Shown here: one piece after another, positions 1 to 64,000 of the stretch
How positions within the stretch are numbered: the first letter of the stretch is position 1
Layout of the letters: every line of letters starts with the position of its first letter
Assembly: GCF_003031265.1 (NCBI RefSeq)
Contig: NZ_CP019966.1
Location: forward strand, 372,001 to 436,000
Source of the DNA: Rhodopseudomonas palustris
GTDB taxonomy: Bacteria; Pseudomonadota; Alphaproteobacteria; Rhizobiales; Xanthobacteraceae
Length of the DNA stretch: 64,000 nt
Direction: 5' to 3'
Position numbers and translations under genes: made by a program
Notes under the pieces: model-generated
What the model saw: only the letters and a program-made list of their open reading frames with translations
Database searches by the model: none
Told to the model about the DNA's origin: nothing

Positions 1-1060
1 CCATGATCCGATCTTCGCCCGGATAAGGCACTTCCTCGCCGCCATTCAGGAAGTAAGTGACGTGCGGATATTTCTCCGTCTCCGCCATCCGGAGCTGATG
101 CAGGCCGGCGTCGGCGACCACCTGGCCGAGGCCGTTCACCAGGCTTTGCGGCGGGAAGATCGTACCCATCAGCGCATCAAGTGCGGTCGAGTACTGCGTC
201 ATGCCGACGGCGGCCGCGATCTTCTTCACCTGTTTGCGCTGGAAGCCGGCGAAAGCGGGATCGAGCAAGGCGGCAAGGATCTCGCGCACCCGGTCGGCGC
301 GGAAGTTGAAGCACAGCACGCCGTCGCCATCGCGCATGCCCTGATAGTCACCGACGACGGCGGGCACGATGAACTCGTCGTTCACCCCGGCCGCATAGCC
401 GTCGGCGATCACCGCGTCGGCGTTAGCAAATCGCGGCCCGTCAGCATCGGCGATCACCCCATAGGCCTTGGACACCCGCTCCCAGCGGTTGTCGCGGTCC
501 ATCGCATAATAGCGGCCGCTGACGGTCGCGATCGGCACATTCGGCGGCAGGTCGGCGCGCAGCCGGGCGATATCGTCGACCGCGGACTTCGGCGGTGTAT
601 CGCGGCCGTCGGTGAAGGCATGCAGCACCGTCGGTACGCCGGCCTTGGTCAGGATCCGGGCCAGGGCGCAGGCGTGGTCCTGGTGCGAATGCACGCCGCC
701 GGGCGAGACGAGGCCCATCAGATGGCAGGTGCCGCCGCTGGCGCGCAATTTTTCGATGAACGTCACCAGACCCGGCGCCCGCTCGATCTCGCCGCTGGCG
801 ATGGCGTCGCTGATCCGCGGCAGATCCTGCATCACCACGCGGCCGGCGCCGATGTTGAGATGACCGACCTCGGAGTTGCCCATCTGGCCGTTCGGCAGTC
901 CGACCGATTTGCCGGAGGTGCGCAGAAACGCGTGCGGGCCGTTGGTCCAGAGCGCGTCGAAGGTCGGCGTCTTGGCCTGCAGCACGGCGTTGTCCGCCGG
1001 GTCCTCGCGCCACCCCCAGCCATCGAGAATCACGAGCATCACGGGGCGGCGGGACTGCAT
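1..1060 (-). CDS. gpmI: 2,3-bisphosphoglycerate-independent phosphoglycerate mutase (partial, C-terminus beyond window)
   Basis: This enzyme interconverts 3- and 2-phosphoglycerate in glycolysis and gluconeogenesis in the cytosol. Reading the minus strand from the ATG at 1060 gives a start of the type VMLVILDGWGWRED. It is followed by the family signature GQMGNSEVGHLNIGAGR, which contains the metal-bound catalytic serine, and later by HSHQDH and AFTDGRDTPP motifs. About 353 residues are visible out of a usual 500 or so, and the frame is still open at position 1. The gene lies downstream of and co-directional with the Ada-like gene, with 91 bp between them. Identity is clear; only the C-terminus is missing. 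Confidence 0.93.
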   Translation of the reverse strand, partial: MQSRRPVMLVILDGWGWREDPADNAVLQAKTPTFDALWTNGPHAFLRTSGKSVGLPNGQMGNSEVGHLNIGAGRVVMQDLPRISDAIASGEIERAPGLVTFIEKLRASGGTCHLMGLVSPGGVHSHQDHACALARILTKAGVPTVLHAFTDGRDTPPKSAVDDIARLRADLPPNVPIATVSGRYYAMDRDNRWERVSKAYGVIADADGPRFANADAVIADGYAAGVNDEFIVPAVVGDYQGMRDGDGVLCFNFRADRVREILAALLDPAFAGFQRKQVKKIAAAVGMTQYSTALDALMGTIFPPQSLVNGLGQVVADAGLHQLRMAETEKYPHVTYFLNGGEEVPYPGEDRIM

Positions 1061-1083
1061 GGCAACAACTTTCCTGGATGTAG

Positions 1084-1101
1084 GGGGCGCCTCAGCGCCC
1101 C
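1084..1101 (-). terminator. GC-rich hairpin between ada-like gene and gpmI
   Basis: A perfect 7-bp inverted repeat (GGGGCGC / GCGCCCC) with a 4-nt loop lies just after the Ada-like gene and 24 bp before the gpmI start. No T-run follows on the minus strand, so it may be an attenuating or stabilising hairpin and not a strong intrinsic terminator. Confidence 0.3.
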
Positions 1102-1151
1102 TCACACCTATGGTCGCGACCCGCCCCCGTCAATCGGGTTAGGCCTGCAGC

Positions 1152-2048
1152 TCAATCGGCCCTGAGTTGCCCGGCTTCCCAGCCGATCATCGCCTGCTTG
1201 CGGGTCAGGCCCCAGTGATAGCCGGTGAGCGCGCCGCCCTTGCCGAGCGCGCGATGGCACGGCACCACGAACGAGATCGGGTTCTTGCCGACCGCCGCGC
1301 CGACGGCGCGCGAGGCTTTCGGCAGGCTGATCTTGGCGGCGATGTCCGAGTAGCAAACCGCCTTGCCGAGCGGGATCTTCAGCAGCGTCTCCCACACCCG
1401 CACTTCGAAGTCGGTGCCGATCAGCACCACCCGCAGCGGCTGCTCGGCGCGCCACTGCGCCGGATCGAAGATCCGTTGCGCCAGCGGAGCGGTCGCCTCC
1501 TGGTCCGGCACGCTGAGCGCGCGCGGCCAGCGCTGTTGCAGATCGAGCAGCGCTGCCTGCTCCTCGCCGGGATCGGCGAAGGCAAGACCGGCAAGGCCGC
1601 GATCCGACGCGATGATCACCGCTGTGCCGAACGGCGACGGATGGAATCCGTAGCGCAGGCTGAGCCCGGCGCCGCCGCTCTTCCATTCGCCCGGCGACAT
1701 CGCCTCGTGGGTGACGAACAGATCGTGCAGCCGGCCGGGGCCGGACAGGCCGGATGCCAAGGCGGCGTCGAGCACGCTGGCGGAATCGCGCAGCAGCGAC
1801 TTGGCGTGGTCGAGCGTCAGCGCCTGCATGAACGCCTTCGGCGTCAACCCGGCCCAACGCCGGAATAGATGGTGCAGCTCGTCGGGCGTCAGCCCGGCGG
1901 CCTCGGCGATCGCCTCGATGGTGGGCTGCGCCTTCCATTTCTGCGAGATGAAGGCGATCGCGCGCCGCACGCAGTCGTAATCGGCCAGCGCGGAATCGCG
2001 GGCACCGGGTTTGATCAGCTGGTGGTCGGCAAGGGCGAGGTTCATCAT
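1152..2048 (-). CDS. Ada-like AraC-HTH / methylated-DNA-[protein]-cysteine S-methyltransferase
   Basis: A 298-aa fusion of an AraC-type helix-turn-helix domain (about residues 15-105, with DELHHLFRRWAGLTPKAF) and an O6-methylguanine-DNA methyltransferase domain in the C-terminal half. The suicide-cysteine motif PCHR appears in ISFVVPCHRALGKGGALTGY. It resembles Ada but lacks the N-terminal zinc domain that repairs methylphosphotriesters, so it cannot sense damage by the classical N-Ada route. The ORF extends further upstream, but that part overlaps DUF2244 in a shadow frame. The paired ATGs at 2048 and 2045 are therefore chosen as start. It probably removes alkyl groups from guanine and may also regulate. 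Confidence 0.88.
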   Translation of the reverse strand: MMNLALADHQLIKPGARDSALADYDCVRRAIAFISQKWKAQPTIEAIAEAAGLTPDELHHLFRRWAGLTPKAFMQALTLDHAKSLLRDSASVLDAALASGLSGPGRLHDLFVTHEAMSPGEWKSGGAGLSLRYGFHPSPFGTAVIIASDRGLAGLAFADPGEEQAALLDLQQRWPRALSVPDQEATAPLAQRIFDPAQWRAEQPLRVVLIGTDFEVRVWETLLKIPLGKAVCYSDIAAKISLPKASRAVGAAVGKNPISFVVPCHRALGKGGALTGYHWGLTRKQAMIGWEAGQLRAD

Positions 2049-2098
2049 ACCGCCGATGTTACCCGCCGCGGCGCGCGCCGCCACCCGATTTCCTGGTC

Positions 2099-2614
2099 TC
2101 AGGCCGGGTACAACGGACCGCGCCGCGCGGCGTCGAGGGCGGCCATCAACGCTTTGGCGAAGTTCGCTTTTTCTTCCGCGCCAAGGAAGCTGGCGATCGC
2201 CAGCCGCCGGCCGGAGGAAACCAAATAAAGCCGCTCGATGCCGGCCTCGTGGTGGTCGATCTTTTCCAGCCGTACCCACAGCGGGTTCAGCACCCATTCG
2301 GCGACTTCGCCGCGCGCCGAGGTGCGGCGGACCCGCAATTCGCTGCAGGTCATCGAGATTTCCTCGCTGGCCCGCGCGCGCGCGAAGCTCACCTTGAAGG
2401 CGAAAGCGAGCGCCAGCACGTCCAGCCCGAAGAAGCCGAACACCGGCCAAGCGCCCATCAACCAGAACGCCAGCCCGGCGGCGAAGCTGGCGGTGCCGAC
2501 CAGCCCGATCAGGATCAGAAATCCGTTGTGACTCAAGGCGCGATGCGGCTTCAGCCGCGCCGAAAACAGTTTCGGCTCTCTCGAATCCGGATCAAGATCG
2601 GGTTCTGTCGCCAT
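2099..2614 (-). CDS. DUF2244 domain integral membrane protein
   Basis: A 171-aa protein with two adjacent hydrophobic segments (about residues 32-50 and 55-72) followed by a soluble C-terminal part with a basic, PH-like character. This layout matches the DUF2244 family found in alphaproteobacteria, often near cytochrome oxidase or nth genes. It diverges from nth with 22 bp between the two starts. No biochemical function is established for the family, and none is inferred here beyond a membrane-associated role. Confidence 0.8.
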   Translation of the reverse strand: MATEPDLDPDSREPKLFSARLKPHRALSHNGFLILIGLVGTASFAAGLAFWLMGAWPVFGFFGLDVLALAFAFKVSFARARASEEISMTCSELRVRRTSARGEVAEWVLNPLWVRLEKIDHHEAGIERLYLVSSGRRLAIASFLGAEEKANFAKALMAALDAARRGPLYPA

Positions 2615-2636
2615 AGCGGAATATTATACCTCACCC

Positions 2637-3407
2637 ATGCCGAAAACCACCCGCCGCCCCGCCAAGCCACCTGCGACGCCCCCTGCCAAACCCGCCAAGC
2701 GCATCGCAGCCGCAAAGCCGAAGTCAGCGCCTGCCAAGCCGGCGGGGCGCCGCGGCAAGTCCCCGCGCCGCTGGAGCGCAGCCGAAGTGCATGAGGCGTT
2801 CAGCCGCTTCGCCAAGGCCAACCCGGAGCCGAAGGGCGAACTTGAGCATCTCAATCCGTTCACGCTGCTGGTTGCGGTCGTCCTCTCGGCGCAGGCGACC
2901 GACGCCGGCGTCAACAAGGCGACGCGGCCGCTATTCGCGGTCGCCGACACGCCGCAGAAGATGCTGGCGCTCGGCGAGGACCGGCTGCGCGAGTACATCA
3001 AGACCATTGGTCTTTTTCGCACCAAGGCGAAGAACGTGATTGCGCTGTCGCAAAAGCTGATCACCGACTTTGGCGGAGAGGTGCCGAATACGCGCGAGGA
3101 GCTCGAGACGCTGCCCGGCGCCGGCCGCAAGACCGCCAATGTAGTGCTGAACATGGCGTTCGGTCAGCCGACCATGGCGGTCGATACCCATGTGTTCCGG
3201 GTTGGTAATCGCACCGGCATGGCGCCGGGCGAAACGCCGCTCGCGGTGGAGCTTGAACTGGAGCGGGTGATCCCGGCCGAATTCATGCAGCACGCCCACC
3301 ATTGGCTGATCCTGCACGGCCGCTACACTTGCCTCGCCCGCAAGCCGCGCTGCGAGGTCTGCCTGATCAACGATCTGTGCCGCTGGCCGGAGAAGACGGT
3401 GAGCTAG
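2637..3407 (+). CDS. nth: endonuclease III (DNA glycosylase/AP lyase)
   Basis: A 256-aa base-excision repair enzyme that removes oxidised pyrimidines and cleaves at AP sites. The helix-hairpin-helix is seen in LPGAGRKTANVVLN (lysine nucleophile in GAGRKTAN), followed by the catalytic Asp region MAVDTHVFRV. A C-terminal cluster of four cysteines (C-x6-C-x2-C-x5-C type, in YTCLARKPRCEVCLINDLC) binds 4Fe-4S. About 45 residues of Lys/Pro/Ala-rich, low-complexity N-terminal extension precede the core. Such tails are common in alphaproteobacterial Nth and may contact DNA. Confidence 0.95.
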   Translation: MPKTTRRPAKPPATPPAKPAKRIAAAKPKSAPAKPAGRRGKSPRRWSAAEVHEAFSRFAKANPEPKGELEHLNPFTLLVAVVLSAQATDAGVNKATRPLFAVADTPQKMLALGEDRLREYIKTIGLFRTKAKNVIALSQKLITDFGGEVPNTREELETLPGAGRKTANVVLNMAFGQPTMAVDTHVFRVGNRTGMAPGETPLAVELELERVIPAEFMQHAHHWLILHGRYTCLARKPRCEVCLINDLCRWPEKTVS

Positions 3408-3420
3408 TTCGGGTTCTATC

Positions 3421-3500
3421 GTCATTGCGAGGAGCGAAGCGACGAAGCAATCCAGATCGGTGCACCGGGCTCTGGATTGCTTCGCTACGCTCGCAATGAC
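3421..3500. repeat. intergenic palindromic repeat (GTCATTGCGA family)
   Basis: The arms GTCATTGCGA (3421-3430) and TCGCAATGAC (3491-3500) are perfect inverses. Inner complementary blocks (GAAGCAATCCAG / CTGGATTGCTTCG) allow a long imperfect hairpin. The element sits between the convergent nth and S10 peptidase genes. Other members of the family occur at 36385-36472 and 39738-39923. Confidence 0.85.
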
Positions 3501-3521
3501 GAAGGTGGAATTGCCGCGCGA

Positions 3522-5087
3522 CTACTTCATCATCGCTTTGACTTCGTCGTGCAGCGATTGCCGTGCGGCGTCGTCGGCGTAGAACATGTGGCCACCGGGA
3601 TAGACGACGAACTTCACGCGCTTCTCGGCCAGCGTCGGCGGCAACTGATCGAGCACCATCTGGGTGCCGAAATACGGCGCGGCGAGATCGAACAGGCCAC
3701 CGGTCACCAGCACCTGCAGGCTCGGGTCGACGCTGAGGATCTCGCGGAGCTGCGTGGTCGATTCCAGCGGCTGCCGGCCGCGGCCGAAATCCCATTGTTC
3801 GGCGACTGAGCCATTCAGCAGTTCGTACGAGCCGTCCGGCTTCCAGTTCAGCGTCGAGCGGGTCAGCTGCACGGCCGCGCTGGTGAGCGGTGCGATTAGC
3901 GAATCTGCCGACGGATCGCCGAAATGCGAGCCGCTGGAATCCGGGAACGGATCGAGCCCGAGTTTGGCGCCGTCGAACCGTCCGGTGACCCGGCCGCGAT
4001 CGCGGTCGAACTCACGCTGGAATTCGCGGGTGTCGAACCGTCCGGCCAATCGCCGGCTCACCGTCTTGTCGATTCCCGTCAGCGCAGAGACGCGGTCGGC
4101 GAGCCGCGTGGTCGCTTCCTTGTCGGCTTCGCCTTTGACCAGGTCGGTGAGGAATTCGCTGCGCGCGTAGCTCTCGACATCGGCGAGGTCGGCGCGGGTT
4201 ACCTTGCCCTTCTGCTGCCGCGCCACCGCGGTCATCGACGGCAGCCGCGCCGCATATTGCAGCAGGCTGGAGCCGGACAGGTCGCGGAAGTCGAGCACCG
4301 GCGATACCAGGATCAGACCGTTGACGCCGACGCCCTGCTTGGTCTGCAGATTGTCCACCACCTTCGGTCCGCGAATGCCGCCGTAGCTTTCGCCGGCCAG
4401 ATATTTCGGCGAAGCGAGCCGGTCGTTCTTCTCCAGCCAGCGCCGGATCACCACCGCCATCGCCGAGATGTCGCCCTCGACTGCATAGAAGTGCTTGCGC
4501 ACCTCGTCGCCGCTGGCGACGAAACGGCTATAGCCGGTGCCGACCGGATCGATGAACACCAGATCGGTGAAGTCGAGCCAGGTCTCCGCATTGGCCTGCA
4601 GCACCGGCGGCGACGACGCCACCACGCTGCTGCCGATCGGCAGCCGCCACGGTCCGGCGGCGCCGAGCTGCAGCCAAGCCGAGGATGCGCCGGGGCCGCC
4701 ATTGAACAGGAACGTCACCGGCCGGGTGCGCGGATCGGCGCCGTCGAGCTTGTAGGTGGTGACGGCGATATCGGCCTGCGGCTCGCCCTTGCCGTTGTAC
4801 AGCCGGATCGAGCCGGCGGTGGCGGTGAACGCCAGAGTCCGCCCCGGCAACGCCAGACTGTGCTTGGTGGTGACGTCCGGCGGCAGGCTGTTGAGTTCGG
4901 CGCGGGCCGGCGAGGCCTCGGCTCTGCTTGCGACCGTGTCGGTCTGCTCCGCAGCTGATTTCGCCCGATCGGCGTGCGGTGCTGCGGGCCGCGCCTCTTG
5001 GGCGAGGGCGCTCGAGCCGAGCTGCGGCAGCGCCAGCGCTGCGATCAACATCGAGGCGGTCACGGCGGACCGGGGCGACAGCGGCAT
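3522..5087 (-). CDS. secreted S10-family serine carboxypeptidase-like peptidase
   Basis: A 521-aa protein with a cleavable signal peptide (hydrophobic residues about 12-26, then SALAQ). The oxyanion region FNGGPGASSAW and the nucleophile motif GESYGG fit peptidase family S10, and a C-terminal GGHMFY supplies the catalytic His. The start at 5087 is preferred over the ATG at 5093 because an AGGAG Shine-Dalgarno lies directly next to 5093 and at good spacing from 5087. It is probably periplasmic or exported and removes C-terminal residues. The specific substrate is unknown. Confidence 0.87.
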   Translation of the reverse strand: MPLSPRSAVTASMLIAALALPQLGSSALAQEARPAAPHADRAKSAAEQTDTVASRAEASPARAELNSLPPDVTTKHSLALPGRTLAFTATAGSIRLYNGKGEPQADIAVTTYKLDGADPRTRPVTFLFNGGPGASSAWLQLGAAGPWRLPIGSSVVASSPPVLQANAETWLDFTDLVFIDPVGTGYSRFVASGDEVRKHFYAVEGDISAMAVVIRRWLEKNDRLASPKYLAGESYGGIRGPKVVDNLQTKQGVGVNGLILVSPVLDFRDLSGSSLLQYAARLPSMTAVARQQKGKVTRADLADVESYARSEFLTDLVKGEADKEATTRLADRVSALTGIDKTVSRRLAGRFDTREFQREFDRDRGRVTGRFDGAKLGLDPFPDSSGSHFGDPSADSLIAPLTSAAVQLTRSTLNWKPDGSYELLNGSVAEQWDFGRGRQPLESTTQLREILSVDPSLQVLVTGGLFDLAAPYFGTQMVLDQLPPTLAEKRVKFVVYPGGHMFYADDAARQSLHDEVKAMMK

Positions 5088-5214
5088 CGACATCTCCTTC
5101 GGCAACGCCGCGGCGTCACCGCAGCGTTGGGCATGGGCTTGAAATCGTCGGGACCGACTCTGAGCGCAGGACTGCGTCAGTTTGGCGACGCTGCGGCCGG
5201 TGCGGCCGCCAGCG

Positions 5215-6183
5215 TCACTCCGCCGCGGCGAGCGCCGCCGGCAGCGCGCCGAGCTCGCGGGCGAATTCGATCATCAGGCCGGCGACGTCCTGCGGACGTT
5301 CTTCGTGCGCGAGGTGGCCGAGGCCCGGCATGATCACGCTGCGGGCGGCGGGGACCATCGCTTGCACCCGCTCGGCATCCGTCGACGCGATCGTCTTGTC
5401 GTTGCTGCCGGCGACCAGCAACAGGCGCGGCGTCAGCCGCGGCAGCTCCGCGGCGAGGCGCTCCAGCCGCCAGCTCGCCATCATGGTGAGTGCCGCCGCA
5501 ACATGACCCGGGCTGCAGACCAGCCCGCGATACAGCTCGATGCCGTCCGGCTGAAGCGAGGAGCCGGTGTCGGCGATCATCCGCTCCACCATGCCCTTCG
5601 TGCGCGCGAACCGCGCCACCAGCCGCGGCACCATTGCGCTGCCCGCCAGCACTCTGGCGAGCGGCAGCATCCAGCGCCCGGCGCGTCCGCCGATCGGCAG
5701 CAGCGCGCCGTTGAGGCTGACGAGACCCGACGGCGCGATCAGACCGTCGAGGCACATCCGCGCCAGCACTGCGACGCCGGCCGAATGTCCCGCCACCAGC
5801 GCCGGACGTTGCCCCAGCGTGCCCAGAAGTGCGGCGATATCCGCGGCCATCGCATCCAGTGACATCCGTCCGCGCTCCGGCGTCTCGGTGAAGCCGTGAC
5901 CGGGAAGATCGGGTGCGATCACCGTGAAGTGCTCCGCGAGGAGCGGCGCCAGATCGCGCCACGAATGCGTCGCCGCGCCGGTGCCGTGCAGCAGCAGCAA
6001 CGTCGGCCCGCGGCCGATCTGCTGCACGTGCCAACGCAGACCCGCGGCTTCGACGAAGCGGCTGCTGTCGCGGTGAGGCCAATCGCCGCCGTCACGCTGC
6101 CAATCAGGCTTTGGAGGATGCCGTGGTGAGGGAAGCCTCGGCGAAGAGGTCTGCAGAGTATCGCGCGCGGGATGAAGGACCAA
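5215..6183 (-). CDS. bchO: BchO-type alpha/beta hydrolase (putative Mg-chelatase accessory protein)
   Basis: An alpha/beta hydrolase with the BchO N-terminal pattern DWQRDGGDWPHRDSSRFVEA, oxyanion motif LLLLHGTGAATHSWR, nucleophile elbow GHSAG and a C-terminal GLGHLAHEE carrying the catalytic His. BchO is known from photosynthesis gene clusters beside bchI and bchD, where it is thought to help magnesium insertion into protoporphyrin. Here no other photosynthesis gene is nearby. No ATG fits: candidate starts are TTG at 6183, preceded by GGAGG at about 9 nt, and TTG at 6231. The first is used (322 aa). The family call is firm, the start is not. Confidence 0.78.
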   Translation of the reverse strand: MVLHPARDTLQTSSPRLPSPRHPPKPDWQRDGGDWPHRDSSRFVEAAGLRWHVQQIGRGPTLLLLHGTGAATHSWRDLAPLLAEHFTVIAPDLPGHGFTETPERGRMSLDAMAADIAALLGTLGQRPALVAGHSAGVAVLARMCLDGLIAPSGLVSLNGALLPIGGRAGRWMLPLARVLAGSAMVPRLVARFARTKGMVERMIADTGSSLQPDGIELYRGLVCSPGHVAAALTMMASWRLERLAAELPRLTPRLLLVAGSNDKTIASTDAERVQAMVPAARSVIMPGLGHLAHEERPQDVAGLMIEFARELGALPAALAAAE

Positions 6184-6396
6184 AGCTGATCGCCTCCATG
6201 GCGCCGGAAGCAAACTGGCGCACACGGACAAACGCAGCCCCGCCGCAGAGTTCCTGCGGCGAATCGATTTCGCGCCTCACAATTGCAGAATGGTAATTAG
6301 TGCGGAAAGACAGAGAGCGTCGACGGGAATGCAACTAACAGCTCGGAGTGAGCCCTGCGCGAGGTTGACAATCGCTTCGTCAAGTTAGCCCGACAC

Positions 6397-6433
6397 CAAG
6401 CTTAACTCATCATCTCTGCGTCGTGTTAGCTTG
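6397..6433. promoter_or_regulatory. inverted repeat upstream of the 36-aa ORF
   Basis: CAAGCTTAAC (6397-6406) and GTTAGCTTG (6425-6433) are complementary over 9 bp with one bulged base. A further related copy, CAAGTTAGC, lies at 6381-6389. The cluster of three TTAGC/GCTTAA-type words lies in the roughly 390-bp space between bchO and the small ORF at 6622. It could be an operator or an RNA stem. The rest of 6232-6621 holds nothing I recognise. Confidence 0.3.
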
Positions 6434-6621
6434 ACGCCGAGTGTCAGCTCCGGCCGACACATGACCGATTATCTCGGGCGACGATCTCTTTTGTGCATCC
6501 TGCCGACGAAAACGACCTGATACTTCATCGCAACTTGGAACGATCGCAAGATCGTCCAGGTTCAAATCTGAAAGGGCGTTGGTGCCGCGCGCGGCGCAAT
6601 GCCCGCCAGGAGTGCTCAGCG

Positions 6622-6732
6622 ATGAAGATGTCTCACCTTGCGAATTTCCTGATGATGATCGTCGGCGGCGCCGTGCAGGAGGTGTCGTCCGCGGTTCGCC
6701 GCAAGCTGCGCGGCGTGGCGCGCACCGACTAA
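6622..6732 (+). CDS. small hypothetical protein, 36 aa
   Basis: An ATG at 6622 is preceded by AGGAG at 6609-6613 and opens a 36-codon frame. The product begins MKMSHLANFLMMIVGGAVQE and ends with a basic tail (VRRKLRGVARTD). It would have one short hydrophobic or amphipathic segment followed by an Arg/Lys-rich end, as in small membrane-binding proteins. It is convergent with the EI24 gene, 18 bp away. Coding status rests on the Shine-Dalgarno and composition only. Confidence 0.45.
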   Translation: MKMSHLANFLMMIVGGAVQEVSSAVRRKLRGVARTD

Positions 6733-6750
6733 CGTTCGGCGCCGCTTCTC

Positions 6751-7494
6751 TTACTGCAGCATGCTGCGCCGGTCCGGCGCCAGCACCTCGGGCCGCGATC
6801 CCGACAGCCGCTTGTGCAGATGGACCATGAAGGCCATGCCGAACAGCGGCGTCGCCAGGTTGACGATCGGGATCGACACGAAGGCGGCGATGACAAGTCC
6901 GCCGATGAACACCGTGGTGGCGTTGTCGCGCCGCATCGCCTTGGCTTCCGGCGCTGGTCGGAAACGCATTGCGGCGAGTTCGAAATATTCCCGGCCGAGC
7001 AGCCAGGCGGTCGCGACGAAGAACACGATCGCGCCGGCGCCGGCGACGAACAGGAACGGCAGCGCCACCAGATACACCAGGATGGTCAGCAGCGCGGTCT
7101 TCACCGTTTCCCAGGTGGCGAGCCCAATCGGCAGCGCGACGCCCGGCGCTTCGTGCGGATAGAATTCGCGCTCGACGTGCTCGGCGGCCTCGTCGACGAA
7201 AATGCCGGCCACCAGAGATGTCACCGCGGGCATCAGGAACACCGCGCCGACCACGATGCCGAGCCCCGCCGCGATCGACACAATCCACGACAGGATGTTC
7301 AGCGGGGTGTGGAAGCCGCCCAGCGTGGCTTCGGCCCAGATCTCGCTGGAGCTTGCCAGCCAGCTCAGCAGCCGCTGCAATCCGACCGCCGCGACCGCGA
7401 TCAACGCCAGCGCGAAGCCGACCGAGCGCCACAGGATCGAGCGCATCGGCGGCGACAGAATCTGGGTCAGCGCCTTGATGGCGGCGTCGAGCAT
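6751..7494 (-). CDS. EI24/CysZ-like integral membrane protein
   Basis: A 247-aa protein with four to five hydrophobic spans (about residues 20-45, 67-95, 128-160, 195-220), matching the EI24 domain family that includes the sulfate transporter CysZ. The motif FVDEAAEHVEREFYP and the repeated aromatic-aliphatic helices fit that family. The start at 7494 (MLDAAIKAL) is chosen over the upstream ATG at 7557 because the extra residues are not membrane-family-like. A substrate cannot be assigned from sequence: no cys genes are near, so sulfate transport is only a family-level possibility. Confidence 0.72.
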   Translation of the reverse strand: MLDAAIKALTQILSPPMRSILWRSVGFALALIAVAAVGLQRLLSWLASSSEIWAEATLGGFHTPLNILSWIVSIAAGLGIVVGAVFLMPAVTSLVAGIFVDEAAEHVEREFYPHEAPGVALPIGLATWETVKTALLTILVYLVALPFLFVAGAGAIVFFVATAWLLGREYFELAAMRFRPAPEAKAMRRDNATTVFIGGLVIAAFVSIPIVNLATPLFGMAFMVHLHKRLSGSRPEVLAPDRRSMLQ

Positions 7495-7584
7495 GGCGGC
7501 GTCCTCGTCCCGGAAAAACAGCCTCGAACAGGTAGAGACCGCGCCGATGTTCGGCAAGGGCCGGGGCGTCTGGGTCGCGCGCGC

Positions 7585-9417
7585 TTACCGCCGCAGCCGC
7601 CGTGCCGCCGGATAATTCATCACCTTCGGCACCTTGCCGTCGCGGAGCGCCTGCTGCATGCCTTCCCAGTAATCGGCCTGCATCAGCTCCGGATGCGCGT
7701 CGCGGAAGGCGCGGCGCAGGCCGGGGTCATCGATCCGCAGCCCCTCCAGCATTTCCTGCGGCCGGAACACCATGCCGTTGTCGAATTCACCCGGCGCAGC
7801 GTCGTCACGGCGTACGGTGACCGAGGTCAGCGGCTCCACCGCGTCGTAGTCGAACAGATAGACTTTGCGGATGCGGCTGACGCCGTAATTGCGGCCGTCG
7901 AGATCCTTGTTGAAGATATCGGCCGCGGCGTTGTTTTTGATGCAGTCGCCGAGATTGATCACCGCGGCACGGGATTCGGCTGCGGACGCGTTGGCGAGAT
8001 ACAGCGGCAGCGGCGTCAGTTTGATCTGCACGATCAGATGCCGGAACACCAGCGCGCCGCGATCGAGCGTTACCGTGCCGATCCCGGCTTCCAGCAGTTC
8101 GTCGAGCAGCTCGGGCGCGAACATCGCGCGGTCGAGCTTGACGTTGGAATAGATGATGTTGTCGAGCATCGATCCGGCGCGATCGATCTCATGCACCAGA
8201 TTGTATTTGCGCAGCACCTCGTCGAGGCCGTCGAAATAATCGAACTTGTAGTCGTCGGTCGGATGGTCGCGGATGATCTTCAGCACATAGGCCGACGACG
8301 GCATCGTGAAAGCGATCGCAACCGTGCCCTTGAAGCCCGGTGCGGTGGCGAGCTTTTCCTTGGTCTTGCGATGTTCGGCCAGGATCTCGGTCATCACCGC
8401 GACCTTGCCGAGGTGATGGAAGCCGATGCACGAATATTGCGTGCCGAGCGGCCGCTTCGGCATCAGCTCATGAAGCAGCCGGGCCAGCTCGTGGTAGCGC
8501 GGGTTGGTGGCGTGATAGTTCGCCAGCGTCGACGAGAACGCATATTGCAGCTCGTCGCTGTCGGTCAGCACCGCATCGACGACCAGCCCGTCCTTCTCGT
8601 TGAGCAGAGCGATCAGCAGCGGCAGGTTGCGCATCGGCATGTCGCCGCGGTCGCGCAGTTTGATCCGGCCAACCAGGCAGGCGCCACGATTGCGGAAGAA
8701 ACCGGAGTCGGCGATCTCGATCTTGACCGGCTCGCCGGGACGCGGGCTGAGCGGCTCCAGCGCCGTCTCGATCGCTTGCGCTGCGAGTGCCGCGTCGCCG
8801 TCGCGATCGCGCCATGGCACGCTGAAGCCGGCGTCGCCGAGAATCCCGGCGATCACCTCGGCGGTGATCGGCAGCGTGGTGGTGGTGGTCTTCAGCACCG
8901 CTGTTGGCGAGGTGGTGCGCCGTGTGGTGGCGCCGGCGTCATAGGAGACTGGCCGCCATTCGTCGCTCACCAGCTTGCGGCGCAGCGACTGCCAGAACGC
9001 GAAGGCGAAGTCCGCCTCGTAGCGGCCCTCGATCGCGGCGAGCAGTTCAGCCTCGGCGGTCGGCCACAGCTGCTCGTCGGTCGTCAGCTCCGGCAGCCCG
9101 GCTTTCAACAGCGGCACGAGCTGGTCGATGCAGGCGGTGTACAGCCCGATCCGGATCTTCGACAGCCGCACCGTCACCGGCCAATCGCGCGCCTCGAACG
9201 CCGCCTGCGCCAGCGCCGGAATCCGCCGCGACACCGAGTAGTAGTTGTCGAACGCCGACAGCACCACGCGCGCCAGCAGGCGCGCCTGATCGTCGGGATC
9301 GTCGGTGCGGTACAGCGCGTCGAGCAGGTCGAAATCGGGCTCGGCAATCCGCGTGGCGTGCTCGATCTCGGCGGCGCCGAGCGGCCGGGCGCGGGTGTGG
9401 GAAATGGTTGCGGTCAT
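7585..9417 (-). CDS. aceK: isocitrate dehydrogenase kinase/phosphatase
   Basis: A 610-aa bifunctional enzyme that phosphorylates and dephosphorylates isocitrate dehydrogenase, diverting isocitrate to the glyoxylate bypass during growth on acetate or fatty acids. Length matches the family (about 570-610 aa). Recognisable blocks include the N-terminal regulatory segment with NYYSVSRRIP, the ATP-binding region APGFKGTVAIAFT and the C-terminal catalytic block with LFDYDAVEPLTSV and PEEMLEG-like FRPQEMLEGL. No aceA or aceB lies in the window. It is transcribed towards the EI24 gene, with 90 bp between them. Confidence 0.92.
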   Translation of the reverse strand: MTATISHTRARPLGAAEIEHATRIAEPDFDLLDALYRTDDPDDQARLLARVVLSAFDNYYSVSRRIPALAQAAFEARDWPVTVRLSKIRIGLYTACIDQLVPLLKAGLPELTTDEQLWPTAEAELLAAIEGRYEADFAFAFWQSLRRKLVSDEWRPVSYDAGATTRRTTSPTAVLKTTTTTLPITAEVIAGILGDAGFSVPWRDRDGDAALAAQAIETALEPLSPRPGEPVKIEIADSGFFRNRGACLVGRIKLRDRGDMPMRNLPLLIALLNEKDGLVVDAVLTDSDELQYAFSSTLANYHATNPRYHELARLLHELMPKRPLGTQYSCIGFHHLGKVAVMTEILAEHRKTKEKLATAPGFKGTVAIAFTMPSSAYVLKIIRDHPTDDYKFDYFDGLDEVLRKYNLVHEIDRAGSMLDNIIYSNVKLDRAMFAPELLDELLEAGIGTVTLDRGALVFRHLIVQIKLTPLPLYLANASAAESRAAVINLGDCIKNNAAADIFNKDLDGRNYGVSRIRKVYLFDYDAVEPLTSVTVRRDDAAPGEFDNGMVFRPQEMLEGLRIDDPGLRRAFRDAHPELMQADYWEGMQQALRDGKVPKVMNYPAARRLRR

Positions 9418-9806
9418 TGCGTCGGGGTCAGCGCATCTCGTCAGGTCGCGCCTCCGGCTGCCCGTCCGGACCGGCCGCCCAGCCGGCCACCGGACCGAAC
9501 CACCGGGGCGATTGTGCCATCATGGGAGGCTTTGGCACCTCCAAGCGTGATCTGACGCAAAACACCCCCCGCCGAAAGACGGATGCGACAATGTGTCGGA
9601 GCTGCGCGTCTCCCACAGCCGCAACGAGCGTGGCTTGGCGATCGATGCGGACAGGGGCGAGATCCTGGCCCCGCGGGACGCCTCTCGGATGCGTCCCCAT
9701 TCGGTTCTCTGCGTAGGCCGTCTCCCAGCGCGAAAAGCTAGGCGCGTGCTCTGAAACAGAACTTGCCAAATGCGAACGATTAGGGAACATTGCCGGCGAG
9801 GGCATC
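9418..9806. other. intergenic region between aceK and the methyltransferase islet
   Basis: About 390 bp without a convincing ORF on either strand. It separates the divergent aceK and the C5 methyltransferase and should carry both promoters. Composition becomes less GC-rich towards 9750-9800, which I take as the left edge of the acquired islet. No direct repeats or tRNA were seen. Confidence 0.4.
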
Positions 9807-10979
9807 ATGAAAATTGCAGGACTCTTTGCCGGCGTTGGGGGGCTGGAGCTCGGATTGCATCGGGCCGGCCATGAGACCCTCGTGCTTTCAGAGATATGGG
9901 ATCCCGCTGCTGCAGTGCTGGAGCGCCGCTTCGCAGGCGTACCGAATGTCGGCGACGTTGCGGACCTCCGTTCGCTGCCGACGGGCACAGAACTACTAAC
10001 GGCTGGATTCCCCTGCCAAGACCTCAGTCAGGCGGGAAAGACGGCGGGCATCAAGGGGCGGAAGTCCGGTCTGGTCAGTCACGTCTTCCGGCTGATCGAC
10101 CGCAGCCGGCCGAAATGGGTGCTGCTGGAAAACGTCTCCTTCATGTTGCGCCTCGATGCCGGCAGCGCCATGACTCGTCTGGTCACAGAATTCGAACAGC
10201 GTGGTTATCGCTGGGCCTACCGTGTCGTGAACTCGCTGAGCTTCCTGCCACATCGCCGCGCGCGGGTGTTCTTCCTGGCGAGCCTCGAAGGCGATCCCGC
10301 CGACGTTCTTTTGGTCGACGACACGGAGCCGGCGGAGTTTCAGACCAACTTGCAGAGCCACGCCCACGGGTTCTATTGGACCGAAGGAACGCGCGGGTTG
10401 GGATGGGGACCTGACTGCGTGCCGACCCTCAAGAACGGATCCACGATCGGCATTCCGTCACCGCCGGCGATTCTGCTGACGAACGGCGAGATCGTCACGC
10501 CCGACATTCGAGACGCCGAGCGGCTCCAGGGTTTGCCAGCGGATTGGACGAAGCCCGCGGAACAGGTCGCGCGCGCATCTTTCCGATGGTCACTGGTCGG
10601 AAACGCCGTGAGTACACCGGTCGCCGCGTGGATCGGAAAGCGTCTGGTGAAACCCGGAACTTACAATCCGTCACGCGACGGCGCTGACGTGGTGAAGGGG
10701 AACTGGCCGAAAGCTGCGCGGTCCGACGGAAAAGTTCGGCGCTCGGTGTCGATCTCCGAGTTTCCGAAATGGGCCAAACGCGACCGCCTCGAAAACTTTC
10801 TCCGCCACGAGCCAAATCTGTTGTCGGCACGAGCGACGGCAGGGTTTCTGTCGCGGATCGAGAAAAGCAGCCTGCGGTTCGTACCGGGCTTCAAGGACAA
10901 GGTTCGCAATCATCTCGAGCACGTTCGCGCCATCGACTCGTTCGTCGAGCCGAGCCGCCTGCTCCTCGCCGCGGAATGA
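9807..10979 (+). CDS. C5-cytosine-specific DNA methyltransferase
   Basis: A 390-aa methyltransferase that makes 5-methylcytosine in a specific DNA sequence. Motif I is FAGVGGLELGLH, motif IV is FPCQDLSQAGKTAG with the catalytic Cys, motif VI is LLENVS, motif VIII is HRRARVFFLAS, and motifs IX-X are ERLQGLPADWT and LVGNAVSTP. After motif X there is an unusual C-terminal extension of about 100 residues, basic and helical in character. The stop overlaps the vsr start (ATGA). The target sequence cannot be read from the protein. With vsr and the next gene it forms a three-gene unit. Confidence 0.92.
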   Translation: MKIAGLFAGVGGLELGLHRAGHETLVLSEIWDPAAAVLERRFAGVPNVGDVADLRSLPTGTELLTAGFPCQDLSQAGKTAGIKGRKSGLVSHVFRLIDRSRPKWVLLENVSFMLRLDAGSAMTRLVTEFEQRGYRWAYRVVNSLSFLPHRRARVFFLASLEGDPADVLLVDDTEPAEFQTNLQSHAHGFYWTEGTRGLGWGPDCVPTLKNGSTIGIPSPPAILLTNGEIVTPDIRDAERLQGLPADWTKPAEQVARASFRWSLVGNAVSTPVAAWIGKRLVKPGTYNPSRDGADVVKGNWPKAARSDGKVRRSVSISEFPKWAKRDRLENFLRHEPNLLSARATAGFLSRIEKSSLRFVPGFKDKVRNHLEHVRAIDSFVEPSRLLLAAE

Positions 10980-11395
10980 CATCACTGGGTTACGAGAAGC
11001 CCACGGACCCGGCACGCTCCGCATTGATGCGGCGCGTCCGTCAGACAGGTACCAAGGCCGAAGACGACGTGGCGGCGATCCTCCGTCAATCGGGTTTGCG
11101 CTTTCGTCGCAACGTCAAGTCCCTGCCGGGGTCGCCCGACTTCGCCAACAAGACCCAACATTGGGCGATATTCGTCAACGGCTGTTTCTGGCATCGTCAT
11201 CAGGGATGTGGTCGAACAACGACACCGACCCGTAATCGGGATTTCTGGTTGGCGAAGTTCGCGGCGAACGTAAAGCGGGACAAGATCAAGACGCGCTTGC
11301 TGCGGGCATTGGGGTTCAGAGTGGTGACGATCTGGGAATGCGAAACTCGCACGCCGACTAAAGTGCGACGTCGGCTGAAAGCGCTGATGAGGTAG
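10976..11395 (+). CDS. vsr: very short patch repair endonuclease
   Basis: A 139-aa Vsr nuclease that nicks at T:G mismatches arising by deamination of 5-methylcytosine, protecting methyltransferase sites from mutation. The start ATG overlaps the methyltransferase stop. It shows MRRVRQTGTKAE at the N-terminus, the catalytic Asp in GSPDFAN, the metal/zinc and active-site block FVNGCFWHRHQGC and the C-terminal TIWECET segment. Length is slightly short of the E. coli enzyme (156 aa). Translational coupling implies that it acts on the sites of the upstream methyltransferase. Confidence 0.93.
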   Translation: MTSLGYEKPTDPARSALMRRVRQTGTKAEDDVAAILRQSGLRFRRNVKSLPGSPDFANKTQHWAIFVNGCFWHRHQGCGRTTTPTRNRDFWLAKFAANVKRDKIKTRLLRALGFRVVTIWECETRTPTKVRRRLKALMR

Positions 11396-11398
11396 CCG

Positions 11399-12220
11399 AT
11401 GGCGAAAGCCAAGACACCAACAAGGCGGTTCACGACGAACAAGACCGACGTGTCGGAGAATTCGATTCGCCGGGAGCTCGATTGGGCCGGTGATCGCAGC
11501 GTTGTCGAGAAGGGGTCTGCTACCGACAAAAAGAACTACGCAGAAAGCCTTTCGCGCGCTCTGTCACAACGGTTTGCGGACGCCCTTCGAAAATCGTTCG
11601 ACGGAATCTTGCCGAACCCTGACGGTCTCGGCCAAGAATCAAAAGCACGAACCGGCAAAGGTCTGAAGAAGCTCGACGTGAATTACTCGACGGTCGAGCT
11701 CGGGTTGGGGCTCGGAGTTTCGATCAAGACGATCAATTTTCGCGACGCCAAGACCAAACGCTATACGAAGAACTACACGCGCGTCGACAACGAGCTGAGG
11801 GCCGAAGCTGCAGACTACCATGAGCGGCAGCCGTATTCGGTGCTGTGTGCGGTCGTCTTTGTTCCGCTCGATGCCTGTGATGACGGGGGTAGTGCGCCGT
11901 CGAGCTTCGGACAGGCGATCCAAACATTTCGCTATCGGGCCGGTCGCGAAAAGCCGGTCGACGATACGACTCTCTTCGAGAGGATATTGGTCGGGCCATA
12001 TGATGCCGAGCCAGCGAGCTTTGGCGTTACCGGGTTCTTCGATGTGATGGACGCGCCGCCTCGCACCGGACGTCCTTCGTCCCTGATGACCTTCGAACAA
12101 GCGATCAGCACAATCGTCGAAGCCTACGATGCACGGAACAAGTCGGTATTCAAATGGGCCGAGGGCGATACGGAGATTCTCGCTACGCCTGAGCGCCAAG
12201 AGGATGACGAGGAGATCTAG
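11399..12220 (+). CDS. uncharacterised protein of the methyltransferase-Vsr islet; candidate restriction endonuclease
   Basis: A 273-aa soluble protein that starts 3 bp after vsr and so is probably co-transcribed. I do not recognise the family with certainty. The strongest block is residues 92-112 (LDVNYSTVELGLGLGVSIKT), which has an Asp, a Glu and a Lys spaced loosely like a PD-(D/E)xK nuclease core. A charged stretch (YTKNYTRVDNELRAEAADYHER) follows. The C-terminus is acidic (RQEDDEEI). Composition is lower in GC than the neighbours (34 of 60 bases at 11401-11460). Position after methyltransferase and vsr is where a cognate restriction enzyme would be expected. Function is inferred from context only. 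Confidence 0.6.
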   Translation: MAKAKTPTRRFTTNKTDVSENSIRRELDWAGDRSVVEKGSATDKKNYAESLSRALSQRFADALRKSFDGILPNPDGLGQESKARTGKGLKKLDVNYSTVELGLGLGVSIKTINFRDAKTKRYTKNYTRVDNELRAEAADYHERQPYSVLCAVVFVPLDACDDGGSAPSSFGQAIQTFRYRAGREKPVDDTTLFERILVGPYDAEPASFGVTGFFDVMDAPPRTGRPSSLMTFEQAISTIVEAYDARNKSVFKWAEGDTEILATPERQEDDEEI

Positions 12221-12226
12221 GTTCCC

Positions 12227-14038
12227 TCAGCTATCCACCTTCAACGCCGCGATGAAGGCTTCCTGCGGGATGTCGACCTTGCCGAACTGCCGCATCTTCT
12301 TCTTGCCCTCCTTCTGTTTCTCCAGAAGTTTGCGCTTTCGGGTGATGTCGCCGCCGTAGCACTTGGCGGTGACGTCCTTGCGCAGGGCGCGGACGGTTTC
12401 GCGGGCGATCACCTTGCCGCCGATCGCCGCCTGGATCGGGATCTGGAACATGTGCGGCGGGATCAGCTCTTTCATCTTCTCGACCATGGCACGGCCGCGG
12501 CCTTCGGCGCGCGTCCGGTGCACCAGCATCGACAGCGCGTCGACAGGCTCGGCATTGACCAGGATCTGCATCTTCACCAGGTCTGCCGGCTTGTAGTCGG
12601 TGAGGTGATAGTCGAACGAGGCGTAGCCCTTCGACACGCTCTTGAGCCGGTCGTAGAAGTCGAACACCACCTCGTTGAGAGGCAGGTCGTACTTCACCAT
12701 CGCGCGGGCGCCGACGTAGGTCAGCTCTTTCTGATTGCCGCGGCGGTCCTGGCACAGCTTCAGCACCGAGCCGAGATATTCGTCGGGCGTCAGGATGGTG
12801 GCCTCGATCCACGGTTCCTGGATCTCGGCGATCTTGACCACGTCCGGCATGTCGACCGGATTGTGGATCTCCATCTCGGTGCCGTCGGTCAGCTTCATCT
12901 TGTAGATCACGCTCGGCGCGGTCGCGATCAGGTCGAGATCGAACTCGCGGCTGAGCCGCTCCTGGATGATCTCGAGGTGCAACAGACCGAGGAAGCCGCA
13001 GCGGAAGCCGAAGCCGAGCGCGGCCGAGGTTTCCATCTCGAACGAGAAGCTGGCGTCGTTCAGCCGCAGCTTGCCCATCGCGGCGCGCAGCGTTTCGAAA
13101 TCGTCGGCGTCGACCGGGAATAGGCCGCAGAACACCACCGGCACGGCGGGCTTGAAGCCCGGCAGCATGTCGGTGACTGGCTTCTTGTCGTCCGTGATGG
13201 TGTCGCCGACGCGGGTGTCGGCGACTTCCTTGATCGCCGCGGTGATGAAGCCGACCTCGCCCGGGCCGAGCTCTTCGACATTGACCATCTTGGGCGTGAA
13301 GTAGCCGACGCGCTCGACGTCGTAGGCGGCGCCGGTGCCCATCATCCGGATCCGCTGGCCCTTCTTCAGCACGCCATCGACGACGCGCACCAGCACCACG
13401 ACGCCGAGATAGACGTCGTACCAAGAGTCGACCAGCAGCGCCTTCAGGGTCGCGTCGCGATCGCCCTTCGGCGGCGGCAGACGCTTGACGATCGCCTCCA
13501 GCACGTCGGGGATGCCGAGGCCGGTCTTAGCCGAGATCATCACCGCGTCGGAGGCATCGAGGCCGATCACGTCCTCGATCTGCTGCTTGATCTTCTCGGG
13601 CTCGGCCGCCGGCAGGTCGACCTTGTTGAGCACCGGGACGATTTCGTGGTTGGCGTCGAGCGCGTGATAGACGTTGGCGAGCGTCTGCGCTTCGACACCC
13701 TGCGAGGCGTCGACCACCAGCAGCGAACCCTCGCACGCGGCCAGCGACCGCGAAACTTCGTAGGCGAAGTCGACGTGGCCGGGCGTGTCCATCAAATTGA
13801 AGATGTAGTCCTTGCCGTCCTGCGCCCGGTAGGTCAGGCGCACGGTCTGCGCCTTGATGGTGATGCCGCGCTCGCGCTCGATGTCCATCGAGTCCAGCAC
13901 CTGCTCCTTGCCGGCCATTTCGCGGTCGCTGAGCGCGCCGGTCATCTGGATCAGACGGTCGGCGAGCGTCGACTTGCCATGGTCGATATGGGCGACGATG
14001 GAGAAGTTGCGGATATTGTCGATGGGGGCGGTTGTCAT
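12227..14038 (-). CDS. lepA: elongation factor 4 (ribosomal back-translocase)
   Basis: A 603-aa translational GTPase that acts on stalled or mistranslocated ribosomes. The G1 loop is seen in [15 protein letters not shown], the G2/G3 elements in [12 protein letters not shown] and DTPGHVDF, and G4 as NKVD. The LepA-specific C-terminal domain is present, with [24 protein letters not shown]. Length is exactly typical. The stop lies 6 bp from the end of the convergent islet gene. Housekeeping gene, no oddities. Confidence 0.97.
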
Positions 14039-14143
14039 GGCGGCCAGATAGCATCGCGACTCAGGCCCGGCAAGGCGAACGGAAGCCGCAACCTCCCGAA
14101 AAACCGCTAGTTTTGCCGCGCTTGACGCGGCCGGCGGAAGCGG

Positions 14144-15721
14144 ATGATGTCCGCCGCGCTACGCCTCAAGCCCAGGGCCCGGATGTCCCCTCCCTCTACC
14201 CCCCGCCGCCCCTTCGCTCCACTGACGCGCTGGCTCGATGCCCTGCTCGATCCCAAGCGGCAGGAGCTTACCGTTATCTGGACGCTGCTCGCCTATATGG
14301 CGGTGTGGACCGCATACCGCATCATCGCCACTTGGCCGCGCGACCTGCACGCCGACGAGACCGAGCTGTATGGCTGGTCGCGGCATCTGGCACTCGGCAC
14401 CGACAAGCATCCGCCGTTCTCGGCCTGGGTGGCGCGCGCCTGGTTCACCCTGGTTCCGCCGTCCGATCTGTCGGTCCACCTGCTGGCGACCGCCAATATC
14501 GCGCTGACGCTGTACATCGCCTGGCGGACGATGCGGCGCTACATGGACGCCGAGAAGTCGCTGTTCGGGCTGGCACTGCTGACGCTGATCCCGTTCTTCA
14601 ATTTCATCGCACTGAAATACAACGCCAATGCGGTGCTGCTGCCGCTGTGGGCACTGACTATCCATTGCTTTTTGCGGGCGCTGGAGAGTCGTGCGGCGCT
14701 GTGGGGGGCGCTTGCGGGGGCGTTTGCTGGCGCCTCGATGCTGGGGAAATACTGGTCGATCGTGCTGGTCGTCGCGCTGGGGCTGGCGGCGCTGATCGAT
14801 CCGCGGCGCGGCCGGTTGTTCGCCTCTCCGGCGCCGTGGCTGATGATCCTGTGCGGCGGCCTGGTGCTGGGCCCGCACGTCTGGTGGCTCGCCGACCACG
14901 GCTTTCCGACCTTCGCCTATGCGGCCGCGCACGAGTCGGCGGATTTGGCCGATAACCTGCGGGATACGCTGACCTATCTGCCCGGCGCCGTCGCCTATGC
15001 GGCGGTGGCCTTGATCACCGCCGCGGTGGTGCTGCAGCCGTCGCGCGCGGCGCTGGCCGACATCGCATGGCCCGCCGAGCCCGAGCGGCGCACCATCCTG
15101 CTGATCCAGCTGCTGCTGATCGTGGCGCCGATGCCGGTGGCGCTGGCGACCGGCATCCGCATCGTGCCGCTCTGGGCGATGCCGGCCTACACGCTGCTGC
15201 CGGTCGTGCTGCTGGCCTCGCCGCTGATCGTGGTCGGGCGCGAGGCGGTGCGGCGCGGGCTGATCGTCGCCTCCGCGGTGTCGCTCGGCTCGCTGGCGCT
15301 GTCGCCGGTGGTGGCGCTGGTGATCCACCTCAGCGATCCGCCGGGACCGTTCGAATACGCCTCGCTGCTCGCCGACCACGTCGACCGCGAATGGCGCCGG
15401 CACAGCGACGAGGCGGTGCCGCTGGTCGCCGGCGAAACCGTGCTGGCCGAGAATACCGCTTTCTATCTACGCACCGACACGCTGGGCTTCGAAACCGCCG
15501 ACCTCGCTGCGCTGAAGCAGCGGGCCGCGGCGCGCGGCGCCGTGCTGGTGTGCCCGGCCGAGGACAAGGGCTGTATTGCGACCGCCGAGCAGATCATCGC
15601 CGGCCAGCCGCAGATCCTGCGCGGCAAGGTGTGGCTGAGCCGGCCGCTGTTCGGACAGCCGGGCGGACGGGTCAGCGACGTGTTCTTCCTGGTGCTGCCT
15701 TCGGGGACGAGCGCGAAATAG
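14144..15721 (+). CDS. GT39/ArnT-like membrane glycosyltransferase
   Basis: A 525-aa multi-pass membrane protein of the dolichyl-phosphate-mannose mannosyltransferase/ArnT superfamily. These enzymes transfer a sugar from a polyprenyl-phosphate carrier in the periplasm. The family's acidic catalytic motif is seen after the first helix in [13 protein letters not shown], followed by the KHPPFSAW segment and about ten hydrophobic spans. A soluble C-terminal domain begins near residue 410. Start is at 14144, or possibly the internal ATG at 14183. Donor and acceptor are unknown. Confidence 0.8.
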
Positions 15722-15751
15722 CGGGGAGTTGCCGCCGGCGTGGCGGCAGCG

Positions 15752-16084
15752 CTATTCTTCTTCGCCGAACTTCGAGCCCATCAGCTCGGTGATCGCATCC
15801 AGCGCCTGGCGCGCTTCCGGGCCGCTGGCCGAGACGGTCACGGTGGTGCCGATCCCCGCCGCCAGCATCATCAGGCCCATGATCGAGGTACCGCCGACGG
15901 TCTCGCCGTTGCGGGTGACCCAGACCTCGGCGTTGAAGCGCTCGGCCATCTGCACGAACTTGGCCGAGGCCCGCGCATGCAGGCCGCGCTTGTTGATGAC
16001 CGGGATCTCACGGGAAATCTTATCGCCGGAAGCGCCGGAGGCTTGGTCCGGTCCGGAACCGGGCTGAGGCGCGTCGATCGTCAT
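15752..16084 (-). CDS. ptsH: HPr phosphocarrier protein
   Basis: A 110-aa HPr. The phospho-acceptor histidine is in NKRGLHARAS and the regulatory serine block is GGTSIMGLMMLAAG, the site that HprK would phosphorylate. The core of about 85 residues is preceded by a 24-residue Pro/Gly/Ser-rich extension. The start overlaps the stop of the EIIA gene (ATGA). With EIIA and HprK it forms a regulatory phosphotransferase system; no sugar permease is encoded in the window. Confidence 0.93.
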   Translation of the reverse strand: MTIDAPQPGSGPDQASGASGDKISREIPVINKRGLHARASAKFVQMAERFNAEVWVTRNGETVGGTSIMGLMMLAAGIGTTVTVSASGPEARQALDAITELMGSKFGEEE

Positions 16085-16482
16085 TTACCGGCCAATACCC
16101 GACTGGCGATGGTGACATATTTGCGTCCGGCCTCCTGGGCCAGCGCAATCGCCTCCGGCAGCGAGCGTTCCTCGCGGACTTTGGCGAGCTTCACCAGCAT
16201 GGGCAAATTAATGCCGGCAAGCACTTCGACTTTCGGCCGGCTCATGCAGGAAATCGCCAGGTTGGACGGCGTGCCCCCGAACATGTCGGTCAGGATCGCG
16301 ACGCCCTCGCCGCTGTCGACGCGGTTGACCGCCTCGATGATGTCGCTGCGGCACAGATCGGCGTCGTCCTCGGCGCCAATCGTGACGGCTTCGATTTGTT
16401 GCTGTGGCCCCATCACGTGTTCCAGCGCTGCCTTGAACTCGTCGGCAAGGCGCCCGTGGGTCACAAGTACCAGACCAATCAT
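16081..16482 (-). CDS. PTS mannose-type EIIA component (regulatory)
   Basis: A 133-aa single-domain EIIA of the mannose family. The phosphorylated histidine is in LVLVTHGRLA near the N-terminus, and the TDMFGGTPSN loop is present. The start at 16482 is supported by a GGAG Shine-Dalgarno about 8 bp upstream. The longer ORF above it is not protein-like. It lies between hprK and ptsH, as in other alphaproteobacteria. There it serves regulation of metabolism and not sugar uptake. Confidence 0.92.
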   Translation of the reverse strand: MIGLVLVTHGRLADEFKAALEHVMGPQQQIEAVTIGAEDDADLCRSDIIEAVNRVDSGEGVAILTDMFGGTPSNLAISCMSRPKVEVLAGINLPMLVKLAKVREERSLPEAIALAQEAGRKYVTIASRVLAGK

Positions 16483-16669
16483 CGGAAACTCCTCGCGGGT
16501 GCTTGTGGTGCACCGCGCGAACCGGTCACTTTGACCATCCAGAGCCCCTATGCAAGGGGGTCTTCGCGATTCTCCGTCGAAGGCAAGGCGCTGAGGAGCT
16601 GCGGCGGGGCCGTTCAGTGACGATTGTGTGGCTGATATAGTTACCAAATCGCTGCGAACAAACCTCCAA

Positions 16670-17137
16670 TCAAGCGTCCTCCTCCGCAGCGTCGGTTGTT
16701 GTCAGCGTTGCCACCACCAGGGGTAGCGGATCGTAGCCGGCCCCGACCGGAACCCGCGGCAATTGGACGCCGCAGATTTCGGTCCGCAGTGCCGCCGCCT
16801 CCGGCATGCGCGACGCATCCGCAGCGTCCAGATCGACCACCAGACCCGCGACCGCTTGGATGGCCGAAGCCGTCCGCCGCAGGCCGAGACCGCGGATTTC
16901 GATCATGCCGGCGAGCTCAGGCACCTGCCGAACCGTCACCCGTCCCTGGTCGGGTTCCATGAAGACACGGTCGTCACCAATAAGTTCCACCGGCGGGATC
17001 TGGCCGGCGCGGCCGGCGAGGATCAACGCCCAGGCCAGCCGTGACTTGCCGGAGCCGGACGGGCCGCGAATCACCACCGCCAGATCCCCGACCTTCACGG
17101 CGGAGGCATGGACGGTGCGCGGCACAGCTTCGGTCAT
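16670..17137 (-). CDS. hprK: short HPr kinase/phosphorylase
   Basis: A 155-aa HprK that is essentially only the C-terminal catalytic domain, as is usual in alphaproteobacteria (the Gram-positive enzyme is about 310 aa). It shows the P-loop GPSGSGKSRLAW, the LIGDDRV segment and the signature IEIRGLGLRR. It phosphorylates or dephosphorylates the serine of HPr. The start overlaps the chvG stop by 4 bp, so it is probably translated from the chvI-chvG message. Confidence 0.9.
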   Translation of the reverse strand: MTEAVPRTVHASAVKVGDLAVVIRGPSGSGKSRLAWALILAGRAGQIPPVELIGDDRVFMEPDQGRVTVRQVPELAGMIEIRGLGLRRTASAIQAVAGLVVDLDAADASRMPEAAALRTEICGVQLPRVPVGAGYDPLPLVVATLTTTDAAEEDA

Positions 17138-18936
17138 GTCGCCGGCAGCCGGACGATGAAGCGGGCGCCGGCGATGGTCGGCTCGCCGTCCTCGCCGCGC
17201 GGGCCGACCCGGTTCTCAGCCCAGATCTTGCCGCCATGGGCTTCGACGATCTGCTTGGAGATCGACAGGCCGAGGCCCGAATTCTGGCCGAAGCCCTGGT
17301 GCGGGCGGTCGGTGTAGAAGCGCTCGAAGATCTTCTCGAATGCGTCGTCGCGAATGCCGGGGCCCTCGTCCTCGACGATGATCTCGATCTCGGTCTTGCG
17401 GCGGCGGCACAGGATGCGGACCTTGCCGCCTTCGCGCGAGAACGACTGCGCGTTCGACAGCAGATTGGAGATCACCTGGCCGAGCCGGGAGTCGTGGCCG
17501 GGCACCGAGAACTGATCGGCCGCCGCGCCGTCGAATTTCACCTCGACCAACGCGTTGTGGCCGAGCCGGGTCTCGTTGGCGACCAGCGTCAGCGTCGTCA
17601 GCAGCCGGCGCAGATCGACCTGCGCGGCATCCTGGCGCTGCAATTCGGCGTCGAGCCGGCTGGCGTCGGAAATGTCCGAGATCAGCCGGTCGAGTCGTTT
17701 GACGTCGTGTTCGATCACGCTGAGCAGTCGCGCCCGGCTGTTGTCGGTCTTGGCCAGCGGCAGCGTTTCCACCGCCGAGCGCAGCGAGGTCAGCGGGTTC
17801 TTCAATTCGTGGCTGACATCGGCGGCGAACCGCTCGATCGCCTCGATCCGGTTGTAGAGCGAGTCCGTCATGTCGCGCAGCGCGCCGGACAGATGCCCGA
17901 TCTCGTCGCGGCGCTTGGTGAAATCCGGGATCTCGACGCGGGCGCGGATGCGGCGGCGGACCCGCTCGGCGGCGTCGGCGAGACGGCGTACCGGACCGGC
18001 GATGGTCGAGGCCAGCAGCACCGACAGCACGAACATCACCACGGCGGCGACGCCGAACACTTTGAGGATCGCGAGCCGCTCGGCGGTGACCATCTGGTCG
18101 ATGTCGTCGCCCTGGGTCGACAGCATCAGCGAGCCGTAGATCGCGCGGAAGCGCTGCACCGGCACCGACACCGAGACGATCACTTCGCCGCGGTCGTTGA
18201 TGCGCACCATGCTGCTCTTCTGGCCTTTGAGCGACTGCGCGACTTCCTGATAGCCGTTGCCGTTCTCCGGCCCGAGCTCGCGATACAGCGGCAGGTCGCC
18301 GCGATTGAACCAGGTGCGGATCGCGATCATCGCCCGTTCGACGATGCCGGGCTTCTCGGCGGTCGGCGGCGGCAGCTCGAACCGCATCACGTCGCCGCGG
18401 CCATACAGGCTGCGGCTGTCGAGGATCAGCACGCCGTCGCGATCGTAGATCCGCGCGCGGGTCTTGGTCGGCGAGATCAGCCGCCGCAGCACCGGCGCGA
18501 CGCGCTCCGGATTGATCGGGAAATCCAGCACCGCATATTCGTCCGGCGGGCCGTAGCTCTCGCCGGGCTTGAGGTCGAGCAGCCGGTCGGGATCGATGGT
18601 GATGGTGTTGGTTTCGACCGTCGCCGAGGCGGCGATCGCGCCGGCGATGATTTCGGCCTGCACCAGCAGGCTCTGCGCGCGGGCGTCGATCAGTCCGGCG
18701 CGGAATTGCGACAGGTACAGAATGCTGGTCGACAGCGCGAGCAGGCCGGCGAGATTGAGCGACAGAATCCGCCGCGTCAGGCTCGAGAAGCTGAGCGTGA
18801 AGAAGAACTGACCGGTGCGGCGCACCCAGTCGAGCGGCCGCGGCCAACGGCGGCCGTGCACCGGAGTCTCGTCGCGCACCGAGGAATCATCGTCGGTGTC
18901 GCGGACATCTGGATCAGGCGAGGTGCGATCTAGCAA
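17134..18936 (-). CDS. chvG: sensor histidine kinase ChvG/ExoS
   Basis: A 600-aa membrane sensor kinase. It has a cytosolic N-terminus with about 50 charged residues, a first membrane span near residue 60, a periplasmic sensor domain, a second span near 300, HAMP, the dimerisation H-box FAADVSHELKNPLTSL, and ATPase motifs N (SNLLSNA), G1 (EDEGPGI) and G2 (GLGLSISKQI). In relatives this kinase senses acidity and envelope stress and is held in check by periplasmic ExoR. The longest frame begins with TTG at 18936. A GTG at 18876 is an alternative. It pairs with chvI directly upstream. Confidence 0.93.
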   Translation of the reverse strand: MLDRTSPDPDVRDTDDDSSVRDETPVHGRRWPRPLDWVRRTGQFFFTLSFSSLTRRILSLNLAGLLALSTSILYLSQFRAGLIDARAQSLLVQAEIIAGAIAASATVETNTITIDPDRLLDLKPGESYGPPDEYAVLDFPINPERVAPVLRRLISPTKTRARIYDRDGVLILDSRSLYGRGDVMRFELPPPTAEKPGIVERAMIAIRTWFNRGDLPLYRELGPENGNGYQEVAQSLKGQKSSMVRINDRGEVIVSVSVPVQRFRAIYGSLMLSTQGDDIDQMVTAERLAILKVFGVAAVVMFVLSVLLASTIAGPVRRLADAAERVRRRIRARVEIPDFTKRRDEIGHLSGALRDMTDSLYNRIEAIERFAADVSHELKNPLTSLRSAVETLPLAKTDNSRARLLSVIEHDVKRLDRLISDISDASRLDAELQRQDAAQVDLRRLLTTLTLVANETRLGHNALVEVKFDGAAADQFSVPGHDSRLGQVISNLLSNAQSFSREGGKVRILCRRRKTEIEIIVEDEGPGIRDDAFEKIFERFYTDRPHQGFGQNSGLGLSISKQIVEAHGGKIWAENRVGPRGEDGEPTIAGARFIVRLPAT

Positions 18937-19041
18937 TGGCCATCAGCCCGATGGTTACCGACACGCGCCAAGCGCGCGTCGCGGATTGTAGCGCAATGCA
19001 GCGACATCGTCAGCCGCAGCGCCGGCGACATGCCGCCCCGA

Positions 19042-19743
19042 TCAGATTTCCTTGAAACGATAGCCGACGCCGTACAGCGTCTCGATCATCTCGAACTCGT
19101 CGTCGACCGCCTTGAACTTCTTGCGCAGCCGCTTGATGTGGCTGTCGATGGTTCGGTCGTCGACATAGACTTGGTCGTCATAGGCTGCGTCCATCAAGGC
19201 ATTGCGGCTCTTCACCACGCCGGGCCGGGTCGCCAGCGCCTGCAGGATCAGGAATTCGGTGACCGTCAGGGTCACCGGCTCGTTCTTCCAGGTGCAGGTA
19301 TGGCGCTCCGGGTCCATCCGCAGCGGGCCGCGGTCGAGCGCCTTGGCGTCGTTCTCCTTCGGAGCCGCCGCCGGGTCCTTCGGCGCCGAGCGCCGCAGCA
19401 CGGCCTTGACGCGCTCCACCAGCAGCCGCTGCGAGAACGGCTTCCGGATGAAATCGTCGGCGCCCATCTTCAGGCCGAACAGCTCGTCGATCTCCTCGTC
19501 CTTGGAGGTGAGGAAGATCACCGGCAGGTCTGACTTCTGCCGCAGCCGGCGCAGCGTTTCCATGCCATCCATCCGCGGCATCTTGATGTCGAGGATGGCA
19601 AGGTCGGGCGGCGTGGTCCGGAAGCCGTCGAGCGCAGAGGCGCCGTCGGTGTAGGTCATGATCCGGTAGCCTTCGGCTTCCAGCGCGATCGAGACCGAAG
19701 TCAGAATGTTGCGGTCGTCGTCGACCAAAGCGATTGTAGGCAT
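19042..19743 (-). CDS. chvI: response regulator ChvI (OmpR family)
   Basis: A 233-aa two-domain regulator. The receiver has acidic residues in LVDDDRN, the phospho-acceptor Asp in [13 protein letters not shown] and Lys in FLTSKDEE. It is followed by a winged-helix DNA-binding domain with the [16 protein letters not shown] recognition segment. The start at 19743 ([10 protein letters not shown]) has AGAAG upstream and begins directly at the receiver fold. It is the partner of ChvG and probably controls envelope, exopolysaccharide and acid responses. Confidence 0.94.
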
Positions 19744-19976
19744 GAGGCTTCTTTCCGAAACGGCGTGGCGAGACAGCGAAACGATTCGGCGATCCGCGGT
19801 GTGAGGTGGCCCAGAAAGCACAGTCAACGAGCAATGCAAGCTGGGCTGAAATGTGGCCGGTTCCGAATTCGCGCGATCGGGCCAAGCCGGCCCTGATATA
19901 TGCCGGTTTTTCGGGCTGCAAAGGGCCCAACCTGCCAATCCTTGGCAGGAACTGAACTCCAATCGACAGGTGTTCG

Positions 19977-20711
19977 ATGCAGCCGACCCCCGATTTCAGC
20001 GCCCCCAAGCTCGCCAAATCGCTGCTGCGCCGCCGCCGCGAGGGCGCGCTGGCGACCCTGATGGAAAAGGACGGTGCGCCGTATTGCTCACTGGTCAATC
20101 TCGCCAGCCATCCCGACGGCTCGCCGCTGCTGCTGATCTCCCGCCTTGCGATCCACACCCGCAACGTCCTGGCCGACCCGCGGGTATCGCTGATGCTGGA
20201 TGAGCGGAGTGCCGGCGACCCGCTCGAGGGCGCGCGGATCATGTTGGTCGGCAAGGTCGTTGCGGCGCGCCCCGACGAACTGCCGCTGTGGCGGCGGCGG
20301 TATCTCGCGGCGCATCCCGGGGCAGAGGGCTACATCGACTTCGCCGATTTCTCACTGTTCAAGATCGAGAGCTCGGGGCTGCATCTGGTGGCCGGGTTCG
20401 GCCGCATCCTCGACCTTTCGCCCGACCGTTACTTGACCGACCTGACCGGCGCAGAGGCGCTGCTCGAGGTCGAGGCTTCGGCGGTCGAGCACATCAATGC
20501 CGATCATCCAGATACAATGAAGTTGTACGCAACTCAGCTACTCGGCGTCGGCGAAGCCGACTGGCGCTGCACCGGCATCGACCCCGAAGGTCTAGATCTG
20601 CAATGTGAGCGTGCGACCCTGCGGCTCGACTTTCCATCTCGCGTGGAAAACTCTGTTGCATTGCGGGACATGCTGAAACGCATGGCTGACATTGCCCGCA
20701 AAACGGAATGA
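19977..20711 (+). CDS. HugZ-like FMN-binding split-barrel protein (pyridoxamine 5'-phosphate oxidase-related)
   Basis: A 244-aa protein with an N-terminal split barrel (residues about 10-150: [35 protein letters not shown] is the start of the fold) and a C-terminal DUF2470-type domain with the histidine-bearing [10 protein letters not shown]. This two-domain architecture is that of HugZ haem oxygenases and related proteins. No haem-uptake genes are near, so haem degradation is a family-level inference only. It diverges from chvI, with 233 bp between the starts. Confidence 0.75.
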
Positions 20712-20899
20712 CTTGAGCCAGCGCAATGTCGCTCGGCGGTAAACGAAATAATGCCGGCCGGGTTGGCAAACCCCTCGTTCGCCACTATTCAGTCGCCCCA
20801 CTGGATCAGGGCGGTATATATTGACGTTACCGCGGCCAGTGATGCGCGTTGGCGGCAATCGCGCGATCGAGACAACGCGGATTCGAGGAGGATCTATTC

Positions 20900-22513
20900 G
20901 TGCAAGAGACGGGCGTGCATAACGGTGCTTACGGCACCGACAAATTCGGCCTCAAAAATCTCAAAGGCGTGTACTGGAACTTCGGTGCACCTCAGCTCTA
21001 TGAGCACGCCCTGAAGAACAGCGAAGCGGTGTTGTCGTCGGATGGCGCGCTTGTCGCGGACACCGGCGTGTTCACCGGTCGCAGCCCGAAGGACAAGTTC
21101 ACGGTGCGCGACGCCACCACCGAAAACACCATGTGGTGGGGTGGTAATCAGTCGATCACTGCCGAGCAGTTCGAGACGCTGTATCAGGACTTCCTCAAGC
21201 ACGCCGAAGGCATGACCCTGTTCGCGCAGGACCTGTACGGCGGCGCCGATCCGACCTTCCGCATCAAGACCCGCGTTTACACCGAGCTCGCCTGGCACTC
21301 GCTGTTCATCCGCACGCTGCTGCGCCGTCCCGAGCGCGCCGAGCTGGAGAACTTCGTTCCCGAGCTGACGCTGATCGATTTGCCGAGCTTCCGCGCTGAT
21401 CCGAAGCGCCATGGCTGCCGCTCCGAAAACGTCGTCGCGATCGACTTCGCCCGTAAGATCGTGCTGATCGGCGGCACTCAGTACGCCGGTGAAATGAAGA
21501 AGAGCGTGTTCACCACGCTGAACTACTACCTGCCCGAGAAGGGCGTGCTGCCGATGCACTGCTCGGCCAACGTCGGCCCGAACGGCGACACCGCGATCTT
21601 CTTCGGCCTGTCCGGCACCGGCAAGACCACCCTGTCGGCCGATCCGAACCGCACGCTGATCGGCGACGACGAGCACGGCTGGGGCAAGGACGGCGTCTTC
21701 AACTTCGAAGGCGGCTGCTACGCCAAGTGCATCAAGCTGTCGGCCGAGAACGAGCCGGAAATCTACGCCGCCTCGACCCGCTTCGGCGCCGTGCTCGAGA
21801 ACGTCGTGCTCGGCGACATCGACCGCAAGCCGGACTTCGACGACGGCTCCAAGACCGAGAACACCCGCTCGGCCTATCCGCTCGAGTCGATCCCGAATGC
21901 GTCGCTGACCGGCCGCGCCGGCCAGCCGAAGAACGTGGTGATGCTCGCTGCCGACGCGTTCGGCGTGATGCCGCCGATCGCCAAGCTGACCCCGGCGCAG
22001 GCGATGTATCACTTCCTGTCGGGCTACACCGCCAAGGTGGCCGGCACCGAGCGTGGCGTCACCGAGCCGACCCCGGAATTCTCGACCTGCTTCGGCTCGC
22101 CGTTCCTGCCGCGCGATCCGTCGGTGTACGGCAACATGCTGCGCGAGCTGATCGCCAAGCACAATGTCGACTGCTGGCTGGTCAACACCGGCTGGACCGG
22201 CGGCATCTACGGCACCGGCCACCGCATGCCGATCAAGGTGACCCGCGCGCTGCTGACCGCGGCGCTCGACGGCTCCTTGCGCAACGTCGAATTCCGCACC
22301 GATCCTTACTTCGGCTTCGCGGTCCCGACCGCGCTGCCGGGCGTGCCGAGCGAAATCCTCGACCCGGTGAAGACCTGGGCCGACAAGGCGGCGTTCGACA
22401 CCACCGCCCGCAAGCTGGTCGGCATGTTCCAGAAGAACTTCGCCAAGTTCGAAGCGCAGGTCGACGCCGAAGTCCGCGCCGCCGCGCCGGACGTCAAGAT
22501 GGCCGCCGAATAA
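20900..22513 (+). CDS. pckA: phosphoenolpyruvate carboxykinase (ATP)
   Basis: A 537-aa enzyme that turns oxaloacetate into phosphoenolpyruvate, the committing step of gluconeogenesis. It has the PCK P-loop [16 protein letters not shown] near residue 240, kinase-2 GDDEHGW and the arginine segment GRSPKDKF. The start is GTG at 20900, placed by a GAGGAGG Shine-Dalgarno at 20885-20891 and by family length; the longer frame from 20849 is not conserved-looking. A strong terminator follows. Adjacency to the regulatory PTS and chvIG is common in alphaproteobacteria. Confidence 0.96.
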
Positions 22514-22540
22514 GCGCGCCGGCGATCGATTGAATACGAA

Positions 22541-22566
22541 GGGCGGCCCGCAAGGCCGCCCTTTTT
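22541..22566 (+). terminator. rho-independent terminator of pckA
   Basis: An 8-bp perfect stem (GGGCGGCC / GGCCGCCC) with a short loop, followed directly by five T residues, 28 bp after the pckA stop. It separates pckA from the convergent gene at 22600. Confidence 0.88.
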
Positions 22567-22599
22567 CTTGGCCGTGTGCCGGACACCCGGCAACGACGA

Positions 22600-23475
22600 T
22601 TACTTCAGCGACGCGGTCTTGCCGGTGGCGATGGTCGTCACCGCGCCGTCTTCGAGGCTGATCCGATAGACCTCGCGCAGCACGTTGCCGGCAAAGCCGA
22701 GCTCGACGATCGACACGGTTTTGAAGGTGGCGTCGATGCCGTCCGGCAGGATCTGGTTGAACTCCTTGGCGGCCTGATTCATCTGCGCCTGCAGCTCCGG
22801 CGTGAACTTGGCCATGCTGTAAACCAGCGTGGTGTGCGGATTGTGCGAGCGCAGCTCCTTGCCGTCCTTGACGACGTTGACGCCGCTGACGCCGACGGTG
22901 CGGACCAGATCCTTGGCGGCGTCGCCCATCGCCGCATAGACCGGGCCGGTGCAGCGCGGCAGCGGGCCGTCGCGCAGCGGAGTCAGCGCCGCGGTCGCGG
23001 TGGTGTTGAACGCCATCATGTCGTCGAAGCTCTTGCCTTCCTTGACAACACCGAGGTCGAACCACCACGGACGGCCGGCGCCTTTGGCGGCTTCGGTGGT
23101 GTAGAACGTCTTCAGCTTGACGGTGAGCACCGGCGGCAGCTTCGGCATCGCCGCCAGCATCTTCTCCGGCGTCGCCGGATCGGCGCTGTGGACGTGCACC
23201 ACGGTGACGTGCGGGATGTTGAACATCTGCGCTTCGGTGTCGAGCTTGGCGTTCAGCAGCTTTTCTTTCAGCGGGCCGCGGATGGTGTTGTCGAGCACGT
23301 CGTTGACGTTCTGCGGCAGCGTGTAGACCAGGCCGAAAGTGCGAGCGTGATCGCGGAATTCGGATTTCGACAGCGCGCTGTTGTCGATCGTGCCATCGGC
23401 GGCAGCGGCGACGCCGGCGGAGACCGCCACGGCGATGAGCGCGGAAGTAATCGAAGTCAGCAAGGTGTTGCGCAT
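22600..23475 (-). CDS. secreted 2H-phosphoesterase-like protein
   Basis: A 291-aa protein with a Sec signal peptide (residues 1-26, ending GVAAAA). Two H-x-T-hydrophobic motifs are visible: PHVTVVHV at residues 88-95 and PHTTLVYS at 213-220. Paired HxT/S motifs about 125 residues apart are the signature of the 2H phosphoesterase fold (RNA ligase/cyclic phosphodiesterase-like). A periplasmic location is unusual for that superfamily. Both motifs look intact, so an active enzyme is possible. The substrate is unknown. I base the assignment on the motifs only and know of no characterised relative. Confidence 0.55.
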   Translation of the reverse strand: MRNTLLTSITSALIAVAVSAGVAAAADGTIDNSALSKSEFRDHARTFGLVYTLPQNVNDVLDNTIRGPLKEKLLNAKLDTEAQMFNIPHVTVVHVHSADPATPEKMLAAMPKLPPVLTVKLKTFYTTEAAKGAGRPWWFDLGVVKEGKSFDDMMAFNTTATAALTPLRDGPLPRCTGPVYAAMGDAAKDLVRTVGVSGVNVVKDGKELRSHNPHTTLVYSMAKFTPELQAQMNQAAKEFNQILPDGIDATFKTVSIVELGFAGNVLREVYRISLEDGAVTTIATGKTASLK

Positions 23476-23766
23476 GAGTTGGCCCTTGGTGGGAACTGAA
23501 CGGAGGCGATGCGATCGCGCAGGCGCGGTCCGGATCGGGCGCGACGTGCGATCCGCATCAGGCGGTCGATGACGAGACATCGACTGCGAATTACCGATGC
23601 TGCATGACAGTGCTGTTGCAGACGCCCCGCCGCGGCCTGAGGCGCACTGTCGCAGATCGGCGCGACGGCGCCCGCCCGATCGTCGCGTTGGATGACAAAG
23701 TGGCCGCAACACCGCCTCGTTTCGTCCTGATACATATCGCGCAAATCTTTGCGTAGCAGGTGATGA

Positions 23767-24642
23767 ATGATCGATCGGCGTGAATTGATGAAGGCGGCGA
23801 CGGGGCTTGCCGGCTTAGGCCTGTTCGGCAGTTCCGCCGCGCTGGCAGCCGACGCACTCGCCGATACGTGCGCGCGGCTCGAAGCCGGCAGCAGCGGCCG
23901 GCTCGGTGTCGGCGTGCTCGATACCGCCAGCGGCCGCATGATCGGTCATCGTCTCGACGAGCGGTTTCCGATGTGCAGCACCTTCAAGGCGCTCGCCGCC
24001 GGTCTGGTGCTGGCGCGGGTCGACCGCAGGCAGGACAACCTCGATCGCCGGGTCAACTACACCAAGTCGGATCTCGTCACCTATTCGCCGGCGACCGAGA
24101 AACACGTCGAGGGCGGCATGACGATTGCCGAGCTGTGCGAGGCCGCGGTCACGCTGAGCGACAACACCGCCGGCAATCTGTTGCTGGCGAGCTTCGGCGG
24201 GCCGGCCGGGCTCACGGCGTTCGCGCGATCACTCGGCGACGAGACCACGCGGCTCGATCGCATCGAAACGGAACTTAACGAAGCCCTGCCCGGCGATCCG
24301 CGCGACACGACCTCGCCGCGTGCGATGGCGCAGACTCTGCGCGCGCTCACGCTGGCCGATGCCCTATCGGCGACGTCGCGCGCGCAACTGATTGCTTGGC
24401 TGAAGGCCAACACCACCGGCGGCACCCGCCTGCGGGCCGGCGTGCCGTCCGGCTGGGTCGTGGCGGACAAGACCGGCACCGGAGACCACGGCACTGCCAA
24501 CGACGTCGCCGTGCTCTGGCCGCCGCAGCGTGCGCCGCTGATCGTCACGGTGTATCTCACCGGCGCGGCGGTGGCGCGCGATCAGCAGAACAAGATCATT
24601 GCGGATGTCGGCGCCGCGGTGGCGGACGCCATGCGCGGCTGA
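23767..24642 (+). CDS. class A serine beta-lactamase, Tat-exported
   Basis: A 291-aa enzyme that hydrolyses beta-lactams in the periplasm. Catalytic elements are all present: STFK (Ser71, Lys74 here), SDN at 131-133, the omega-loop Glu in ETELNEALPGDPRDTTSP and KTGTGDHGTANDVAV with KTG at 235-237. The N-terminus DRRELMKAATGLAGLGLF is a twin-arginine signal. A cysteine (Cys70) precedes the nucleophile, as in some carbapenemases, but the partner Cys after KTG is absent. No AmpR/PenR-type regulator lies next to it. Chromosomal resident gene by its GC and codon use. Confidence 0.93.
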   Translation: MIDRRELMKAATGLAGLGLFGSSAALAADALADTCARLEAGSSGRLGVGVLDTASGRMIGHRLDERFPMCSTFKALAAGLVLARVDRRQDNLDRRVNYTKSDLVTYSPATEKHVEGGMTIAELCEAAVTLSDNTAGNLLLASFGGPAGLTAFARSLGDETTRLDRIETELNEALPGDPRDTTSPRAMAQTLRALTLADALSATSRAQLIAWLKANTTGGTRLRAGVPSGWVVADKTGTGDHGTANDVAVLWPPQRAPLIVTVYLTGAAVARDQQNKIIADVGAAVADAMRG

Positions 24643-24738
24643 GCCGCGCGAGGGCGCGGACGAGCCCGGCCATGACGGCAACTGATGAAAATGACGCGCT
24701 CGAAACAGCCGCCGAGGGGCAGCCGCGAGCGCGATGCC

Positions 24739-25101
24739 TCAGCTTCGCTTGGCCGTGCCGGTGACGAGCTGGGTCTGGCCGGTGGCCGGATCGGTGACGA
24801 CGTTGCGGATCGAGGCGGTGTCGTTCTTGCCGAGCGCGAACTTGGTATCGCCGATCCGGAACGAGCCGTCCTTGATCAGCACGCTCTGATACTTCACCGT
24901 GCCTTCGCTTTGATACTTCACCTGCGCGCGGAAGCCCTGCACGTCGGAGACGGTGATCGAGAACTTCTTGGTGTTCGAATAGGTGCCGGTCCAGGTGCCG
25001 TTGTAGAGCGCCGGATCGACATTGACGTATTTGGTCTTCGACGGCGTCTGCAGCGCCGCGGACGTATAACCCGACGCCAGCACGCTCATGATGTCAGCCA
25101 T
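24739..25101 (-). CDS. hypothetical protein, 120 aa, beta-rich
   Basis: A small soluble protein beginning MADIMSVLASGYTSAAL with no signal peptide. The middle (NGTWTGTYSNTKKFSITVSDVQGFRAQVKYQ) alternates polar and hydrophobic residues as in a beta-barrel or lipocalin-like fold. No known domain is recognised. Codon use matches the host. It is convergent with the beta-lactamase gene, about 96 bp between ends. ATG at 25101 is preferred; 25089 is an alternative. Confidence 0.65.
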   Translation of the reverse strand: MADIMSVLASGYTSAALQTPSKTKYVNVDPALYNGTWTGTYSNTKKFSITVSDVQGFRAQVKYQSEGTVKYQSVLIKDGSFRIGDTKFALGKNDTASIRNVVTDPATGQTQLVTGTAKRS

Positions 25102-25280
25102 CGCGCGGCTCCCATGACGAATCTCGCCCGGGCACTCCACACCCGGCGGGTTAACAGTGTGTTAAGGATTGGCGCGTCGGTTGGCCACAGCCCCTGCGCC
25201 GGCGATGTAGCTCCTGTCTTAATCGCTGTAATCGGCGCCCACGACCGACAGCTGCGTCCCCTCGGTCCGGGCATTAGGCT

Positions 25281-25304
25281 TCCTCCTTTCAAGACCAAGG
25301 AGGA
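25281..25304 (+). promoter_or_regulatory. hairpin that buries the Shine-Dalgarno of the 15-aa ORF
   Basis: TCCTCCTT (25281-25288) and AAGGAGGA (25297-25304) are perfectly complementary over 8 bp with an 8-nt loop. The 3' arm is a near-ideal Shine-Dalgarno, 4 nt before the ATG at 25309. Such an arrangement can act as a thermosensor or other translational switch. Only the pairing is seen; function is inferred. Confidence 0.45.
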
Positions 25305-25308
25305 TTGC

Positions 25309-25356
25309 ATGGATTACATCTGTGTTTTCAGGGCGCTCATCGGCTTCGCAACGTGA
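25309..25356 (+). CDS. possible 15-aa leader peptide or small protein
   Basis: The ORF reads MDYICVFRALIGFAT and stops with TGA. It has the strongest Shine-Dalgarno seen in the window (AAGGAGGA), which is itself paired in a hairpin. No plus-strand gene follows: rpoH converges on it 102 bp further on. It could be a small hydrophobic peptide, the remnant of a longer gene, or chance. No homologue is known to me. Confidence 0.3.
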   Translation: MDYICVFRALIGFAT

Positions 25357-25402
25357 ACGCCGCGATACGGCAGTGGTCCGCGCGCGATGCGAGCGCGCAA
25401 AC

Positions 25403-25427
25403 AAAAACCCCGCCGGTGAGGGCGGGG
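25403..25427 (-). terminator. rho-independent terminator of rpoH
   Basis: On the minus strand a 7-bp stem (CCCCGCC / GGCGGGG) is followed by TTTTTGTTTG, 31 bp after the rpoH stop. It is a canonical intrinsic terminator. Confidence 0.85.
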
Positions 25428-25458
25428 TTCGTAGCTTTCGGTCTATCGCGGCGTGCGA

Positions 25459-26358
25459 TCAGTGCGCGGCTTCCAGCGCCGCCTGCTCCTGGCGGGCGAT
25501 GGTGCCCTTGACGGCGCTCTGCACCTTCTCGAACGCCCGCACCTCGATCTGGCGCACGCGCTCGCGCGACACGCCGAACTCGGCGGCGAGATCTTCCAGC
25601 GTCATCGGCTCGTCGGCGAGGCGGCGGGCCTCGAAGATCCGCCGTTCGCGCGGGTTGAGCACCTGGATCGCGCCGTTCAGCGCGGCCCGGCGCTGGTCGA
25701 GCTCTTCGTGCTCGGCCATCACGGCTTCCTGGCTCGGCGACTGATCGACCAGCCAGTCCTGCCATTCGCCCGGCTCGCCATCGTCACGGATCGGCGCGTT
25801 GAGCGAGGCGTCGCCGCCGAGGCGGCGGTTCATGTCGACCACGTCCTGCTCGGTGACGCCGAGACGGGTCGCGATCAGCTTGACCTGGTCGGGATGCAGA
25901 TCACCCTCGTCCAGCGCCGAGATCTTGCTCTTCGCCTTACGCAGGTTGAAGAACAGCTTCTTCTGGTTCGCGGTGGTCCCCATCTTCACAAGTGACCACG
26001 AACGCAGGATGTACTCTTGAATCGACGCCTTGATCCACCACATCGCGTAGGTGGCGAGGCGGAAGCCCTTCTCGGGCTCGAACCGCTTCACTGCCTGCAT
26101 CAGGCCGACGTTGCCTTCGGAGACGACTTCGGAAATCGGCAGGCCATAGCCGCGGTAGCCCATCGCGATCTTGGCGACGAGGCGAAGGTGGCTGGTGACG
26201 AGTTGATGCGCCGCGTCGCGATCACCGTGTTCGCGCCAGCGCTTGGCGAGCATGTACTCTTGGCCGGGCTCGAGCATCGGAAACTTGCGGATTTCCGCAA
26301 GGTAACGAGCGAGGCCGGATTCTCCGTTGAGGACCGGGAGCGTAGCAGCACGGGCCAT
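25459..26358 (-). CDS. rpoH: RNA polymerase heat-shock sigma factor (sigma-32)
   Basis: A 299-aa sigma factor that directs transcription of heat-shock genes. Region 2 is seen in SEGNVGLMQAVKRFEPEKGFRLATYAMWWIKASI, the RpoH box in NQKKLFFNLRK, and region 4 with its helix-turn-helix in EDLAAEFGVSRERVRQIEVRAF. Length and order match alphaproteobacterial RpoH. It follows rluD on the same strand after 221 bp, which holds an inverted repeat at 26524-26544 and presumably its own promoter. Confidence 0.96.
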   Translation of the reverse strand: MARAATLPVLNGESGLARYLAEIRKFPMLEPGQEYMLAKRWREHGDRDAAHQLVTSHLRLVAKIAMGYRGYGLPISEVVSEGNVGLMQAVKRFEPEKGFRLATYAMWWIKASIQEYILRSWSLVKMGTTANQKKLFFNLRKAKSKISALDEGDLHPDQVKLIATRLGVTEQDVVDMNRRLGGDASLNAPIRDDGEPGEWQDWLVDQSPSQEAVMAEHEELDQRRAALNGAIQVLNPRERRIFEARRLADEPMTLEDLAAEFGVSRERVRQIEVRAFEKVQSAVKGTIARQEQAALEAAH

Positions 26359-26523
26359 TCAGCGCCCTCCAATTGGGTTTCAGGCCCCCGATAGCGGGCG
26401 GCCAGGCAGACAGATCGCTGTGTCAAAGCCGACCGGCCTGCGATGTTCCGCGTTGGGCCATCCCAACGCACCTGCAATATACAATACGTTAGTCGCGCAA
26501 GTTTAGTTACGGTCTTGTCACGT

Positions 26524-26544
26524 CGTTGTTACGCCGCAACAACG
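26524..26544. promoter_or_regulatory. inverted repeat between rluD and rpoH
   Basis: CGTTGTT (26524-26530) and AACAACG (26538-26544) are perfect 7-bp inverses around a 7-nt GC-rich centre. The repeat lies 35 bp after the rluD stop and about 165 bp before the rpoH start. There is no T-run, so an operator or mRNA stem is as likely as a terminator. Confidence 0.35.
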
Positions 26545-26579
26545 CGGTGAAATGATTTACGTTTTCTGACTGCGCCGCG

Positions 26580-27584
26580 TCATTCCGTCGCGATCAGCGC
26601 GGCCTGAAGATGAGCCAAATCGGCCGGCAGGGGCGATTCCCAGGTCAGTACCTCGCCGCTCGACGGGTGCTCCAGCGTCAGCAAATACGCGTGCAGCGCC
26701 TGCCGTCCGAGCTCCGCGAGCGCGCTCCGCGCCGCCGGGGCGAGCTGGTTGGCCTTGGTCTTGAAGTGCGGCCCATAGACGTCGTCGCCCAGCAGGGGAT
26801 GGCCGAGATGGGCGAGGTGGACGCGGATCTGGTGGGTCCGCCCGGTCTCGAGCTGGCAGGCGATCAGCGCCGCGACCGGCTTGCCGTCCTTCCCGGCGAA
26901 GTTCTCCAATACCTCCCAATGGGTGATCGCCTCGCGGCCGCCCTGGCGCACCGCCATTTTCTCCCGCGCGTGCGGGTGGCGGTCGATCGGCGCGTCGATG
27001 GTGCCGTATTTGCGGCCCGGCACCCCCCAGACGAAGGCGAGGTAGCCGCGGCGCAGTTCCCCGGTGCGGCCGTGGTCGGCGAATTGCGCGCTCAGCGACT
27101 GGTGCGCCTTGTCGTTCTTGGCCGCCACCATCAGGCCGGTGGTATCCTTATCCAGGCGGTGCACGATCCCCGGCCGCCTCACCCCGCCGATCCCGGACAG
27201 CGACGCGCCGCAATGCGCGATCAGGGCGTTGACCAGGGTCCCGGTCTCGTGCCCGGCCGCCGGGTGGACCACCAGCCCGCGCGGCTTGTTCAGCACGATG
27301 ATGTCGGCGTCCTCATAGACGATGTCGAGCGCGATCGCCTCGCCGGCCGGCTCGGCCGGGACCGGCGGCGGCACGTCGATTGTGATCGTCTCGCCCGGGG
27401 AGGCGTGATAAGCGGGGTCGCGGACGGGGGTGCCGGCGATCGCCACCCGGCCGTCGAGGATCAGCGCTTTCAGCCGCGACCGCGACAGCTCGGGGCAGCG
27501 CGCCGCCAGCACGCGGTCGAGCCGCGGCGAGCCCTCGTCGCCGGCCACCACCACATTCACGGGATTTTCCGGCGTTTCGCCCAC
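26580..27584 (-). CDS. rluD: 23S rRNA pseudouridine synthase RluD
   Basis: A 334-aa RluA-family synthase that isomerises uridines in helix 69 of 23S rRNA. An N-terminal S4 domain (LDRVLAARCPELSRSRLKALILDGRVAI) is followed by the catalytic domain with the family motif GIVHRLDKDTTGLMVAAKN (catalytic Asp in RLDKD) and the ETGRTHQIRVH signature. The start is GTG at 27584, placed by a GGAAGG Shine-Dalgarno 7 nt upstream; the long ORF above it runs through a repeat element. It diverges from the small membrane protein at 27627. Confidence 0.93.
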   Translation of the reverse strand: MGETPENPVNVVVAGDEGSPRLDRVLAARCPELSRSRLKALILDGRVAIAGTPVRDPAYHASPGETITIDVPPPVPAEPAGEAIALDIVYEDADIIVLNKPRGLVVHPAAGHETGTLVNALIAHCGASLSGIGGVRRPGIVHRLDKDTTGLMVAAKNDKAHQSLSAQFADHGRTGELRRGYLAFVWGVPGRKYGTIDAPIDRHPHAREKMAVRQGGREAITHWEVLENFAGKDGKPVAALIACQLETGRTHQIRVHLAHLGHPLLGDDVYGPHFKTKANQLAPAARSALAELGRQALHAYLLTLEHPSSGEVLTWESPLPADLAHLQAALIATE

Positions 27585-27626
27585 AACCGCACCTTCCAAA
27601 ACAGCCGCCTTCAAACAGAGATTCGC

Positions 27627-27962
27627 ATGACCGACACCGCCACGCCCGACCCCACCCCCGAGCAGGCCGCGCTGTTTGCGCGGGTGCGGCGGATGATGCT
27701 GATCGCGGGCCTGACCACGACGCTGGCGGTGGCCGCGGTGTTGATCGCCATCGGCTATAAGCTTTTCCGCGCCGAGGGAAGCGCGCCGGCCGCCACCGAG
27801 CACACCCTGCGCCTGCCGAAGGGCGCCCGCGTGGTCTCCACCGCCTCCGCCGGCGACTATGTGGTCGTCACCCTCGACATCGGCGGCGCCACCGAACTGC
27901 GCACCTTCGAGGCCAAAACCCTCAAGCCCACCGGCCGCCTGACCTTCGCCACCGAGCCGTAG
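27627..27962 (+). CDS. small single-pass membrane protein, 111 aa
   Basis: A short polar N-terminus with the segment PTPEQAALFARVRRMM is followed by one transmembrane helix (about residues 26-45) and a soluble domain that begins with HTLRLPKGARVVSTASAGDYVVVTLD. The C-terminal part looks like a small beta-sheet domain. The family is uncharacterised as far as I know. It diverges from rluD with 42 bp between starts. Host-like composition. Confidence 0.7.
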   Translation: MTDTATPDPTPEQAALFARVRRMMLIAGLTTTLAVAAVLIAIGYKLFRAEGSAPAATEHTLRLPKGARVVSTASAGDYVVVTLDIGGATELRTFEAKTLKPTGRLTFATEP

Positions 27963-28048
27963 GCGGCAGGGCGTCGTTCGTTCGGTCCCGCAGGCCGTCT
28001 TAAGAACGAACGCCTTGCCTTTAGATCGATGCCCTGCCCCACCAACGT

Positions 28049-28175
28049 CGTCATGGCCGGGCTTGACCCGCCTGCGGGGCCGTAGCCCCTTCGGCGCGGA
28101 GAAGGCCCGGCCATCCACGCCACAGGCACGGACATCTCGTGTCGATGGATGCCCGGGTCGAGCCCGGGCATGACG
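28049..28175. repeat. intergenic palindromic repeat (CGTCATGGCCGGG family)
   Basis: CGTCATGGCCGGGCTTGACC at the left and GGTCGAGCCCGGGCATGACG at the right are near-perfect inverses, with an inner complementary GAAGGCCCGGCCAT block. The element lies between the 111-aa gene and tRNA-Glu. It resembles the 'rapidly spread' palindromes of Bradyrhizobium-type genomes. Confidence 0.8.
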
Positions 28176-28242
28176 GATTTCGGAAAAGGCCGCCCCCGAT
28201 CTTGCGGTGGCTCGGTTTCGCGGCTATTGGTTCGGCCCTCAC

Positions 28243-28317
28243 GCTCCCTTCGTCTAGCGGTTAGGACGCGGCCCTCTCAAGGCTGAAACAGGGGTTCGAT
28301 TCCCCTAGGGAGCGCCA
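28243..28317 (+). tRNA. tRNA-Glu (anticodon CTC)
   Basis: A full cloverleaf can be drawn: acceptor GCTCCCT/AGGGAGC, D-arm TCTAGCGGTTAGGA, anticodon stem CGGCC/GGCTG with the 7-nt loop CTCTCAA (anticodon CTC), T-arm AGGGG TTCGATT CCCCT, discriminator G and encoded CCA. It lies directly before the retron islet. tRNA 3' ends are common integration sites. Confidence 0.96.
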
Positions 28318-28433
28318 TTCTGCATTGCTGAGAGTGTTCTCGCCGTCGCCGTCATGGCCTTAGAAGACGAACTGTTCAGCAGCGTAAGAGACTGGCGTTC
28401 CCAATGAACGTCCCCAAGATCTCTTCAACTGGG

Positions 28434-30089
28434 TCAACTAGTGCAGCCGTCACCAGGCGGCTTTTCAGCAAGCCAAGCTGCAAGAACATCCATGTGAATT
28501 GCGAAGTCTCGCCCCTCGTCAGGTCCGCCTTTGTGAATGATCCCCACAACCGCACACTGGCTGCTAAGTAGAGGGCCGCCAGACATCCCTTGGGGAAGCT
28601 TTTGAGTCACTTCAATGAGTCTGACGCCATGTTGGACCGTAAGTGAGCTCACCTTTCCATCTCGGACATTAAGCCTATCACCTGGGCCGAAGCTCGGATA
28701 ACCGACTGCTGTTAACTCCTGTCCGACTGCGACAGGTTGATTAGATCTATCTAGTTCGAAATACTCAGTACTCGGAATTGTGTGCTCCAAAAGAGCTAGA
28801 TCTCGATCTTTGTCTCGATTGACCACTCTAACCGTGAACTCATTGGCTCGTTTGCTCGGGTGATAGAGCTGAGCTTCTTTCACACCTTCGACGCAGTGGG
28901 CTGCCGTAATCAAGCCCACGCCCTTGAGGAAGAAGGCGGTCCCCTGCGCCTCCTCATGTTCAACTACCCAAACCGCTCGGTCGCGAATCTCTTCACTTGT
29001 CGGCGTTACCGCGATCCTTGCCTCTGGAAAGTTCTTGTTGAATCGAACCGCAATTGCCCGAAATACCGGGTCAGACTGTCCTCGAATGTGGGCTAGCCAG
29101 GCAATCTTTCCTGCGAGATGGGCGGCTAACTTGGAAGTGCCGCCGTGCTCGCTCTCGAATTTGTCCTGCGCTCCTTTTTTTCCGAGTTTCTCAACAGAAT
29201 AGAGCGCGGCTCGGATATTTCGTACGTAACGCCGATCAACATTAAGCAGCTCGTTGACCTTGATCCCTGTTACCATTCGGCGGGAGTTTCGATCCGCGTA
29301 ATGTGCTTTATCCGCGTTTAACGAGAAACCATTGCTTGCGATGATGTTGCGAAAGGGCTGGATAAGAAGGTCGGAGTTGAAACGTCCCAATGGGGCAGCG
29401 GCTCCCTCAAACATCGCGGCCATAGGTTGATGGCTCGAAAACGTTATATCGTCCGCATAGCGCGTGTAGATGCAGCGCATGCTCTTAGCGAAAACCAGTA
29501 GCTCCTTATCCAGGCGAAAACAGATCATGTTCGAGAGGATAGGGCTGGTCGGTGCCCCCTGCGGCAAATGGCCATTGTGGCAACAAAGCCTCGCGATAAG
29601 CCTTGATACGCGGCCATCGATATTGAGTGCTTCTAGAACGCCCGCAACTCTGTTCTCGGTTATGGAAGGAAAAAAGTCTTTCAGGTCGATATTGAGTACA
29701 AAACGTTTGCGAAGGTGAGCTTGAGCGTTTGTTTTTACCGACTTTCCAGCAACGAAGCCGTGTACTGGATGCCGTACGCAATAGAGTTGGTCGAGCAGCG
29801 GAAGGAGCTTCCTCTGAAGGTGCTTTAGACGATCATCCGGCGCTTCTATTATCCTAGTTTTCCCCTTCCCCTTCGCGATCTCGAATTGGTGGTACATTCG
29901 TCGACGAAACCACCAGATTTTGATCATCTCGCGAGGAGACATCTGTAGATACAAAAAAAAGGCCGTTTCGTCAGCAAGCTCGGCCGGTATTGACGTGCGT
30001 ATACTTGAGTTGAAGAGGGGCAAAGTTACGAGGTCTCCCTTCCAATCACGCCATGCTCGCATTGCGCATGTGGCGCGCACGATTTGCAC
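28434..30089 (-). CDS. retron-type reverse transcriptase fused to a trypsin-like serine protease
   Basis: A 551-aa fusion. Residues about 60-340 are a reverse transcriptase with retron hallmarks: FEIAKGKGKTRIIEAP, the region X motif NAQAH (121-125), NIDLKDFFPSI (133-143), PQGAPTSPILSN, the active site YADD (211-214) and the region Y motif VTG (273-275). Residues about 370-540 form a trypsin/HtrA-like protease with His in GLITAAHCVEG (His398), Asp in DRDLALLE (Asp430) and Ser in GMSGGPLL (Ser503); the whole triad is intact. The first codon is GTG at 30089; ATG at 30062 is an alternative. Local GC is low (23 of 60 bases at 28741-28800). Retron surveys report RT-protease fusions as an anti-phage class; the protease is the likely effector. 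Confidence 0.88.
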   Translation of the reverse strand: MQIVRATCAMRAWRDWKGDLVTLPLFNSSIRTSIPAELADETAFFLYLQMSPREMIKIWWFRRRMYHQFEIAKGKGKTRIIEAPDDRLKHLQRKLLPLLDQLYCVRHPVHGFVAGKSVKTNAQAHLRKRFVLNIDLKDFFPSITENRVAGVLEALNIDGRVSRLIARLCCHNGHLPQGAPTSPILSNMICFRLDKELLVFAKSMRCIYTRYADDITFSSHQPMAAMFEGAAAPLGRFNSDLLIQPFRNIIASNGFSLNADKAHYADRNSRRMVTGIKVNELLNVDRRYVRNIRAALYSVEKLGKKGAQDKFESEHGGTSKLAAHLAGKIAWLAHIRGQSDPVFRAIAVRFNKNFPEARIAVTPTSEEIRDRAVWVVEHEEAQGTAFFLKGVGLITAAHCVEGVKEAQLYHPSKRANEFTVRVVNRDKDRDLALLEHTIPSTEYFELDRSNQPVAVGQELTAVGYPSFGPGDRLNVRDGKVSSLTVQHGVRLIEVTQKLPQGMSGGPLLSSQCAVVGIIHKGGPDEGRDFAIHMDVLAAWLAEKPPGDGCTS

Positions 30090-30130
30090 AGACTTTAGCT
30101 CTTACGCCGCAGTTACTACAGCGCGTATGC

Positions 30131-30360
30131 GATGGGAGACCTCGTACATAAAGTCTATCAAGAGTGCGGCTTGAGATCCAGACTTCATCGCGGTCTTGCT
30201 GCGTGAAAGCTATACGAGGGTTGATTGACTTGCCCGCAGATGAAATCAGACTTCTGTCGTACCGTAGGGGCCTTCGTCGGGTAGCGGACAGAGTCCTCGC
30301 GGCCGACGTTGCCAGAAATGATTCCTCGCAGTGCCCCAAGGTCATCCCTAGTCTCCCAGC
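30131..30360 (-). ncRNA. candidate retron msr-msd non-coding RNA
   Basis: A retron RT needs an upstream template RNA on the same strand, and 30090-30534 has no convincing gene. Candidate outer arms are GCTGGGAGAC (30351-30360) and GTCTCCCATC (30131-30140), 9 of 10 paired, the second 41 bp before the RT start. A TAG follows the 5' arm, as near the branching G of known retrons. Inside are hairpins at 30275-30308 (CGTCGG/CCGACG plus GGAC/GTCC) and 30181-30247 (9 bp, one bulge, then GCGG/CCGC). The arms alone could arise by chance in 480 bp, but the 13-bp hairpin is less likely to. Exact borders are uncertain. Confidence 0.38.
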
Positions 30361-30534
30361 TCTACCGACGTGCGTTTTATCCGACCGTAGAATCATGTTG
30401 CTCGAGTTCGGGGAGGGGAGTTGTATGTAACCGGTGGCATGCTGGCGGGCGTTAATTAATGTCTCGGCCTCGCCAAGCATCTTAGCGAAGCGATCCTCGG
30501 GTCATGCCCCACATCCGATGCACAAGCCGTGAAT

Positions 30535-33072
30535 TCAGCGCGGGCTCTTCGACCCCTTCACCCCCGCCTCCCGCTCAATCTCCCCCGCCACCCCCGGTGC
30601 CTCATCCGCCGCCACCGGCCGCGAAAACACGTAGCCTTGTACGAAATCGCAGTCGAAGGCGGTGAGCAGGTCGACCTCGGCGTGTAGTTCGGCGCCTTCG
30701 GCGACGACGCTCATGCCGAGGCCGTGCGCCAGCGCGATGATGCCGCCGAGCAGCTTGCATTTCTCCGGCACGGTGGCGATGCCGTCGACGAAGGTGCGGT
30801 CGATCTTCAGCCGATTGAACGGCAGCCGCGTCAGATAGCCGAGCGACGAATAGCCGGAGCCGAAATCATCGAGCGCGAGCTGGATGCCGAGCTTCGACAG
30901 CGCCGCGAGCGTCGTGCTGACTTTCTGCTTGGTGTGATCGACGAACAGATTTTCGGTCAGCTCCAGGCACAGCAGCTCGGGCGGCAGGCCGGTCTCGGCC
31001 AGCACCGTGGCCACCACCTTTTCGAAATCGCCGTTCCAGATCTGCGCCGGAGACACGTTCACCGAAATGGTCCTGGCCGGCAGTCCGGCGTCGAGCCAGC
31101 CGCGCATCTGCTTGCAGGCGTCGCGCAGCACCCAATGGCCGAGGTCGACGATCAGGCCGGTGGTTTCCGCGATCGGAATGAACTCCGCCGGTGAAATCGG
31201 TCCGCGCTCGGGATGGCTCCACCGCAGCAGCGCCTCGAAACCGATCACGCGCCCGGTCTTGAGATCGATCTGTGGCTGGTAGTGCGTATTGAGCCCGCCG
31301 CTGTCGACGGCGTGGCGCAGGCGCCGGCCGAGGTCGAGCTTCTGGTCGACCGCCTCGGCATACATCGGTTCGAACAGCTGCGCCCGGCCGCGCCCGGCCT
31401 CCTTCGCCATGTAGAGCGCCAGGTCGGCATTGCGCGAGGCCTTCTCGGCCGTGGCGCCATGCTCTGGTAACAGCGCGATGCCGATGGTGGCGCCGATGCA
31501 GGCTTCGCCTTCGGCGAGCTCGACCGGGACCGATAGGTTGGCGATCAAACGGTTCGCGAGCGCGGGCGGTGCTTCGCCAGAGGTGGCTGCAGTGCTGATC
31601 AGCACCGCAAATTCGTCGCCGCCGATCCGGGCAATAAAGGCCTGCGGACCCAGCTCCTGCCGCAACACTCTGGCGACGTGAATCAGCAGACTGTCGCCGG
31701 TGGAATGGCCGAGCGAATCGTTGACCTCCTTGAAACGGTCGAGGTCGATCAGGTACAGCGCGTGCTGTCCGTGGTCCGGGATCGGGTTCTCGAACAGGTC
31801 GGCGAGTCTGCGTTTGTACAGCGCGCGATTAGCCAGGCCGGTCAGCGGGTCCGTATAGGCAAGCTGCTCGAGCCGGCGCTCCGCTTCCTTGCGATCGGTG
31901 ACGTCTTGCGCGGTGCCAATCAGGCCGATGACCGTCCCGTTCGAAATCTCCGCCTTGCAGATGATGGCCAGATCGCGCGGCGCGCCATCGGTGTGCAGAA
32001 TCCGGATGTCGGTGGCTTCCGTCGTGCTGGTGCGAAGGACGCGCTTCTGGATCTTCAGCAGGCGGGCGGCGTCATCGCCCAGAAAGTAAGGCTCCGTGCC
32101 TTCATAGGTCGGTTCGAACGCATCAGGCTCCAGGCCGAGCAGCTGGTAGAGTTCGGGCGACCACACCGTTCGGCCGGTGTCGAGCCGATGAGTCCAGGTC
32201 CCGATCCGGCCGAGCCGATGCGCCTCTTCCAAGGCTCCGGTGCGCTGGTCGAGCAAGGTTCTGGCGGCGGCGAGCTGGGTGATATCACTCGCGGTGCCGC
32301 GATAGCCGAGGAATGTCCCGTCATCGGCAAAGATCGGCTTGCCGCTGGTGGAGATGATGATCCGCGAGCCGTCATTGCCCATCGAGGTGTAGACGAAGTC
32401 GCGGAACGGCCGATGGGCTTCCATGTCTTCCCGGTGCAGAGCCATGGCGGCTTCTTCTTCGGGTGCGTAAGCAAGCTCCCATCGCGCCCGACCGCCGGAG
32501 GCGACGGTTCGCAGCGCCACATTGCCGTCGAGTGATTTCGGATAGGGCAGCAGCCGATGGTCGGGGCCGGACTCCCAACACCAGTCCGACGCGGTGCTGA
32601 CGAAATCTGCCAGACGCTGTTCGCTCTCGGCTAATTGCCGGAGAGCAGACGTCTCGGGAGTTGCATCCCGGACGATGCCGAACACCCGCTGTACCTGACC
32701 GTTCGCATCGAACTCCGGTTCGCCGTGCACGACGCAATCGAGCAGGCGACCATCGGGCTTGATGAGTTTGGTTTCCACCGCAAACGGCCGGCCCTCCGTC
32801 CAGCACGCGGCGTAGTGAGCTTGCAGGATCGCGTGGCTGTCGGTGAGGTCATGATCGTGAGCCGGGGTGATCGCGGCGCAATCGTCGGGCGTTTCGGCGT
32901 CGTAGAGGGAAGCGAATTCGGCCGACATCCAGAAGTCGGTGGCGGCGCCGCTATGCGACTCCCAATACGCGGCGCGTGCCATCCGCATCGCGCGACGCAG
33001 CGACCATTCCTGATGCCACCCCCGCGGTTCTCGTGGGTATGGCTGCCGCAATGACACTCCACGAACGGTCAT
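30535..33072 (-). CDS. PAS-GGDEF-EAL cyclic-di-GMP signalling protein
   Basis: An 845-aa cytosolic protein. Several PAS/PAC segments fill residues about 30-405, ending in the PAC-like GLIGTAQDVTDRKEAERRL. They are followed by a GGDEF domain (RIGGDEFAVL, intact catalytic motif) and an EAL domain (GFEALLRW, with ENLF and DDFGSGYSSL metal-binding blocks). Both synthase and phosphodiesterase sites look competent. The RxxD inhibitory site before GGDEF is absent. No membrane spans are seen. The sensory input is unknown. Host-like GC resumes here, marking the right edge of the retron islet. Confidence 0.92.
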   Translation of the reverse strand: MTVRGVSLRQPYPREPRGWHQEWSLRRAMRMARAAYWESHSGAATDFWMSAEFASLYDAETPDDCAAITPAHDHDLTDSHAILQAHYAACWTEGRPFAVETKLIKPDGRLLDCVVHGEPEFDANGQVQRVFGIVRDATPETSALRQLAESEQRLADFVSTASDWCWESGPDHRLLPYPKSLDGNVALRTVASGGRARWELAYAPEEEAAMALHREDMEAHRPFRDFVYTSMGNDGSRIIISTSGKPIFADDGTFLGYRGTASDITQLAAARTLLDQRTGALEEAHRLGRIGTWTHRLDTGRTVWSPELYQLLGLEPDAFEPTYEGTEPYFLGDDAARLLKIQKRVLRTSTTEATDIRILHTDGAPRDLAIICKAEISNGTVIGLIGTAQDVTDRKEAERRLEQLAYTDPLTGLANRALYKRRLADLFENPIPDHGQHALYLIDLDRFKEVNDSLGHSTGDSLLIHVARVLRQELGPQAFIARIGGDEFAVLISTAATSGEAPPALANRLIANLSVPVELAEGEACIGATIGIALLPEHGATAEKASRNADLALYMAKEAGRGRAQLFEPMYAEAVDQKLDLGRRLRHAVDSGGLNTHYQPQIDLKTGRVIGFEALLRWSHPERGPISPAEFIPIAETTGLIVDLGHWVLRDACKQMRGWLDAGLPARTISVNVSPAQIWNGDFEKVVATVLAETGLPPELLCLELTENLFVDHTKQKVSTTLAALSKLGIQLALDDFGSGYSSLGYLTRLPFNRLKIDRTFVDGIATVPEKCKLLGGIIALAHGLGMSVVAEGAELHAEVDLLTAFDCDFVQGYVFSRPVAADEAPGVAGEIEREAGVKGSKSPR

Positions 33073-33261
33073 CTCTCACCACCCAAGACGAACCCTCACC
33101 AGGGTACAGTCGTAACATGGTGCCGGTCGGCGTCAGAGCGAAAGTTCCAACGAGATCAGAGCGTTCGTCATCGTGGTGTAATTTGCGTGAACCGGACTGG
33201 GAACCGGCCGGTCGGTCCGAAGCTGGTACTGTCTGTTCCCGCTTATCGAGGAGCGCGTCGT

Positions 33262-34446
33262 TCACAACGCTCCTAACAAATCCAGCTTCAGATCCTCATA
33301 ATCCTCCAATCCCACCGAGATCCTGATCAGTCCGTCCGTGAAGCCATGCCGCGCGCGTTCGGCCGGATCGTAGGTCGCATGAGTCATGCTGGCGGGATGT
33401 TGGATCAGCGTCTCGGCGTCGCCGAGACTCACCGCGCGGGTCGCGAGCTTCACCTTGTCCATGAAGCTGCGGCCGGCTACTAATCCACCTTTGAGTTCCA
33501 GCGCGATCATGCCGCCGGGCTGGCGCATCTGCTGCTGCGCGAGCTTGCGCTGCGGATGACTGTCGAGGCCGGGGTAGTAGACGGCGGCGACGGCCGGATG
33601 CGCTTCGAGGTCGTGCGCGAGCCTCAAAGCGGTGGCGCTGTGGCGGTCCATCCGCAGGTTCAGCGTCTTCAGGCCGCGCAGGATCAGGAAGGCGTCGAAC
33701 GCCGAGATACAGGCGCCGTTCAGTTCTTTGATGCCGACGAAGCGGAGCTGATCGATGATCTCTTTCGGCCCCACCACCGCGCCGGCGAGCAGATCGCCAT
33801 GGCCGCCGAGATATTTGGTAGCCGAGTGAGTGATGAGATCGGCGCCGAGATCGAGCGGGCGCTGCAGATACGGCGTGCAGTAGGTGTTGTCGACGACCAG
33901 GCGAACGTCGGCGCGCCGGCAGATATCGGCGCAGGCGGCGATGTCGACCAGCCGCATGTTCGGATTGGTCGGGGTCTCGGTGAACACCAGCCTGGTATTC
34001 GGGCGCAGCGCGGCCTGCAGATTGGCAGGATCGGTGAGATCGGCGAACACCACCTCGATGCCGAACCGCGGCAGGTGATGCTCGAACAGCCCGAACGTGC
34101 AGCCGTACAGCATCTGATCGGCGACGATGCCGTCGCCCGCTTTCAGCAGTGTCCAGATCAGCGCCGTCAGGGCGCCAACGCCCGAGGCCGTGGCGAGCGC
34201 GGCCTCTCCGCCCTCCAGCGCGGCGAGCCGGCTTTCCAGCACCGCCACGGTCGGATTGCCGACCCGCGAATAGACGAAGCCCTCGGCCTCGCCGGCGAAC
34301 CGTGCCGCGCCCTCGGCGGCGCTGGCGAAGGCGTAAGTCGAGGTTAAAAACAGCGGCGGGTTGAGCGCGCCGTGATGCGCCAGCGGATCGTAGCCGTGGT
34401 GGATGGCGGTGGTGGCAAAGCCGGGCGAGCGAGCGGATTCGGTCAT
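33262..34446 (-). CDS. methionine gamma-lyase-like PLP enzyme
   Basis: A 394-aa member of the Cys/Met metabolism PLP family. The PLP lysine is in HSATKYLGGHGD and the substrate-phosphate loop is YSRVGNPTV. Family blocks such as ASGVGALTALIWTLLKAGD and ETPTNPNMRLVD are typical of methionine gamma-lyase, which splits methionine to methanethiol, ammonia and 2-oxobutyrate. Cystathionine gamma-lyase or O-succinylhomoserine sulfhydrylase remain possible. The start has an AAGGAG Shine-Dalgarno. It diverges from an Lrp-type regulator with a palindromic site between, so it is probably controlled by that regulator and an amino acid. Confidence 0.85.
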   Translation of the reverse strand: MTESARSPGFATTAIHHGYDPLAHHGALNPPLFLTSTYAFASAAEGAARFAGEAEGFVYSRVGNPTVAVLESRLAALEGGEAALATASGVGALTALIWTLLKAGDGIVADQMLYGCTFGLFEHHLPRFGIEVVFADLTDPANLQAALRPNTRLVFTETPTNPNMRLVDIAACADICRRADVRLVVDNTYCTPYLQRPLDLGADLITHSATKYLGGHGDLLAGAVVGPKEIIDQLRFVGIKELNGACISAFDAFLILRGLKTLNLRMDRHSATALRLAHDLEAHPAVAAVYYPGLDSHPQRKLAQQQMRQPGGMIALELKGGLVAGRSFMDKVKLATRAVSLGDAETLIQHPASMTHATYDPAERARHGFTDGLIRISVGLEDYEDLKLDLLGAL

Positions 34447-34494
34447 GGCGGGGGCTCCTTCGTGGCCAGTATGGCTCGATTTCCGCCGCCGAAC

Positions 34495-34531
34495 TTGCTA
34501 ATCATGCTATGTCGAGCCTTCGAATTAGCAA
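34495..34531. promoter_or_regulatory. candidate Lrp-family operator between megL-like gene and its divergent regulator
   Basis: TTGCTAAT (34495-34502) and ATTAGCAA (34524-34531) are a perfect 8-bp inverted repeat separated by 21 bp, about three helical turns centre to centre. It lies in the 110-bp divergent intergenic region. Lrp/AsnC proteins bind such AT-rich dyads. If correct, it supports a regulator start at 34557 and not 34509, which would put the site inside the gene. Confidence 0.6.
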
Positions 34532-34556
34532 TCTTCGTCACTTCGCTGCGCAGCAT

Positions 34557-35051
34557 ATGAGCAATCCTGCCAAATTCGCTCTGGATGCGATTGATCTGAA
34601 AATCCTCGCCGAGCTGCAGGCCGACGCCCGGATTCCCAACATCGTGCTGGCCGAGAAGGTCGGGCTGTCGCCGTCGCCGTGCTCGCGGCGGGTCAAGCTG
34701 CTGGAGCAGGCTGGGGTCCTGGCGAGCTACCGGGCGTTGGTCGACCGCGCCGCGGTCGGGCTGGCGGTCACGGCGTTTGCGTTCATCCGGGTCGAGCGGC
34801 ATTCCCGCGACAATGCCGACAGCTTCATCGCGGCAGTGCAGACCATGCCGGAGGTGATCGCCTGCCATCTGGTGTCGGGCGACAGCGACTTCCTGCTCGA
34901 AGTGGTGGTGCCCGATATCGCCAGCTACGAGGCCACCGTGCTGCGCGGCCTGCTGGCGTTGCCGACGGTGCGCGATATCCGCACCTCGTTCGCGATGCGC
35001 AGCTACAAGGTCGACGGCCCGCTGCCGCTGCGGGCAGCGCCGACCGGTTGA
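34557..35051 (+). CDS. Lrp/AsnC family transcriptional regulator
   Basis: A 164-aa regulator. An N-terminal HTH (LDAIDLKILAELQADARIPN, then LAEKVGLSPSPCSRRVKLLE) is followed by a RAM/AsnC effector domain with VSGDSDFLLEV. The start at 34557 (MSNPAKFALDA) begins just before the HTH, as is usual. Divergent placement from the methionine gamma-lyase gene implies that it senses methionine or a related amino acid and controls that gene. Confidence 0.92.
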   Translation: MSNPAKFALDAIDLKILAELQADARIPNIVLAEKVGLSPSPCSRRVKLLEQAGVLASYRALVDRAAVGLAVTAFAFIRVERHSRDNADSFIAAVQTMPEVIACHLVSGDSDFLLEVVVPDIASYEATVLRGLLALPTVRDIRTSFAMRSYKVDGPLPLRAAPTG

Positions 35052-35054
35052 GGC

Positions 35055-35804
35055 TCAGCGTAGCGCGGTGACCGCGGCGGCTTCGCCGGCGTGCAAGCGG
35101 AAGATCACGAATTTCTCGATCAGGATCGATTTCTGTTCGATCTGCTGCCACGAGAACCCTGCTTCCTGCGCCCAGGCTCTCAGCAGCGGAATGTTGGTGT
35201 CGGAGGACAGCAGCAACAACATCTCGCCGCCTGTTGCGAGATGCCGCCGCGCCGAGCCGAACAGGTCGCGGAGATGGCAGTAACCCGGGCCGGCGACCCA
35301 GGCGTGGTCGGCGATATCGACCGGCTCTCCTGCGAACGACGGCGGGCTCGAAATAATCAGGTCGAATCTCTCATCCGGAGTGACGGCCGAGAACAGGTTC
35401 GACAGCCGCGCCTCGACGCGATCGGCCACGCCGTTCGTCGCGGCGTTGATCCGGGCGGCGTGCACCGCGTTGGGATTGATGTCGAGCGCCACCACCTTGT
35501 CGGCGCCGGCCAGCGCGGCCGACAGCGCCAGAATGCCGGACCCGGTGCCGATTTCGACGGCGCGCTTACCCCGCAGGTCGAGCCGCCGCAGATGCGCCGC
35601 GAACATGCCGCTGGTGACGAACACGCCGGGATGAAACACCGACGGCGGCACCTCGAGCACGACGTCGCCGACGCGGGTGCGCCGGGTGCGCTTGCTGGAA
35701 AGAATGAAGGTGTGAGACGCCCAGTGGACGAATTTGCGGAACAGGGTGCGAGGCAGCGAGTAGCGGTCGGCCGTGGCTGGGCCACGCAGCGCTGAATCCG
35801 TCAA
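35055..35804 (-). CDS. class I SAM-dependent methyltransferase (PrmC/HemK-like, small-substrate domain)
   Basis: A protein of about 249 aa with the SAM-binding motif AVEIGTGSGILALSAALAG, the acidic VVALDINPNAV and the DLIISSPPSF motif, which corresponds to the NPPY of N-methyltransferases acting on glutamine, adenine or guanine. The exact substrate is unclear. No ATG fits: the frame opens with TTG at 35840, but a TTG at 35804 follows a GGGGGGA stretch and is preferred. It converges with the Lrp gene, 3 bp apart. Confidence 0.75.
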   Translation of the reverse strand: MTDSALRGPATADRYSLPRTLFRKFVHWASHTFILSSKRTRRTRVGDVVLEVPPSVFHPGVFVTSGMFAAHLRRLDLRGKRAVEIGTGSGILALSAALAGADKVVALDINPNAVHAARINAATNGVADRVEARLSNLFSAVTPDERFDLIISSPPSFAGEPVDIADHAWVAGPGYCHLRDLFGSARRHLATGGEMLLLLSSDTNIPLLRAWAQEAGFSWQQIEQKSILIEKFVIFRLHAGEAAAVTALR

Positions 35805-35909
35805 TGTTTCCCCCCAGCTTCGAGCCTGGTGGGGCGACAACGACGGTCCGGCGCTACCGTTCCTATGTGCGCCGGAGACGATGACGAAGCGATGGGATGC
35901 TGCGGGCGC

Positions 35910-36347
35910 TTAGTGCGCGAGCTGCTGCCTCACCCAGCGGACGATCTCTCCCGCCGGCATCGCGCCCGAGGTTCGGGCGCGCTCGCGGCCGTTCTCGAAC
36001 AGGATCATGGTCGGGATACCCTGAATGCCGAGCCGGCTGGCGATCTGCTGCTCGTTGTCGGAGTTCAGCTTGATCAGGCGGACGTTCGGCTCCAGCTCAT
36101 GCGCCGCCTGCTCATAAGCCGGCGCCATCGCCCGGCACGGCCCACACCACGGCGCCCAGACATCAACCAGCACCGGCACGCTGCTACGCGACACCTGCTT
36201 GTCGAACAGCTCACCGCTGACGTCGGCCGGATGGCCCTCGAATAGCTTATGACCGCACTTGCCGCATTTGCCATCCAGCGCCGGCCGCTGCTCCGGCAAC
36301 CGATTGACCCCGCCGCAATGCGTGCACACCACGAGATGGTCGGACAT
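35910..36347 (-). CDS. trxC: thioredoxin 2 with zinc-ribbon N-terminus
   Basis: A 145-aa thioredoxin. The N-terminus has two CxxC pairs (CTHCG and CGKCG) that bind zinc, followed by the thioredoxin fold with the redox site APWCGPCRAM and the cis-proline loop GIQGIPTM. This is the TrxC/Trx2 architecture, known for oxidative-stress defence and disulfide reduction in the cytosol. Complete, without oddities. Confidence 0.94.
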   Translation of the reverse strand: MSDHLVVCTHCGGVNRLPEQRPALDGKCGKCGHKLFEGHPADVSGELFDKQVSRSSVPVLVDVWAPWCGPCRAMAPAYEQAAHELEPNVRLIKLNSDNEQQIASRLGIQGIPTMILFENGRERARTSGAMPAGEIVRWVRQQLAH

Positions 36348-36384
36348 GGTCGGATCTCCTCGCCGATTATCTAGGTGTTCCCTT

Positions 36385-36472
36385 CGTCATTGCGAGGAGG
36401 CGAAGCCGACGACGCAATCCAGCGGCTCCGTGCACGAGGCCCGTGGATTGCTTCGCTGCGCTCGCAATGACG
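36385..36472. repeat. intergenic palindromic repeat (GTCATTGCGA family)
   Basis: CGTCATTGCGAG at the left and CTCGCAATGACG at the right are inverses, with inner CAATCCA/TGGATTG pairing. Same family as 3421-3500. It lies between trxC and the alcohol dehydrogenase gene. Confidence 0.85.
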
Positions 36473-36479
36473 GTAAGAG

Positions 36480-37463
36480 CTACGGCACCAGCACGGCGGC
36501 GCCGAGCAGTTCGCCGGCGCGGAGCTTGCCGAGCACGGCGCCGGCCTCGCGCAGCGGGAAGGCGTGGGTCTCGGTCCGGATGCCGGCCTGCTGCGCCACC
36601 TTCAGAAAATCGACACCGTCCTGCCGGGTGAGGTTGGCGACCGACACCAGCTGGCGTTCTTCCCACAGCAGGTCATACGGAAAGCTCGGGATGTCGCTCA
36701 TGTGGATGCCGGCGCACACCACGCGGCCGCCTTTGCGCACTGCCTTCAGCGCCGCCGGCACCAGGCTGCCGACCGGCGCATAGATGATCGCGGCATCGAG
36801 CGGCTGCGGCGGCAGCTCCTCCGAGGCGCCGGCCCATACGGCGCCGAGGCTGCGGGCGAAGTCCTGAGCGGCGCCATCGCCGCCGCGGGTGAAGGCATAT
36901 ACCTGCCGCCCCTGCCAGCGCGCGACCTGCGCCACGATGTGCCCGGCGGCGCCGAAGCCGTAGATGCCGAGCCGCTCGGCGTCTCCGGCGATCACCAGGG
37001 AACGCCAGCCGATCAGTCCGGCGCACAGCAGCGGCGCAATCGCAACGTCATCGCCGGCCTCGCCGAGCGGAAACGCGTAGCGCGCGTCGGCGATGGCGTG
37101 AGACGCAAAGCCGCCGTCGCGGGTGTAGCCGGTGAACAGCGGCGCGTCGCACAGATTCTCCATGCCGCTTCGACAGTAGCGACACACCCCGCAGGTGTGG
37201 CCGAGCCAGGGAATCCCGACCCGGTCGCCGATCTGGTGGGTGGTGACACCGGCGCCGATCGCCGCGACGCGGCCGACGATCTCATGGCCGGGAATGATCG
37301 GATAACGGATGTTCGGCAATTCGCCGTCGACGACATGGAGGTCGGTGCGGCAGACGCCGCAGGCACTCACCGTGACCAGCACCTCGCCGTCGCCCGGCTG
37401 TGGCGTGTCGCGCGATTGCCATTGCAGCGGCGTGCCCGGCGCCGTCAGCACCATCGCATCCAT
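36480..37463 (-). CDS. zinc-dependent alcohol dehydrogenase (MDR family)
   Basis: A 327-aa medium-chain dehydrogenase. Catalytic-zinc ligands are in SACGVCRTDLH and the GHEIVGRV block. Structural-zinc cysteines lie in CGVCRYCRSGMENLC, and the Rossmann loop is GIYGFGAAGHIVAQ. The latter pattern and the length fit the AdhA-like subgroup that oxidises primary alcohols with NAD. The neighbours give no substrate hint. Confidence 0.87.
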   Translation of the reverse strand: MDAMVLTAPGTPLQWQSRDTPQPGDGEVLVTVSACGVCRTDLHVVDGELPNIRYPIIPGHEIVGRVAAIGAGVTTHQIGDRVGIPWLGHTCGVCRYCRSGMENLCDAPLFTGYTRDGGFASHAIADARYAFPLGEAGDDVAIAPLLCAGLIGWRSLVIAGDAERLGIYGFGAAGHIVAQVARWQGRQVYAFTRGGDGAAQDFARSLGAVWAGASEELPPQPLDAAIIYAPVGSLVPAALKAVRKGGRVVCAGIHMSDIPSFPYDLLWEERQLVSVANLTRQDGVDFLKVAQQAGIRTETHAFPLREAGAVLGKLRAGELLGAAVLVP

Positions 37464-37539
37464 CGCGGGGCTCCAGGGTCGGAAAGATCAGATAGTATGG
37501 ATATAACGCGCGCGGCCTTATCGATCAAAGCCGAGCCGA

Positions 37540-37761
37540 TCAGCTCCGCTCGCGCGCCACCCAGTTTTCGCCCAGCTTGCGGTACTGTTTCTTCACCGCC
37601 GCCCAGGCGACGCGATGCGCGGTCGCTTCCTGCTCCTCCGCGCCGCGATCCTGGTACTCGGCGAAGGCGTTGTTGAAGGCCGCGATGTAGATCTCCTGCG
37701 CGTGCAGCGGCAGCCGGACTTGCAGCCCCGGCGGTAGATCGTCGGTAGAAGCATAAGGCAC
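37540..37761 (-). CDS. ChaB family protein
   Basis: A 73-aa protein with the ChaB pattern DLPPGLQVRLPLHAQEIY followed by FNNAFAEY and a C-terminal AWAAVKKQYRKLGENWV helix. ChaB was named as a regulator of the ChaA cation antiporter, but the role is poorly established. No chaA gene lies in the window. Small, complete and host-like in composition. Confidence 0.88.
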   Translation of the reverse strand: MPYASTDDLPPGLQVRLPLHAQEIYIAAFNNAFAEYQDRGAEEQEATAHRVAWAAVKKQYRKLGENWVARERS

Positions 37762-37993
37762 GCAGGCCCTCCCTTATCGCGCCGCTCCGCCGAGGAACTG
37801 GCGACGGTGATCGCCCGTTCCTGGGTCGTGCGGCGCTACCTGTTGCGACGCTCGCACCCGATTGCGGCAAGCTCGCGTCGCGGTGGGGGTGTTGACGCCG
37901 GTCAATCGGCCGGCTGGCCCAGGCTCCTAGACTGACGCCAGCCCGGCCGATCGGGCCCCGGCCAACAAAATAACAAGCACGGGGGAGATGGCG

Positions 37994-38716
37994 ATGACGT
38001 CTCCGGCTTCGGACTTGCCGCCGCTCAGCGGGCGGTCGTTCGCGGTGCTGCGCGAGTTGATGGTCGAGCGCCAGATTGCAGCGCGCGGCGTGCATGATCC
38101 GCGCGTGCTTGCCGCGATGCGCAAGGTGCCGCGCGAAGCCTTCCTGCCCGAACCGATGCGTGATCTGGCGTACGAAGACGCGCCGGTGCCGATCGCCGCC
38201 GAGCAGACGATGTCGCAGCCCTACATCGTGGCGCTGATGGTCGAGGCGCTGTTGCTGCAGGGCGACGACAACGTGCTCGAAATCGGTGCCGGCTCCGGCT
38301 ACGCCGCCGCGGTGCTCGGTGAGATCGCCGGTCACGTCACCACGGTCGAGCGGATCGCGGGGCTCGCGGACGCTGCGGCGGCAAGGCTCGCCGCGCTCGG
38401 CTACGGCGATGTCGACGTGCATCGCGGCGATGGCACCCGCGGTTGGCCTGCGGCCGCACCTTACGACGCGATCGTGGTTGCCGCCGGGGGGCCGCAGGTG
38501 CCGGAGTCGCTGAAGGCCCAGCTCAAGATCGGCGGGCGGCTGGTGATGCCGGTCGGGGCCGATCAGCACGCCCAGCAGCTGGTGCGGCTGACGCGGCTCG
38601 GCGAGGCCGATTTCAAGCGCGAGCATCTCGGCGACGTGCGTTTCGTGCCGCTGCTCGGCGCCGAAGGCTGGCAGCAGCCGGAGCCGGCCGGCAGGACGGC
38701 ACGGGACAAGGGATGA
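37994..38716 (+). CDS. pcm: protein-L-isoaspartate O-methyltransferase
   Basis: A 240-aa repair enzyme that methylates isoaspartyl residues in aged proteins. Motifs: PREAFLPE, the family block PIAAEQTMSQPYIVALM, SAM-binding VLEIGAGSGYAAAVLGE and DAIVVAAGGPQVPESL. The ATG at 37994 is chosen because GGGGGAG directly touches the ATG at 37988 but sits 6 nt from 37994. About 25 residues longer at the N-terminus than the E. coli enzyme. Confidence 0.93.
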   Translation: MTSPASDLPPLSGRSFAVLRELMVERQIAARGVHDPRVLAAMRKVPREAFLPEPMRDLAYEDAPVPIAAEQTMSQPYIVALMVEALLLQGDDNVLEIGAGSGYAAAVLGEIAGHVTTVERIAGLADAAAARLAALGYGDVDVHRGDGTRGWPAAAPYDAIVVAAGGPQVPESLKAQLKIGGRLVMPVGADQHAQQLVRLTRLGEADFKREHLGDVRFVPLLGAEGWQQPEPAGRTARDKG

Positions 38717-38878
38717 TCAGGGATGATCAACCTTGCGGAAGATCAGCATTGCCCGATCTTCATCGGTCTGGAACAAAGGCGGTGCTAAAGTTCGAGGATT
38801 GGCCGTCGGCGCTCGTCACGGCCTCCCCTCATGACCACTTCGAATCAAATCCAACAAGACGCAGCCGGGGAGCGCGAC

Positions 38879-39703
38879 ATGATCAAGGATCTCATCGTCA
38901 ATCTCGAACGTAGCACGGATCGCCAGCAGATCACCGACATCGCGCTCGGCGTCGCCGAGCTGTTCGGCGCTCATGTGGCCGGCTGCTGCTTCGCCTATGA
39001 TTCGCTGCCGAGCTTCACGATGCCGGACTTTCCGTCCGACGTGCTGAGCAAGATGCTGGCGGCGAGCGAAGAAGCGGCGCGCGCTGCGGTCGCCCAGTTC
39101 GAAGCCGCCTGCAAACGCGAGGGCGTCTCGGCCGAGCATCATCTGCTCGAGACCGCCTATGGCACTTCGGGACGTTTCCCCAAGCTGGCGCGCCGGTTCG
39201 ATCTGTCGGTGATCATGCAGTCCGACGCCGAGAACGGCGACAACGACATTCTGATCGAGCAGGTGCTGTTCGACTCCGGCCGGCCGCTGCTGATCGTGCC
39301 TTACATCCAGAAGACCCCGGTCAAGCTCGATCGCGTGATCTGCTGCTGGGACGGCAGCCGCGCCGCGACCCGCGCCATCAACGACGCCAAGCCGTTCCTG
39401 CGCCGCGCCGGCCAGGTCGAACTGGTGATCGTGCGCGACCACAAGGTCCGCGATCCCAACGAACTGCGCGGCATCGAGATGGCCAATCACTTGGCGCGCT
39501 ACGACGTCAAGGTCGACATCAAGACCATCACGGCGCCCGATATCGGCGTCTCCGGCACTATTCTGTCGCACGTCGCCGACACCTCGGCCGACCTGTTGGT
39601 GATGGGCGGCTACGGCCACTCCCGCCTGCGCGAATTCGTGCTCGGCGGCGTTACCCGCGAGATGCTGGCGTCGATGACCGTGCCGGTGCTGATGTCGCAT
39701 TGA
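38879..39703 (+). CDS. tandem-domain universal stress protein
   Basis: A 274-aa UspA-type protein. The N-terminal domain begins MIKDLIVNLERSTDRQQI. The C-terminal domain carries the ATP-binding-type signature LLVMGGYGHSRLREFVLGGVTREML. The start at 38879 is supported by GGGGAG at 38867-38872; an ATG at 38831 has no Shine-Dalgarno. Such proteins respond to starvation or hypoxia in relatives. No specific partner is seen. Confidence 0.88.
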   Translation: MIKDLIVNLERSTDRQQITDIALGVAELFGAHVAGCCFAYDSLPSFTMPDFPSDVLSKMLAASEEAARAAVAQFEAACKREGVSAEHHLLETAYGTSGRFPKLARRFDLSVIMQSDAENGDNDILIEQVLFDSGRPLLIVPYIQKTPVKLDRVICCWDGSRAATRAINDAKPFLRRAGQVELVIVRDHKVRDPNELRGIEMANHLARYDVKVDIKTITAPDIGVSGTILSHVADTSADLLVMGGYGHSRLREFVLGGVTREMLASMTVPVLMSH

Positions 39704-39737
39704 CGCGGTCGTTCGGCATCCTGGCCGAACTCTCGAT

Positions 39738-39923
39738 CGTCATTGCGAGCAAGGCAACGAAGCCATTCAAGTCACCGTCATTCCGGGGCGCGCGCAGCGC
39801 GAACCCGGAATGACGAGATTGTTGCGCACCAGGACGTTTCCACCACGTCGGGATTCCGGGTTCGCTTGCTACGCAAGCGCCCCGGAATGACCGCTGGATT
39901 GCTTCGCTTCGCTCGCAATGACG
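39738..39923. repeat. nested palindromic repeats (two families)
   Basis: The outer arms CGTCATTGCGAGC and GCTCGCAATGACG belong to the family at 3421 and 36385. Between them, 39776-39891 holds a complete second palindrome (CGTCATTCCGGGGCGC ... GCGCCCCGGAATGAC), the family also seen at 60291-60412. The layout suggests that one element was inserted into the other. Confidence 0.8.
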
Positions 39924-39944
39924 GAAGTGCGTAGCGAAGTAATC

Positions 39945-41225
39945 CTACACGCATGGCCGAATATACGGCCGGTTGATCTCCCATAGCTCGTCGAGGATCT
40001 TCTCGGCCGCGACCGCCGAGTTGACCACCGGGTCGATCAGCAGCGCCTGCAGGGCCAGTTCTTTCGAGGCGTGGACGGCGGCTTCGACGGCGAGCTGCTG
40101 CACGCTGGCCTGCATCAGCATCAGCTTGGCGATCGGGTCGGGCAGCGGGCCGAGCGACACCGGATGCACGCCGGCCGCGTCCACCGTCACCGGGACTTCG
40201 ACGGCGAGCTCCGCCGGCAGGTTGGGGATCACGCCGCGATTGAGCACGATGCCGGACTCGATGAAGCGCTTCTGGTTGTGCAGCATCGCGGCGATCACCG
40301 CGGCGCCGCGCTCGCCCGAGGGCTCGGTCCACCACTGCGGAATCGGCATCGTGCCGCCGAGCACGCCGTTCATCTGGGTGAGGAATTCGCCGCGCCAGCG
40401 TTCGTCCTGGTCGAAATCGTAGCCCTTCTCGCCGGCTTCCCAGCCATACGGCAGATACTCGCCGAGATGATCGTCGCTGCAGGTCAGCCAGTAGCCGAAC
40501 GCGCGATACAGCCGCCGCGTGAACCGCCAGGCATCCGGATCGAAGCTCTGCTCGGCGGCGCGAAACCGCGGATACAGATCCTCGCCGGTGTCGCGGTGGC
40601 GGATTTCTGTCAGACACTGGAAGTGATTGAGCCCGGCGCCCCAGACTTCGATCTCGTCGCGCGGCATCTGCATGATGTAGGCGACCGCGTCGCGGCCCAT
40701 GAAGATGCCGTGACACAGCCCGATGTGGCGCACCTTGGTGTAGCGGCCGAGCGCCAGAATGATCCGGCTTTCCGGATTGGAGTAGTTGAGGAACAGCGCG
40801 TTCGGGCACAGCTCCTCGATGTCGCGGATGAAGTCGAACACCAGCGGCAGTGTGCGCAGCGTGAAGAACAATCCGCCGGGGCCGCCGTTCTCGCCGAGAG
40901 TGTGACGGATGCCGTGCTTCTTCGGCACCTCGAAGTCCTGCTTCCAGAGCCGGTTGCGATCGATCGCGGTGGCGTTGATGACGAACCCGGCGCCATCCAG
41001 CGCGGGGCGGCGGTCGGTGGTCTGCTCGATGATCAGTCCGGCACCGGACCTTGCGTTCATCAGCTTCGCCAGCTCGGTCATTCGACCGAGCGTTGCCGGA
41101 TTGCGTCCGACCAGCGTCAGCGTCGAACCGGCCAGCACCGGCGACGCAAACAGGTCACGAAACATGCTGAGACCGAACGACGCACTGGAGGCGCCGAGGA
41201 ACACGATCTTGGTGGTGTTGGTCAT
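39945..41225 (-). CDS. glycoside hydrolase family 4 protein (alpha-galactosidase/alpha-glucosidase type)
   Basis: A 426-aa GH4 enzyme. These hydrolyse glycosides by an NAD- and Mn-dependent redox mechanism in the cytosol. The N-terminal Rossmann strand [13 protein letters not shown] binds NAD, [12 protein letters not shown] [11 protein letters not shown] and LNYSNPES are substrate-loop motifs, and LCHG carries the metal-binding Cys-His. GLNHF is also typical. MelA-type specificity is likely but not certain. It diverges from pfkB, which would fit sugar catabolism. Confidence 0.85.
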
Positions 41226-41296
41226 CTCAAGTCGCCTCCGCCGGCAGGCCGGTTAGCCGCGTGGAGCGGGCAGATCCGCGCACGGGCTTTCGCCTG

Positions 41297-41428
41297 CTAC
41301 TCCGCTGCGAACGGATCTGAAGTGAACCGCAGCGGTTCGGGCACGGTCTTGACGCCGATCAACGGCACCGGCACATCGCCACGCCACACTGACTGCCCGC
41401 CCGCCTGTCGAAATTTCCTCAAAAGCAT
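41297..41428 (-). CDS. possible small protein, 43 aa
   Basis: An ORF starting MLLRKFRQAGGQSVWRGDV and ending PLRFTSDPFAAE in the 224-bp space between GH4 and pfkB. Composition is protein-like, but there is no clear Shine-Dalgarno, and the frame continues into the antisense shadow of pfkB. Reported as uncertain. Confidence 0.2.
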   Translation of the reverse strand: MLLRKFRQAGGQSVWRGDVPVPLIGVKTVPEPLRFTSDPFAAE

Positions 41429-41449
41429 CAAACCGGAGTGCGCCCCGCG

Positions 41450-42388
41450 ATGGTCGACATCGTCACCCTTACGCCCAATCCTGCGATCGACCTGTCGACG
41501 TCGGTCGAGCGTTTGGTGCCGAGCCGCAAGCTGCGCTGCGCGGCGCAGAAGCGCGATCCCGGCGGTGGTGGTATCAACGTGGCGCGGGTGGTGAAGCGGT
41601 TCGGCGGTGACGTCGAGGCGATCTTTCCGGCCGGCGGCTTCACCGGCAAGCTGCTCAAGCTGCTGCTCGACGAAGAGAACGTGCCGAGCCGGATCGTCGA
41701 AGCGGTTGCCGAGACGCGCGAGGACTTCTCGGTCAGCGAGAACGCCACCGGCGAACAATACCGCTTCGTGCTGCCCGGGCTGCCGCTCGCCGAGCACGAA
41801 TGGCGCGGCATGCTCGATGCCTTGGCGGCGACCTCGCCGGCGCCCAAGATCGTGATCGGCAGCGGCAGCCTGCCGCCCGGCGTGCCGGTCGATTTCTACG
41901 CGCAGGCTGCTGCGGTGGCCAAGCAGCTCGGCGCCAAGTTCTTCCTCGATACCTCCGGCAAGCCGCTGACCGCGGCGCTGGCGCAGGGCGTCACCCTGAT
42001 CAAGCCGAACCTGCGCGAGATGCAGGAGCTCGCCGGCCGTCCGCTCGGCTGCGAGAAGGAATGGGTCGACGCCGCGCGCGCGCATATCGCGGCCGGCCAG
42101 GTCGAGATCGTGGCGCTGTCGCTCGGCCATCTCGGCGCGCTGCTGGTCACCAAGGACCAGGCGCTGCGCTCGCCGGCACTGCCGGTGACCCCGGTGTCGA
42201 CGGTCGGGGCCGGCGACAGCTTCCTCGGGGCCATCGCGCATCGGCTGGCGCAAGGCGGGTCGATCGCAGACGCCTTCCGGCTCGGCCTCGCGGCGGGCTC
42301 GGCGACCCTGACGGTGCACGGCACGCAATTGTGCGGCCCGGACGAGGTCGAGCGGCTTTACGCCCAGGTGATCATCGAGCCGATCTGA
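41450..42388 (+). CDS. pfkB: PfkB-family 6-phosphofructokinase / 1-phosphofructokinase
   Basis: A 312-aa ribokinase-fold sugar kinase. It shows TLTPNPAIDLSTSV at the N-terminus, GGGGINVARVVKRFGG and the C-terminal catalytic motif STVGAGDSFLGAIAH with the base Asp. This fits PfkB/FruK/LacC, which phosphorylate fructose phosphates or tagatose phosphate. No fru PTS genes are present, so PfkB is favoured. ATG at 41450 is preferred over GTG at 41438, with CCGGAG upstream. Confidence 0.88.
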   Translation: MVDIVTLTPNPAIDLSTSVERLVPSRKLRCAAQKRDPGGGGINVARVVKRFGGDVEAIFPAGGFTGKLLKLLLDEENVPSRIVEAVAETREDFSVSENATGEQYRFVLPGLPLAEHEWRGMLDALAATSPAPKIVIGSGSLPPGVPVDFYAQAAAVAKQLGAKFFLDTSGKPLTAALAQGVTLIKPNLREMQELAGRPLGCEKEWVDAARAHIAAGQVEIVALSLGHLGALLVTKDQALRSPALPVTPVSTVGAGDSFLGAIAHRLAQGGSIADAFRLGLAAGSATLTVHGTQLCGPDEVERLYAQVIIEPI

Positions 42389-42493
42389 CGACATACGAGG
42401 CCCCGCGCGGGTTTTGCCGCGCGGCCCAGGAACTGTTCGCGGAACCCTTGGTTGACGTGCGCAAAGGCTGGCGGCGCGTTGCCAGGAGTTCGC

Positions 42494-44809
42494 ATGTCCC
42501 AAGACGAGTCCCGACTTCACGACACCGACATCCCCGATCCCGCCGACGGCACGGTGGCGTATGACGGCCCGGCCGGCGGCTGGGGCTCGCTGCAGGGGAT
42601 CAGCCGGATCTTCGGCAAGGAGTGGAGTTCGCCCGCCGCGATCGAAACGCTGATGCGCCAGAACAAGCCGAAAGGCTTCATGTGCGTGTCGTGCTCCTGG
42701 GCCAAGCCCGCCGACTATCACACCTTCGAATTCTGCGAGAACGGCGCCAAGGCGACGCTGTGGGAGCTGACCAGCGCGCGCTGCACGCCGGAATTCTTCG
42801 CCGAGCACAGCGTCACCGAGCTGCGCGGCTGGTCCGACTACGACCTCGAAATGCAGGGCCGGCTCACCCACCCGATGCGCTACGACGCCGCGACCGATCA
42901 CTACGTGCCGTGTTCGTGGGACGAGGCGTTTCAGGCGATCGGCGAGCATTTGCGCGCGCTCGATCCGAAGTCGGTGGTGTTCTATGCGTCCGGCCGCGCC
43001 AGCCTGGAGACGTCGTATCTCTACGCGCTGTTCGCGCGGCTGTACGGCACCAACAACCTCCCCGACAGCTCCAACATGTGCCACGAGACCACCTCGGTGG
43101 CGCTGAAGAAGCTACTCGGCGTCGGCGTGGGCACGGTGGTGTTCGACGATCTGTCGAACTGCGACGCGATGTTCTTCTTCGGCCAGAACACCGGCTCGAA
43201 CAGCCCGCGTTTTCTGCATCCGCTGCAGGAGGCGGCCAAGCGCGGCGTCGAGATCATCACCTTCAATCCGGTGCGCGAGAAGGGTCTCGAAAGCTTCGTC
43301 AATCCGCAGAACCCGGCCGAGATGCTGACCGGCCGCGAGACCAAGATCAGCAGCCAATATCACCAGGTCAAAGCCGGCGGCGATGTCGCGGTGCTGATCG
43401 GCCTGTGCAAGCACGTGTTCGCGCGCGACGATGAAGCCAAGCGCGAGGGCCGCCGCGTGCTCGACGTCGATTTCATCGAAGCGCACACCCATGGGCTCGA
43501 CGAGTTCGAGGCCAAGGTGCGCGCCACCTCGTGGGACGAGATCGAGCGCGAGTCCAGTCTCAGCCGCGTGGCCATCGAGGCGGCGGGCGACGTCTATGTG
43601 AAGGCCGATCGGGTGATCGGCATCTACGGCATGGGGCTGACCCAGCACGCCCACGGCTTCTTGAATGTCGCGATGTTCGTCAATCTGCTGTTGCTGAAGG
43701 GCAATATCGGCCGCGACGGCACCGGCATCTCGCCGGTGCGCGGCCATTCCAACGTGCAGGGCCAGCGCACCGTCGGCATTTCCGAAAAGCCCGAGCTGGT
43801 GCCGCTGGACAAGATGGCCGAGCAGTTCGGTTTCTCTCCGCCGCGCGACAAGGGCATGAATACGGTCGAAGCCTGCCACGGCATTCTGGCGGGCAAGGTC
43901 GGTGCCTTCATCGGCCTTGGCGGCAATTTCGTTCGCGCCATCCCGGAGCGCGACGCGATGGAAGCTGCCTGGACGCGGATGCAGCTCACCGTGCAGATCG
44001 CCACCAAGCTGAACCGCAGCCATCTCATCAACGGCAAGTCCGCCTACCTGCTGCCCTGCCTCGGCCGCACCGAACAGGACATCCAGGCCGGCGGCCCGCA
44101 GGCGGTGACGATGGAAGACACTTTCAGCTGCATCCAGGGCTCGATCGGGCTGCGCAAGCCGGCGAGCGAGCATCTGAAGTCGGAGCTTGCGATCGTCGCC
44201 GGCATCGCCAAGGCGACACTGCCGGGCGGCAACCCGAAGCTGAGATGGGACGACTGGGTTGGCGACTATGGGCTGGTCCGCGACCTGATCGAGCAGAGCT
44301 ACCCGGAGATGTTCGGCGACTTCAACGCGCGGATGTTCACGCACGGTGGTTTCTACAAGGGCAACGCGGCGCGCGAGCGGATCTGGAAGACCGAGAGCGG
44401 CAAGGCGGAGTTCACGACGCCGGACCGGTTGAATTCGATCGGCTTCGATGAAGCGCCCGGCCGCTACCGGCTGATCACGATGCGCTCCAACGACCAGTTC
44501 AACACCACGGTCTATGGCATGAGCGACCGGCTGCGCGGCATCGAGGGCCGCCGCGACGTGCTGCTGATCAATCCGGACGAGATGGCCAAGGCGGGCCTCA
44601 CCGAAGGCCAGCAAGTGTGGCTCGAAGGCGACGCCGGCGATGGCGTGCATCGCGAGGCCGGGCCGCTTGTTGTCACGCCGTTCAAGCTGCCCGACGGCTG
44701 CTTGGGGGCCTATTACCCGGAGATGAATTCGCTGATGCCGGTGTGGCACCATGACGGGCCATCGAAGACGCCGGCAGCCAAATCGGTGCCGGTGCGGATC
44801 CGGACCTGA
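42494..44809 (+). CDS. FdhF/YdeP-family molybdopterin oxidoreductase
   Basis: A 771-aa molybdopterin enzyme of the YdeP/FdhF-like group. An N-terminal CVSCSWAKP is followed by the pterin domain with SSNMCHETTSVALKKLLGVG and FGQNTGSNSPRFLHPL, then GIYGMGLTQHAHG and PVRGHSNVQGQRTVG. The C-terminal molydopterin-dinucleotide domain has TMRSNDQFNTTVYG. The family is annotated as formate dehydrogenase-like, but the true substrate is unknown; E. coli YdeP is linked to acid resistance. The AGGAG Shine-Dalgarno at 42484-42488 fixes the start at 42494. Confidence 0.87.
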   Translation: MSQDESRLHDTDIPDPADGTVAYDGPAGGWGSLQGISRIFGKEWSSPAAIETLMRQNKPKGFMCVSCSWAKPADYHTFEFCENGAKATLWELTSARCTPEFFAEHSVTELRGWSDYDLEMQGRLTHPMRYDAATDHYVPCSWDEAFQAIGEHLRALDPKSVVFYASGRASLETSYLYALFARLYGTNNLPDSSNMCHETTSVALKKLLGVGVGTVVFDDLSNCDAMFFFGQNTGSNSPRFLHPLQEAAKRGVEIITFNPVREKGLESFVNPQNPAEMLTGRETKISSQYHQVKAGGDVAVLIGLCKHVFARDDEAKREGRRVLDVDFIEAHTHGLDEFEAKVRATSWDEIERESSLSRVAIEAAGDVYVKADRVIGIYGMGLTQHAHGFLNVAMFVNLLLLKGNIGRDGTGISPVRGHSNVQGQRTVGISEKPELVPLDKMAEQFGFSPPRDKGMNTVEACHGILAGKVGAFIGLGGNFVRAIPERDAMEAAWTRMQLTVQIATKLNRSHLINGKSAYLLPCLGRTEQDIQAGGPQAVTMEDTFSCIQGSIGLRKPASEHLKSELAIVAGIAKATLPGGNPKLRWDDWVGDYGLVRDLIEQSYPEMFGDFNARMFTHGGFYKGNAARERIWKTESGKAEFTTPDRLNSIGFDEAPGRYRLITMRSNDQFNTTVYGMSDRLRGIEGRRDVLLINPDEMAKAGLTEGQQVWLEGDAGDGVHREAGPLVVTPFKLPDGCLGAYYPEMNSLMPVWHHDGPSKTPAAKSVPVRIRT

Positions 44810-45080
44810 GGCGGCATGTCTGCTTGATCCACGTCATCGCCTGTTCACGCCGGTCGATTAAGCCGCGGCAGGATGCGTCGTGTCGCACGCGCGTCATCCT
44901 GCCGGCTTGCGGATTGCTGCCATCGAATGATCGGGTTGCGTCTGCGCACGGCGGGGTGGCATTGCAAGCCATGCACGCGTCGGCCACTATGTGGCGCTGC
45001 GACATCGCCGTCGTCATGCGCAAGACACCGTCGCGCACAGTGGGAATGGCCGGCTTCCGGCCGCTGGAATGAGAGGCCGC
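44810..45080. other. intergenic region upstream of glgC
   Basis: About 270 bp without a convincing gene. ORFs here lack Shine-Dalgarno sites and protein-like composition. It should hold the glgCA promoter. I see no obvious terminator or riboswitch. Confidence 0.4.
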
Positions 45081-46343
45081 ATGAGTCAAGGTGTCACCGC
45101 TCCGTTCGCCCGTCATGCGATGGCTTACGTGCTGGCGGGAGGACGCGGCAGCCGCCTGATGGAGCTGACCGACTGGCGCGCCAAACCTGCGGTGTATTTC
45201 GGCGGCAAATCCCGCATCATCGATTTCGCGCTGTCGAATGCGCTCAACTCCGGCATCCGCCGCATCGCGGTGGCGACGCAGTACAAGGCCCACAGCCTGA
45301 TTCGGCATCTGCAGCGCGGCTGGAACTTCTTCCGGCCGGAGCGCAACGAGAGCTTCGACATTCTGCCCGCGAGCCAGCGCGTCTCTGAAGAGATGTGGTA
45401 CCGGGGCACGGCGGACGCGGTCTATCAGAACATCGACATCATCGAGAGCTACGATCCGAAGTTCATCGTCCTGCTCGCGGGCGACCACGTCTACAAGATG
45501 GACTACGAGAAGATGCTGCAGCAGCACGTCGAGCAGGGTGCCGACGTCACGGTCGGCTGCCTCGAAGTGCCGCGGGCTGAAGCCACCGCGTTCGGCGTGA
45601 TGCACATCGACGAGAGCGATCGCATCATGTCGTTCCTGGAAAAGCCGGCCGATCCGCCGGCGATGCCGGGCAAGGCCGACAAGTCGCTGGTCAGCATGGG
45701 CATCTACGTCTTCGAGACCAAATTTCTGCTCGACGAGCTGCGCCGCGACGCCGCCGATCCGAATTCGACGCACGATTTCGGCAAGGACATCATCCCCTAC
45801 ATCGTCAAGCACGGCAAAGCGGTGGCGCATCACTTCGACAAGTCGTGCCGCCGGTCGAGCTCCGAAGCGATCAGCTATTGGCGTGACGTCGGCACGGTCG
45901 ACGCTTATTGGGCCGCCAATATCGATCTCACCGACATCGTGCCGGAGCTCGACCTCTACGACCGCGAATGGCCGATCTGGACCTATGGCGAGATCACGCC
46001 GCCGGCGAAATTCGTCCATGACAAGGAAGGCCGCCGCGGCGAAGCGGTGTCGTCGCTGGTGTCCGGCGGCTGCATCATCTCGGGTGCATCGCTGCGGCAT
46101 TCGCTGCTGTTCACCGGCGTCCGGGTGCACTCGTTCTCGCATGTCGAGAACACCGTGGTGCTGCCTTACGCCGACATCGGCCGCTCGTGCCGGCTGAAGA
46201 ATGTGGTGATCGATGCCGAGGTCAAGCTGCCGGCCGGTCTGGTGGTCGGTGAAGATCCGGAGCTTGATGCCAAGCGGTTCAGGCGCACCGAAAACGGCAT
46301 TTGTCTGATTACCCGCGCGATGATCGAGAAGCTCGACGCATGA
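45081..46343 (+). CDS. glgC: glucose-1-phosphate adenylyltransferase
   Basis: A 420-aa enzyme that makes ADP-glucose for glycogen synthesis. The nucleotide-binding start [24 protein letters not shown], the [11 protein letters not shown] block, [11 protein letters not shown] and [17 protein letters not shown] (left-handed beta-helix domain) are all present. The ATG at 45081 is in register with the family N-terminus; the longer frame is not. The stop overlaps the glgA start (ATGA), so the two are coupled. Confidence 0.96.
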
Positions 46344-47791
46344 CCACACTGGCGGTTCTCTCTGTTGCGTCGGAACTGTTTCCGCTGATCAAGACCGGCG
46401 GGCTCGCCGATGTGGCGGGCGCGTTGCCGGCCGCCCTGCGGGCCAACGACATCGCCGTCACCTCGCTTCTGCCGGGCTATCCGGCGGTGCTCGGCGGTAT
46501 CGAGGATCCGCAGCAGGTCCATAGCTTCAACGAATTGTTCGGCGGCACCGGGCGGCTGCTGGCTGCGCGCTGCGGCGATCTCGATCTGTTCGTGCTCGAC
46601 GCGCCGCATCTCTATGTCCGGCCGGGCAATCCCTATGTCGGCGCGGACGGCAAGGATTGGCCCGACAACGGCCTGCGCTTTGCGGCGCTGGCGCAGGTCG
46701 GCGCCGCGATCGGCCAGGGTCTGTTGCCGCACTACAAGCCGGACGTGCTGCACGCCCACGATTGGCAGACCGGACTGTTGCCGGCCTATCTGAAATACAG
46801 CGGACGGCCGGGACCGAAGACCGTCTTCACCATCCACAATCTGGCGTTCCAGGGGAGGTTTCCCTACGAGCTGCTCGCCAGGCTGGGCCTGCCGGAGCGC
46901 GCCTTCGGGCTCGACGGCATCGAGTATTATGGCGGCATCGGCTATCTCAAGGCTGGCCTGCAGCTTGCCGACCGCATCACCACCGTGTCGCCGACTTATG
47001 CAGCCGAGATCCAGGGTTCGGAAGCCGGCATGGGCCTCGACGGCCTGCTGCGGCTGCGCGCCGACCGGCTGTCCGGCATCCTCAACGGCATCGACACCGA
47101 CGTCTGGAATCCGGCCAACGACGCGTTGATCTCGGCCACCTACGACGTCGAAAGCATTGCGGCCCGCACCCGTAACAAGAAGGTGCTGCAGGCACGGTTC
47201 GGCCTCAAGCCCGAGCCGGGCGCGCTGCTGTACGGCGTGATCAGCCGGCTGTCGTGGCAGAAGGGGCTCGACCTGTTGCTCGAAGCCCTGCCGCAACTGA
47301 TCGCGGGCGGCGCGCAGCTCGCCCTGCTCGGCTCCGGCGATGCCGAACTCGAACAGGCCTACGCGGCCGCGGCGCGCAAATATCCCGGCCAGGTCGGCGC
47401 GGTGATCGGCTACGACGAAGCGCTGGCGCATCAGATCCAGGCCGGCGCCGACGCGCTGCTGGTGCCGTCGCGGTTCGAACCCTGCGGCCTGACGCAGCTC
47501 TGCGCCTTGCGTTATGGCGCGGTGCCGGTGGTGGCGCGGGTCGGCGGTCTGGCCGATACGGTGGTCGACGCCAACGAGATGGCGACCGCCACCGGGGTTG
47601 CGACCGGCGTCCAGTTCGCGCCGGTGACGACCGATGCGCTGATCAAGGCGTTCGGCAAAACCCGCGCGCTGTTCGCCGACGTCGTTGCCTGGCGCAATCT
47701 GCAGATCAACGGCATGACCACCGACGTGTCGTGGAAGAACCCGGCGCAGCACTACGCGAAGCTGTATCGCGACCTGGTGGCCGAGCGCTGA
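46340..47791 (+). CDS. glgA: glycogen synthase (ADP-glucose, GT5)
   Basis: A 483-aa GT5 glycosyltransferase that elongates alpha-1,4-glucan. The ADP-glucose-binding KTGGLADV is near residue 15. [23 protein letters not shown] and the C-terminal [12 protein letters not shown] with the catalytic glutamate follow. Complete and of usual length. Coupled to glgC by a 4-bp overlap. No glgB, glgX or glgP is in the window. Confidence 0.96.
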
Positions 47792-47933
47792 GCCGGCCGT
47801 CGGCGCGCTTCAACGATTGAGCCCGAATCCCGGCCTTGTCGCCGATGGTCTTGATCGCCGTCACGGCTCGTGACAGCGATGCTGTGATGACGATCCCGCC
47901 AAGGGACGCAAGGCGACCAAAAGGGAGAAACCC

Positions 47934-48734
47934 ATGCCCAGCCAGGACACCGTCCGGATCGAACGCGATGGTCCGGTGACCATCGTCACGATCAACCGCC
48001 CCGAACGCCGCAACGCCGTCGACGGCGCCACCGCCAAGAAGCTGTACGACGCCTTCCTGGCGTTCGATGCCGACGAGACCGCGTCGGTGGCGGTGTTCAC
48101 CGGTGCGGGCGGCACGTTCTGCGCCGGGGCCGATCTGAAAGCGGTGGCGGCGGGCGATGCCGAAAAGAAGCGCGAGATCGCCGGCCATAACACGCTGGCG
48201 CCGATGGGCCCGAGCCGGCTGCGGCTGTCCAAGTCGGTGATCGCCGCGGTCGAAGGCTTTGCGGTCGCCGGTGGCCTCGAGCTGGCGTTGTGGGCCGATA
48301 TGCGCGTGGTCGCCGAAGACGCGACCTTCGGGGTGTACTGCCGCCGCTTCGGCGTGCCGCTGATCGACCTCGGCACCATCCGGCTGCCGCGGCTGATCGG
48401 TCACTCCCAGGCGATGGATCTGATTCTCACCGGCCGTCCGGTGGCGGCCGACGAAGCGCACCGCATCGGGCTCGCCAACCGCCTGGTGCCGCGCGGCGAG
48501 GCGCTGGCGCGCGCGATCGAACTCGCCAAACAGATCGCACAATTCCCGCAGACCTGCCTGCGCGCCGACCGGCTGTCGGCTCTGCAGCAGTGGGATCTGC
48601 CGGAAGAAGACGCGATCATGAACGAGATGCGCGGCGGGCTGAAAGTGATCCAATCCGGCGAAACCCTGTCCGGCGCAACGCGGTTTGCGCAGGGCGAAGG
48701 GCGCCACGGAGCGTTCGGCAAGCCGGCTCTATGA
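47934..48734 (+). CDS. enoyl-CoA hydratase/isomerase family protein
   Basis: A 266-aa crotonase-fold protein. The oxyanion-hole segments GTFCAGADLKAV and VEGFAVAGGLELALWADMRV are present, and the N-terminal TINRPERRNAVDG is typical. The GLELALWAD block with Glu supports hydratase activity, though isomerase or dehalogenase relatives share the fold. The stop overlaps the start of the next gene by 4 bp (ATGA). The exact acyl-CoA is unknown. Confidence 0.87.
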   Translation: MPSQDTVRIERDGPVTIVTINRPERRNAVDGATAKKLYDAFLAFDADETASVAVFTGAGGTFCAGADLKAVAAGDAEKKREIAGHNTLAPMGPSRLRLSKSVIAAVEGFAVAGGLELALWADMRVVAEDATFGVYCRRFGVPLIDLGTIRLPRLIGHSQAMDLILTGRPVAADEAHRIGLANRLVPRGEALARAIELAKQIAQFPQTCLRADRLSALQQWDLPEEDAIMNEMRGGLKVIQSGETLSGATRFAQGEGRHGAFGKPAL

Positions 48735-49303
48735 TCAGGCGCGGCGAGCAGGCTGGGGCTGGTAGATCACATCGCGGTGTGGCGGCCGCGTTGATCTGCG
48801 CTGCGCTGTCGTTCGCCGCCTCCTCCGTCCGCGCCGATTGCTACGACCGCGACCGCAGCGGCCATCAGACGCGTTTTCGTCTGGCGGCCGCAGAGGCGAT
48901 CGACCAGCGCACCGGGCTGATCTGGCAGCGCTGCTCGGTGGGCAACAGTTGGAGCGGCAACGCCGGCTGCAAAGGAGCGGTCAGCTATCTCGGCCTCGAT
49001 CAGGCGATCGCGGCGGCGGGCCGTGCTGGCGACGGCTGGCGCGTGCCGTCGGGCGCGGAGCTCGAGAGTCTCGTCGATAGCGATTGCGGCAGCCCGGTGG
49101 TCGATACCACGGTGTTTCCCGACATCGTGCCGACCGAGGAGGGCCTCGCCAAATACTGGACCGTCACGCCGTACGGCATGCTCGATCTGTACTGGAATTT
49201 CGACTTCGTCGACGGCCATCCGGACAGCAACAGCCGGGGCATCCGCCTCGCCGTGCGGCTGGTGCGCTCGGCCGGTCCCGACACCAAGCCGAAGGCGGAC
49301 TAG
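48731..49303 (+). CDS. secreted DUF1566-like (Lcl-type) protein
   Basis: A 190-aa protein with a signal peptide (hydrophobic residues about 17-33, then SSVRADC). The body has the pattern DQRTGLIWQRCSVG and GDGWRVPSGAELESLVD, which is the DUF1566 fold (treble-clef/C-type-lectin-like) seen in adhesin-like proteins. Cysteines may form disulfides in the periplasm. The start overlaps the upstream crotonase gene, an unexplained pairing. Confidence 0.75.
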   Translation: MIRRGEQAGAGRSHRGVAAALICAALSFAASSVRADCYDRDRSGHQTRFRLAAAEAIDQRTGLIWQRCSVGNSWSGNAGCKGAVSYLGLDQAIAAAGRAGDGWRVPSGAELESLVDSDCGSPVVDTTVFPDIVPTEEGLAKYWTVTPYGMLDLYWNFDFVDGHPDSNSRGIRLAVRLVRSAGPDTKPKAD

Positions 49304-49362
49304 AGCATCTCTGCTTTTGACAGAATCAGGACCGAACTTCCTAGCGGTCGCAGCTTGTAGAG

Positions 49363-49468
49363 CCTCATGGTGAGGAGGCGCGAGGCGCCGTCTCGAACCA
49401 TGCGCCGCAGGCGATGTGGCTCCTCATCCTTCGAGACGCCCGGCTTGCCGGGCTCCTCAGGATGAGGA
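49363..49468. repeat. intergenic palindromic repeat (CCTCATGGTGAGGAG family)
   Basis: CCTCATGGTGAGGAGGCGC and the right part CTCATCCTTCGAGACG ... CTCCTCAGGATGAGGA form several nested inverted repeats. This type is common in Bradyrhizobium-like intergenic space. It fills most of the gap 49304-49539. The rest shows nothing I recognise. Confidence 0.75.
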
Positions 49469-49539
49469 CTTCGGACGCTTGGCAAAGGCCAAATCCACTT
49501 CAATCAATTGATGAAGCGCTCTAAGCCCCGCCAGCGGTC

Positions 49540-50259
49540 TCAAATCAGCCTCAGCCCCTTGAGGCTGGCGTGACCGTTCTTGCCGACGATGATGTGGTCG
49601 TGCACCGCGATGCCGAGCGGCTCGGCGATCGTCATGATCGACTTGGTCATCTGGATATCAGCCTGTGACGGCGTCGGATCGCCCGACGGGTGATTGTGCA
49701 CCATGATCACCGCGGTGGCCGACAGTTCGAGGCCGCGTTTGACGATCTCGCGCGGGTACACCGGCGTGTGGTCGACGGTGCCGACCTGTTGCAGTTCGTC
49801 GGCGATCAGCTGGTTGCGTTTGTCGAGAAACAGGATTCGGAACTGCTCCTTGTCGGCGAACGCCATGGTGGTGCGGCAATAGTCGATCACCGCCGACCAT
49901 GACGACAGCACGGTGCGCTGCTTCACCTGCCCCTTGGTCACCCGCGCCGCCGCAGCCGCGATCAGTCCGATCTCGATGATGGCGGCGTCGCCGACCCCGC
50001 TGACTTCGCGCAGCCGTTCGGCCGGCGCATGCACCGCCTCGGCGAACGAACCAAACCGGGCGATCAGCTCTTTCGCGATTGGTTTGACGTCGCGGCGCGG
50101 CAGCGCCCGGAACAGCACCAGCTCGAGCAGCTCGTAGTCGGACAGCGCGTCGGCGCCGGCGTCGCGAAACCGTTCACGCAGCCGCTCCCGATGGCCATGA
50201 TAATGCGGCGCTTCGGCAAATCCGGCTAAATGCAATCGCTCGGCGTTGTCTGTCGGCAT
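49540..50259 (-). CDS. radC: RadC-family JAB/MPN-domain protein
   Basis: A 239-aa protein. An N-terminal helix-hairpin-helix region ([18 protein letters not shown], then [12 protein letters not shown]) is followed by the JAB metalloprotease-like domain with [16 protein letters not shown] (HxHPSGDxxPSxxD zinc motif). RadC was once linked to DNA repair, but its role is unsettled. Start at 50259 (MPTDNAERL) or 50294. Neighbouring ku suggests a DNA-repair context. Confidence 0.9.
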
Positions 50260-50363
50260 GTCCACGGCCGCGCAGGTCTGGTTCCGGACAACCATGCCGT
50301 GCCGCGCGGCTTTTGCAACCCGAATTCGGCTCTGGTTCTCGGCGCTGAACAGAGTTCCTGGCG

Positions 50364-50606
50364 CTAGTCGGCGCTGGGCAGCCGGCGCATGGTGAATTCG
50401 ATGGTGTCGTCCGGCAATTCCCGCCAGCTCTCGACGCTGCTCATATAGGCGGCCTTCGGCCACGCCTCGAGAAACGCCTTCGCCTTGGCGCGGGCGGCCG
50501 GGCGGGGCAGCACGAAGGTCTCGCGCAGAAAGCCGTCGGCCGGCTTGCTGCGCCGCGCCATCCGCGTCGCAAGATCGCGCGGCAAATCCCGGGGACGATC
50601 GATCAT
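50364..50606 (-). CDS. hypothetical protein, 80 aa
   Basis: A small basic protein ([20 protein letters not shown] at the start) with a conserved-looking middle [21 protein letters not shown]. It has no signal peptide and no recognised domain. It diverges from ku, with 104 bp between the starts. A link to DNA repair would be guilt by association only. Confidence 0.6.
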
Positions 50607-50710
50607 GGCGGCGGCTCCGCTGCTCCTCGACAGCAAGATAGTCGGTCGCGGGAACGAATCCGAGTCCTTCCGGCTTTGAGTCCGGTTCGAGTAGCAGTGG
50701 AGTATGCGTC

Positions 50711-51706
50711 ATGGCCCCCCGCGCCAATTGGAAGGGCTTTCTCAGGTTGTCTCTGGTGACCTGCCCGGTAGCGCTCTACCCGGCCACATCGGATTCCGAA
50801 AAAATCAGCTTCAACCAGATCAACCGCGCCACAGGGCATCGGATCAAATACCTGAAGGTCGATGCCGAGACCGGCGACGAGGTGCCGTCCGACGAGATCA
50901 TGAAGGGCTACAAGGTCGATACCGACAGCTACATCGAGGTCACCAAGGATGAGCTCGACAACATCGCGCTGGAGTCGACCCGCACCATCGAAATCGATCA
51001 GTTCGTGCCGCGGTCCGAAATCGACGATCTGTATCTGGTGCGCCCGTATTACCTGGTGCCGGACGGCAAGGTCGGTCACGACGCCTATGCGGTGATCCGC
51101 GAAACCATCCGCAGCATGGACAAGGTGGCGCTGGCGCGCGTGGTGCTGACCAATCGCGAGCACGTCATCGCGTTGGAAGCGCGCGACAAGGGCCTGGTCG
51201 GAATGCTGCTGCGCTACCCTTACGAGGTGCGCGAGGCCGGCGATTACTTCGACGACATCCAGGACGTGAAGATCACCAAGGATATGCTCGACCTCGCCAA
51301 ACATATCGTCGAGCAGAAGTCCGGCCACTTCCAGCCCGATCTGTTCGAAGATCACTACGAGAGCGCCCTCACCGAACTGATCAACAGCAAGATGGCCGGG
51401 CAGCCGATCAAGCCGCAGGCCCGCCCGCGCGGCGACAACGTCGTCGACCTGATGGACGCGCTGCGCAGGAGCCTCGGCGACGCGAAATCGGCGCCGGCGG
51501 CCAAGAAGTCAGCCTCATCCGAACCTGCGGAGAAGTCTGCCCTCGCCAAGCCCGCCCGCGCCAAGAAGCGCAAGACCGCGCCTGGGCAAAAGGAAATGCT
51601 GCTGCCGATCGCAGGTAGCGGCACCGGCAAGGCGAAGGAAGAACCGGCGAAGGCAAAGAAGCCCGCGCGGAGCGCGGCGGGGCCTAAAGCCCGGAAGGCC
51701 GGTTAG
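50711..51706 (+). CDS. ku: bacterial Ku DNA end-binding protein
   Basis: A 331-aa Ku homodimer subunit for non-homologous end joining. It starts [19 protein letters not shown], the family N-terminus, and has [32 protein letters not shown] and the bridge segment with [18 protein letters not shown]. From about residue 255 there is a Lys/Ala-rich tail ([17 protein letters not shown] type), as in Ku proteins that bind DNA internally. LigD is not in the window. Confidence 0.95.
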
Positions 51707-51744
51707 TGCAACACGACCTCAAGGCCCGCGTCCCCTCACCCCAC

Positions 51745-51768
51745 CCCTCTCCCGCAAGCGGGAGAGGG
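51745..51768. repeat. palindromic repeat, copy 1 of an inverted pair
   Basis: A perfect palindrome CCCTCTCCCGC-AA-GCGGGAGAGGG, after the ku stop. Flanks (CCCCTCACCCCA to the left) match the inverse of copy 2's right flank, so the two copies lie in opposite orientation. Confidence 0.85.
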
Positions 51769-51909
51769 AGCGCGCCGTGCGTGGGGCCAGGACTGTGGCT
51801 TGGCGAGAGAGCCGTAGATTGTGGAGCGGACTTGGCTGGGAAAAGGACAGCGGACTACCACTCTGCGTCCGCTCGAAGTGTATTACTTAACCCCCCCAGG
51901 CAGCCTGCT

Positions 51910-51933
51910 CCCTCTCCCGCTTGCGGGAGAGGG
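51910..51933. repeat. palindromic repeat, copy 2 of an inverted pair
   Basis: The same palindrome with a TT centre, followed by TCGGGGTGAGG. Together with copy 1 it encloses 141 bp of non-coding DNA, a MITE- or BIME-like arrangement. Confidence 0.85.
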
Positions 51934-52030
51934 TCGGGGTGAGGACGACGCGAGCACTGAGCTGGCTCTTGAGCGGGGGCCGGCGTAGGGAGCTTTTGCC
52001 GACGCTACGGCGGCTGCGCGATGGACGCGC

Positions 52031-52855
52031 TCAGCTCTGGAACGGCGGCTTGTCGAGGCCCTTGGGCGAAGCCGTGAAAATCTCGCAGCCGTCTTCGGTG
52101 ACGCCGATCGAGTGTTCGAACTGCGCCGACAGCGAGCGGTCGCGGGTGACCGCGGTCCAGCCGTCGGACAGGATCTTCACGTACGGCTTGCCGAGATTGA
52201 TCATCGGCTCGATGGTGAAGAACATGCCGGGCTTCAGCACCGCGCCCTGCCCGGGGCTGCCGACGTGGATGATGTTCGGCTCGTCGTGGAACAGCCGGCC
52301 GAGGCCATGGCCGCAGAAGTCGCGCACCACGCTCATCTGCTGCGGTTCGACGAAACTCTGAATGGCGTGGCCGATGTCGCCGGTGGTGGCGCCCGGCTTG
52401 ACCGCCGCGATGCCGCGCAGCAGCGACTCGTAGGTGACGTCGATCAGCCGCTCGGCTTTGCGGGCGATCGGACCCACCGGATACATCCGGCTGGAGTCGC
52501 CGTACCAGCCGTCGACGATCATGGTGACGTCGACATTGACGATGTCGCCTTCCTTCAGCGGCCGGTCGCCCGGCATGCCGTGGCAGACGACGTGATTCAG
52601 CGAGGTGCAGGTCGAGTAGCGGTAGCCGCGGTACATCAGCGTCGCCGGATAGGCGCCATGGCTGAAGGCGAATTCGCGAACGAAGTCGTCGATCTTCGAG
52701 GTCGGAACGCCCGGCTTGACGATGTCGACCAATTCGTCGAGGCAGCGCGCCACCAATTGGCCGGCCTTGCGCATGCCGGCGAAGCCGGCCGGGCCGTGCA
52801 GCTTGATCTGCCCGGTCTTGCGCTGGGCGGTTTCGGTGGCGTCGACGTAGCTCAT
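52031..52855 (-). CDS. map: methionine aminopeptidase type I
   Basis: A 274-aa enzyme that removes initiator methionine from nascent proteins. Metal ligands are in VNVDVTMIVDGWYGDSS (two Asp), GHGLGRLFHDEP (His), FFTIEP (Glu) and SAQFEHSIGV (Glu). The start at 52855 (MSYVDATETAQR) is consistent with family length. The upstream extension of the frame is a shadow. Complete. Confidence 0.95.
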   Translation of the reverse strand: MSYVDATETAQRKTGQIKLHGPAGFAGMRKAGQLVARCLDELVDIVKPGVPTSKIDDFVREFAFSHGAYPATLMYRGYRYSTCTSLNHVVCHGMPGDRPLKEGDIVNVDVTMIVDGWYGDSSRMYPVGPIARKAERLIDVTYESLLRGIAAVKPGATTGDIGHAIQSFVEPQQMSVVRDFCGHGLGRLFHDEPNIIHVGSPGQGAVLKPGMFFTIEPMINLGKPYVKILSDGWTAVTRDRSLSAQFEHSIGVTEDGCEIFTASPKGLDKPPFQS

Positions 52856-53058
52856 GCGGACCAGTCTTTTGAAGATGCGGTGATTTGAGCCCAATCTAGT
52901 GATCGCGGCCCGCCGCAGCAAGCGCGCGCGCCGGCCGTCTGGGTCGCCGGCCGGACATGGCCGCTGCCGAAGGCTATCGGCCGCAATGCTCTCTTGGCGA
53001 CGCAATCCGGCGACGTTAAGGATGCGGCAGCGTTCCGTCATCCAATCGCAGAGAGGCA

Positions 53059-54852
53059 ATGGAGTCCCTCGACTCGGTCAGCATCGCCATTCTGCTCGGC
53101 TCCGTCCTGGTGATGGCGGGGATTCTGTCGAGCCTGCTGGCGCTGCGGTTCGGCGCGCCGCTGCTGCTGGTGTTCCTGGTCATCGGCATTCTGGCCGGCG
53201 AGTCCGGCCCGGGCGGCCTCAACTTCAACGATCTCGGCACCACCTACCTCGTCGGCTCCGTGGCGCTGGCGCTGATCCTGTTCGACGGCGGCCTCAAAAC
53301 GCGATTCTCCAGCATCAAGGCGGTGCTGGCGCCGTCGATGGGACTGGCCACGGTCGGCGTGCTGCTGACCGCGCTGGTGACCGCGCCGGTGGCCCGCTAC
53401 GCGCTCGATCTGAGCTGGGTCGAAGCGCTGCTGGCCGGCGCGGTGGTCGCCTCGACCGATGCGGCGGCGGTGTTCCTGCTGGTGCATGCCCAGGGGCTGC
53501 GGCTGCGCCCCCGCGTCGGCGCGACCCTGGAGGTCGAATCCGGCACCAACGATCCGTTCGCGGTGTTCCTTACCCTGATGCTGGTGGAGCTGATCACCCG
53601 CGGCGAAAGCTCGATCCTGCATGTGCTGATCGAGTTCGTCCGCGAGGCGGCGCTCGGCGCGGTGATCGGCGTGGTCGGCGGCCGCGTCGTGGTGATGGCG
53701 CTCAATCGCGTGGCGCTGCCGCAGGGCCTTCACGCGCCGTTCGTGACCACCGCGGCGCTGGTGGTATTCGGCGCCGCGCAGATGTCGCATGCCTCAGGAT
53801 TTCTCGCCGTCTATCTCGCCGGCATGATCATCGGCAATCAGCCGACCCGCGCGCATAATTCGGTGGTGGCGTTTCTCGACGCCGCGACCTGGCTGGCGCA
53901 GATCGTGATGTTCGTGCTGCTCGGCCTGTTGGTGTCGCCGCAGCGGCTGATGGACAGTATCGGCCCTGCGGTGGTGATCGCGTTGGCCTTGATGCTGGTG
54001 GCGCGGCCGCTCGCGGTGTTCATCTGTTTGGCGCCGTTCCGCTTCAACTGGCGGGAGCGGCTGTTCATCGCCTGGGTCGGCCTGCGCGGCGCGGTCGCGA
54101 TCTTCCTGGCGTCGATCCCGATGCTGGTCGGGCTGTCGAAGGCGTACATCTATTTCGACGTCGCCTTCGTGGTGGTGCTGATCTCGCTGATGCTGCAGGG
54201 CTGGACGCTGGCGCCGGCGGCCCGCAAGCTGCACGTCGCGTTGCCGCGCACCGATCGCGGGCCGCGGCGCATTGAACTCGATCTGCCCGGCCAGCTCGAA
54301 CAGCAGCTCGTCGGTTATGCGGTGCGGCCGAAAAGCCTGTACCTCAAACGCGGCCTGATCCCGTCGTGGTCGAAGCCGACGCTGGTGATCCGCGACGAGC
54401 GCATTCTCACGCCGGAGGAAGCCGATCCGGTCGCGCCCGGCGACTACGTTTACCTGCTGGCGCCGCCCGAAAAGGCAGCCGCGCTCGACCGCTTCTTCGT
54501 CGATATGCCGCCGTCGACCGCGCCCGATCCGCATCTGCTCGGCGACTTCATCGTGCCGGGAGAGACCTCGCTCGGCGATCTTGCGGCCGCTTACGGCGTC
54601 AGCGTGCCGGCCGGCCAGGAAGCGCTGACGCTGGCGGATTACTTCGACATCTATCTCGACCAGGCCCCGATGGTCGGCGCGACGCTGCCGCTGGACTCGA
54701 TCGTGCTGGTGGCGCGCAGCCTCGGCGGCGGCCGCGTCAACGTCGTCGGCCTGCGGCTGCCGGAGGAAGAAGACGAGGCGCCGCCGCCGACCCGGCTCAC
54801 CAAACTGAAGTCCAAGCTGTCGGACGTCTGGTCGGCGCTCGCGGGCGTGTAG
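53059..54852 (+). CDS. K+/H+ antiporter of the CPA1/NhaP2 type
   Basis: A 597-aa membrane antiporter. About 12-13 helices fill residues 5-395, including STDAAAVFLL and the ESGTNDPFAVFL motif with the Asp-Asp-type transport site. They are followed by a cytosolic RCK_C/TrkA-C regulatory domain (about 405-480) and a CorC/HlyC-like C-terminal tail. This is the NhaP2/CvrA architecture, involved in potassium homeostasis at high external K+. Start at 53059 is an ATG after GCAGAGAGGCA. Confidence 0.9.
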   Translation: MESLDSVSIAILLGSVLVMAGILSSLLALRFGAPLLLVFLVIGILAGESGPGGLNFNDLGTTYLVGSVALALILFDGGLKTRFSSIKAVLAPSMGLATVGVLLTALVTAPVARYALDLSWVEALLAGAVVASTDAAAVFLLVHAQGLRLRPRVGATLEVESGTNDPFAVFLTLMLVELITRGESSILHVLIEFVREAALGAVIGVVGGRVVVMALNRVALPQGLHAPFVTTAALVVFGAAQMSHASGFLAVYLAGMIIGNQPTRAHNSVVAFLDAATWLAQIVMFVLLGLLVSPQRLMDSIGPAVVIALALMLVARPLAVFICLAPFRFNWRERLFIAWVGLRGAVAIFLASIPMLVGLSKAYIYFDVAFVVVLISLMLQGWTLAPAARKLHVALPRTDRGPRRIELDLPGQLEQQLVGYAVRPKSLYLKRGLIPSWSKPTLVIRDERILTPEEADPVAPGDYVYLLAPPEKAAALDRFFVDMPPSTAPDPHLLGDFIVPGETSLGDLAAAYGVSVPAGQEALTLADYFDIYLDQAPMVGATLPLDSIVLVARSLGGGRVNVVGLRLPEEEDEAPPPTRLTKLKSKLSDVWSALAGV

Positions 54853-54873
54853 CGCGTGGTCTCTCCGGGCTGA

Positions 54874-55836
54874 TCAGTCCGGCTTCCTGTCGGGGGCGTT
54901 CAGCACCGCCCGGCATTCGGCCGGCAGCTCGGACAGCGTCAATTGGTGCCGCGGCGGGGGCGGCTTCAGCGGCGGCTTCGGATGCAGCACCGCATCGCTG
55001 AACCAGTAGGCGAAATCGGAGGCGCCACAGCCTTCGCCGGGCGGCGGTTCGGCCTGCGACTCGCAGCCGTCGATCCCGGCCGGGCAGCGCAGCCGGATGT
55101 GGAAGTGGTAATCGTGGCCGTACATCGGCCGCACCTTGTGCAGCCAGCTGCGGTCGCCCTTGGCCTCGCGGCACAGCGCCTTCTTGATCGCGGCGTTGAC
55201 GAAGATGCGGTCCACCTCCGGCTCCAGCGCCGCGGCCCGGATCACCTTCCAATGCGTCGGCGTCCAGGCCGACGGCTCGATGTCGAGCCGGTCGCTGCGG
55301 ACCATCATCACCGCCGACATCTCTTCGCGCTCATTTCGCGACAGCAGCCGGTTCGGCATCGGCGTCAGCCAGATGTCGGCATCGAGCCCGACCTGGTGGC
55401 TGGCGTGGCCGGTCAGCATCGGCCCGCCGCGCGGCTGCGACATGTCGCCGATCAGGATGCCGTTCCAGCCGGCCTGCTCGCGTGCCTTGTCGGCGACGCG
55501 CTCGATCAGCCGCACGGTGGCGGGAAGCGCCCACGCCCGGTTGCGCGACAGGCGCATCACCTGCCACGTCGGACCGTTGGTCGGTATTGAGGCGCCGCCG
55601 GCCATGCAGCCCTTGGCGTAGAAGCCGATCGGGCGGGGCTGTTGCGCGGTTGGGCGCAGCTTGCGGGCGAACAGCTCGCGCGCGGCGAGGTTGGGATCGT
55701 TGGGATGCGCGAGCGGCGGCAGCGGTTTGGGGTCGAGGGTGCCTTTGTCCTGGGCCATCGCGGCCGGGACGAACAACATCATCGCAGCCAGGACACTGGC
55801 GAGCCGGACCGGAGCAGCAAGAATCGCGCGGCGCAT
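54874..55836 (-). CDS. mepA: penicillin-insensitive murein endopeptidase
   Basis: A 320-aa periplasmic LAS-family zinc endopeptidase that cuts peptidoglycan cross-links. A signal peptide (hydrophobic residues about 8-26, ending AAMAQ) precedes the catalytic domain with the metal ligands in GHASHQVGLDADIW and HDYHFHIRL. Cysteines near the C-terminus (RCPAGIDGCES, GEGCGAS) probably form disulfides. The ATG at 55836 is preferred over GTG at 55854. Confidence 0.92.
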   Translation of the reverse strand: MRRAILAAPVRLASVLAAMMLFVPAAMAQDKGTLDPKPLPPLAHPNDPNLAARELFARKLRPTAQQPRPIGFYAKGCMAGGASIPTNGPTWQVMRLSRNRAWALPATVRLIERVADKAREQAGWNGILIGDMSQPRGGPMLTGHASHQVGLDADIWLTPMPNRLLSRNEREEMSAVMMVRSDRLDIEPSAWTPTHWKVIRAAALEPEVDRIFVNAAIKKALCREAKGDRSWLHKVRPMYGHDYHFHIRLRCPAGIDGCESQAEPPPGEGCGASDFAYWFSDAVLHPKPPLKPPPPRHQLTLSELPAECRAVLNAPDRKPD

Positions 55837-55854
55837 ACGATCACTATACCGCAC

Positions 55855-56206
55855 GCGCGCCTGATCTCGACTGGGTTGGGCTCGGGGCTGTGGCTTGGCG
55901 GAGATGATTTCGCGCTAATTCGCCTGTCTTTAAGCCGGCGCTAACCTTGCTGGAGTCTGGCGCAATTTGCAGCGCCGGGTGGGCAATCGCTCACCGCGTG
56001 GGCAATGCCGGGCCGGAGTCCCCGGAAAGACGGTCGAATCCCTGTGCTGGAGGTTATTCGGCACCGCCTCGAGCTGGCAAATTGCCTGTCCCACGAGCAC
56101 GCCGGGCCCGGCTGTTAACCCTTCCAGCCTGCGACATCCCTGCCGTTATACAATTTTTTCAGACACTTATTGCACAACCAGGGCGTCATTTGCGTGGTGG
56201 TGATGC
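55855..56206. other. intergenic region between mepA and the GGDEF-EAL gene
   Basis: About 350 bp with no convincing gene. A short T-run (56153-56159) precedes the downstream gene. I looked for a c-di-GMP riboswitch before the GGDEF-EAL gene and did not see its conserved core. Confidence 0.4.
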
Positions 56207-58450
56207 GTGGTGAGTCCGCAAGTCCGGCTGAAGAAAAAGAAGACGGCTCGAATCCGTCCGTCTGCCGGCAGCGCTAAGCCGCGCCGCAGCACGCTGCCCG
56301 GCCCCAAGCTGTCGTCGAAACCGCGGCGGATGGCGCGGCCGGCGGACGTCGCCGAAGGCGAGCGCGCGGTCGCAGCCGCGCTCGAGGAAGCGCGGCGCTC
56401 GCACGCCCGGCTGCGTGAGGCGATCGACATCCTGCCCCAGGGCATCGTTTTTCTCGATCCCGATGGCCGCTACATCCTTTGGAACAAGCGCTACGCCGAA
56501 ATCTACAAGGCCAGTGCCGATCAGTTCGAGCCCGGTGCGCGGATCCAGGACACCATGCGCATCGGCATCGCGCGCGGCGACTATCCGGAGGCCGAGGGCC
56601 GCGAGGAGGAATGGATTGCCGAGCGGCTGCAGCGGATGTTCAATCCGGGCTCCAGCCACGAGCAGGTGCTGGCCGACGGCCGCTGCATCCAGATCGAAGA
56701 GCGGACCACCTCCGACGGTGGCATCATCGGCCTGCGCGTCGACATCACCGAGCTGAAGCAGCGCGAAGCTTCGTTCCGGCTGATGTTCGAAAGCAATCCG
56801 GTGCCGATGATCGTTTGTCAGCTCAATGACGAGCGCATCCTCGCCGTCAACGACGCCGCGGTCGAACACTACGGCTACTCGCCGTCCGAATTCGCCTCGC
56901 TGACGATCCGCCGCCTTCAGGCATTCGAGACCGAGCTGCCCTGGACCGGCAATCACACCCACGAAGAACGCACCGCGCGGACCTGGAAGCACGTCAAGGC
57001 CGACGGCTCGCTGATCGATCTGGCGATCTACTCACGCCAGCTCACCTATAATGGCGAGCCCGCGGTGCTGCTGGCGCTGATGGACATCACCGAGCGCAAG
57101 CGCGCCGAGATGCGGCTCGCCTTTATGGCGCATCACGACGGGCTCACCGGGCTGCCGAACCGCAATTCGCTGCGCAAGCGGCTCGACGAGCTGCTGATCC
57201 AGACCCGGCGCACCGGGGAGAAGATCGCGGTGCTGTTCGTCGGCATCGACAATTTCAAGGCCGTCAACGACACGCTCGGCCACGCGGTCGGCGACAAGCT
57301 GCTGCGTGGCGTCGCCCGCCGGCTACGCTCGACGCTGCGCGAGGAAGATCCGCTGGCGCGTCTCAACTCCGACGAATTCGCCGTGATCCAGACCGGCATC
57401 AAGCGGCCCGAGGACATTGTGCTGCTCGCCAAGCGGCTGCTGCACGCGATCGCCGAGCCCTATCTGCTGCAGGGTCATTCGGTGGTGGTCGGCGCCAGCA
57501 TCGGCATCGCGGTGGCGCCCGGCGACGGCGACGATTCCGAAAAACTGCTGATGAACGCCGACATGGCGCTGTCGCGCGCCAAGAAGGACACCCGCGGTAC
57601 CTTCAGCTTCTTCGAAGTCGGAATGGACGCGCGTGCCCAGGCGAGGCGCAAGATCGAGACTGATCTGCGCGCAGCGCTGCAGCACGAAGTGCTGCGCCCG
57701 TACTATCAGCCGCTGGTCCGTCTCGCCGACGGCCGCATCACCGGCAGCGAAGCGCTGGTGCGCTGGCCGCATCCGGAGCGCGGCATGATCTCGCCGGCCG
57801 AGTTCATTCCGGTCGCCGAAGACACCGGCCTGATCAACGCCATCGGCGCGCAGATCCTGCGCTCCGCCTGCATGGACGCCGCGCGCTGGCCGGACGATGT
57901 CCGCGTCGCCGTCAACCTGTCGCCGTTGCAATTCCGGGTCGGCAATCTGCTCTCGGTGGTGATGGATGCGTTGAAGCAGTCCGGCCTGCCGCCGCGTCGG
58001 CTGGAGCTCGAGATCACCGAAACGCTGCTGCTGGAAAAGAGCAGCCAGGTGCTGGCGACGCTGCATGCGCTGCGCGCCCTTGGGGTGCGGATCTCGATGG
58101 ACGATTTCGGCACCGGCTATTCGTCGCTGAGTTATTTGCGCAGCTTCCCGTTCGACAAGATCAAGATCGATCAGTCGTTCGTTCGCGGGCTGTGCGACAA
58201 TCGCGAATCCCAGGCGATCGTGCGTTCGATCATCAGCCTCGGCAACGGCCTCGGTGTCACCATCACGGCCGAGGGCGTCGAAAGCGAGGCGGAGCTGAGC
58301 TGGCTGCGCGCCGAAGGCTGCCAGGAAGCGCAGGGCTTCCTGTTCAGCCAGGCCCGTCCCAACGCCGAAATCACCGGGCTGCTCGACCTGCAGCAGAGCG
58401 GCGTTTCCGCCGGTGCAGAGTTTGCGATGGGGGACGCGCGGGTGGCTTAA
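56207..58450 (+). CDS. PAS-GGDEF-EAL protein with degenerate GGDEF
   Basis: A 747-aa protein. A basic, Ser/Pro-rich N-terminus of about 60 residues is followed by two PAS domains (DILPQGIVFLDPDGRYILWN and LMFESNPVPMIVCQ), a GGDEF domain and an EAL domain. The GGDEF signature reads NSDEF (in ARLNSDEFAVIQ), so cyclase activity is probably lost. EAL is intact (SEALVRWPHPERG, ITETLLLE, DDFGTGYSSL). It is therefore likely a phosphodiesterase in which GGDEF is regulatory. Start codon GTG at 56207 or 56210. Confidence 0.92.
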   Translation: MVSPQVRLKKKKTARIRPSAGSAKPRRSTLPGPKLSSKPRRMARPADVAEGERAVAAALEEARRSHARLREAIDILPQGIVFLDPDGRYILWNKRYAEIYKASADQFEPGARIQDTMRIGIARGDYPEAEGREEEWIAERLQRMFNPGSSHEQVLADGRCIQIEERTTSDGGIIGLRVDITELKQREASFRLMFESNPVPMIVCQLNDERILAVNDAAVEHYGYSPSEFASLTIRRLQAFETELPWTGNHTHEERTARTWKHVKADGSLIDLAIYSRQLTYNGEPAVLLALMDITERKRAEMRLAFMAHHDGLTGLPNRNSLRKRLDELLIQTRRTGEKIAVLFVGIDNFKAVNDTLGHAVGDKLLRGVARRLRSTLREEDPLARLNSDEFAVIQTGIKRPEDIVLLAKRLLHAIAEPYLLQGHSVVVGASIGIAVAPGDGDDSEKLLMNADMALSRAKKDTRGTFSFFEVGMDARAQARRKIETDLRAALQHEVLRPYYQPLVRLADGRITGSEALVRWPHPERGMISPAEFIPVAEDTGLINAIGAQILRSACMDAARWPDDVRVAVNLSPLQFRVGNLLSVVMDALKQSGLPPRRLELEITETLLLEKSSQVLATLHALRALGVRISMDDFGTGYSSLSYLRSFPFDKIKIDQSFVRGLCDNRESQAIVRSIISLGNGLGVTITAEGVESEAELSWLRAEGCQEAQGFLFSQARPNAEITGLLDLQQSGVSAGAEFAMGDARVA

Positions 58451-58465
58451 GTCCCGCGCTGTCTG

Positions 58466-60223
58466 CTACTTGGCCTCGGCGCCGAGGCCCAGCGCGTCGG
58501 CCATCACCCGGAACACGTCGGTGTTCTCCAGCGAACCGCGAACCCGCTCGCTGCCGGGGCCGGCGGCGGTCAGGATCACGTCCTCGCCGGAGTGCACGCT
58601 GGCATTCATCATCGCCGGCAGATTGCCGATGCGCAGCACCGCGCCGGGCACGCCTTTGTACTTGTCGTTGGCCTTGAAGGTGCCGGGCTTGTCGCCCGCC
58701 TCGGTCGGCTGGTTCGGGCCGTCGAGCTTCGGCCGCAGCGTCTCGTAGTGATCCGGCAGGCTGGCGGAGAAGATTGCGATGCGACGGCTGACATCGACGC
58801 GCTCCGGATAGCCGTCTGCATCGGGCGCCGGATAGTTCGGAAAGCCGGCGCGCTCGTACACGCCGATCCGCTCGCGCAGCGGCACCTCGTCGCCCTCGGC
58901 AAGATCGTCGCGCACGGTGCCGACCAGCGCGTTGGGATGGTTGTGATCGGCCACTACCAGGATCAGCGTGTCGTCGCCGCGGGCCTTGGCCCAGTCGCGC
59001 GTCTGGCGCACCGCGTTGTCGAGCATGATGGTGTCGTAGACGGCACGCTCCATGTCGAGTGCATGGGCGTATTTGTCGATCAGGCCGGATTCGACCATCA
59101 GGAAGAAACCTGCGTCGTTCTTCGACAACACGTCGAGCGCGACCGCGACCTGCTGGGTCAGATCGGGCTGGTCCGGGTTCTTGGCGACCCCGCCACCTTT
59201 GAGGAAGCGGCGGTCGAGCACGCCGTCCATGTTGCCGGGCGCGAACAGGCCGAGCAGTTTTCGCGGGCCGGTCTTGCTCGCCGCGTCGAGGTCGGTCGCG
59301 TTGGTGGCAACCGCGTAGCCGGCGTCTCGGAATTTCGCCAGATAATCGATATCGTCCTTGCGCTTGCCGTTCGCGGCTTTCGGCAGAAAGTAAGCCGCGC
59401 CGCCGCCCATCAGCACGTCGGGCTGAGCGGCGTAGAACTGCGCAACGATGTCGTCATAGGCGGCGCGGCGGCGGGTGTGGGCGATCACCGCGGCGGGCGT
59501 CGCATCTTCCACTTCGGTGTTGGTGACGATGCCGATCGACAGCCCGAGCTTGCGCTTGGCCAGCGACGCCAGCGTCTCGACCTTGGGGTCGTCGAGCGGG
59601 TCGGGGGTGCGGTCGGCATAGACCCCCATCGCGTTGACGGCGGCCTTGTGGCCGGTCGCATAGGCGCTGGCCGCATTGGCCGAGTCGGTGATGATCGAGT
59701 CGCTGCCCGCGGTCGACACCAGCGCCATCTGCGGCATGTCGTCGATCGCCAGCTTGCCGCCCGCGCGACCCTCCTGAATGCCTTTCGAGAGCAGTCGCGC
59801 CGCCGCCCGATGCGCCGGCGACAGCCCGTCGCCGACAAACAGGATCACGTTCTTGGCCCGGCGCGGCCCGCTGTCGTACACGGTCCAGCTCACGCTGCGG
59901 CGCGTAGCGCCGTCGCCGGCCTCGATGCTGTAACGACCGGGTTTGTTAAGCGTGACGTCGCGGAGCAGCAGTGCGGACCGGGGTTGTCCCGCCTCTTGCG
60001 CGATCAGCTCCGGGGCTTTGCCGAAAACGGTCGCGGCGTCAGCACCATTGATGATGAGGCTGGCTTTGTCCGCGGCGACTTCGCCGGCGAACTCGACCTT
60101 GAGGTCGAACTTGGCGCCGGCCAGAATCTCGGCGCGGTCGATCGGATAAATAGTCTGGGCCGAAGCGGCCGAAACGAACATCAGCGACGCAAACGCCGTC
60201 GCGACAACATGCCTGGTCATCAT
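58466..60223 (-). CDS. phoA: alkaline phosphatase, PhoA family
   Basis: A 585-aa periplasmic phosphomonoesterase. A signal peptide (MMTRHVVATAFASLMFVSAAS) is followed by an Ig-like beta-domain and the catalytic fold: VGDGLSPAH (metal), the nucleophile serine in TDSANAASAYATGHK, VESGLIDKYAHALD and the ADHNHP histidines. It is longer than E. coli PhoA. The AGGA Shine-Dalgarno supports 60223 or 60220. No pho box was searched for computationally. Confidence 0.9.
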   Translation of the reverse strand: MMTRHVVATAFASLMFVSAASAQTIYPIDRAEILAGAKFDLKVEFAGEVAADKASLIINGADAATVFGKAPELIAQEAGQPRSALLLRDVTLNKPGRYSIEAGDGATRRSVSWTVYDSGPRRAKNVILFVGDGLSPAHRAAARLLSKGIQEGRAGGKLAIDDMPQMALVSTAGSDSIITDSANAASAYATGHKAAVNAMGVYADRTPDPLDDPKVETLASLAKRKLGLSIGIVTNTEVEDATPAAVIAHTRRRAAYDDIVAQFYAAQPDVLMGGGAAYFLPKAANGKRKDDIDYLAKFRDAGYAVATNATDLDAASKTGPRKLLGLFAPGNMDGVLDRRFLKGGGVAKNPDQPDLTQQVAVALDVLSKNDAGFFLMVESGLIDKYAHALDMERAVYDTIMLDNAVRQTRDWAKARGDDTLILVVADHNHPNALVGTVRDDLAEGDEVPLRERIGVYERAGFPNYPAPDADGYPERVDVSRRIAIFSASLPDHYETLRPKLDGPNQPTEAGDKPGTFKANDKYKGVPGAVLRIGNLPAMMNASVHSGEDVILTAAGPGSERVRGSLENTDVFRVMADALGLGAEAK

Positions 60224-60290
60224 CACGGTCCTGATTGATGCGCGGGACCGTATGAGCGGCAAATGACGGCTGGATGACGCCGCGCCGCGC

Positions 60291-60412
60291 CGTCATTCCG
60301 GGGCGCGCTCAGCGCGAACCCGGAATCCCGACCTGTTCTGCGTCCGACCGCCGGGTGCCCCCGAACCTCGGGATTCCGGGTTCGCTCACTTCCGTGAGCG
60401 CCCCGGAATGAC
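60291..60412. repeat. intergenic palindromic repeat (CGTCATTCCGGGGCGC family)
   Basis: Left CGTCATTCCGGGGCGCGCTC and right GAGCGCCCCGGAATGAC are inverses, with inner GAACCCGGAATCCCG/CGGGATTCCGGGTTC pairing. The same family forms the inner element at 39776-39891. Confidence 0.85.
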
Positions 60413-60424
60413 CGTGAAAGGTCC

Positions 60425-61807
<1,383 letters not shown>

Positions 61808-61862
61808 TCAAACTTCGCGGCCAGCGGCACGCGTTTAATCGCGGCGGGGCTGCGGATGCGGC

Positions 61863-62642
61863 TCAGGCGGCCGGCGCCGGGCCGATGTCCTGGCCGCGCC
61901 ATTTCTTCAGCCTTAGCCGGTACAGCGGCCAGAACGCCCGGGTCAGCGCCGCGTCGATCGCCTCGTCCGAGGTCCGGCTCCAGGCCCAGCGGTAGATCAG
62001 TGCGTAAAGCAGCCAGATCACCAGGAAGGTGACGAGACCGGCGATCGCGACGTCCGTGAAGAAATGCCCGCCGAATGCCATCCGCAGGCCGCTGGTGACG
62101 GTGCCGAAGGTGAAGGCCGCCGCATAGGCGTAAGGACGCACCGCCGGCGGGGTCAGCGCGGCGGGCGCGAAGGTCCAATAGGCGGTGGCGCCCTCGCCGG
62201 AGAAGAACGAGCAGTTCTTCGGGCAGGCGCCGGAATTGTCCCACCACGCCTTGAACTGCCACGGGCCGTTGAATTCGGTCACCGCAGCCGGCCGCGGCCG
62301 GCCCCAATGGCTCTTGAAGGTCATGTTGGTGAGGACGCCGGCCGACAGCGTGATGCTGATCAGCAGAAACGCGACCGTGCGGCCCGGCATCACCAGCGGC
62401 CGGTCCGGGCGGATCATCTTGTAGACCAGCGCGAAGATCGACGGCGCCGCGATCGCCCAGGCGATCCACATCGCAAAATCGCGGGCGAATTCGAGATCCG
62501 GCATCGCGCGCATCGGGAAGGTCTTAGCGGCCGTGTCGTAGAACAGGCCGGCCAGCCACAGGTCGAGGCTCGGAAACAGACCGAACGTCAGCCCGATGCC
62601 GGCGAACAGCGCCAGCGCGATGAGAAGTCCGTTGCGGTTCAT
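61863..62642 (-). CDS. PAP2-superfamily membrane phosphatase (LpxE/F-like pattern)
   Basis: A 259-aa membrane protein with five to six hydrophobic spans. The PAP2 motifs are KSHWGRPRP (residues 110-118), SFFSGEGATAYW in place of the usual PSGH (148-150 read SGE), and GLRMAFGGHFFTD with the third-motif His and Asp. Lipid A phosphatases are a possible identity because some carry similar motif-2 variants, but other lipid phosphates are possible. The stop overlaps the membrane-protein start of the next gene by 4 bp. Confidence 0.82.
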   Translation of the reverse strand: MNRNGLLIALALFAGIGLTFGLFPSLDLWLAGLFYDTAAKTFPMRAMPDLEFARDFAMWIAWAIAAPSIFALVYKMIRPDRPLVMPGRTVAFLLISITLSAGVLTNMTFKSHWGRPRPAAVTEFNGPWQFKAWWDNSGACPKNCSFFSGEGATAYWTFAPAALTPPAVRPYAYAAAFTFGTVTSGLRMAFGGHFFTDVAIAGLVTFLVIWLLYALIYRWAWSRTSDEAIDAALTRAFWPLYRLRLKKWRGQDIGPAPAA

Positions 62643-63139
62643 GGGGCGCGGTTTACCGGAGGCGGTGCGGGTTGGGAAGGCGGCAAGGGCGCGCGCCGGC
62701 GGGGCGGATCGCGCCAGGCACCGGCGTTGCGGCCGGCGACCAGCCAATACACCATGCCGCCGACGATGCCGGCCCCGGTCATGATTTCGAGGTGGCGGCG
62801 GATGATGCCGTCGAAATGCAGGGTCGCCGGATCGAACGGCACCAGACCGAGATAGCATGCGACCCCGACCAGCGCGCCGCCGATCGCATAGGCCAGCGCG
62901 CTTCGGATCGAGAACGCCTCGGTGATCAGCATCACCACCAGCGCCGGCAGCAGCGCAAAGCCGGACACGAAGATGAAGCCGAAGCCCATCACGATGTTCA
63001 GCGCATCGGTGTCGATCGGTCCGTCGGCGATCTGGCTGAGCTCCGGAAACAGCAGCATCCCGACCACCACCAGGCCGGCGGCGATCGAGGCGAACAGAAA
63101 GCCGATCGCGATCACGAACAGACGGCCGAGCAATGCCAT
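62639..63139 (-). CDS. hypothetical integral membrane protein, 166 aa
   Basis: Four hydrophobic segments (about residues 7-30, 50-72, 78-98, 120-138) and a Pro/Arg-rich cytosolic tail. I do not recognise a domain. It lies between an HD hydrolase (its start overlaps that stop by one base, TAATG) and the PAP2 gene (4-bp overlap), so the three are probably one operon. Confidence 0.72.
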   Translation of the reverse strand: MALLGRLFVIAIGFLFASIAAGLVVVGMLLFPELSQIADGPIDTDALNIVMGFGFIFVSGFALLPALVVMLITEAFSIRSALAYAIGGALVGVACYLGLVPFDPATLHFDGIIRRHLEIMTGAGIVGGMVYWLVAGRNAGAWRDPPRRRAPLPPSQPAPPPVNRAP

Positions 63140-63732
63140 TAGTCGAGTGCTCCGGAAGCTTGCTGAGCTGTCATCCGCGCCCTTGTGTTGTTGTCGAGTT
63201 CGGCGCGGATCGCACCGATCAGCGGGTGCACCGCGGTGTGCTTGGTGCCGTAATCGAGATTGAACGCGTAGTCGAAGTCGGCCGGGTTGAGACCCTGCGT
63301 GTGCTGCAGGATGGTTTCCAGCTTATCGAGCCCCTTGGCGAGCCGCCCTTCCGGCGAGGCTCCGGTCTCGTAGTCGTGCCACAGAGCCAGAATCTCGCCG
63401 CGGCGCCGATCATCGAGCGGCTGCGTCAGAGTTTCGATATCGGCGCGCTCACGTGCGGCTCTGTCGTCGCCTTCCACTTGTGCGACCGCCGGCACATCGC
63501 CGTGCAGGGCTTCACCGAGGTCGTGGACGATACAGATCTTCAAGAGGCGCGCGATATCGATATTGCCGAGCCCGTCGGCGAGCAGCATTGCCATCAGGCA
63601 CAGACGCCAAGTGTGTTCGGCGGTGCTCTCGGGGCGGCCGGTGGACGTGTACCCGCTGCGGATCACGCTTTTGAGCCGCTCGGCTTCCCGCAGGAAGGCG
63701 AGCACGCCCTTGATCTCGTCGGCGGGCAGCAT
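63139..63732 (-). CDS. HD-domain phosphohydrolase (YfbR/HDDC2-like)
   Basis: A 197-aa protein of the 5'-deoxynucleotidase-type HD family. The metal-binding His is in STAEHTWRLC, HD in IVHDLGEALHGD and the distal Asp in GLDKLETILQH. YfbR-type enzymes hydrolyse deoxynucleoside monophosphates. It begins 4 bp after the rlmN stop, so it is probably co-transcribed with it. Confidence 0.85.
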   Translation of the reverse strand: MLPADEIKGVLAFLREAERLKSVIRSGYTSTGRPESTAEHTWRLCLMAMLLADGLGNIDIARLLKICIVHDLGEALHGDVPAVAQVEGDDRAARERADIETLTQPLDDRRRGEILALWHDYETGASPEGRLAKGLDKLETILQHTQGLNPADFDYAFNLDYGTKHTAVHPLIGAIRAELDNNTRARMTAQQASGALD

Positions 63733-63735
63733 GGA

Positions 63736-64000
63736 TCAGTCCGTCATCGCCATCGCGCGCAGCGCGTTGCGTTCGCGCACCGACAGCTTTTCGGTCTCGG
63801 ACTTGAGCTGACCGCAGGCGGCCAGAATGTCGCGGCCGCGCGGGGTGCGCACCGGCGACGAGTAGCCGGCGTTGAAGATGTATTCCGAGAACTTCTCGAT
63901 CTGGTCCCAGTCCGAGCACTCGTATTTCGAGCCGGGCCACGGATTGAACGGGATCAGATTGATCTTCGCCGGAATGCCCTTGAGCAGCTGCACCAAGCGA
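63736..64000 (-). CDS. rlmN: 23S rRNA (adenine-2503-C2)-methyltransferase RlmN (partial, C-terminus only)
   Basis: The visible 87 or so residues contain [15 protein letters not shown] and the [14 protein letters not shown] segment with the conserved cysteine that forms the methylated intermediate, which are characteristic of RlmN/Cfr radical-SAM enzymes. The frame remains open at position 64000, so the N-terminal CxxxCxxC part lies outside the window. Confidence 0.92.

What the first reader, a model, noticed from the sequence alone, without database searches (positions are those of the whole stretch)
28434..30089. Retron reverse transcriptase fused to a complete trypsin-like protease
Seen: one 551-aa ORF with retron-specific NAQAH and VTG motifs, YADD, and then a protease with His398, Asp430 and Ser503 in the right order. 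Known: retrons pair an RT and a template RNA with a toxic effector, and RT-protease fusions have been reported in surveys but are hardly characterised. Inferred: the protease is released or activated when phage disturbs the RT-DNA complex, cutting a host or phage protein. Its target would be new biology. No separate effector gene is seen beside it.
Basis: partly seen in the sequence, partly recalled or inferred. Interest (0 to 1): 0.92.

Follow-up and report, generated by a model that had tools for sequence, protein, structure and literature searches.

The report
Retron reverse transcriptase fused to protease

Summary
The ORF encodes a retron reverse transcriptase joined to an HtrA-like serine protease with an intact His-Asp-Ser triad. 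This is a known architecture, PADLOC retron type XI (604.6 bits), so the fusion itself is not new.

Corrections and additions. It shows compensatory changes across 11 alphaproteobacterial loci, has no Rfam match, and of 200 related genomes only the three with the close fusion have it. (2) The likely start is TTG at 30023 (529 aa); in relatives the RNA's a2 arm overlaps ribosome-binding site and start codon. (3) RT-protease fusions are not one clade in the RT tree (AU p = 0.0034), and other lineages carry different RNAs with a similar a1/a2 layout: effector domains appear to be swapped. (4) The gene sits in a low-GC insert at a variable site beside tRNA-Glu.

Most likely mechanism, inferred: RT-msDNA holds the protease inactive until a phage disturbs it; the protease then cuts an unknown protein and stops the infected cell.

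The parts
28434..30023 (-).
   Evidence: start inferred from relatives
29292..29879 (-). Reverse transcriptase core (RVT_1), with YADD
   Evidence: motifs
28539..28943 (-). Trypsin_2 / HtrA-like serine protease domain
28896..28898 (-).
   Evidence: invariant in 29 of 29 aligned; aligned with DegP
28800..28802 (-).
28581..28583 (-).
30024..30148 (-). Predicted msr-msd non-coding RNA
30131..30146 (-). a1 arm of the terminal stem
   Evidence: 16-nt arms, 94% complementary to 30027-30042
30027..30042 (-). a2 arm; in relatives it overlaps the ribosome-binding site and the GTG/TTG start
30130..30130 (-). Candidate priming guanosine, in the invariant TCGCA directly after a1
   Evidence: position and conservation; role inferred from the review PMC6868368
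30104..30124 (-). Conserved hairpin, putative msr recognition element (7 bp)
   Evidence: 100% of cells paired, 2 of 7 pairs with changes on both sides
30047..30077 (-). Putative msd hairpin (7-bp base, variable upper part)
   Evidence: 83.1% of cells paired, 1 of 7 pairs with changes on both sides
30152..30160 (-). Possible extended -10 promoter element TGATAGACT, 5 nt before a1
   Evidence: TGNTA seen in 11 of 13 loci printed; function not tested
28243..28317 (+). tRNA-Glu (CTC) that borders the insert
28321..30540 (.). Inserted low-GC segment (0.527 against 0.655 for the window); the right edge is uncertain by about 60 bp

Best explanation
This is a self-contained retron of the RT-protease (type XI) architecture: one short RNA plus one fusion protein. 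Shown here by sequence, comparison and modelling: the RNA, the RT, the protease and its triad, and no neighbour gene shared by most of the close relatives. Inferred: the RT binds the conserved hairpin of the RNA, starts DNA synthesis from a guanosine beside the a1/a2 stem and makes a short msDNA. The RT-msDNA complex keeps the HtrA-like domain in an inactive shape or assembly. A phage product that binds, copies, cuts or displaces the msDNA removes this restraint, and the protease cuts an unknown host or phage protein, which stops growth of the infected cell. In this alphaproteobacterial lineage the a2 arm also covers the ribosome-binding site and, in relatives, the start codon, so folding of the RNA should limit synthesis of the fusion protein.
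For: PADLOC RT-Protease_XI 604.6 bits against 335.6 for the next retron type. The best solved RT relatives are retron Ec67 and Ec86. RNA: fold z-score -4.16; 27 pairs, 93.9% of cells paired, 11 pairs with changes on both sides against 4.5 in shuffles, 0 of 500 shuffles reaching the observed value on each of the five measures. Linkage: the RNA model hits 3 of 200 genomes, the same three that carry the fusion at 62% identity or more; all three were among the sequences from which the model was made, so the informative part is the silence of the other 197. The best inverted repeat ends at -30 to +10 of the start in 33 of 33 RT-protease loci; 28 of them tested against random windows, 28 of 28 against 27 of 130. 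Triad invariant in 29 of 29. Gabija genes beside the fusion in L010, with matching neighbours in L011 and L020. Precedent: in the RT-Toprim fusion of retron-Eco2 the isolated effector domain is toxic but the full fusion is not (PMC12405507, section 11 read).
Against: No msDNA, phage defence, toxicity or proteolysis has been measured here. The candidate priming site is TCGC, not one of the forms listed in the review (TAGC, CAGA, CAGC, GAGC, ACGC). The msd hairpin has only 7 consensus pairs and is the weakest helix. In the window itself the proposed TTG start is predicted mostly unpaired (0.14), although its ribosome-binding site is paired (0.79). The fusion L005 in the same family (39% identity) and the other distant fusions searched give no R1 match. 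No other defence gene was identified next to this copy, but flanking genes of the window were not scanned with PADLOC.
Confidence: 0.6

Rival explanations
1. Retron with a non-suicidal protease: once triggered it cuts a specific phage protein (for example a virion or replication protein) and the host cell survives.
For: HtrA-like relatives include proteases with broad or narrow specificity (general knowledge); nothing in the sequence tells host from phage substrate. Eco2 is described as blocking phage protein synthesis, so the output of retrons is not uniform (PMC12405507 section 11).
Against: Two abstracts seen describe killing of infected hosts or abortive infection (PMC12548924, PMC12887533), and the isolated Eco2 effector is toxic to the host.
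Confidence: 0.15
2. The protease acts on the fusion itself or on another zymogen: it cuts the linker or a second protein that is the true effector.
For: Trypsin-like proteases fused to defence proteins activate a partner nuclease proenzyme in other systems (PMC12799240, abstract and passages).
Against: Among the alpha loci compared no gene is shared next to the fusion, apart from Gabija and its neighbours in three similar islands; a partner elsewhere in the genome cannot be excluded.
Confidence: 0.15
3. The upstream RNA is mainly a cis translation control element and is not reverse transcribed.
For: The a2 arm pairs with the ribosome-binding site and start in relatives (start pairing 0.65-1.00 in 10 of 10).
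Against: The layout is close to that of msr-msd; outside the alpha clade the terminal repeat ends 9-30 nt before the start, clear of it, in 18 of 20 loci (L023 and L036 are the exceptions).
Confidence: 0.07
4. A decayed or inactive copy.
For: A relative, L021, has two in-frame stops; in the window GTG at the usual start has become GTA.
Against: The window ORF is open, the catalytic residues are kept, and the a1/a2 end pair is a standard T-A pair where the nearest relative L010 has C-G.
Confidence: 0.05

Closest known systems
Retron type XI (PADLOC RT-Protease_XI)
   Same: Single gene, RT with C-terminal trypsin-like protease; 604.6 bits over almost the whole length.
   Different: The window's lineage forms its own RT clade (10 rows, 100/100) with an RNA that model R1 does not find beside the distant RT-protease genes searched. 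Whether PADLOC's own RNA models cover it could not be checked.
Retron-Eco2 (Ec67), RT-Toprim fusion
   Same: RT and effector in one chain; best solved relative of the RT (155.3 bits); a likely model for how a fused effector is held in check.
   Different: The effector is a Toprim RNase there and a serine protease here.
RT-TIR retrons (type XII)
   Same: Second-best PADLOC type (335.6 bits); the RT of the RT-protease L023 falls in a set of four with the RT-TIR gene L035 (support 97).
   Different: A different effector domain.
HtrA/DegP and MarP serine proteases
   Same: Protease fold and triad.
   Different: No PDZ domain found by Pfam up to E 1; fused to an RT; 28 non-fused Trypsin_2 proteins from seven genomes fall together behind one branch (SH-aLRT 96) without any RT-fused domain.
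Protease-nuclease modules of Avs, Lamassu, Hachiman and DRT (PMC12799240, passages)
   Same: Trypsin-like protease fused to a defence protein.
   Different: There the protease is N-terminal and paired with a nuclease gene; here it is C-terminal to a retron RT, and no conserved neighbour gene was found.

Membership tests
Retron | RT with NAxxH (region X), VTG (region Y) and YxDD | tested here: met
   NAQAH, YADD and VTG in the window protein and in the alignment of 29; definitions from PMC6868368, passages
Retron | msr-msd RNA with 5' and 3' ends that pair over about 8-30 bases | tested here: met
   13 consensus pairs, 8 with changes on both sides, 96.5% of cells paired; definition read in PMC6868368 section 6
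Retron | 1-3 msr hairpins with stems of about 7-10 bp and loops of about 3-10 nt | tested here: met
   One 7-bp stem with a 7-nt loop, 100% of cells paired
Retron | Priming guanosine at the inner end of a1 in TAGC or a listed variant | tested here: inconclusive
   Invariant TCGC at the right place in 11 of 11, but TCGC is not among the listed forms
Retron | msd with a single long hairpin (about 10-50 bp) | tested here: inconclusive
   7 consensus pairs, 83.1% of cells paired, upper part too variable to align
Retron | Branched msDNA with a 2'-5' linkage | not testable with these tools
   needs nucleic acid isolation
Retron type XI | Effector and operon structure of the type: RT fused at its C-terminus to a trypsin-like protease, single gene | tested here: met
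   PDLC02960 604.6 bits, residues 36-541; [quoted passage not shown]
Retron type XI | Anti-phage activity | not testable with these tools
   needs phage plating
HtrA/DegP proteases | Trypsin-like domain with His-Asp-Ser | tested here: met
HtrA/DegP proteases | C-terminal PDZ domain | tested here: not met
   no PDZ match up to E 1; so 'HtrA-like', not a member

The most novel reading that the evidence does not exclude
'Type XI' is not one system. At least three retron lineages (alphaproteobacterial, clostridial, pseudomonad) with apparently unrelated template RNAs carry the same kind of protease effector by domain exchange. In the alphaproteobacterial lineage the msr-msd stem itself masks the start of the toxic fusion gene, so the RNA is both template and translation brake. 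Triggering releases a cytoplasmic HtrA-like protease with a specific, so far unknown, essential target.
Probability: 0.3. Interest if true: 0.78.

Novelty: new member of a known kind. Interest (0 to 1): 0.52.

Why it matters
In the open-access library searched the only statements on protease retrons that I saw are survey lines in two papers (PMC12405507, passage; PMC8867640, passage); most listed papers were not opened and the paper that defines the types is not held. A located and covariation-supported candidate RNA turns the question into a two-part expression test in a laboratory strain. A specific cytoplasmic protease under msDNA control would be an unusual output for a retron and perhaps a switchable protease tool.

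Tried and rejected
Led nowhere: model R1 finds no counterpart beside the distant RT-protease genes; the weak hit upstream of the RT-TIR gene in L035 (19.3 bits, E 0.08) is not claimed, and the weaker minus-strand hits of R1 at the same places are taken as the palindromic echo of the stem. No fold comparison was obtained. The model's coordinates were not in the Python box, so triad geometry was not measured.

Limits. The relatives come from a capped list (best 80 of 386). A2 holds 29 fusions; L005 was left out after an input error of mine, and L021, L025, L027, L053, L061, L064, L090 and L109 were not included. Start codons of several distant loci were chosen by me among in-frame starts. Only seven RT-protease proteins were scanned with PADLOC, each best to type XI; the others are called RT-protease by domain. 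Inverted repeats beat all 20 shuffles in 27 of 33 loci; L013, L019, L023, L026, L028 and L048 did not. Seventeen of 28 reached the 95th percentile of control windows. The sequences that made R1 match it by construction. RT trees used 93 of 108 and 72 of 108 rows; I dropped near-copies, long branches, poorly filled or low-scoring rows and, in the second, the broken L021. In the protease tree two rows labelled free (L161, L162) are the fusions L026 and L036 found again, and four RT-fused rows (L026, L028, L030, L031) lie on the free side of the weakly supported midpoint.

Full report
Observation. Its protein scores 604.6 bits against PADLOC RT-Protease_XI over residues 36-541; the next type, RT-TIR_XII, scores 335.6. 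Pfam finds RVT_1 and Trypsin_2 over their cut-offs. The closest solved RTs are retron Ec67 (155.3 bits) and Ec86 (126.9); the closest solved proteases are DegP-like. Thus the fusion is real, and it belongs to a named architecture.

Protease. His376, Asp408 and Ser481 (529-aa numbering) are invariant in 29 of 29 aligned fusions, whose identity to the window runs from 29% to 74%, and align with the triad of DegP. The AlphaFold2 model has mean pLDDT 89.2 and pTM 0.73; most helices lie before residue 350, and residues 351-510 are mainly strands. I could not compare folds or measure the triad. From general knowledge, not from a call: the residue at the trypsin specificity position appears not to be Asp, so 'trypsin-like' describes the fold and not a cut after Lys/Arg.

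The template RNA. An inverted repeat of 16-nt arms, 94% complementary, lies at 30027-30042 and 30131-30146. The RNA that it bounds, 125 nt as cut here, is found in 12 relatives: eleven whose proteins are 58-74% identical (L010, L011 and L020 have the same RNA) and L021 at 43%. It folds with z = -4.16. On 11 distinct sequences the three helices keep 93.9% of cells paired, and 11 pairs have changes on both sides against 4.5 in shuffles; none of 500 shuffles reaches the observed value on any of the five measures, and sliding the partners lowers pairing to 32-52%. The covariance model finds this one place in the own genome, with a weak echo on the opposite strand. In 200 relatives, searched with stricter filters, it hits three genomes, the same three that carry the fusion at 62% identity or more. 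Those three were in the training set, so the test is of specificity. Rfam has no counterpart. The layout largely fits the published description of msr-msd RNAs (PMC6868368 section 6): terminal pairing, a 7-bp hairpin, a second hairpin, and a guanosine right after a1. That guanosine lies in TCGC, a form the review does not list, and the second hairpin is short, so priming site and msd extent are proposals.

Start codon and a2. In the ten relatives the start codon (GTG in nine, TTG in L018) is at the end of a2, and the ribosome-binding site lies inside a2. In the window the base has changed to GTA, and the facing base of a1 is T, a standard pair where the nearest relative has C-G; the next in-frame start is TTG at 30023. 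Predicted pairing of the start codon is 0.65-1.00 in ten relatives; in the window it is 0.14 for TTG but 0.79 for the ribosome-binding site. A translation brake is therefore an inference, weaker for this copy than for its relatives.

Other RT-protease loci. In 33 loci (near-copies and the broken L021 included) the best inverted repeat near the start ends between -30 and +10 of the start codon; it beats all 20 shuffles in 27 of 33. With random windows of the same loci as control, 28 of 28 against 27 of 130 end there, and 17 of 28 reach the controls' 95th percentile. The clostridial and pseudomonad groups show their own, different-looking RNAs, not found by R1. In the RT tree the window's clade of ten alphaproteobacterial fusions is solid (100/100), but all 33 RT-protease rows held together are rejected (log-likelihood 77.8 lower, p-AU 0.0034; bootstrap not settled). 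L023 falls in a set of four with the RT-TIR gene L035. In the protease tree 28 non-fused Trypsin_2 domains fall together behind one branch (SH-aLRT 96), without any RT-fused domain. Together this suggests exchange of effector domains among retron RTs, not repeated capture from HtrA; outgroup sampling is thin.

Setting. The gene lies between tRNA-Glu (28243-28317) and a GGDEF-EAL gene (named from its sequence), in a segment of GC 0.527 against 0.655. Of 15 other genomes of the genus, 12 gave the syntenic place: two have only about 61-66 bp between tRNA and the next gene, six carry other content of 366-1186 bp, and four show no tRNA match within the stretch held. None of the 15 has a match to the fusion at E 1e-20. 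Of 385 genomes sampled in the class, only the own one has a match at E 1e-60. A 73.6% relative sits on a Haematobacter massiliensis plasmid (the same species as L020), and L010, L011 and L020 carry the fusion next to genes that PADLOC calls GajA and GajB in L010 (895.6 and 820.6 bits). This is a rare, apparently mobile, defence-like distribution.

Mechanism. Retrons with a fused effector have a worked example: in Eco2 the isolated Toprim domain is toxic while the full fusion is not, and its active site is needed for defence (PMC12405507 section 11). By analogy the protease here should be restrained by RT-msDNA and freed or reshaped by a phage trigger; for Eco8 the trigger is a phage SSB (PMC12887533 passages). 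The analogy and the substrate are inferred.

Known or new. The paper that defined the retron types is not held, and PADLOC's msr-msd models were not available, so I cannot say whether this RNA has been predicted before. Searches for type XI or protease retrons led only to survey lines in the papers that I opened. I therefore call it a new member of a known kind, with an RNA located here.

Noticed in passing
L021:4956-6400: Relative in Epibacterium ulvae with two in-frame stops, one between RT and protease and one in the protease, while the RNA is kept (84.1 bits): a decaying copy.
   Followed up: partly
window 28318-30540 and L114-L125: The 3' side of tRNA-Glu is a variable insertion site in the genus: two near-empty sites and six with other content among 12 loci.
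   Followed up: partly
L120, L122: At the same site, short ORFs that resemble prevent-host-death type antitoxins (seen, named from recall).
   Followed up: no
L010:6699-10923: GajA and GajB (Gabija) directly after the RT-protease gene; matching neighbours in L011 and L020.
   Followed up: yes
L035:1038-1191: Weak match of the RNA model directly upstream of an RT-TIR gene (19.3 bits, E 0.08): may be a distant relative of the RNA or chance.
   Followed up: no
L090, L109: Two of 21 relatives found in viral contigs carry the protease domain too.
   Followed up: no
window 23767-24642: ORF that reads like a chromosomal class A beta-lactamase (from its sequence, not searched).
   Followed up: no
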